Positions 1 to 25,613 of a stretch of 25,613 bases of DNA are shown piece after piece. The translations under genes and the position numbers were made by a program. Below the pieces are notes generated by a model that saw nothing but the letters and a program-made list of their open reading frames with translations, did no database searches and was not told where the DNA came from. How positions within the stretch are numbered: position 1 is the first letter of the stretch; each line of letters opens with the position of its first letter. Source of the stretch: a virus. Location: IMG/VR virus record IMGVR_UViG_3300007735_000534, positions 1-25,613 of that record; one strand, given 5' to 3'.

Positions 1-937
1 CGAACCTAATCGGTGCCTTTTCACGATCCTCAGAAGATGCAAGATCCCATGCTTCATCGTACTGAGCCTTCAACATCCCCATGCGCTCTAAGCCACCTTC
101 TACCTTCATAGATAGCTTGTATGCCAATCCAGCAATCAGAGCCTCTTGGAATCTGAATGGAATGTCTTCCACGTTCACACCATTACCGGCGTCTTGCAAC
201 CTTCTCATGCGCCAGTAAACCAACGTGTAATAAGGACTGCTGATAGATCCTTGATCTGGGGCTGGCCATACCGTGACGTTAGGAAACTTGGTATTACTTA
301 CCTCTGCGCCCGACGAATGACTTGCAGCCGTTGTGTTGTTCTGCCCACGGACCACATTATCCAGCGTTGCATAAGCCGAAGCACCTGTTGCCACATTCTC
401 GGCTTGGGTTGAAGTACCGTAGTAATAAACCGTCTCCGAACCAATGTTTGCATATCCTGCATATGGTATCCCCGCGAGGCTAGACATCGGTATTGTTGTA
501 GCAGAGGATGTGATGTTAGCCGCAAGCGTCCCAGTAAAGACATATGTTTGACCGCCTTGCCTGTCAATGTAGATCTGAATAGGCCGCCCCGTGGCAAGCT
601 TATTAGGAATGGTGGAGTAAGTGCTTACCGAGATCCGGCTGATATTGATGTCCGTCTGGTTTTGACTTTCCCCTGTGCGGATAACCGTTTCAACAAGATC
701 GACCGTATTAATCGGTAACGGATAGGTAATCTGATTGGCATAAAGCTGGATAGCACCCTGCTCCATGGTCCATAAGTTAATCCCACGATTGGCCCAATCT
801 GTAAGCAATAAATTTAACGATCGACGCGCTGTGCGTAAGTCATAACCTGATCGCAACTCCCGGCCGCAACGCTCGTATGCCTCTTCGACAAGCTCATTCA
901 GGTTGGGATTAAAGTTTGTTGTTCCCGTGGTTGTCAT
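1..937 (-). CDS. Head-tail adaptor-like structural protein (partial, C-terminus off the left edge)
   Basis: An open frame of about 312 codons runs from an ATG at 937 to the window edge without a stop. The N-terminal third reads NLNELVEEAYERCG, then YDLRTARRSLNLLLTDWANR and GINLWTMEQG, which resembles the helical start of tail-tubular/adaptor proteins that dock on the portal of short-tailed phages. The middle (about residues 90-220) is rich in Thr, Ser, Gly and Asn and looks beta-rich. The visible C-terminal part returns to helices (IPFRFQEALIAGLAYKLS). The ATG overlaps the stop of the upstream gene as ATGA, so the two are translationally coupled. The coding signal is certain. The adaptor role is inferred from the N-terminal pattern and from position downstream of the capsid genes. 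Confidence 0.72.
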   Translation of the reverse strand, partial: MTTTGTTNFNPNLNELVEEAYERCGRELRSGYDLRTARRSLNLLLTDWANRGINLWTMEQGAIQLYANQITYPLPINTVDLVETVIRTGESQNQTDINISRISVSTYSTIPNKLATGRPIQIYIDRQGGQTYVFTGTLAANITSSATTIPMSSLAGIPYAGYANIGSETVYYYGTSTQAENVATGASAYATLDNVVRGQNNTTAASHSSGAEVSNTKFPNVTVWPAPDQGSISSPYYTLVYWRMRRLQDAGNGVNVEDIPFRFQEALIAGLAYKLSMKVEGGLERMGMLKAQYDEAWDLASSEDREKAPIRF

Positions 938-1179
938 TTGCCCACCTTTCTAAACGGTGCAACCTTTTTGGCAATAGTCTTTGGCTGCGCTACAAACTGC
1001 TTACCCTTAGCCTTACCTTCACGCTTTGCCCTAGTGGTCGCAGCATACTCCTGTGGAGATAACGATTTGATTGCTGACTCTGGGAGATAACGCTCCCCTG
1101 TATCAGACGATCGTTTACCACTCTTGGTAGTCCATTTCTGGTCCCCCCAAGCTTTCAAGGATTGCTGCGGAGCCTTCAC
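934..1179 (-). CDS. Small basic DUF5872-like protein, 81 aa
   Basis: Lys-rich protein of 81 residues with a GTG start that overlaps the previous stop as GTGA. The pattern SLKAWGDQKWTTKSGKRSS, then TGERYLPESAIKSLSPQEYA and a basic tail with KGKQFVAQPK matches what I know of the DUF5872 family, found in phages and giant viruses. Function is unknown. The charge suggests nucleic-acid contact, perhaps DNA packed in the virion, but that is inference. Its place among virion genes supports a structural or packaging-linked role. The family name is from memory and was not searched. Confidence 0.75.
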   Translation of the reverse strand: MKAPQQSLKAWGDQKWTTKSGKRSSDTGERYLPESAIKSLSPQEYAATTRAKREGKAKGKQFVAQPKTIAKKVAPFRKVGK

Positions 1180-1457
1180 TTGTACGAGCCCCCAGCAGCT
1201 TTATATCGCTTAGCTAACAATTGACTTTTTCTCGCGGACCACTGGCCTGCACCAGTCCCTTGCACCGCGGCAGCTTTGATTGAATTAAACAAACGCTTTC
1301 TCATGCCAGGCTTGGTGTAATTACCAGCTTCATTGACCTTTGATACTTTCCCGCCTTCTGCGTACTGAATGAAATCAGTATCGTCACGTCGGGATCGTAA
1401 TTTTGGGCGCGGCATTTTGGAGGGATTGATAATCCCCATACCCCGACTTTTGAGCAT
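1176..1457 (-). CDS. Small basic phage protein, 93 aa, unknown function
   Basis: The core (FIQYAEGGKVSKVNEAGNYT, then KPGMRKRLFNSIKAAAVQG and GAGQWSARKSQLLAKRYKAA) looks like a conserved small phage protein family without a known function. The start at 1457 has a GGAGG Shine-Dalgarno six bases upstream and lies inside the end of the 1574-codon gene, overlapping it by 74 bases. A later ATG at 1415 would reduce the overlap but has no such site. The YAEGG motif is reminiscent of the YQEGG/FQEGG near the N-termini of two proteins at 6754-7860. Basic overall, probably virion-associated by context. Confidence 0.72.
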   Translation of the reverse strand: MLKSRGMGIINPSKMPRPKLRSRRDDTDFIQYAEGGKVSKVNEAGNYTKPGMRKRLFNSIKAAAVQGTGAGQWSARKSQLLAKRYKAAGGSYK

Positions 1458-4400
1458 TCATCGCCTCCATCAGTGCGGCTAATCCCATCGGCAAATAAGG
1501 ATCCAAGGGACGTAGGTAATTAGGATACGGCATACCGTAATAAGTTGAAAGCTCTGGACCTAAAACAGTGGGTTGCTGGAAGTCCATCGTGTTATCAGTA
1601 CCAGTTCCGGGGCCAACTGGCTTGTTAACTGTTATGCCAGGGTCAAGTGTAATTGGCGGGATAGTTATTGGTGGGGTAGGCGTTACGGGTGTCGTAGTCG
1701 TTCCACCTGTTGTTGTGGTCGTAGTAGTTGTACCGCCAATATCCAAAGGATCATCTGTAGGCAACTCTTTTGTTGACTTAACTTCTACCGTTGGTGTGCC
1801 ACCCACAAAGATGCCGCCTTTATCGACGTTAACGTCCGGTATCAAGGTGTCAATATCAAGCTTTGGTTCATCTACTATTGGTTTAGAAGTAACTACTACA
1901 GGAGCAGTCCCACCTTCTGTGGTGGTATCAGCCTTCGGAACAGCAGACTCAACGGTTAACTTAGCTGCGTTTGGATCTTCTGATTTTGCTGCCACATTCA
2001 CAGTGCCTGCTTTTTGTATTTCACCGGCGCCAGGGATGATTGTGTTGATGTCCGTGAAATCTACGACCTCAGAAGGCTTTTGACCAGTCACTGTAACGGT
2101 TGGCGTACTTGCCATTACATTTGTAGCGCCTAGTCCCAACCCTGGAGTAAGAGCGTCGATTGTTAATTGATCGCCTATGGGTGTTGAAGGGCTAGAAACT
2201 GTAACGGATGGTGTTGTTGATCCAGGAGGTATTACGTCTATTCCTCCCGCCCCCATGGCTGTATCAGCAGCACCCGTTACTGTCACAGCATTAGATGCAA
2301 GCTGTGATATGTCGCTGCCCGTTTGGCTATCCTTGGCAAACGCCTGTTGCTGGTCTGACGTTAGTCCGCTAAGGGTAATTTTGTTCGTAGCATTTGATAC
2401 ACCAGAAGCGATCTCATCAATTAGCTTGGAATTGTTGGTAATGAAATTCATGACAGCCATCGGGTTTTGGGCCATCGATGTTATGTTCTGCGCTCCAGAG
2501 AGAACGGTTTGAGTAATAAACTTTGCTTGTGCAGGCGTTATAGTTTTACCGCTTGCATCCACAATGGCTTCGGTTACCAAGGGCGTCACAGCTGTTGTAA
2601 GTGTTTTGGTTAAATCAATCTTTCCATCAACAATTAACTGACTTACCGCACTACCTACAGATCTTGCTGCCGTAGTCGCTATATCCACACCAAAATCAAC
2701 ATCTCTTAAGCTAGGAAGCATTAAGTCATAAGCCTGCTTTGCCACCATCGTCCCTATAACAGGGGCAACCCCAGACACAAAGCCTTTATTAAAATCGCCG
2801 CCGGCGGCTTCGTTGACCAGACCTTGATATGTTCCACGAACAATTGCTGTTGCCGTAGGTCCAGCTATGGCGGCAGGCATACCGGCAGACATCAGCATCC
2901 CCGTGAGTCCCGTTCCGGCCGTCATTTCTCCACCAAGTGCAGCAAGCTCAACACCACCGACTGCGCCACCAATAAGCTCAGGCAGCAAGTAAGGTGCAGC
3001 AAAAGCCGCAGCTACAGCAAGAGGAAGAGCATACTCTTTTGCGCCATACTTTTCTTCCCAATTACTGGCTATACCTGCGCCACCACCAGCCGTTTGCCCA
3101 AGGAAGTAGCCCGTGGTACCCGTACCTTCTCCCTCAGATCCAAAGCGCCACATACCGTTATTCTCTGACTGAGGTACGGCTTGCAACTCTTTGCCTGTCT
3201 TCTTGTCAAAGTAAACAACGTAATTGGTAGCTTGCTCGCCTTCAGTGGCGCGGAAATCCTCGCCTGGTATGGCTTGACCAGTGGCCGGTAAATTCCTTGT
3301 CTCAACACGCGTGCCAATCTGATTCAGATCCGTAATACCGTATTGGGTTAGGTAATCAACCATCTTCTTAGAGTGATGGTCCCAACCTTGGTTCTTATCC
3401 CATACGCCCGCGGTAGTACCGCCCTTGGTAATTTCATTAAGCTGATTGGTTAGACGCTCTTGGCCAGTAAGCTTGGCATCTGCCTCTTTGGCAGTTACAT
3501 AGTCTTGAATACCGGTTAATAAGTCCTTGCGGCTTTCCGGGGTGCCTATGTAATTCACAACATCAGCAAGATTCATCTTGTTGTCTGAAGCAAACTTGAT
3601 GATCTCGTCATAACTCAGTTGCTTATCTTCACCGGCCGCAAGATCCAAGCCCGATTTAATCTTGGTATCTGTTTGATACTGTGTAAGCTGATCAGGCTTA
3701 ACGCCAATATAGCCGGCCAAGTCTTCGATCGACATGTTATTTGTCGATGCGTACTGAAGAGCCTTGTCAAAAGCAATCTGGCCTTTGTCGTCCGCAAGCT
3801 TATTCAGATCAGAAGCTATAGCCTGATCTTTCTGGTATTTGAATATCTGCTCTGGCGCTACCTTCAAATAACCTGCAAGCGCATACGGACCGACATTATT
3901 CTTTGATGCGTAATCAAGCGCTTTATCAAATGGGATATTCCCCTTTGTATCAGCCAGCTTGTTTAGGCCAACAACAAAGTCTTGGCTCTTCATGGCCGAA
4001 TTAGTTGCAGCCTGATCTATACCAAGCAAGTCCGCCAGCCCTACCGGGGCATTAGTGCCAGAGTCACGAATAGCCGTGGCGATCGTACCCAGGTTATCTG
4101 ATACAAGCGTCTTGAATTCATCTGGCGTCTTGTTAAAGAACTTGGCCAGATTGTCTAACTCAATACCTTTATCAATAGCAAGCGCCAAAGCCTTGGGCAA
4201 TCCTACCGCCCCTGCCGCGTCTGCCACTGAAGCAATCTGCTGCCGGTCCTTTTCATAGACCAACATGTCTGTCGTAAGCTTGGGAAACTTTTCTTTCAGC
4301 GCGTTTTGAACGTCTGCATACGCAAGCTTATTGCCATCTGCGTATTCAACAATCTTGGTCATGCTGACATTACCGTCCTTATCTAGGAACTTGGTAACGT

Positions 4401-6108
4401 CTGCTTGGATAGCACTTGCTTCCTTGGTTTTTATTGCGGTGCTAATGGCTGCATTGGCGGTTGTTTCATCAACGCCAATAGTTTTAGCTATCTGCCTTAC
4501 CTCATCTGCCGTGGCGCCATTCTGTACAAGTTTGGTAATTGGATCTTGCAACACCTTGGACATTGCCGTGGTGTAATCATTAACCGTTTTGCTTGTACCA
4601 AAAGCCGTATTCACCATGTCCACGGCTAACTGCGGGGACCATGATTTCTCTAGCGTTATCTCAAGCAATCGCTGATCCATCACCAAATCACTTGGATTCC
4701 CTGCCGTTAGACGAGTCTTAAACTCGTCAGCCGTCATCCCAAACTTTGATCTTTGCGAATCAGCTGTTTGTTGTTGGGATGTTGCTGATGGCTCCGCGGG
4801 AAATGCAAGTTTTGTAGTCGGTTCGCTAAGTTGTTTATTAAGTTCTTGGGCAATTATTTCCCCGGTCTCTGCATTAGGGTGAAGACCGTCTAATAATCCG
4901 CCTTCAGGTATTTTTACGTTTGATAAATCTACATACTTTAAGTTGTATTTATCCGAAAGGGTTTTTAAGCCAGAATTAATTTGCTCAACAAGGGGTGGCA
5001 AGAAATCATAATAATCACCGGATACGCCGCCACTTCTTGCGTCTGTTGATTTTGCAACAGGAGGAATTCCAACAATAACAACCTGAGATCCAGACTCTTT
5101 TGCAAGCCTGATCATCGTGTCAATGTTTTTTATTGTTTGTTCCGGGTCTTTCATGAGCGCCGCATCAGCAGCGCCATACCGCAAAATAACTGTTTCTGGT
5201 TTGTAAGTATTCAAAAACTCTTGATAAGTACCGCCTTTATTTTCAAAAGCGGATGCCTCTTGACTGGCAAAGCCGGCTGGTTTTTGCCCTGTCAAAGCTT
5301 CTTGGGTTGTCATGCCTCCACGGCTTACATTTGCAACGCCGCTTACAACATCTGTCAGGCTACCAACGCTCGTACCTGATTTTTCGTACCCCAAAGAAGA
5401 CGACAATGAGTCACCAAGAATAACTGTTTTGCTTGCAAGAGCATCTGGTTTTGCAGCTACTTGCGTTGACGTTGTGGTGCCACTTGCTGTCGGTGTCGTA
5501 GCCTGCGTTTGCTCTGATGGCTGTGTTGTAACAGTCGCTTGAGTGGTTTGTGCCGCAGCCTGTCTCGCAGCTTCTGCTGCCGCTGCTGCCGCTGCTGCCG
5601 CTGCTGCCGCTGCATTATCTTGCTCTTGCAGCCCTTTTGCCAATTGCTGTAAATCAGACCAAGCGGATTGGTATCCCAAAACGCTTTCTACTTCTTGACG
5701 AAGTGCTGCGTCGCTAACGCCTCTTTTTAATTCGTTTAGATAAAACCTTGCCTTTTCTGCCGGGGTTAAATTTTGCAAGCTTGCGATTTGATTTCTTCGC
5801 GCTTGCCTAGCTTCAGCCTCTTCTTGGGCGGCACGCTGTTGCTCTGCTAGTTGCTGCGCAACATCTGGATCAACGTACGCCGGTTCTTGGTAAACCGGCT
5901 CTGCTTGTTTTGTTGTTACTGTTTCCTGTTGGATTTGTTTTGGAGGCTTCCACCCACCCTCTTTAATCATCCATTGGATAGTTCCATCGTCAACTCCAGC
6001 GTCACGAAGTTCATCAACTGTAGTCCCAGCAGCGGTAAAGGCGGATATTTTCTGGGCAGCGGTAAAGCTACCCCATTCCGCCGAGTAAGCAGACGATGGT
6101 ATAGCCAC
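1384..6108 (-). CDS. Giant virion-type protein, 1574 aa, with SGNH hydrolase domain and helical repeats
   Basis: GTG start with AAGGTGA just upstream. An N-terminal helical part includes a poly-Ala run (about 166-178) and a Thr/Gln linker. An SGNH/GDSL hydrolase domain follows: nucleophile block GDSL (Ser about 234), Gly block RGG (264-265), block III GAAD (312-315) and a DGLH block (Asp 407, His 410). Block III normally carries Asn where Ala 314 sits. Residues about 571-621 and 715-868 hold helical repeats with a 53-residue period (pattern FDKALDYASKNN ... LAGYLKV). A hydrophobic Ala/Gly-rich stretch lies at about 1027-1120, then a Thr/Pro/Val-rich low-complexity tail. Length, hydrophobic part and location fit an ejected internal virion protein or a tail protein; the hydrolase could act on cell-surface glycans or esters. 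These roles are inferred. Confidence 0.8.
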   Translation of the reverse strand: MAIPSSAYSAEWGSFTAAQKISAFTAAGTTVDELRDAGVDDGTIQWMIKEGGWKPPKQIQQETVTTKQAEPVYQEPAYVDPDVAQQLAEQQRAAQEEAEARQARRNQIASLQNLTPAEKARFYLNELKRGVSDAALRQEVESVLGYQSAWSDLQQLAKGLQEQDNAAAAAAAAAAAAAEAARQAAAQTTQATVTTQPSEQTQATTPTASGTTTSTQVAAKPDALASKTVILGDSLSSSLGYEKSGTSVGSLTDVVSGVANVSRGGMTTQEALTGQKPAGFASQEASAFENKGGTYQEFLNTYKPETVILRYGAADAALMKDPEQTIKNIDTMIRLAKESGSQVVIVGIPPVAKSTDARSGGVSGDYYDFLPPLVEQINSGLKTLSDKYNLKYVDLSNVKIPEGGLLDGLHPNAETGEIIAQELNKQLSEPTTKLAFPAEPSATSQQQTADSQRSKFGMTADEFKTRLTAGNPSDLVMDQRLLEITLEKSWSPQLAVDMVNTAFGTSKTVNDYTTAMSKVLQDPITKLVQNGATADEVRQIAKTIGVDETTANAAISTAIKTKEASAIQADVTKFLDKDGNVSMTKIVEYADGNKLAYADVQNALKEKFPKLTTDMLVYEKDRQQIASVADAAGAVGLPKALALAIDKGIELDNLAKFFNKTPDEFKTLVSDNLGTIATAIRDSGTNAPVGLADLLGIDQAATNSAMKSQDFVVGLNKLADTKGNIPFDKALDYASKNNVGPYALAGYLKVAPEQIFKYQKDQAIASDLNKLADDKGQIAFDKALQYASTNNMSIEDLAGYIGVKPDQLTQYQTDTKIKSGLDLAAGEDKQLSYDEIIKFASDNKMNLADVVNYIGTPESRKDLLTGIQDYVTAKEADAKLTGQERLTNQLNEITKGGTTAGVWDKNQGWDHHSKKMVDYLTQYGITDLNQIGTRVETRNLPATGQAIPGEDFRATEGEQATNYVVYFDKKTGKELQAVPQSENNGMWRFGSEGEGTGTTGYFLGQTAGGGAGIASNWEEKYGAKEYALPLAVAAAFAAPYLLPELIGGAVGGVELAALGGEMTAGTGLTGMLMSAGMPAAIAGPTATAIVRGTYQGLVNEAAGGDFNKGFVSGVAPVIGTMVAKQAYDLMLPSLRDVDFGVDIATTAARSVGSAVSQLIVDGKIDLTKTLTTAVTPLVTEAIVDASGKTITPAQAKFITQTVLSGAQNITSMAQNPMAVMNFITNNSKLIDEIASGVSNATNKITLSGLTSDQQQAFAKDSQTGSDISQLASNAVTVTGAADTAMGAGGIDVIPPGSTTPSVTVSSPSTPIGDQLTIDALTPGLGLGATNVMASTPTVTVTGQKPSEVVDFTDINTIIPGAGEIQKAGTVNVAAKSEDPNAAKLTVESAVPKADTTTEGGTAPVVVTSKPIVDEPKLDIDTLIPDVNVDKGGIFVGGTPTVEVKSTKELPTDDPLDIGGTTTTTTTTGGTTTTPVTPTPPITIPPITLDPGITVNKPVGPGTGTDNTMDFQQPTVLGPELSTYYGMPYPNYLRPLDPYLPMGLAALMEAMNAQKSGYGDYQSLQNAAPKITIPT
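5574..5613. repeat. Short tandem repeat (9-bp unit) coding poly-alanine
   Basis: Three full copies of GCTGCTGCC plus partial copies at both ends. It encodes most of the alanine run near residue 170 of the 1574-residue protein. Such tracts vary in length by replication slippage, and the run lies in a linker before the hydrolase domain. Confidence 0.85.
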
Positions 6109-6116
6109 AAATCACC

Positions 6117-6494
6117 TTAGCAAGAATAGCCGCCCTTGGCCATCTTAACCATGGTTCCCTTGGTTTTGCCCTTCACGGCCACACCATCTTTGGAAGGAGC
6201 GGCGGTCTTTACAGAGCCCATCTTGGTCTGACCAACCGAACCGCCTTTCTTCATACCCTTCATCTCGGCCATTTCATGCTTGACCATAGACTTAGGTGCG
6301 CCCTTAGCTTTCATAAAGGCAACTTCTTTCTTGACCATTGCCTTGGGCTCACCGCCCGCTTTGTAACCTTTCATAGCTCTTTGCTCCGATAGTCCAATCG
6401 CAATTGCTTGCTTGGGGTTAGTAACTTTCTGGCCAGAGGAAGACTTGAGTTTACCTTCCTTGAATTCACGCATAACGCGTTTTACCTTGTCCAT
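6117..6494 (-). CDS. DUF6496-like small basic protein, 125 aa
   Basis: The first 40 residues (VKRVMREFKEGKLKSSSGQK, then NPKQAIAIGLSEQR) match the DUF6496 pattern as I remember it, a small family of unknown function seen in phages and bacteria. Next comes an imperfect tandem repeat of the form PK-x-MVK-x-E-x-x-x-MK (about residues 50-82). The tail holds DGVAVKGKTKGTM (about 103-115), a motif shared with the ORFs at 6494-6715 and 7462-7860. Its ATG overlaps the upstream stop by one base. Strongly basic. Probably virion- or DNA-associated by context, not by any known activity. Confidence 0.75.
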   Translation of the reverse strand: MDKVKRVMREFKEGKLKSSSGQKVTNPKQAIAIGLSEQRAMKGYKAGGEPKAMVKKEVAFMKAKGAPKSMVKHEMAEMKGMKKGGSVGQTKMGSVKTAAPSKDGVAVKGKTKGTMVKMAKGGYSC

Positions 6495-6715
6495 CAGATA
6501 TACCTTCCGCGGGTCTTGCCTCGCTTTGCAATGCCATCACCACGGCTAGATGCTGATCCTACTTTGCCGCCGCGCTTCATGCCCATCTCAATCACATCTT
6601 CACTACGGCTTGAACCACCGAGCTGCCTGCGCTTATTGGCTTGAGTCTCAAGCCTGGCCTTACCCATATCCTTCTCAAAAGGTAATCGCCTGCGAGGAGA
6701 TTCTAATTGCGCCAT
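6494..6715 (-). CDS. Small basic protein with C-terminal GKTRG motif, 73 aa
   Basis: Arg/Lys-rich protein of 73 residues. It has no domain I recognise. The last 14 residues, DGIAKRGKTRGRYI, match the tails of the neighbours at 6117-6494 and 7462-7860, and a KRGGKVG segment before them parallels KNGGYVK in the 7462-7860 protein. The start has only a weak upstream GAGAA. It is followed by a one-base stop/start overlap with the next gene, so the two are probably co-translated. Same-strand packing and the shared motif argue that it is real. Confidence 0.65.
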   Translation of the reverse strand: MAQLESPRRRLPFEKDMGKARLETQANKRRQLGGSSRSEDVIEMGMKRGGKVGSASSRGDGIAKRGKTRGRYI

Positions 6716-6753
6716 GGATTCTCGACGCTTAACCAGATCACTACCCTTGGTAA

Positions 6754-7419
6754 CTAATTCCCCTTTGGGGTCTTGGTGGCAAGCTCTCCACCGCGGGTAG
6801 CCAATTCACCACCGCGCTTTGGCGCCATAGCAAGAGCTTTTACTGCTTCTTGTGGGATAGATGGCTCAACGCGAGTCTTAGCCGCTTGCGGTGCAAGTTT
6901 GGCAGCAAGTCCTGCGCCGGATGCTTTAAGACCTTTTAGCAAAGGTCCGCCAACAAGATTCATCTCTGGTGTGACACGCTCAATAGGTTTGTCATACGCC
7001 TTGAGTCTCTCAATCTCGGCTTTGACATCCTTCTTTGGTGGAGCCTGAACTTCCGCCTTAGTCTGGGTTTTAACTTCCGCTTTAGGCGGTGGTTTTGTTT
7101 GCACTTTTTGTGCAGAAGCTTTCAAAGGGGTGCGTGAAAACCCGGCTGAACCAGGTTCTGCAAGATCTGTATCGCCCTTTGACTCAATACGAGAGGTGCG
7201 TACTGGGGCCGTTTCTGCTTTTGGTATGTTACTAAGGTCTATACCTTGGTAATCATCCATTTCAGACATGACTTGGCGCAAGGGCTTCCTAGGCGTACTG
7301 CCAGACATAACAGCTTCACCGCTACTATCCCTAACAATCTCTCCGCTACTATCCCTTAGCGGCTCCCGATCTATATCAGGAATATCCCCACCTTCTTGGA
7401 AACGCCTGCGCTTCTTCAT
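6754..7419 (-). CDS. Low-complexity protein with FQEGG N-terminus, 221 aa, unknown function
   Basis: No known domain. The N-terminus MKKRRRFQEGG parallels MKKMRKYQEGG in the gene just upstream, suggesting a common origin or targeting signal. Two short tandem duplications are visible: RDSSGE-x-V at residues 22-29 and 30-37, and RGGELAT at 202-208 and 209-215. The middle is rich in Lys, Pro, Ala and Glu (KAEV repeats) and probably disordered, with one hydrophobic helix-like part near 155-180. The start is preceded by GGGGG four bases upstream. That purine run belongs to the palindromic repeat element at 7424-7463, so the element supplies the ribosome binding site. Confidence 0.65.
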   Translation of the reverse strand: MKKRRRFQEGGDIPDIDREPLRDSSGEIVRDSSGEAVMSGSTPRKPLRQVMSEMDDYQGIDLSNIPKAETAPVRTSRIESKGDTDLAEPGSAGFSRTPLKASAQKVQTKPPPKAEVKTQTKAEVQAPPKKDVKAEIERLKAYDKPIERVTPEMNLVGGPLLKGLKASGAGLAAKLAPQAAKTRVEPSIPQEAVKALAMAPKRGGELATRGGELATKTPKGN

Positions 7420-7423
7420 ACTA

Positions 7424-7463
7424 CCCCCTACTTTAGTAGCAAATTCCGCCAGCTGGCGGAATT
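7424..7463. repeat. Palindromic repeat element, copy 1 (intergenic)
   Basis: A perfect 22-bp palindrome fills 7442-7463 (core CCGCCAGCTGGCGG flanked by AATT on both sides). It is joined to an outer arm reading CCCCCTACTTTAGTAG (7424-7439). On the minus strand the arm reads outward as ACTAAAGTAGGGGGT. The same layout with the same spacing occurs at 18039-18079. The element fills the gap between two genes, overlaps the last two bases of one stop codon region and provides the purine run before the next start. It could also fold as a hairpin in the mRNA. Confidence 0.75.
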
Positions 7464-7860
7464 ACTTCATCACGACCATCGTGCCTTTAGTCTTGCCACG
7501 CTTGGCGCATCCATCAGCGGCTTTCACGTAACCACCATTCTTATACCCCTGTTCTTTTTTCCGCCTCGCTTCAGCCGCCGCGGCAACTGCCGCTCCTGGT
7601 CCTGAACCGCCTGGCGTAATTGCTTTTGCCACCTTGCTAACCATTGATTCGTTACGATTAATCATCCCAGAACTTTGTGGCTTTGTTGGGCCCATGCCAG
7701 CAGACATGCCGTCAGAGGAAACCCTAACTGACCGGCGTGATCCGCTTGATGGCAGGAGAAAACTCCCTGATGTACCTTCGTCAGGACGGGTTCGGTATTT
7801 CTCCAAATCTTCATCGGTCATACCACCTTCTTGGTACTTACGCATTTTTTTCATCGTCAT
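7462..7860 (-). CDS. Small basic protein with YQEGG N-terminus and GKTKG C-terminus, 132 aa
   Basis: The N-terminus KKMRKYQEGGMTDEDLEKY shares KK-x-R-[RK]-[FY]QEGG with the next gene. The middle is Ser/Gly-rich and likely flexible, with an Ala-rich helix near residues 88-100. The end reads GGYVKAADGCAKRGKTKG (about 109-126) and shares DG-x-A-x-x-GKT with two downstream ORFs. The annotated ATG overlaps the upstream stop as ATGA, but AAGGA lies only one base from it. The ATG two codons later (7854) has better spacing and may be the true start. Function unknown. Confidence 0.7.
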   Translation of the reverse strand: MTMKKMRKYQEGGMTDEDLEKYRTRPDEGTSGSFLLPSSGSRRSVRVSSDGMSAGMGPTKPQSSGMINRNESMVSKVAKAITPGGSGPGAAVAAAAEARRKKEQGYKNGGYVKAADGCAKRGKTKGTMVVMK

Positions 7861-8108
7861 TTCCTTTCAGCGAGGGCATCAATTTTTGCTTCCAACCTGC
7901 CAATACCTGCGTCAAACCTTTCCATGATTCTTTCAAGGTCTGCACGAACTTCTGCGCGAGTGATGTGATCACGGGCAATTTCCTCCCGAGTTCTGTTAAG
8001 TAGGATTTGAATCCGCTTCTGTTCATCTGAAGCTTGCTTAAGCATGAACATCACCAGACCCACAAAGAATGATGTGATGAGATTCCAAATAAGAGCGCCC
8101 GTATCCAT
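7857..8108 (-). CDS. Small membrane-anchored coiled-coil protein, 83 aa
   Basis: One N-terminal transmembrane segment (about residues 5-25, LIWNLITSFFVGLVMFML) is followed by a charged helix running to the end (RIQILLNRTREEIARDHITR ... RLEAKIDALAERK) with heptad-like spacing, so probably a coiled coil. Small phage proteins of this shape are common and have no assigned function. A lysis role (holin- or spanin-like) is possible from the topology, but nothing in the sequence proves it, and no endolysin is seen nearby. The gene starts directly after the preceding stop and ends overlapping the next start. Confidence 0.7.
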   Translation of the reverse strand: MDTGALIWNLITSFFVGLVMFMLKQASDEQKRIQILLNRTREEIARDHITRAEVRADLERIMERFDAGIGRLEAKIDALAERK

Positions 8109-8363
8109 TCAACATTTCCATGCGCGTAGACTTTTGTTAATACGGCTATTAGGATCTTTGGCTGTTTTGGCCGACGTAAGTTTCTTTTTCATCCCTTCCA
8201 TTCTGGCGCAGAATGATTTCTTACGTGAACCGCCCTCGGGTTGAGGAGCCTTAAGACCCGGCTTATCAGGATTGGCTGCATTGTAAGAAGCCCGACCCTT
8301 GGCGTTTAAGCCACCGGCCGGGTTTTTACCTTCTTTGCGTTGCCAAGCCGGCGTCTTAGCCAT
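8109..8363 (-). CDS. DUF6321-like small basic protein, 84 aa
   Basis: The pattern AWQRKEGKNPAGGLNAKGRA, then KSFCARMEGMKKKLTSAK and NSRINKSLRAWKC is what I recall for DUF6321, a short phage and viral family without known function. Two Cys residues (FCARM and the C-terminal KC) are notable. The start overlaps the end of the upstream gene by eight bases. Together with the DUF5872- and DUF6496-like genes it belongs to a set of small Lys-rich proteins in the structural region, probably virion-linked. Confidence 0.78.
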   Translation of the reverse strand: MAKTPAWQRKEGKNPAGGLNAKGRASYNAANPDKPGLKAPQPEGGSRKKSFCARMEGMKKKLTSAKTAKDPNSRINKSLRAWKC

Positions 8364-8628
8364 AAAACACCGTGACTTTGGCGTTAGTCAGTGTGGCGTA
8401 AGCACTTGTCTTACACCAAACGCCATTGGCAGGAATGAGTACAGCAAAGGTTTCACCATTAGCAACCGTGTTAATGATGAACTTGCTTGTGCCGCTCGAT
8501 CCGCCGTCTTTAATCTCAACACTGCCAGTGGATGTACCCGGTTCAACAACCAACCCGCGGACACGAGTTGGTGTAGCCGAGACAGCGCCAGACGCAGCAA
8601 GAGACTTGCCTAGGACGTCTGTGTCCAT
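8356..8628 (-). CDS. Small beta-rich structural-type protein, 90 aa
   Basis: Ser, Thr, Gly and Val-rich with alternating polar and hydrophobic residues (ATPTRVRGLVVEPGTSTGSV ... AVLIPANGVWCKTSAYATL), typical of small head or tail decoration-like phage proteins. There is no specific family I can name. AGGAG lies six bases before the ATG. It sits between another beta-rich protein and the DUF6321-like gene. Open frames on the other strand and in another frame are shadows of this one. Confidence 0.7.
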   Translation of the reverse strand: MDTDVLGKSLAASGAVSATPTRVRGLVVEPGTSTGSVEIKDGGSSGTSKFIINTVANGETFAVLIPANGVWCKTSAYATLTNAKVTVFYG

Positions 8629-8640
8629 GTGACGCTCCTA

Positions 8641-9180
8641 TTAGGAATCAGCAAAGGGTGTCGCGACAGTTCCTGAGCCAAGTGCAATACCGTTGACCAT
8701 GTACTTGTTGGCTGCGATCGCAACGATCTGGACCCATGATCCAGCAACGCCACCGGTTGTCGTACCGTTGAAGTTGATGAAGTCATTGGAAGCACCGGCC
8801 GTGTAAGCCACAAGCGCATTGGAAGAGTCAGTATCAACACCAAGGATCGTACCGACAAACTTGTCAGTGCCATCCGTACCAATCTTCAGTAAAGATGTAG
8901 CAATCGTGGTTGGAACCCAGATCGTATAAACAACGCCTTCGTTGTTGGCCGTATTGGGATCATTGCCAGGGCCAGACGAGGATACGTTAGCTGAAGTATT
9001 GATTGCAGGAAGCGTCAGAACCACGTTAGCAGCAAGTGTGCCGCCAACAGAAATAATCCGGCCAGCATGGGCCACGGGATTTAGTGTGGTACTGGAAGTG
9101 ATCTCAACGATCGTGGATGGGCCCTGCTGATAAATGCCGCCCAGGGATCGGACTGGACCGTCAAAGGTAGAAATAGCCAT
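8641..9180 (-). CDS. Beta-rich virion structural-type protein, 179 aa
   Basis: Begins MAISTFDGPVRSLGGIYQQG and continues with Thr/Ala/Gly/Val-rich beta-type sequence. The opening and the even spread of hydrophobic residues resemble phage head-decoration or capsid-accessory proteins that follow the major capsid gene, but I cannot name a family. GGAG sits five bases before the ATG. It is the first gene after the HNH insertion and may have its own leader (inverted repeat at 9207-9245). Absence of Cys and charged clusters fits a particle component. Confidence 0.7.
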   Translation of the reverse strand: MAISTFDGPVRSLGGIYQQGPSTIVEITSSTTLNPVAHAGRIISVGGTLAANVVLTLPAINTSANVSSSGPGNDPNTANNEGVVYTIWVPTTIATSLLKIGTDGTDKFVGTILGVDTDSSNALVAYTAGASNDFINFNGTTTGGVAGSWVQIVAIAANKYMVNGIALGSGTVATPFADS

Positions 9181-9206
9181 GTTAACTCCGCGTAGTAGCG
9201 CATCCC

Positions 9207-9245
9207 CATACCGTCTCTACTAAGTCTGCTAGGCCAGTCGGTATG
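9207..9245 (-). repeat. Inverted repeat in the leader of the 179-aa structural gene
   Basis: Arms CATACCG (9207-9213) and CGGTATG (9239-9245) are perfect complements around a 25-base loop. No T-run follows on the minus strand, so a terminator is unlikely. It lies in the 91-base gap between the HNH gene and the next gene and may be a structured mRNA leader or a protein site. Partial TAGTAG/CTACTA complements nearby could extend the fold. Confidence 0.4.
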
Positions 9246-9265
9246 AGTTAAATCCTAGTAGGGTG

Positions 9266-9294
9266 GTTGTATCAGTTATTAGGGTGGGAGTCAA
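9266..9294 (-). promoter_or_regulatory. Candidate sigma70-like promoter for the 179-aa structural gene
   Basis: On the minus strand TTGACT (9289-9294) and TACAAC (9266-9271) are separated by 17 bases. Five and four of six bases match consensus. It would start RNA near 9259, giving a leader that contains the inverted repeat at 9207-9245. The -35 box overlaps the end of the HNH gene. Weak evidence by itself. Confidence 0.3.
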
Positions 9295-9874
9295 TCAGCT
9301 TATTGTATTTCAGCAGGTTGTCTTTTTGCGTCAAAACTTGGAGATTCCATGGTACGTGCAACCCACAGACCGTCTCGCCATGCAAAGGAATAATATGGTC
9401 AACAGCGTGCCTCTCGCTAGTTGCTCTGCTCAGTTCAATAGCCAAGCGATACTTAAGCCTGATTTCCATTTTCTGCGCGTCTGTAAGCCACTTGGGTGTT
9501 GCATCCCTGAATCGACGACGCCTTAAACTGGTCATCTCTTTGTACATGTCAGGGTTATTAATCTTGTGGTTTTTCTTGTACCGGCGTTTGTCCTCATCCG
9601 TTCTTGCTTGCGCTCTAGCAATTACGTTTTCCTTGTTTGCCTCGTAGTACTTGCGCTTGGCCTTCTGTCCGGCTTCTGATTTGTTGTACTCGCGGAAGTA
9701 ATCTGCTCTAGTGGTATTGGCTTTTTCCCATTCAACTTTCAAACATTCAACACACGAGCCTTTTGTTTTTCGGGGGGCTATGTGTCCGTGCTTGCAGGGT
9801 TCGCCTGTGAAGTAATACTTGGCTCCTAAGTCTTGAGCTTCTTTGCGGGTTTTGGGTAGGTTTGAAGTGTCCAT
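9272..9874 (-). CDS. HNH endonuclease (homing-endonuclease-like), 200 aa
   Basis: The C-terminal HNH core reads HAVDHIIPLHGETVCG (about residues 157-172) followed by HVPWNLQVLTQKDNLLKYNK, giving the DH pair, the Asn and the later His/Lys expected in a beta-beta-alpha-metal nuclease. The N-terminus carries a zinc-finger-like CKHGH ... CVEC (about 23-42) and a basic helical linker, as in free-standing phage HNH proteins. It sits between the major capsid gene and another structural gene, a usual place for a mobile intronless homing gene. Start: ATG at 9874 with AGGAG six bases upstream. That site lies in a hairpin (9881-9901), and a separate promoter precedes it. Target and activity are unknown. 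Confidence 0.9.
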   Translation of the reverse strand: MDTSNLPKTRKEAQDLGAKYYFTGEPCKHGHIAPRKTKGSCVECLKVEWEKANTTRADYFREYNKSEAGQKAKRKYYEANKENVIARAQARTDEDKRRYKKNHKINNPDMYKEMTSLRRRRFRDATPKWLTDAQKMEIRLKYRLAIELSRATSERHAVDHIIPLHGETVCGLHVPWNLQVLTQKDNLLKYNKLIDSHPNN

Positions 9875-9880
9875 TTCTTT

Positions 9881-9901
9881 CTCCTGTGTTATGACACGGA
9901 G
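9881..9901 (-). promoter_or_regulatory. RNA hairpin covering the HNH ribosome binding site
   Basis: On the minus strand CTCCGTGT (9894-9901) can pair with ACACAGGAG (9881-9889) around the loop CATA, giving eight pairs with one bulged A. The 3' arm contains the GGAG ribosome binding site of the HNH gene. The predicted start of transcription from the promoter at 9903-9911 lies inside the 5' arm, so only read-through RNA would carry the whole hairpin. Confidence 0.6.
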
Positions 9902-9902
9902 A

Positions 9903-9911
9903 ATTATAGCA
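9903..9911 (-). promoter_or_regulatory. Extended -10 promoter for the HNH gene
   Basis: The minus strand reads TGCTATAAT, a perfect TGn-TATAAT extended -10 element. No good -35 is visible at 17 bases (TTTTCC), which is tolerated in extended -10 promoters. Expected start near 9896-9897. It lies just downstream of the terminator at 9921-9949, so it restarts transcription for the HNH gene and possibly the genes beyond. Confidence 0.6.
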
Positions 9912-9920
9912 CAGATCCTA

Positions 9921-9949
9921 CAAAAGGAAAACCCCGCCGGAGCGGGGTT
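9921..9949 (-). terminator. Intrinsic terminator after the major capsid gene
   Basis: Stem AACCCCGC with GCGGGGTT (9930-9937 and 9942-9949), four-base loop, followed on the minus strand by TTTTCCTTTT. It ends transcripts coming from the capsid gene 50 bases upstream. Confidence 0.85.
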
Positions 9950-9970
9950 CCTGATACAAAGCTAGTAAGG

Positions 9971-9990
9971 TGATTTCTTGTTAGAAATCA
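9971..9990 (-). repeat. Perfect 8-bp hairpin just after the capsid stop codon
   Basis: TGATTTCT (9971-9978) and AGAAATCA (9983-9990) pair around a four-base loop. It lies ten bases past the capsid stop and 21 bases before the strong terminator. It may protect the 3' end of the capsid mRNA or act as a first weak stop. Confidence 0.6.
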
Positions 9991-9999
9991 AGCACTTAC

Positions 10000-10908
10000 T
10001 TAGGCGCCTTGCGAACCAAAGATACCGAGGGGGTCGCTCACTCCAAACGAGTAGCGCTCTCTTGCCTTGTAACGCACGTTCCCCGTGTCGAAATCGCCGT
10101 CCATTCCAGTACTCATCGGTGTCCGCACGAAGTGCTTCAATCCGTTGGGTACATCGGTGGTGAGGAACCAGCCGTTCGTGTCGGTCAAGAAGTGGTTGAT
10201 CGTATAGCCTTCTGGGATCGAACCGTTGTTCTTGATGGCGTTGATGTCGTTGTTGTTGGTGCCGACACGGAGTTCGGTTTCCAACAGACGCGTTGCCACG
10301 AACTGGAGGTTAGGAGGAACGATGAGCTTGCGTGGGCGAGCTGCGATCAACAGATCACGTTCGTCGGTCCAAGCTGCGATTTGAATGACTGCGTTTTCCA
10401 ACGAAGTCTCATTCAAGTCTGCCTGGGTCGCGGGCGTGTTGCTGTTAGTGCCACCCGATACAAGAGGATGTGATGTAGAGAACAGAGGCTGGCCGTCACC
10501 ATAAGTAACGCTTGATGCCCATCCGTTGTTCAATACGGCTGCTGCTTTCACCTGCTTGGTGTATGCCATGGCGCGTGCGAGTGCCTTGGTATAACGTGAG
10601 CTGAGCGAGTCGTACAGGTTGTCTTCGATTGCCTCTTCGGTAATCGAGAAACCCATAGCGATCGTCTCATGGGTGTAGCGAGCTGTCCAAGCTTCCTGCG
10701 CGTTGTCATAACGAATCGCAGCGCCTTCGTTCTTGACCGGTGCGGCCGAGAATCCAGACAGCTTGGTTTCCTCTTCAAATGAACGCTCAGAGGTCTCGGT
10801 TTCATAGATCTCTTTGTGTTCTTCGCCATAGCGAGCGTACTCAAGACCGAACAGTGCGTTCAGGCCGGGGAGCAGCTCTTTCAGTAGTTGTGCGCGTGAA
10901 ATAGCCAT
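10000..10908 (-). CDS. Major capsid protein, Mu gpT-like HK97 fold, 302 aa
   Basis: Starts MAISRAQLLKELLPGLNALF and shows the pattern of Mu-like major head subunits: an acidic E-loop-like region (YETETSERSFEEETKLSG), then FSITEEAIEDNLYDSLSSRY, KQVKAAAVLNNGW, PLFSTSHPLVSGG and LIAARPRKLIVPPNL. About 300 residues is the usual length for this family. It forms the icosahedral shell around the scaffold. Placed after scaffold and decoration-like genes, and followed by tandem hairpins and a terminator, which fits a highly expressed gene. GGGG lies a few bases before the ATG. No delta domain of the lambda/HK97 type is apparent, consistent with the separate scaffold gene. Confidence 0.88.
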   Translation of the reverse strand: MAISRAQLLKELLPGLNALFGLEYARYGEEHKEIYETETSERSFEEETKLSGFSAAPVKNEGAAIRYDNAQEAWTARYTHETIAMGFSITEEAIEDNLYDSLSSRYTKALARAMAYTKQVKAAAVLNNGWASSVTYGDGQPLFSTSHPLVSGGTNSNTPATQADLNETSLENAVIQIAAWTDERDLLIAARPRKLIVPPNLQFVATRLLETELRVGTNNNDINAIKNNGSIPEGYTINHFLTDTNGWFLTTDVPNGLKHFVRTPMSTGMDGDFDTGNVRYKARERYSFGVSDPLGIFGSQGA

Positions 10909-10920
10909 TTAAGTTTCCCC

Positions 10921-11589
10921 TTACAGTCCGACTGGGTTGTTGTACGCATGACCGCCCGTAACCACGCCCGTCGCCTGCACTACATAAGCTGCATTGAACT
11001 TAACGATGATTTCTGGGTAGTAAATCGTACTGCTATATGTGAATGCCGTATCGGGCACCACATCAATGATTCGCAACGGCAATGTTTGTGTCGTTGCACC
11101 GGTTGCAATATCTACTGCGTAACGGCTGTCCTTGGTCGTGGTATTCAAGGTGTTTGCAACCATAGCCACGTTCAGACCGATGTCTGTGTATTGGAAACCA
11201 GACGTGGTCGAAACTACCGTGGTTCCACTAACGCCACAAACCTGGAACAGCTGATCTGGATCTTCACAGACATAAGCAACGATATAAGTGTTGCTTGCTA
11301 CTGCGGTTCCAGAAATCCATGCTTGCGAGAACGTGGGTTGACCAGTTACAGCAGAAACAAACGTACATCCCATGAACACACCAGCAAAGCCAGTGACAGG
11401 GGCGGCCGTCGTCTCGGTACAAACAACAATGCAACCATTGTTGTCAAACTTCACAGGGTCACCAAAACCAATGCTCGATGCGCTGGAGTTTACGATCCGA
11501 CGCTGACGAGTGGCTCCGGCAAACACCTGACCGCCGATCAAGTTGATCGGACGCAGGCCATATGGGCCTGAAATCGTCGGGTAAGCCAT
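10921..11589 (-). CDS. Capsid decoration-like structural protein, 222 aa
   Basis: Begins MAYPTISGPYGLRPINLIGG, then AGATRQRRIVNSSA and FGDPVKF. This opening recurs in many phage proteins coded next to the major capsid gene, usually listed as structural or head-decoration proteins. The rest is beta-rich (Thr, Val, Gly, Tyr) with few charges and four Cys residues. It ends 12 bases before the capsid gene, with GGAG eight bases ahead of its own start. A surface role on the head is inferred from position and composition. Confidence 0.7.
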   Translation of the reverse strand: MAYPTISGPYGLRPINLIGGQVFAGATRQRRIVNSSASSIGFGDPVKFDNNGCIVVCTETTAAPVTGFAGVFMGCTFVSAVTGQPTFSQAWISGTAVASNTYIVAYVCEDPDQLFQVCGVSGTTVVSTTSGFQYTDIGLNVAMVANTLNTTTKDSRYAVDIATGATTQTLPLRIIDVVPDTAFTYSSTIYYPEIIVKFNAAYVVQATGVVTGGHAYNNPVGL

Positions 11590-11609
11590 TTGAGTTACTC
11601 CAAATGAGG

Positions 11610-12050
11610 TTATCTTTTACCGAATTGGACCTCGGTGCGTCTGTCATTAAACAGTGGCATCCGTGGGTCGTTTTCGCGCATAAAGTTGCTGTCCACACTC
11701 TTCATCCAATCATTGGCTTGCTTCAGGTAATGGGTATTACGCTGATCCACCATCTCAACGGGAGCGCGGCACAACATTAATCCACCAATCTCAATATTGC
11801 CGGTTTGAGGTCCGGTTGCGAGCAGGGCTCGGGTTACCTCGGGATAGTCTTCCCACTTGCATGGTTCGAATCCATCCTGATGACGGCTGGCTACATTCCT
11901 TGCGTCGGACTGCCCCAGTACTGCGGTGCGCACCCAACGATGTCTCCAACCATCCCGCGGGAGAGGATCGGGCAATGAGCTGGGCGGCTTCCATTGCTTC
12001 GGACGTTCCGTGGTTTCACGGGTCTGTGCTTCTCTGGATTCGCGGCTCAT
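11610..12050 (-). CDS. Conserved-type virion protein upstream of the capsid genes, 146 aa
   Basis: The first 30 residues are Arg/Pro/Glu-rich. Then comes DGWRHRWVRTAVLGQSDARN, a segment with GFEPCKWEDYPEV and a short hydrophobic element (TGNIEIGGLMLCRAPVEMVD). Similar W(V/I)R ... GW/FEP ... DYPE patterns occur in small proteins between scaffold and capsid genes of other phages, with no assigned function. It starts ATGA-overlapped with the scaffold stop and has AAGGA before the ATG. Likely an assembly or minor virion protein. Confidence 0.65.
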   Translation of the reverse strand: MSRESREAQTRETTERPKQWKPPSSLPDPLPRDGWRHRWVRTAVLGQSDARNVASRHQDGFEPCKWEDYPEVTRALLATGPQTGNIEIGGLMLCRAPVEMVDQRNTHYLKQANDWMKSVDSNFMRENDPRMPLFNDRRTEVQFGKR

Positions 12051-12982
12051 AACTTTCCTTCCATGCGTAGTTTTGCCAATTCCATGGCGTATTTTTCAAG
12101 CGGAACTCCAAGCCTCTTGGCCGTATTGGCTTCCGAGGTTGTCAGCTTCAGTTTTTTAGGTGGCGAGCTGCGCGTTGCCGGGGCAACCACCGAAGCAGGA
12201 GGCTTTGCTTTTTCCTCTGGTGGCTCCCGATCACCAAAGTACTCAGGGAATTTCTCCCTTACGCGAGAATTGATCTTCTCGTAATACTCATCCGTCAATG
12301 CGTAATGTTCACCATTTTCCCGAGTAAGCTTTTTATGCAGGCCCATGGCAAAAAACGTCATCTCATCATCTACCCCAGGCTCGCCTGATTGACCAAACCA
12401 CTTATTATTGGCCTTCCAGGTTTCTGCTTTGCGGTCCTGATAAGTATTCTGCTGAACATTATAAGCAGGGTTTTGTTGCTGTGGCAACTCAGGTGCTGGT
12501 TCAGGCGCAGCAGGTTTGAAGTTTTTAACCCGATCAGCCTTCAACATCGCCACATTTAATGCTTTCTGGGCCGCCAATATCCTGTCAGATTCTTGGCTAT
12601 CCAGTGCTTCTTTATAACTACGCTCTGCCTCAGCTACTTCTTTATCTGTGGCAAATTGCATCGTCTTTATTAACGTGCTTTCACCCGTAGTTAGTTTCTC
12701 TTTCAGCTTTGCATTCTCTTCAGCAATCTGTTTTGCATAGGCAATAGCTGCCTCACGCTCACGCTGCGCCTCTTCCTTGGCCCTGCGCTCATCGTGATAC
12801 CCATGCTTCAAATGCTGAATGCGTTTCTTTACATTATCTGAATACTGTTTGATTTCATCATCAGGTATCTCAGATGGATCACCCTTTAATGGCGTCGCAT
12901 TCCTATCCGCCTCGGGGCGATCGTCAACAATCTCGATCTCTGTCTCACCCTCGACTTCAAATTCAATCTTCTCTTCACTCAT
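12047..12982 (-). CDS. Scaffolding protein, about 311 aa
   Basis: Composition and placement are those of a phage scaffold: acidic N-terminus (EFEVEGETEIEIVDDRPEAD), a long highly charged coiled-coil region (RIQHLKHGYHDERRAKEEAQ onward to about residue 135), a Pro/Gln/Ala-rich linker, and a basic C-terminal helix (TANTAKR and VPLEKYAMELAKLRMEG) likely to bind the capsid protein. It lies between portal and capsid genes. I chose the ATG at 12982, preceded by AAGGGGA and ten bases after the preceding stop. An ATG at 13030 would add 16 residues but lies inside the GroES-like gene. No protease motif is visible, so it is probably a scaffold alone. Confidence 0.75.
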   Translation of the reverse strand: MSEEKIEFEVEGETEIEIVDDRPEADRNATPLKGDPSEIPDDEIKQYSDNVKKRIQHLKHGYHDERRAKEEAQREREAAIAYAKQIAEENAKLKEKLTTGESTLIKTMQFATDKEVAEAERSYKEALDSQESDRILAAQKALNVAMLKADRVKNFKPAAPEPAPELPQQQNPAYNVQQNTYQDRKAETWKANNKWFGQSGEPGVDDEMTFFAMGLHKKLTRENGEHYALTDEYYEKINSRVREKFPEYFGDREPPEEKAKPPASVVAPATRSSPPKKLKLTTSEANTAKRLGVPLEKYAMELAKLRMEGKL

Positions 12983-12992
12983 AACTTCCCCT

Positions 12993-13358
12993 TTATGCGC
13001 GGCTATAGCCACGAGGATCTTGGACCACACCCTCTATGGTGTCGTCGTTGATCAAACGAAACTCCCGTCCGTGAATCTTGAACCGGGTTCCTGAATAAGC
13101 ACGCACCAAAACAAAATCGCCTTCCTTGCACCATGGTCCCGTTGGGAACTTTGCCGCATCCTTATAGCAATCCGGTCCCATCTTCAGTACAAACAAAACA
13201 ACCGTGCTGAACTCTTCAATTTTTGCAAGCGAATCAGGCTTGAATAAACCATTGGCAAACTTATCCTCTACCTCTGGTAAGGCGCATAACATCCGATAAC
13301 CCGTGGGCTCTGGGAGTTGCGTTGCTTCCTGCTGAGAATCCTCAGTAATATCACTCAT
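12993..13358 (-). CDS. GroES-like co-chaperonin, 121 aa
   Basis: The core resembles the GroES beta-barrel: GYRMLCALPEVED opens it, a mobile-loop-like NGLFKPDSLAKIEE follows, then VVLFVLKMGPDCY, GDFVLVRAYSGTRF and REFRLINDDTIEGVV, matching the GroES order of loop, G-P turn and G-D-x-V-L ... D-D-I-x-x-V. It would cap host GroEL for folding of phage proteins, as T4 gp31 does for its capsid protein. It lies between portal and scaffold, consistent with a capsid-folding role. The N-terminal 18 residues are Gln/Glu-rich and extra. Start has AAGGA five bases ahead and overlaps the upstream gene by eight bases. Similarity is distant, so the assignment is probable rather than certain. Confidence 0.72.
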   Translation of the reverse strand: MSDITEDSQQEATQLPEPTGYRMLCALPEVEDKFANGLFKPDSLAKIEEFSTVVLFVLKMGPDCYKDAAKFPTGPWCKEGDFVLVRAYSGTRFKIHGREFRLINDDTIEGVVQDPRGYSRA

Positions 13359-13539
13359 CGTATTCCTTCATTCGATTGGCAAGGTCTTCGTTGATGCGCC
13401 TTGCGACCAAAAGACCTTGAATCTGGCCGCAGACGAATTTGTACTCCTCAAAACTCTTCATGCTCCCTTGCGAGAGTTGTCCTTCTAAATACCTAATCTG
13501 CTTATCAATCTCTAGCTCTACCGCTTCGGCGTAATTCAT
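13351..13539 (-). CDS. Small helical protein between portal and GroES-like genes, 62 aa
   Basis: All-helical, acidic at both ends (NYAEAVELEIDKQIRYLEGQ, then GQIQGLLVARRINEDLANRM). No known domain. ATGA overlap with the portal stop and AAGGA about seven bases upstream show tight coupling. Proteins of similar size occur at this position in related phage gene orders, perhaps as assembly helpers. Confidence 0.7.
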   Translation of the reverse strand: MNYAEAVELEIDKQIRYLEGQLSQGSMKSFEEYKFVCGQIQGLLVARRINEDLANRMKEYDE

Positions 13540-15938
13540 TTACCCATCCTTGCTAGTGACTGATCACGCTGAATGTCTGCCGCCTTATCAATCATCTTGG
13601 CCGCTATATTCTGCTCAGCTATCTGGTTCAAGCTTTGAATGCGTTGCTGCTCAAGCATCACTTTGTCCTGTTGAGCCTGTGCTTTCAACATAATGTCAGC
13701 CTGATCCTTGGCGGCCTCACGCTGCTCCTTCTGCTGCTTAAGCGCCAACTCTGCCTGTTGCATCTGGATCAAAGGATCTTGAGCCTGCTGTTGAGCCTGC
13801 TGTTGCTGGGCCTCTGCCATGTGCTGCTGTAGTAACTGCTGAGCACCACGCGCTGCCAGCCTTGAGATTTCAACCTCAAAGTCTTCAGGCAAAGGCTGAT
13901 CTGGAGGTGGCAACGGCACACCAAGCTGCTGCTCAATCTGCTTGCGGTACAAGAACGCCATATGCTCATTGATGTGGGCCATGGCCGCGGCCATCATTAC
14001 GCCACCTTGGGGATTCTGCTGCACCTGCTGTCTCAGCATGGGATCTTGGATAGCCGCCGTATGGACCGCCAAGTGAGCCTCATGATCTTGGTAGATGAAG
14101 GCTTTCACTGGCTGCATCGTCAGTATGGCCATGTTCTCCGATACCGGATCACGAGGCTGTTCTGCCTTAGCTGCTGGGATCAGCTTATCAATGTTCTTGA
14201 TACCCAAGACTTCCAACATGCGCTTATGTAACTCAGGCATGTCATAGATCTGTGGAGCCTGTGCTGCCAACTGTAGTACTGCTTGATACTGCGTAACCCG
14301 CTGTGCAAGGGTCGTTGCATTAGGATCAGAGACTGGTATGACATCAACCAAGTCATAGTCAGCTTGTTTGACCAGCCTTCCACCGGGCGCATCTACGTCG
14401 TAGCTATATTCCGTAGGTGCATAGTCTCTAATAATAGAAGCAAGAAGCTTGAACTCCTGACGCATGGAGTAGTGAAGCCTTGCCTGCACCGCAGACATAA
14501 CCTTGAGGGTTCTTTCCAATACGGCAAGCGTCGTACCAACCGGTGTATTCGCGGACAAGTCCGAAATCTGCATATCAGCCGTTGCTGCAAACCGGCGGCC
14601 TTCCTGAACTATCGTCTGTAGCAACTGGTAAAGAACCTGGCTTGGCTCTTTGTAAGGAAGCGGAAGGATGTTGTCCCTAATAGAACCTGATGGCACATCC
14701 ACATCCCTGAACTCACCCGGCGCAATCGGTGTGTCATCACCCTTGACTCGCAGGCCACGGGACTTCAATCCACCCGGCAGGTTCGATAACGTACCGGCAT
14801 CCACCAACTGACGGATCAAAGACGTCCCTGACTTGGCAAATGCACCTACCAAGTGGATCAATCCAAAACCATAGAACCCAAAGCCTGGGATGTACGGGTA
14901 ATGTACAAAGTGCATCCGCTTGAGCTTTAACGGATCCTCTTCATACCAGTTCCTACGGATAGCTAGGATCTTGTTCGTGCTTTCATCAATCGTCACCACA
15001 TAAGGTAGTGCAATTTCCGTAGGGCCGTTCTTATCAGTATCTTCAAAACCTGGAAGATCTAGCTCTACGTGCATCTCAAGAATGCGATACCTGTCATCCA
15101 TCGTGGCTGACATACCTTCTTCTTCAGCCTTGCGCTTCTCTACCTCACTTAATACCGTTGATGGCTCACCTAAATCCACATCTCTCCAGAACCCTGCGTG
15201 CTGAAGCTTCCTCACTTCATTCTGGGTCTTACGCATGATGTGCGTAATCCTTGGTGCCGACCTCAAATCGCTTGCACCAAATGGAACCACAATATCCTCT
15301 GCCGGAATGAACATCGATACCGGCCGGCCAAGCGAAGGATCGTAGTAGACCTTCTTAAATGCTGACCCCGCCAAAGCCAAAGACCAAAGCATCTTCTCGT
15401 GCTCAGGTCTGTACTCAGGCATCTCTTCCGTTAACCGGTAGTTCATGTCATCTTTGACACGCTCTGCCGCATCTTCCTTCTCTTTGGTCAACGCCCCAAC
15501 AATCTGAGTCTTCACCGGCCCCGAGGCAGGGAAAGTCTCCATGATGGATTCAGCTTGGAACCTAACTGCCGCTTCTGACAGTAGCGGATAAAACACACCG
15601 CACGCACCAGGCCATGGTTCTGTACGCTCTTCGTACTTCAAACCAAGAAGCTTCAGCCCATCAGCGTAGGTATCTACCCATTCCTTGCGGGATGACTTAT
15701 CTGTCTCGTAGTCTTGGATCAGATCACTAGCAATAGACGCCAGATCCCGGTCATCCATGTACTCAGCAAGGTTGGCATCAAAATCTTCTGGGCTTTCACG
15801 TTCAGCCTCAAAGATAATCTCTACGCCGTCTGCTGATATGGCTAACGAATCTGGGTTCTCAATCTCAATTTCCACTTCCGTGGGTTCTTCCATGGCGGCA
15901 TCAAGACCTAATGGCGCAGGATAAAGTGCAGGTTCCAT
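13536..15938 (-). CDS. Portal protein, 800 aa
   Basis: Recognised from the long central pattern: EPWPGACGVFYPLLSEAAVR, ASGPVKTQIVG, KMLWSLALAGSAFKKVYYDP, FIPAEDIVVPFGASDL, HFVHYPYIPGFGFYGFGLIH and NLPGGLKSRGLRVKGDD. Large portals of this kind are common in short-tailed phages. It forms the dodecameric ring through which terminase loads DNA. The first 50 residues are acidic. The last 110 or so (from about residue 690) are Gln/Ala-rich coiled coil, like the extended barrel of P22-type portals, which may reach into the head; that comparison is inference. AGGAG lies five bases before the ATG, nine bases after the terminase stop. Confidence 0.9.
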   Translation of the reverse strand: MEPALYPAPLGLDAAMEEPTEVEIEIENPDSLAISADGVEIIFEAERESPEDFDANLAEYMDDRDLASIASDLIQDYETDKSSRKEWVDTYADGLKLLGLKYEERTEPWPGACGVFYPLLSEAAVRFQAESIMETFPASGPVKTQIVGALTKEKEDAAERVKDDMNYRLTEEMPEYRPEHEKMLWSLALAGSAFKKVYYDPSLGRPVSMFIPAEDIVVPFGASDLRSAPRITHIMRKTQNEVRKLQHAGFWRDVDLGEPSTVLSEVEKRKAEEEGMSATMDDRYRILEMHVELDLPGFEDTDKNGPTEIALPYVVTIDESTNKILAIRRNWYEEDPLKLKRMHFVHYPYIPGFGFYGFGLIHLVGAFAKSGTSLIRQLVDAGTLSNLPGGLKSRGLRVKGDDTPIAPGEFRDVDVPSGSIRDNILPLPYKEPSQVLYQLLQTIVQEGRRFAATADMQISDLSANTPVGTTLAVLERTLKVMSAVQARLHYSMRQEFKLLASIIRDYAPTEYSYDVDAPGGRLVKQADYDLVDVIPVSDPNATTLAQRVTQYQAVLQLAAQAPQIYDMPELHKRMLEVLGIKNIDKLIPAAKAEQPRDPVSENMAILTMQPVKAFIYQDHEAHLAVHTAAIQDPMLRQQVQQNPQGGVMMAAAMAHINEHMAFLYRKQIEQQLGVPLPPPDQPLPEDFEVEISRLAARGAQQLLQQHMAEAQQQQAQQQAQDPLIQMQQAELALKQQKEQREAAKDQADIMLKAQAQQDKVMLEQQRIQSLNQIAEQNIAAKMIDKAADIQRDQSLARMGK

Positions 15939-15946
15939 CTTGGCTC

Positions 15947-17473
15947 CTAGTAATAAGCGACCTTGCGGCGATACATCGGCTCACGGTCTTCATCGTCTGA
16001 TTGCAGGCTCAAGAAACCGCCCGTCCTAAAGCGCAATAACGCTTGGGTCATCGAGTCTACTAGGTCATCATGCTCTCCTGAAGGAAAAGCTGCGACTTCC
16101 TCAATCAACTCATCCGCAAACTTACGCTCTGGCACCCAGATCCGCCCCGAGGCAAACAAATCCGATACGGCATTTAGCCTCACGATCTTGTCGTTGCCTT
16201 TGGTTGGGCTGTACTCACTGACCGGAATACCCATCCTTCGGAGTTCAAAAACCAACGGGCTTCCTGCTGCCTTGGCTTCAACCAGAAATACATCCGGTTC
16301 CCACTCGCGGTAGGTTTCATAAGCCTTCTGCTTAAGTTCAGGGAATTCATATCGGTCCTTAAACGCATCCAGCAAGATGATATTCGTTTCTCCCTCCTCT
16401 GTCGTCCACACACCCCATGTAGTACAAGCAGAAAAGTCAGCTCTATTGTGCTTGAGAAACGCCGTGTCCCAACTCTGAATCACAAAATCACATGGCGGCG
16501 GCCTATCACCCTCCCAAACCTTCCACCACTCTCGCTTAACAATCGCACCTTCCTCAGCCGTCGGCTGTTGCTGGTACTGAGCATTCCATTTCCCTACCGG
16601 CAACTCCTCTTTAAGCGCCAGTAATTCCTCTAATTTCCAAAACTCAGGCCAAACCGGTTTACCCGACGGCATAATCGCAGGTAATTCAATAACTTCCCAC
16701 TCATCACCGCCTCTTGTTTGACTTGCTTTAATAACTTGGCCCGTAAGGTCTCTCAACGACCACCTAGTCATTACAATAATTATAGCGCCCCCAGGTTGTA
16801 ATCGCTGCCGCGGCCCTGACGTATACCATTCATATACTGAATCAAATATATCTGGTTTATGAGCCGCTAATTTAGCTTCTTGTTCTGAATGCGGATCATC
16901 AATAATTAATAAATCAGCGCCTTTACCCGTTACAGAACCACCAACACCGATGGAAAAATACTCACCACCCTTATTAGTAGCCCATCGCCCAGCCGATTTA
17001 TTATCTGCTTTTAGTTTTACATCAGTAAATACTTGATTATATTCTTCTGAATCAATTAAGTTTCTAACTTTACGTCCAAAACCAACAGCTAATTCAGCAG
17101 TATGTGAGGTCTGTATTATCTTTTTATTCGGATTCTTACCCAAAAACCAAGCAGGTAATAAATAACTGGCAAACTCAGACTTAGTATGACGTGGCGCCAT
17201 ATTAATAATAAGACGTTTATTATGTCCATTAACAACATTTTCAAACGCCTTAGCCACTACTTCATGATGTTTACCAGGAATAAACCCCGGCCACATGCGT
17301 TTTACAAACCCCATGAAATCATTTTGAGCATGGGACTTAGCATCTTCCCTCTCTAACTCCTCTATCTCCTGAAGCAGTACCCGCTTCTCATCCTCAGTAA
17401 GTAGATGAAGCTTCCCGGCAGCTGCTTTGGCTAACTGCCTAATGTCCAATTTTCTTCCTAACCACCCGAACAC
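15947..17473 (-). CDS. terL: Terminase large subunit, 508 aa
   Basis: Packaging ATPase and nuclease. Variant Walker A MAPRHTKSE (about residues 92-100), Walker B LLIIDDPHSE (188-197), coupling motif TRWSLRD (236-242), and an RNase H-like nuclease domain with acidic residues in SWDTAF (Asp 336), LVEAKAAGSP (near 412-421) and HDDLVDS (near 477). The length is normal. It follows a LexA-like winged-helix gene, overlapping it by 35 bases from a GTG start. AGGAG sits too close to that GTG; a TTG at 17449 with AGGAA is an alternative giving eight fewer residues. The ATPase part (about 16740-17290) is visibly more AT-rich than the flanks. Confidence 0.95.
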   Translation of the reverse strand: MFGWLGRKLDIRQLAKAAAGKLHLLTEDEKRVLLQEIEELEREDAKSHAQNDFMGFVKRMWPGFIPGKHHEVVAKAFENVVNGHNKRLIINMAPRHTKSEFASYLLPAWFLGKNPNKKIIQTSHTAELAVGFGRKVRNLIDSEEYNQVFTDVKLKADNKSAGRWATNKGGEYFSIGVGGSVTGKGADLLIIDDPHSEQEAKLAAHKPDIFDSVYEWYTSGPRQRLQPGGAIIIVMTRWSLRDLTGQVIKASQTRGGDEWEVIELPAIMPSGKPVWPEFWKLEELLALKEELPVGKWNAQYQQQPTAEEGAIVKREWWKVWEGDRPPPCDFVIQSWDTAFLKHNRADFSACTTWGVWTTEEGETNIILLDAFKDRYEFPELKQKAYETYREWEPDVFLVEAKAAGSPLVFELRRMGIPVSEYSPTKGNDKIVRLNAVSDLFASGRIWVPERKFADELIEEVAAFPSGEHDDLVDSMTQALLRFRTGGFLSLQSDDEDREPMYRRKVAYY

Positions 17474-17657
17474 TCCTAGGCTTACCAGGCGTTTTCTTCA
17501 AATACCCCTGCTTACACAGACTCTTCACCAGCCTATGCACATTACTCTTACTGTCCTGTAGCAATACAAACCGTATGTCGTCATACGAAGGACCAAAGTG
17601 ATACAACTCCCACCAGGTCTTTACAGCCAGCAGGACTTTTGCCTCTGCCTGTGTCAC
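17439..17657 (-). CDS. LexA-like winged-helix DNA-binding protein, 72 aa
   Basis: The segment FGPSYDDIRFVLLQDSKSNV followed by HRLVKSLCKQGYLKKTPGKP has the spacing of the LexA N-terminal winged helix (P-T-x-x-E-I ... S-x-x-x-V-H-x-x-L-x-x-L-x-x-x-G-Y-L ... G-x-x-R). There is no peptidase domain, so it cannot self-cleave like LexA. GTG start overlapping the previous stop as GTGA, with GGAG five bases upstream. Lying between the two terminase genes, it could bind packaging-site DNA or control transcription. Both ideas are inference. Confidence 0.75.
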   Translation of the reverse strand: MTQAEAKVLLAVKTWWELYHFGPSYDDIRFVLLQDSKSNVHRLVKSLCKQGYLKKTPGKPRSVRVVRKKIGH

Positions 17658-17860
17658 TTCAACTCCCTAATCAACTCAGCACACACCTTCGCCCCACGGT
17701 CCTTGGTATTCCTACCCCAGTCCTCACAGACCAAAGCACACCTCTCCCTCTCATGTATCTGTACTAACCTCATAAAGGTCAACAAATCCCCAGTAGTACC
17801 TATCCACCCACCATCCCCAACCTTCATACCAGCACTACTGGCCATCTTCACCAGATTCAT
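17654..17860 (-). CDS. Small phage protein, 68 aa, unknown function
   Basis: The second half, LLTFMRLVQIHERERCALVC, with EDWG and the end VCAELIRELK, is a helical pattern I know from many short phage proteins (R/L-x-x-x-x-ERE-x-CA-x-VCE), without a function. GGAGG lies four bases before the ATG. The start overlaps the end of the small terminase gene by 26 bases. Confidence 0.65.
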   Translation of the reverse strand: MNLVKMASSAGMKVGDGGWIGTTGDLLTFMRLVQIHERERCALVCEDWGRNTKDRGAKVCAELIRELK

Positions 17861-18758
17861 TCAACCTCCTCTGCACCTCTTCCCTAGCTTCCTCCCTAGG
17901 CTGCCACTCTATCTTCGGCACCTCCCCCATCGTCTCCGCATACCACCTCTTAGGATCCTCCCATATCGGCCTCTCCTTTTTTTTCCTACCCCCCTTATGG
18001 GAACCCACTTCTTCTTCTATGGGGGCCTCTTCCGTAGTAATCCCGCCAGCTGGCGGAATTGTAGACTTTAGTAGGGGGTGGGGGTCTTCTTCTGGGGCAT
18101 CGGTAGAGTTGTCAGATCGTTGGTGTGGATTATTGGACCTAGCGCCGCCCCCAGCCCCCTGGCCACTTTGCCCCTCCCCCCCTACCGTGGGGTCGTCCTC
18201 GTGCGCCTGCGATTGTGCGGGTGGGTGCTCGTGCGTGTGCTCGTGCGCGTCCACGTCAATCACCCCGCCGAGTCGGGCTAGCTTCTCGCGCAATCGTGCC
18301 GTTGTATCCGAGCCAGTTTGATGCGTGACGACTGACCGGGTTTCGAATGCGCTCACGTCCGCTAGCTGGCCGAGCATGCGCAGTGCACCGAGCCGGTCAC
18401 TGGGTTTCGGTGCGGTTCGAGCTATATGCTGGAGCTCATCAACGAGGAAATCTCTTATGCGCAAGGGGTTTTGCGAATACCTCAGCCTTTGAATCCCCTC
18501 TTGCACCGCGATCGCTTGCTTCACGTCTTTACGCTCTGCCACACGCCAAGCCGCCGTTGTAGTACTGCGTGAGCTCCCTTGCGGCTCATATGCTTCGATG
18601 TAAGCATCCCTTTTACTCGCTCCCTCTGCTATTGCCTGGACAAATTGTTTTTCCTGGGGCGTTAGGTTCAAACCCGGTGTAAGCACCTTATCAGCTGGTA
18701 TGCCTTTCTGTAATGCCTTCAGTGCCCTATCCGGCAGTGCCGACCTTGCGCTTGCCAT
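17835..18758 (-). CDS. terS: Terminase small subunit-like protein, 307 aa, with long variable tail
   Basis: The N-terminal 100 residues carry a helix-turn-helix type segment (LTPQEKQFVQAIAEGASKRD, AYIEAYEP, then TAAWRVAERKDVKQAIAVQE) typical of small terminase DNA-binding domains. Next is a helical part (FLVDELQHIARTAPKPSDRL). The last 150 residues are unusual: a His-rich run HEHTHEH (about 172-178), Gly/Ser/Asn/Pro-rich linker, acidic stretches and a Lys/Trp-containing end. A copy of the palindromic repeat element lies in this linker. The first gene of the leftward operon, starting 25 bases past the predicted transcription start, with GGGGAAGG before the ATG. The family call rests on the N-terminus and on adjacency to terL. 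Confidence 0.75.
   Translation of the reverse strand: MASARSALPDRALKALQKGIPADKVLTPGLNLTPQEKQFVQAIAEGASKRDAYIEAYEPQGSSRSTTTAAWRVAERKDVKQAIAVQEGIQRLRYSQNPLRIRDFLVDELQHIARTAPKPSDRLGALRMLGQLADVSAFETRSVVTHQTGSDTTARLREKLARLGGVIDVDAHEHTHEHPPAQSQAHEDDPTVGGEGQSGQGAGGGARSNNPHQRSDNSTDAPEEDPHPLLKSTIPPAGGITTEEAPIEEEVGSHKGGRKKKERPIWEDPKRWYAETMGEVPKIEWQPREEAREEVQRRLNESGEDGQ
18039..18079. repeat. Palindromic repeat element, copy 2 (inside the small terminase gene)
   Basis: A 22-bp palindrome with one mismatched pair (18039-18060, core CCGCCAGCTGGCGG) is followed after GGAATT by a 22-base arm ending ACTTTAGTAGGGGGT. Core, arm spacing and arm end match the copy at 7424-7463, which lies in the opposite orientation. 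Here it is translated in frame as HPLLKSTIPPAGGI of the terminase linker. Confidence 0.75.
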
Positions 18759-18789
18759 GCCTTCCCCATGAGAACGAAATAAGAACGCA

Positions 18790-18817
18790 TTATGACCGTT
18801 TATCGGTTGCAGTCAAC
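18790..18817 (-). promoter_or_regulatory. Leftward promoter for the packaging/structural operon
   Basis: Minus-strand TTGACT (18812-18817) and CATAAT (18790-18795), each five of six to consensus, with a 16-base spacer. The start of RNA is expected near 18783, about 25 bases before the small terminase ATG. Confidence 0.6.
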
Positions 18818-18820
18818 CGC
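18805..18820. promoter_or_regulatory. Dyad (possible operator) on the leftward promoter
   Basis: CGGTTG and CAACCG form a perfect inverted repeat around CAGT. It covers the -35 box of the leftward promoter, so a dimeric protein bound here would block it. No regulator that binds it is identified. Confidence 0.5.
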
Positions 18821-18861
18821 TTGTCCGAAAGGCCGCTTATCGCCGACCAATGGTAGGTTAT

Positions 18862-18886
18862 AGCTGACAATTGGCTATTGACAGCT
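18862..18886. promoter_or_regulatory. Dyad (possible operator) on the rightward promoter
   Basis: AGCTGACAAT (18862-18871) and ATTGACAGCT (18877-18886) are complementary in nine of ten positions around a five-base spacer. The right arm contains the TTGACA -35 box of the rightward promoter. Confidence 0.5.
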
Positions 18887-18906
18887 GACGTGTTGTCACC
18901 GATACT
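18878..18906 (+). promoter_or_regulatory. Rightward promoter for the small-gene cluster
   Basis: TTGACA (18878-18883), a perfect -35, lies 17 bases from GATACT (18901-18906), four of six to -10 consensus. It is 42 bases before the first gene of the rightward cluster. Confidence 0.6.
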
Positions 18907-18948
18907 AGCGAAGCAGTGCCAACCCCTTAACAACCTGGAGCAAACGAC

Positions 18949-19230
18949 ATGAACCTACAAGAAATTATCAAGTTCAATTCCGGCCGGTCATATACCGCCG
19001 AGGGCCAGCGCATCGCCGCTTGTGAAATCCAACCCGGCATTGTCTATATGCAAGACGTAGACCGGGGCGTTGATTACATCCTACGCTGCGAGCTTGACCA
19101 GTACTCAATCATGCACGCCTATGACCATGCCGATACTTATGCAATTTATTGCTCAGACCTCGAGGGCTTTACCTATGAAGATAAGCGCACCCTGCGCGAT
19201 GAGCTAACCGCAATCGCTCTCACCGCATAA
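18949..19230 (+). CDS. Small phage protein, 93 aa, first of the rightward cluster
   Basis: No named domain. NSGRSYTAEGQRIAACEI, GIVYMQDVDRGVDYIL and later HADTYAIYCSDLE form an alternating pattern that suggests a small alpha/beta fold. GGAG lies eight bases before the ATG. It directly follows the rightward promoter, so it is probably among the first products of that operon. Similar short proteins with GR-x-Y-x-x-x-GQRI seem common in phage accessory regions, with unknown role. Confidence 0.7.
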   Translation: MNLQEIIKFNSGRSYTAEGQRIAACEIQPGIVYMQDVDRGVDYILRCELDQYSIMHAYDHADTYAIYCSDLEGFTYEDKRTLRDELTAIALTA

Positions 19231-19253
19231 ACCAACCCTTGGAGCTTTCAACC

Positions 19254-19460
19254 ATGACAACCGATCAAGTCATTTCCTTAGCCGTGAGACATGCTGATTG
19301 CCCTAGCTCTCATGCTTGCTTAGATGATGCTGTCCTGGCACTCACCGCCGATTACTTTACCCCGTCCGAGCGTCAGCTATACGCTAAACAATGGGCAATC
19401 CGATCGCTCGCTCACTCCGTGGGCGTGTTTCATCCTGATTACCAGCAGGCAATAGCCTAA
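19254..19460 (+). CDS. Small helical protein, 68 aa, unknown function
   Basis: Starts MTTDQVISLAVRHADC and continues with helical sequence (LDDAVLALTADYFTPSERQL, then WAIRSLAHSVGVF). I placed the start at the ATG at 19254, with GGAG nine bases ahead; an in-frame TTG at 19239 lacks a binding site. Two Cys residues near the N-terminus. It has no family I can name. Tight packing in the rightward operon and matching codon use support coding. Confidence 0.65.
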   Translation: MTTDQVISLAVRHADCPSSHACLDDAVLALTADYFTPSERQLYAKQWAIRSLAHSVGVFHPDYQQAIA

Positions 19461-19464
19461 TAAA

Positions 19465-19477
19465 CCCGCCCTTCGGG
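19465..19477 (+). repeat. Small GC hairpin between two cluster genes
   Basis: CCCG and CGGG pair around CCCTT, followed by GGCTTT. The T-run is too short for a convincing terminator. It may be an mRNA processing or stability element. Confidence 0.35.
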
Positions 19478-19500
19478 GGCTTTCCCTTGGAGACTTAACC

Positions 19501-19770
19501 ATGTCACACAAATACACCTATCACTGCGACCCGGGCCACGGCTGGCTTGAGGTTCCCTTTTCCATGCTTCGCACCTTGCACATCGAAGACAAAATCACCC
19601 CCTATAGTTACATGAAGGGAAAAACCGCTTTCCTTGAGGAAGACTGCGACATGTCGACTTTCCTTCAAGCCTACCGCCTGCGCTTCGGGCGCAACCCGCA
19701 AATCACAGACTTACACAAGGACGACTCCCCTATCCGGGGCTTTCAGTCCTACCGATACATCCAACCCTGA
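19501..19770 (+). CDS. Conserved-type small phage protein, 89 aa
   Basis: The segment YTYHCDPGHGWLEVPFSMLR, then IEDKITPYSYMKG and FLEEDCDMSTFLQAY, is a pattern I recognise from many phage and prophage proteins of about 80-100 residues with no assigned function. The HCDPGHGW element with Cys and His could bind a metal, which is only a suggestion. GGAG sits eight bases before the ATG. The gene is followed by two hairpins and a 70-base gap, the largest inside the cluster. Confidence 0.75.
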   Translation: MSHKYTYHCDPGHGWLEVPFSMLRTLHIEDKITPYSYMKGKTAFLEEDCDMSTFLQAYRLRFGRNPQITDLHKDDSPIRGFQSYRYIQP

Positions 19771-19784
19771 GAGCTTAGCCCATC

Positions 19785-19821
19785 GCCTCGCGTGCGGGGC
19801 TTTGGGGTGCGCTTTTGCACC
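19785..19821 (+). repeat. Tandem hairpins in the gap after the 89-aa gene
   Basis: GCCTCG/CGGGGC (19785-19800, one G-T pair) and GGTGC/GCACC (19806-19821) form two stems separated by five bases. A TTT follows the first stem and TTTT lies in the second loop. They could attenuate or process the cluster mRNA. No strong T-run follows. Confidence 0.45.
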
Positions 19822-19840
19822 ATAACCAGAGAGAACCAAT

Positions 19841-20041
19841 ATGAGAAAACTATTCAACCGCTTAGCCCTGCGCTTTGCACCCTTTACAGTGCGCGTGCTT
19901 AGCTCAGACCGCACTTATACCCACCGCGCCCACACTTACCGCGAAGCACTCGCATGGGCAGCGTGCTATCCCCAGCACTGGGGACGCGTCATTATCACCG
20001 GCCGTTTCGGCCGCGCCATCGCAGAACGGGGGCAAGCATGA
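19841..20041 (+). CDS. Small basic protein, 66 aa, unknown function
   Basis: Arg-rich (MRKLFNRLALRFAPFTVRVL, then THRAHTYREALAWAACYP and GRVIITGRFGRAIAERG). It looks like a short mixed alpha/beta protein. GAGAG lies about nine bases before the ATG. It ends overlapping the next start as ATGA. No known family. Confidence 0.6.
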   Translation: MRKLFNRLALRFAPFTVRVLSSDRTYTHRAHTYREALAWAACYPQHWGRVIITGRFGRAIAERGQA

Positions 20042-20382
20042 ACGCACCAGCATACAACGCAGCAATCCTTGATGTAATCGTGGACCGCATGGCCGAAATT
20101 AAAGCGCAGATCGCCGCCCTGAACGACGAGCAAAACAACCTCCGAGACATGCTCATTGACTCAGGCCTGAGCGCTATCGACGGAACCCTACACCGCGCCG
20201 CCGTGAGCCATTGCACCGGCCGCACTACCATCGACTGGCAATCGATCGCTTTGCATTTCAAACCATCGCGCCAGCTTGTAACCGCCCACACATCAACCGG
20301 CGAGCCTTTCTACACCGTGAAGCTTTCAGCCAAGCCAGCCGAACGCCGCAATCGTGGGCAAATGCATTTAGAAGGGCTTTAA
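20038..20382 (+). CDS. Coiled-coil phage protein, 114 aa
   Basis: The first 45 residues form a helix with heptad spacing (ILDVIVDRMAEIKAQIAALN, DEQNNLRDMLIDSG). The rest is a beta-type part including HRAAVSHCTGRTTIDWQSIA and a basic Arg-rich end. This architecture (helical coil, then a TT(I/L)D segment) is frequent in small phage proteins near recombination or early genes. Function is unknown. Start chosen at the ATG overlapping the previous stop; the longer frame upstream has no binding site. Confidence 0.7.
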   Translation: MNAPAYNAAILDVIVDRMAEIKAQIAALNDEQNNLRDMLIDSGLSAIDGTLHRAAVSHCTGRTTIDWQSIALHFKPSRQLVTAHTSTGEPFYTVKLSAKPAERRNRGQMHLEGL

Positions 20383-20384
20383 CC

Positions 20385-20657
20385 ATGCACTGGACCGACT
20401 CTTATGGGTTTATTGAACTCACCATAACCAAAGCACAAGCACGCATCGGGCACCATCAAGGGCAATGCGATCGAGATATAGCAGACCTTCGCCGCGTGCC
20501 TTCGATCAAGAAACAATTAGACCAGCTGGACCCCGACCGCGTGCGCGAGGTTTTGCGCGACTATGGCGCGTGGGACCAAGCCGAATTGTCAGACCATGAC
20601 GCAAATCTGGACCGCCTTTTGTGGATCGCTTGCGGCGATATCGTGGAGAGCCTTTGA
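20385..20657 (+). CDS. Conserved-type phage protein, 90 aa
   Basis: LTITKAQARIGHHQGQCDRD, then LRRVPSIKKQLDQLDPDRVR and DYGAWDQAELSDHDANLDRL form a helical sequence that I recall in many short phage proteins (QCD ... LDP ... YGAWD-x-x-EL-x-D-x-x-N). Function unassigned. The ATG follows the previous stop by two bases, with AAGGGCTTTAACC upstream. Acidic. Confidence 0.75.
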   Translation: MHWTDSYGFIELTITKAQARIGHHQGQCDRDIADLRRVPSIKKQLDQLDPDRVREVLRDYGAWDQAELSDHDANLDRLLWIACGDIVESL

Positions 20658-20659
20658 TC

Positions 20660-20872
20660 ATGAAAACCTACACCATATGTATCGCAAGCATCGACGGCGA
20701 CGGAGATTTTGTAAATAGTTACACCGCCCGCACGCTGGACGAAGCAAAAAACGCCGCCTTTGACGCTTGCGCTCGCGCCTGGGATATGGCCACGCATAAC
20801 GGCTTATGGCTACGCTTTGTCATGGCCGGCGATGTCAGCGTGATCGAGTACCACGACCGGAGCGAAGCATGA
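20660..20872 (+). CDS. Small alpha/beta protein, 70 aa, unknown function
   Basis: Reads MKTYTICIASIDGDGDFVNS, then RTLDEAKNAAFDACARAWDM and FVMAGDVSVIEYH: a beta-alpha-beta layout. The true start is the ATG with GGAGAG nine bases upstream. Ends ATGA-overlapped with the next gene. No named family. Confidence 0.65.
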   Translation: MKTYTICIASIDGDGDFVNSYTARTLDEAKNAAFDACARAWDMATHNGLWLRFVMAGDVSVIEYHDRSEA

Positions 20873-21144
20873 AACTTATTACAGCCCGTTACCCCGGCCG
20901 CTCGCAATCGGGGGCGCCGATTAAACCCGGCGATCAGATCGCTTACGACCCACGCAATAAGCACGCCTGGCTTGCTCATGAAATCGAGCCCGGCCTTGAC
21001 GAGGAAACCGCCGAGGCTGTGGGCCGATACATGTCCACACGCCGAACCGTATCAGACCATTACCGCATAGCCGGCCGCGACTACTACCGAAACCGCTCAG
21101 GGCTTTGTGAAGACGCGCCCTGCTGTGGCTGCTGCAACTTTTAA
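20869..21144 (+). CDS. Small protein with C-terminal Cys cluster, 91 aa
   Basis: MKLITARYPGRSQSGAPIKP, then IAYDPRNKHAWLAHE and a C-terminal CEDAPCCGCCNF, where five Cys occur in ten residues. That end could bind zinc or an iron-sulfur cluster, or be disulfide-linked; nothing proves which. The GAPIKPGDQIAYD part looks like a small beta fold. GGAG six bases before the ATG, overlapping the previous stop. Confidence 0.65.
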   Translation: MKLITARYPGRSQSGAPIKPGDQIAYDPRNKHAWLAHEIEPGLDEETAEAVGRYMSTRRTVSDHYRIAGRDYYRNRSGLCEDAPCCGCCNF

Positions 21145-21155
21145 GGATGAAAAAC

Positions 21156-21851
21156 ATGAGAGGTTTTATTTTTTACAAAGGGCGCAGCCCGATCGATAAC
21201 GCCCCTATCGTCGGGATTGCCACGCTCGAAAGCAAAAACGGCAAAACGGGCAACATGGTGCAAACGTGGATTTTGCGCGAAGACATGCACCCGCTCGCAG
21301 CCCGCGCCACCGGGGCCGACCGCGCCTATTGTGGCGATTGTCCAATGCACGCCGAGTGCTATATCGAGTGGGGTAAAGCACCCTCGAACGTATGGAAAAC
21401 CTACCACAGGGGCGGTTACATGGACTTAAGGCGAAAGCCTGCGCTCATGAAACGCTTGACCATGGGGCGAATGGTTCGATTAGGCGCAGCCGGCGATCCT
21501 GCCATGATCCCGCTTCAGTACTGGCTCCGCTTGCTGGAAACGGCCGAAGGTTGGACTGGTTACACCCACCAATGGCGTGAACCATGGGCCCAACCTATGC
21601 GTGAGCTTTGCATGGCATCAGTGGAAACGGCCGCCGATGCAGACATAGCCCGCGCCATGGGCTGGCGTTACTTCAGAGTAAAGACCAAGGCGCAGCCGAT
21701 CGCCAAGCACGAGATCGAATGCCCGGCCGATAAAGGTCGCCAGTGCATCGCTTGTGGTGCTTGCGATGGGGCCCTCAAACCCTCCGCCGCTAGCGTGGTT
21801 ATCGTAGTCCATGGCCCGAAGGCGAAAGCATTTGAAAGGGCGCACGCATGA
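21156..21851 (+). CDS. Cys-rich phage protein, 231 aa, possibly DUF7227-like
   Basis: Visible blocks: GKTGNMVQTWILREDMHP; a first Cys group CGDCPMHAECYI (near residues 68-79); GRMVRLGAAGDPAMIPLQYW; TGYTHQWREPW; MASVETAADADIARAMGW; and a second Cys group CPADKGRQCIACGAC (near 190-204). I recall this combination as a phage family listed as DUF7227, without known function. The aligned blocks faintly resemble phage radical-SAM-like proteins (GDP ... W ... TGYTHQW), but there is no clear CxxxCxxC. Start chosen at 21156 with AAGGA eight bases ahead. It is the only mid-size gene in the cluster and ends ATGA-overlapped with the next. Confidence 0.75.
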   Translation: MRGFIFYKGRSPIDNAPIVGIATLESKNGKTGNMVQTWILREDMHPLAARATGADRAYCGDCPMHAECYIEWGKAPSNVWKTYHRGGYMDLRRKPALMKRLTMGRMVRLGAAGDPAMIPLQYWLRLLETAEGWTGYTHQWREPWAQPMRELCMASVETAADADIARAMGWRYFRVKTKAQPIAKHEIECPADKGRQCIACGACDGALKPSAASVVIVVHGPKAKAFERAHA

Positions 21852-22141
21852 ACGCCAGACCATTTTTCACCTTCGCCCCAGGCGGAGACTTCGAGCGGGA
21901 ATTTTTCCGACTGGTCGACGAGTACCGCGCTCGCAACCCGCGCGGGCTCAGCGGCACGATAGGCGAGAAAGGCAGCTTTCAGGTTTTCACGCCACCGAAA
22001 ACGACTCACCCGCTGCTATTCGCCGCGCAGATGGTAAGCCGCAAGGATTACCGAATAGCCGACCCCTACGGGCCCGCTGGTATGGTCGAATGCGAAGGCA
22101 GCTTGTTGTTTTATGGGCTTGCTATACACTCGCCCGGATGA
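21848..22141 (+). CDS. Small protein, 97 aa, unknown function
   Basis: FFTFAPGGDFEREFFRLVDE, later GTIGEKGSFQVFTPPK and FAAQMVSRKDYRIADPYG. Mixed alpha/beta, aromatic-rich. No domain recognised. The start overlaps the previous stop and the end overlaps the next start, both as ATGA, so it belongs to the same coupled set. Confidence 0.65.
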   Translation: MNARPFFTFAPGGDFEREFFRLVDEYRARNPRGLSGTIGEKGSFQVFTPPKTTHPLLFAAQMVSRKDYRIADPYGPAGMVECEGSLLFYGLAIHSPG

Positions 22142-22338
22142 ATCCTTACTTAGAGCTCAATCAAGGCATGGCCGAGATTCTCTCGGCTTTGCCCGATCAA
22201 TTCGAGCACCCAGGAACTGCCGCCGCCGCACTAGCAGCGGCCTTTGTCGTTCACTGTCGGCAATGGGGTATCACCGACGAGACCGCACAGACGCTTATCC
22301 CCGCCGCTTTAGCCGACTACACAATCACGAAGCATTGA
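22138..22338 (+). CDS. Small helical protein ending the rightward cluster, 66 aa
   Basis: All-helical, Ala-rich (GMAEILSALPDQFEHPG, then AAALAAAFVVHCRQWG). No family recognised. Its last 30 bases overlap, tail to tail, the end of the Toprim gene on the other strand, and no bidirectional terminator separates them, so the two operons run into each other here. Confidence 0.6.
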   Translation: MNPYLELNQGMAEILSALPDQFEHPGTAAAALAAAFVVHCRQWGITDETAQTLIPAALADYTITKH

Positions 22339-23091
22339 CCGCACCGCACCGAGACCCGCTCTCATATGCAAATCGTTTGCATCATCGCCAAGGGTAGGAC
22401 TCATGCACCACGGCAACCCGCTAGCCTTCGCAACCCGCTGCCCCGTGCCGCTCGCGTCATGATCGGCAACGATACGCCCGCCCGTAATGCGTGCCACATG
22501 CGCCAGATTGCCCGCGCTGAAGCACACCACCACCCGCACATCAGAAAACCGCAGCGCCGCTTGCACGCTAAGCCCGGTCGCGTAGCCTTCGACTAGCCAC
22601 GGCTCCCGACCCCGACCGAGCACGAACACCGCGCCTTTCGCACGCGTGCCTGGTATGAAGCGCTTTTCACCACTGACTTGGATTCTCTGGGCGCCCACCA
22701 CCCGCTGCGTATTTACATCCCTCATGGGTACGATCAGCTCTTCACCAACGACTAGCCCCTTCGCATCTGGGAATCCCTTCGCTTTCAGATAGGGATGCTG
22801 CGCCATGGTTGCCTTGTTGATCAGCTCCTGCGCCTGCTTGGCCGCCCGTGCGTGCTTGATACGCTCTTCACTATCGTCAAAGTATTTGATGAACTGGCTG
22901 ACCTTCTCACCATACCGGGCAAACGATTCCATGGTTGCCCAGTTCTTCACCACTCCTGAGTTGCCATCAAAGATGTAAGCACCATTCCTCTTGCGTGGCT
23001 TATCTACCGTGGGTACCCGGTGCCACCGGCCATCAGGTATGGCATGGTTGATGATCAAACCATGGGCCTGTGCATGTGCAACAAAACTCAT
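22309..23091 (-). CDS. Toprim-domain primase-like protein, 260 aa
   Basis: The second half is a Toprim domain as in DnaG/phage primases: LVEGYATGLSVQAAL with the conserved Glu (about 168), then VADHDASGTG with the DxD pair (210, 212) and GDDANDLH (235-242). The N-terminal half (HRVPTVDKPRKRNGAYIFDG, and PYLKAKGF) resembles the front part of phage and plasmid TraC/P4-type primases. No helicase domain is attached; the separate SF2 helicase two genes upstream may partner with it. It would make RNA primers for phage replication. Last gene of the leftward replication operon, four-base overlap with the zinc-ribbon gene. Confidence 0.8.
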   Translation of the reverse strand: MSFVAHAQAHGLIINHAIPDGRWHRVPTVDKPRKRNGAYIFDGNSGVVKNWATMESFARYGEKVSQFIKYFDDSEERIKHARAAKQAQELINKATMAQHPYLKAKGFPDAKGLVVGEELIVPMRDVNTQRVVGAQRIQVSGEKRFIPGTRAKGAVFVLGRGREPWLVEGYATGLSVQAALRFSDVRVVVCFSAGNLAHVARITGGRIVADHDASGTGQRVAKASGLPWCMSPTLGDDANDLHMRAGLGAVRSMLRDCVVG

Positions 23092-23573
23092 GTGTTGCGC
23101 TCCTTCAGCTTGGCTTCAATGGCTCGGGCAAAGTCGATGTAAGACCATTCAGCCGTCCAGTCGATCATGTGCCGATATGTCAAGATTTCCTCATCCGTCA
23201 GCCCCTGCCACTGGCGCGGCTGCTTGGGCGAGATGTCATCGCGCCGCTTCATGCGCCACTGTACTTGCAAATCGGGGTCATCAACCACCTTAAACACTTC
23301 GCTGGGACGCGGCTCGTACTTGGCAACACGCGACTCCACCTCATGGATCAGCCCGCAGTCGCAGCACTGCATCAAATAACCCTGTGGCTTGGGGCATACC
23401 CAGTCGCACCAACCATCTTCCAATGCTTCCTGCGGCTCGCACTGAACCGTACCCCACACGCCTACTTCCCCAACCGTTGCTAGATCTGACTTACAACAAT
23501 GCCCACACCTTGGACACTCAAAGTCATCAAGGTATGACCTTGGCTTCTGGTGCATGTTGTGATCCCCGCTCAT
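23088..23573 (-). CDS. Zinc-ribbon phage protein, 161 aa
   Basis: Two Cys groups are visible: FECPRCGHCCKSD (near residues 18-30) and YLMQCCDCGLIHEVESRV (near 64-82), with more Cys in WCDWVCPKP. The C-terminal helical part is QWRMKRRDD ... GLTDEEILTYRHMI and FARAIEAKLKERN. This layout is frequent in phage proteins next to replication genes, with unknown role. I chose the ATG at 23573 because it overlaps the stop of the helix-turn-helix gene (ATGA). It is directly preceded by GGGGAGGT, unusually close, so the ATG at 23555 with GGGGA seven bases upstream is an alternative. Confidence 0.7.
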   Translation of the reverse strand: MSGDHNMHQKPRSYLDDFECPRCGHCCKSDLATVGEVGVWGTVQCEPQEALEDGWCDWVCPKPQGYLMQCCDCGLIHEVESRVAKYEPRPSEVFKVVDDPDLQVQWRMKRRDDISPKQPRQWQGLTDEEILTYRHMIDWTAEWSYIDFARAIEAKLKERNT

Positions 23574-23746
23574 ACCTCCCCCCCAAGTAGTAGCCTCAGT
23601 GAATCCATGACCCAGTACTTCGGGCCTGTCGTTACCCCCGCGGCAATACGCCATATCGATGACTGCGTTACACCAATGGACTTGGCAATCTGGTGATGCG
23701 TCATGCCCCTAGCCTCCAGCGCCCTCACTATTTCCTGTGGCGTCAT
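23570..23746 (-). CDS. Small helix-turn-helix protein, 58 aa
   Basis: Read directly from the minus strand: MTPQEIVRALEARGMTHHQI, then AKSIGVTQSSIWRIAAGVTT, with a short helical tail. The QIAKSIGVTQSSIWRIAAG part is a classic helix-turn-helix with Ala and Gly at the expected turn positions. The gene fits exactly between its neighbours, its ATG overlapping the helicase stop and its stop overlapping the zinc-ribbon start, both as ATGA. It probably regulates transcription or plasmid-like replication control of the phage; targets are unknown. The dyads at 18805-18886 are candidate sites. Confidence 0.85.
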   Translation of the reverse strand: MTPQEIVRALEARGMTHHQIAKSIGVTQSSIWRIAAGVTTGPKYWVMDSLRLLLGGEV

Positions 23747-25266
23747 ACCAACCTCCGTGCAAACTTACTCTTTGCATACTTGATGACCTGCTGCTTGATC
23801 TTGTTCTGTGTAACCATCCTTGGCTCCACAAAGATCGCCTCGTGAAACTTCCACTTAGGCCAATCCCCTGTCAGGTTTTTGTACTGGGCCTTGGCAAATC
23901 GCTCAGCCGCCGCAAGATCCCCGCGCTTCCTGTCCTTGCTGATCTGCACAATCTCCCACCAAACCAGCCGCTTATCCGACATCCAATCCGATGACTTGGT
24001 GCCGCCAAACTCCACCATCTGACCCTGCACAGCAAATACATTACTCATTGCCCTGCGCTCTGCCCCGCACGATGGACACACCCGGCCGCGGAACATGTAC
24101 CCGCACGCCGTGCATTTGATCTCTGCCTTTTCTTTCTCAGTAGGCTCCTTGCGTACCTTGGCGTCTAGCTTTCCGTCTTCTAATTCCTGTACGCCATGGG
24201 CAAATACATCTACCTGATCCTCCCAGAACCTTGTCAGATTTCCTGCGTGATCCAGCCACACGGCGAAGTCCTTGCCGGGATGCGGGCGCATAACCCTGCC
24301 CATCTGCTGAATGTGACCCGATAATGATTTTCTATATGGCCTTGCACATACACCGATTTTAATATCTGTAACATCAAATCCTTTTGCCAATGCCTCACAA
24401 GATATTAATCCGATAATATCGCTATCAGGTTTTCTGAACTCTTCGATTAATTCCCTGCGTCGTTCGTTATTACCATCTTTATAACTGATCTGCTGAAAGT
24501 TATAACCCCTCTGTGCAAACTCCCTGCATAATTCCTCACCGTGTGCAACGGTTGCGCTAAATACAATGGTTTTAACTGGGCCATTAAAATGTTTATTGGT
24601 AGCCTCGATCCACTCGGACACGATGTCTCCGACGATCTCAACCCCTTGTTTTTCCATGTCTTTTTCTGCCCACTCGCCATCGAACTTAACCGCGGCGCCA
24701 CGCATATCCATCTCAGACTTCGCTACAAACATTTTAACGGGCACTAACCAACCATCATTAATTAGTTTATCGGTCGTGGTGCTGTTAACTACGTTACTAA
24801 ATATCTTTGATAATCCTTTTGTAAATGGTGTTGCAGTTAATCCAACAACCACCGCATTTGGATATCTATTAATGGCATCTGCTACAGATTTGAATACCGT
24901 ATGGCATTCATCTATAACAATTAACTTTGGCTCATTATCTATCTTGCGTCTTGCCAATGTCTGTGCGGATATAACCTGCACATATTCATATGGACGCCAG
25001 CGCCAGTGATCCGCCTGTATGACGCCATGAGGTACGCCATACCTATCCAGTGTTGTACTGGTCTGGTCTACCAGTGACACCCGATCGCATATGAACCAAG
25101 CTACGTTCTGCTTGGCCCTTGCTTCGTTCAGTAAGTAGCTGGCACTTACAGTCTTGCCCGCTCCGGTGGGCGCCACCAGGATCTGTGACCGGTGCCCCTT
25201 GCGGACACCATCACGTAGCTCATCCAGTGCTTTGATTTGGTAGTCACGCAGACTTTCGATCAGCAT
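23743..25266 (-). CDS. SF2 DNA/RNA helicase with C-terminal zinc ribbon, 507 aa
   Basis: Superfamily 2 motifs in order (numbered from the chosen start): Q-like RDYQIKALDEL at the N-terminus, Walker A APTGAGKT (about 32-39), DECH box IDECHT (119-122), GLTATP (142-147), motif V-like LAKGFDVTDI (about 293-302), and motif VI HIQQMGRVMRP (318-328). A four-Cys zinc ribbon CTAC ... CPSC follows (385-400). It resembles phage and RadD/UvrB-type helicases used in replication or recombination. I chose the ATG at 25266, with GGGGGGT four bases before it; the ATG at 25290 has no binding site. It overlaps the methyltransferase stop by seven bases. Positions 24320-24960 are AT-rich relative to the flanks. 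Confidence 0.9.
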   Translation of the reverse strand: MLIESLRDYQIKALDELRDGVRKGHRSQILVAPTGAGKTVSASYLLNEARAKQNVAWFICDRVSLVDQTSTTLDRYGVPHGVIQADHWRWRPYEYVQVISAQTLARRKIDNEPKLIVIDECHTVFKSVADAINRYPNAVVVGLTATPFTKGLSKIFSNVVNSTTTDKLINDGWLVPVKMFVAKSEMDMRGAAVKFDGEWAEKDMEKQGVEIVGDIVSEWIEATNKHFNGPVKTIVFSATVAHGEELCREFAQRGYNFQQISYKDGNNERRRELIEEFRKPDSDIIGLISCEALAKGFDVTDIKIGVCARPYRKSLSGHIQQMGRVMRPHPGKDFAVWLDHAGNLTRFWEDQVDVFAHGVQELEDGKLDAKVRKEPTEKEKAEIKCTACGYMFRGRVCPSCGAERRAMSNVFAVQGQMVEFGGTKSSDWMSDKRLVWWEIVQISKDRKRGDLAAAERFAKAQYKNLTGDWPKWKFHEAIFVEPRMVTQNKIKQQVIKYAKSKFARRLV

Positions 25267-25613
25267 GTTGACCCCCCAAGAATTCTCCATGCTGTTGCTG
25301 CCACTGCTGGAATCTGTCCATTTCCAATGGCTCCAAGCGCGTCCATCCTTTGGGCCATGTCATCAATTCCTCGGAAAGTTCCGGAAAGTACTTCATCGGT
25401 ATATTGCTCTCGAAATAAACGTAAGTTATCTTTTCTGTTGGCGGAGATTTTCCAAGGGAAATTCGTTTTGACCTTGAGTTTTTGATCCACTTTTCTTTTC
25501 CGTGTTGCACACCATCCGACTTTGTTGGGGTGGGCCAGAATCCAAATTCTGTCTCGTTTTGTGTTGATTCCAATGGAGTCACCTCCCAACACTCCCCATC
25601 TCGCATCAAACCC
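25244..25613 (-). CDS. Overlapping second reading frame with methyltransferase-locus-like sequence (partial, uncertain)
   Basis: One base out of phase with the methyltransferase, open from the edge for 122 sense codons. It reads GLMRDGECWEVTPLES, GFWPTPTKSDG and later LMTWPKGWTRLEPLEMDRFQ with QQWQQQHGEF. From memory, WPTP-x-x-SDG and WLMGWP-x-GWT-x-L-x-PL-x-x-DK blocks occur in proteins annotated at phage C5-methyltransferase loci. It ends inside the helicase start region. Whether it is translated, or is a frameshift copy of the methyltransferase, cannot be told from this window. Confidence 0.4.
   Translation of the reverse strand, partial: GLMRDGECWEVTPLESTQNETEFGFWPTPTKSDGVQHGKEKWIKNSRSKRISLGKSPPTEKITYVYFESNIPMKYFPELSEELMTWPKGWTRLEPLEMDRFQQWQQQHGEFLGGQHADRKSA
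25260..25613 (-). CDS. C5 cytosine DNA methyltransferase, C-terminal part (partial)
   Basis: Open from the window edge. Reads GFDARWGVLGGDSIG, then TKRDRIWILAHPN, which matches motif VIII (Q-x-R-x-R) surroundings of C5 methyltransferases, and ends MDALGAIGNGQIPAVAATAW, which is motif X (G-N-x-x-x-P) that completes the cofactor pocket. Only about 60 residues separate the two, so the target-recognition part is short. The catalytic PC and ENV motifs would lie outside the window. It would methylate phage DNA, probably against host restriction. The last bases overlap the helicase start. Most of this stretch is also open in a second frame (next entry). Confidence 0.82.
   Translation of the reverse strand, partial: GFDARWGVLGGDSIGINTKRDRIWILAHPNKVGWCATRKRKVDQKLKVKTNFPWKISANRKDNLRLFREQYTDEVLSGTFRGIDDMAQRMDALGAIGNGQIPAVAATAWRILGGSTC

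Follow-up and report, generated by a model that had tools for sequence, protein, structure and literature searches.

The window analyzed here, a 25.6-kb virus record (IMGVR_UViG_3300007735_000534), carries on its minus strand a major capsid protein gene, followed in turn by an intrinsic terminator, an extended -10 promoter, an RNA hairpin, the ORF of an HNH protein and a further gene for which family searches gave no family match of its own (Table 1). The original prediction had named a strong terminator behind the capsid gene and a perfect TGn-TATAAT promoter, and both are present.

Table 1. Features of the capsid–HNH region, listed in the direction of capsid transcription
Feature	Position	Strand	Basis
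Major capsid protein gene, holding the putative homing target	10000..10908	-	PF25209 Phage_capsid_4, E 7.5e-16; PHROG 371 major head protein
Putative target recognized by the HNH endonuclease, antisense to capsid codons 270-278 (D G D F D T G N V)	10075..10101	+	Leader matrix; codon differences
A+T-rich hairpin between the capsid gene and the terminator	9964..10000	-	Fold prediction in the window
Intrinsic terminator after the capsid gene	9928..9951	-	10-pair stem and T-rich tail
Extended -10 promoter TGc-TATAAT of the HNH gene	9903..9911	-	TG 9911-9910, TATAAT 9908-9903; related leaders agree
Conserved element ATTCTCCGTGTCATAAC over -10/+1, capsid-target look-alike and putative operator	9888..9904	-	Leader-matrix tests
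RNA hairpin: 5' arm 9903-9894, loop 9893-9890, 3' arm 9889-9879 with Shine-Dalgarno	9879..9903	-	Folding, relatives' leaders, arm tests
Shine-Dalgarno GGAG	9881..9884	-	Sequence; ATG at 9874
Free-standing HNH (endonuclease VII-like) gene, 200 aa, probable homing endonuclease	9272..9874	-	PHROG 1035 endonuclease VII, E 1.9e-13; 18-member alignment
HNH stop codon running into the -10-like hexamer of the next transcript (TGA-TACAAC)	9266..9274	-	81/135 unique HNH genes
Structured leader of the downstream gene: two hairpins with loop-loop kissing helix	9194..9258	-	Follows the capsid terminator at empty sites
Gene 3' of the HNH gene; same-position gene in phage DSL-LC04 annotated cement protein	8641..9180	-	Comparison with DSL-LC04

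The HNH gene and its neighbors

Residues C27, H31, C41, C44, D159-H160, N177 and N186 of the HNH protein, with their DH...N...N pattern, are invariant in the alignment. The Pfam HNH match is sub-threshold (E 0.27, below the cut-off), and the family assignment in Table 1 comes from the PHROG match. An AlphaFold model of the protein is of moderate quality (pLDDT 74.6, pTM 0.37), and a fold search with it returned no significant match and no solved relative; a few weak local fold matches, none of them significant, are to HNH nucleases (colicin E7, pyocin S2).

Viral-contig searches with the window's HNH protein and two diverged relatives as queries gathered 235 loci, 135 of them unique, and in every one the HNH gene lies directly behind the same capsid gene. 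Searching with the capsid instead yields relatives with matching flanks and no HNH gene between them, in which the capsid terminator is followed by the -10 and the structured leader of the next gene. The stop codon of the HNH gene, TGA or TAG, runs straight into TAYA in the fused genes counted in Table 1 (for example TGA-TATATT or TGA-TACAAC). From the layout of the empty sites and this fusion of stop codon and -10, the HNH gene sits between the capsid terminator and the promoter of the next gene. Its presence or absence at a single site between like flanks is the polymorphism expected of free-standing homing endonuclease genes. At one locus (L040, from 5001) the HNH ORF is broken at codon 123 and the leader and remaining sequence are still there, as in a decaying endonuclease gene. 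Elsewhere the gap downstream of the capsid gene holds other cargo (L103, L112, L131, L136, L141, L145, L147, L152, L155), including very acidic small proteins, a methyltransferase-like gene in L112 and stretches that have no forward endonuclease ORF.

By eye, a terminator is present in the gap behind the capsid gene in most of the related loci listed. Upstream of it in the window, the A+T-rich hairpin between capsid stop and terminator reads AGTAAG..TGATTTCT-AACA-AGAAATCA..CTTACT. Rfam gave no match in the window at gathering thresholds, and the matches listed by E-value, which lie mostly on the terminator, score below the gathering scores of their families.

The leader of the downstream gene appears to consist of two hairpins joined by a kissing helix of 6-7 bp, and in the window the pairings read CTAGG/CCTAG (A), CATACCG/CGGTATG (B) and AGTAG/CTACT (C). 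When arms are exchanged between loci, pairing becomes much poorer for helices A (z -15) and B (z -21; n=70), and the same test does not separate own from foreign partners for helix C (z -1.1). The structure recurs in related loci (L088, L094, L161, L311, L312) and in Pelagibacter phage HTVC023P, has no match among Rfam families and is a candidate new RNA family.

A look-alike of a capsid-gene site overlaps the HNH promoter

A promoter scan of the window found no -35 element for the HNH gene, and for lack of a -35 hexamer the promoter is missing from the list of two-hexamer hits. Since about one chance occurrence of the exact TGNTATAAT is expected in DNA of the window's size, the promoter call draws its support from conservation: related leaders have a -10-like hexamer at the corresponding position, accompanied by TG in 70 of 124, a count that is partly selected because the hexamer was picked as the best of 9 offsets. 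The predicted +1 is 9897 or 9896.

The sequence that spans the -10 and +1, TTNCCNGTRTCRWAA, is never lost among related leaders, and it matches the antisense strand of capsid codons ~272-277. When its conserved core, CCNGTRTCRWAA, was scanned over 2 Mb of loci, most matches outside the leaders fell at one place, on the capsid antisense strand near the end of the gene. The capsid protein there reads MDGDFDTGNVR; the antisense of GAY TTY GAY ACN GGN AAY GTN is NAC RTT NCC NGT RTC RAA RTC, against which the commonest leaders read TACATTACCTGTRTCRWAA.

The core had been spotted by eye and regex before we built a matrix from 93 unique leaders and scored it on both strands of the capsid genes. In each of the 136 non-redundant capsids its best match falls at the same place on the antisense strand. 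These capsids share ancestry and so represent one homologous site rather than 136 independent events; it is therefore a permutation test and the periodicity of the leaders that carry the weight. The mean score at the capsid site is 16.8; column-permuted matrices average 3.1 and reach at most 12.5 in 1000 permutations, and comparable matches elsewhere number 9 in 1.70 million positions. In the window the matrix matches 10078-10094, within the putative recognition region.

The most variable columns of the core in these non-coding leaders, -4, -1, 2, 5 and 8, are the wobble positions of the capsid codons. Leader variation has a period of three in register with capsid codon wobble (entropy of wobble versus other columns, p 0.002), and the entropy of leader columns tracks that of capsid columns (Spearman 0.77, p 3e-4). 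The window's own element is among the more diverged, with 12 of 18 bases matching its own capsid site. At wobble positions, leaders match their own capsids no significantly better than permuted partners (z 1.4-1.5). This lack of clear co-variation fits recognition by a protein rather than pairing of RNA, and a protein that has to accept synonymous changes in its target would accept them in its operator as well. If the capsid site is the homing site, the leader contains a look-alike of that site over the endonuclease promoter, as in I-TevI-type autorepression. The original prediction centered on the hairpin and was in this respect incomplete: it missed that the 5' arm and the -10 together form a copy of a capsid-gene site, which is the main feature of the leader.

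Carriers differ at synonymous codons of the putative target

If the capsid site is the homing target, genomes that carry the HNH gene are expected to have it altered with no change of protein. Across 221 conserved codon columns, the synonymous contrast of capsids with and without the HNH gene is greatest at codons 276 (p 1e-8) and 272 (p 3.5e-7), both within the putative target. Codon 276 is GGA in 43 of 136 capsids with the gene and in 1 of 72 without it, and the window carries the states typical of carriers, GGG at codon 276 and GAT at 272. The two sets of capsids were sampled differently, and we also compared 72 non-overlapping nearest pairs, which reduce the effect of shared ancestry and do not remove it; among 227 codons, the top directional shifts are at 276, 272 and 271. 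When the HNH carriers are set against sites that hold none of the three endonuclease families described below, codon 276 shifts from pyrimidine- to purine-ending Gly in 31:0 pairs, and codon 272 shifts in 34:3. Support is weaker when any synonymous difference is counted against matched same-state pairs, where codons 271, 272, 278 and 276 rank 3, 9, 13 and 20 of 235, and codons outside the target (299, 232, 288 and 224) also differ between the two sets. Synonymous shifts at the putative target correspond to the altered target sequence of resident genomes in free-standing homing systems, and we infer that these codons protect carriers against cleavage.

Two GIY-YIG families occupy the same gap

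The gap between the capsid and cement genes also holds two families of GIY-YIG endonucleases, here called gvy (L393-L459) and giy (L314-L385). The gvy proteins (L148/L393 type) have a weak LEM-3-like GIY-YIG match, below the cut-off, and are unrelated to the HNH family. Their leaders carry ..AATCTCCGTCCATTG.. just upstream of the -10 (35 unique leaders), and a matrix anchored on this motif, which was chosen by eye, selects, in every one of the capsid representatives, the neighboring stretch that is antisense to M D G D F; none of 500 permutations did as well (z 10). A gvy matrix anchored on the -10 failed, probably because the spacing is variable. Capsids next to gvy genes differ at codons 270, 274, 275 and 278. 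Many gvy leaders (L393-L454) also contain an HNH-type element, TTACCTGTGTCGTAA or TTACTAAGTC, which lies ~80-110 bases upstream of the gvy ORF and closely follows the capsid terminator. It is as if gvy had inserted downstream of an HNH promoter, or as if the site served the two enzymes alike.

The giy proteins (L087/L314 type) combine NUMOD3 and GIY-YIG domains and match the group I intron endonuclease family TIGR01453. Their codon fingerprint is the strongest of the three, at codons 289 (40:2), 285 (27:0), 279, 282 and 283, and their leaders match capsid codons 278-282 no more than suggestively, since 32 of 500 permutations score as high (p about 0.06). The peaks at 285 and 289 lie ~20 nt from the leader-matched stretch, which recalls the distant cleavage of I-TevI. 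In these comparisons, gvy shows the same arrangement as HNH with a codon fingerprint of its own, and giy a fingerprint with a weaker leader match.

The main rival to protection as the source of these fingerprints is co-conversion, in which capsid DNA hitchhikes with the adjoining gene during homing. Polymorphism gradients beside mobile introns are documented (Repar and Warnecke, PMC5378118), and the differing codons do fall within the final tenth of the capsid gene; the peaks, however, are single codons with no gradient toward the stop, and the shift at codon 276 is one-way across pairs, yet uses both GGA and GGG. Three families moreover have three sets of peaks, 271/272/276 for HNH, 270/274/275/278 for gvy and 279/283/285/289 for giy. 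We consider co-conversion an unlikely source of the fingerprint.

The same bases form one arm of a hairpin over the Shine-Dalgarno

In RNA, the bases downstream of the -10 pair with the ribosome binding site of the HNH gene, and the GGAG does lie in the 3' arm of the hairpin as originally described. The window hairpin, UUCUCCGUGU-CAUA-ACAC(A)GGAGAA, has an energy of -11.1 kcal/mol (z -3.7), equaled by 1 of 200 shuffles and by 2 of 4000 random 8-base 5' arms. In the commonest form of the leader, the -10 is followed by A, CCTGTGT-CGTA-ACACAGG and AG, a perfect 7-bp hairpin with the Shine-Dalgarno in its 3' arm. Other lineages have the compensatory versions CCTGTTA/TAACAGG and CCCGTA/TACGG, or TACCTGTG/CATAGGTA, and the arms in the window's clade are TCTCCGTGT/ACAC-A-GGAGA. 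Cognate arms out-pair arms swapped between leaders (-7.0 versus -5.9 kcal/mol, z -7.0), and the advantage holds after collapsing to 36 distinct 5' arms, each counted once (z -3.3). Comparison of related leaders thus shows pairing of the arms to be kept, with compensatory changes, in most of them, and also shows the Shine-Dalgarno hairpin to be gone, with the 5' sequence kept, in several lineages (L038, L044, L049, L055, L061-L069). The hairpin is for this reason not the primary constraint on the leader.

In most leaders the 5' arm begins 0-2 bases past the -10, spanning -6 to about +3, so that the start falls inside the arm. Folding of the window RNA begun at the predicted +1 gives no hairpin, which bears out the proposal that RNA from this promoter cannot form the full hairpin, and the geometry is conserved in relatives. 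The arrangement also travels with the HNH gene, one of the two origins that had been suggested for it. A promoter whose transcript, by its predicted start, misses the 5' arm and a hairpin that contains the endonuclease ribosome binding site, the latter lost in some relatives, are both hallmarks of hairpin-controlled homing endonucleases.

The further proposal, that read-through RNA hides the ribosome binding site, stands in part. The hairpin is conserved beyond chance, and the predicted probability of a free Shine-Dalgarno is 0.28 when the RNA comes from upstream and 0.54-0.63 when it starts close to +1. Once 40 bases of upstream RNA are included, however, the Shine-Dalgarno is predicted to be occluded whichever 5' arm is present (0.27 with its own arm, 0.30 with another leader's, 0.29 with a shuffled one; no significant difference), and this makes the added effect of the hairpin on read-through RNA uncertain. 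A hairpin that hides the ribosome binding site would be expected to lower translation of such RNA.

Two other observations concern the same bases. One leader lineage (L274-L309) reads CCTGTTACTAAGTCACAGG where another (L161-L192) reads CCTGTGTCGTAACACAGG, the middle resembling a partial inversion of the hairpin. Pairing of the leader GTRTC with GAYAC of codons 2-4 was considered and dropped, as it is often mismatched.

Could the hairpin be all that matters, silencing read-through RNA by sequestration of the ribosome binding site, with the likeness to the capsid gene incidental? The arm-swap results, the local energies (-5.7 for a leader's own arm, -4.6 for other arms and -3.3 for shuffled ones) and the start inside the 5' arm throughout are what such control predicts. 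It does not predict wobble periodicity, a unique capsid match or capsid codon fingerprints, and the core sequence survives where the hairpin does not; we regard this explanation as improbable. It is also very doubtful that some other repressor, from host or phage, uses the element as a palindromic operator, with the RNA hairpin a side effect of the dyad symmetry. The form seen most often, CCTGTGT-CGTA-ACACAGG, is indeed a perfect dyad, and departures from pairing by G-U versus A-C, tried as a discriminator between RNA hairpin and DNA dyad, were too few to decide (8 to 5), but the arms stand 3 to 10 bases apart, at odd as well as even distances, conservation is universal for the 5' half alone, and the capsid match would be left unexplained. 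That the leader RNA is an antisense regulator pairing with capsid mRNA, to whose codons ~272-278 it is complementary, is highly improbable: own and permuted capsids do not differ significantly in the wobble match described above, and the predicted start leaves half of the complementary bases out of the leader's own transcript.

A model for target-mimic autorepression

The conserved promoter, the capsid look-alike, its wobble-phased variation, the codon fingerprints and the conserved hairpin with the start in its arm are all visible in the sequences compared here. On this footing, we think it quite probable that the HNH gene belongs to a free-standing homing endonuclease that cuts the capsid gene, whose carriers are resistant by synonymous codons, and which represses itself through a target-mimic operator that also serves as the hairpin arm hiding its ribosome binding site in read-through RNA. 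The gene would occupy the space between the capsid gene and the structural gene that follows, and the enzyme would recognize ~17-21 bp in the capsid gene (antisense NAC RTT NCC NGT RTC RAA RTC, codons ~272-278), some 200 bp from the HNH start codon, with wobble positions tolerated. Synonymous changes in the target would protect carriers. The copy of the target that overlaps the -10 and the start of its own promoter would, by analogy with I-TevI, most likely be bound with no productive cleavage, so that the HNH protein would bind both the leader and the capsid site, cut or nick the latter and repress its own promoter. The same bases would form the 5' arm of the hairpin. Since transcripts from the gene's own promoter lack this arm, the ribosome binding site would be covered only when transcription has passed through the capsid terminator; the effect on translation would follow from this.

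Hairpins that sequester ribosome binding sites are known for T4 I-TevI, I-TevII and I-TevIII, segB and Aeromonas phage Aeh1 mobE (PMC2988022). The last is a free-standing HNH gene, so a hairpin of this kind at such a gene is not new. Like mobE and segB, the gene described here is free-standing, probably encodes a homing endonuclease and has a hairpin that sequesters its ribosome binding site; those two belong to T-even phages and to nrd and tRNA loci, and no target-mimic operator is reported for them in the passages of PMC2988022 considered. The closer likeness is to I-TevI of the T4 td intron, in which the ribosome binding site is hidden on RNA initiated upstream, RNA from a proximal promoter has no hairpin, and a look-alike of the target lies over the promoter (PMC2988022). 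The I-TevI operator has 15/20 identity to the homing site, lies over a late promoter, and is bound equally well and cleaved about 100-fold less (PMC2988022). I-TevI, however, is an intron-encoded GIY-YIG enzyme with a T4 late promoter, whereas here the enzyme is a free-standing HNH protein with an extended -10 promoter, the look-alike doubles as the hairpin's 5' arm, and the adjacent capsid gene holds the putative target. A limited literature search found no report of a target-mimic operator for a free-standing HNH enzyme.

The locus also resembles the HEG islands described in PMC10448857, in which nuclease genes lie beside essential structural genes (capsid, terminase and others) and different HEG families occur at one place; the words promoter, autorepress and hotspot are absent from that text, so HEG regulation is not treated there.

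We lean toward the view that target-mimic operators are general for free-standing homing endonucleases: one HNH and two GIY-YIG families would attack adjacent capsid stretches within ~20 codons, each would have a copy of its target across its promoter or ribosome binding site and its own resistance fingerprint, and targets would then be readable from leaders alone. Such targets are normally found by crosses or cleavage assays; here the sequence by itself is enough to propose the target, the operator and the resistance changes. If the model is correct, I-TevI-type autorepression would extend to free-standing HNH enzymes, and to at least one unrelated GIY-YIG enzyme, outside T4. A single stretch of DNA would serve at once as -10, operator and RNA hairpin arm, and selfish genes would shape codon choice in an essential capsid gene.
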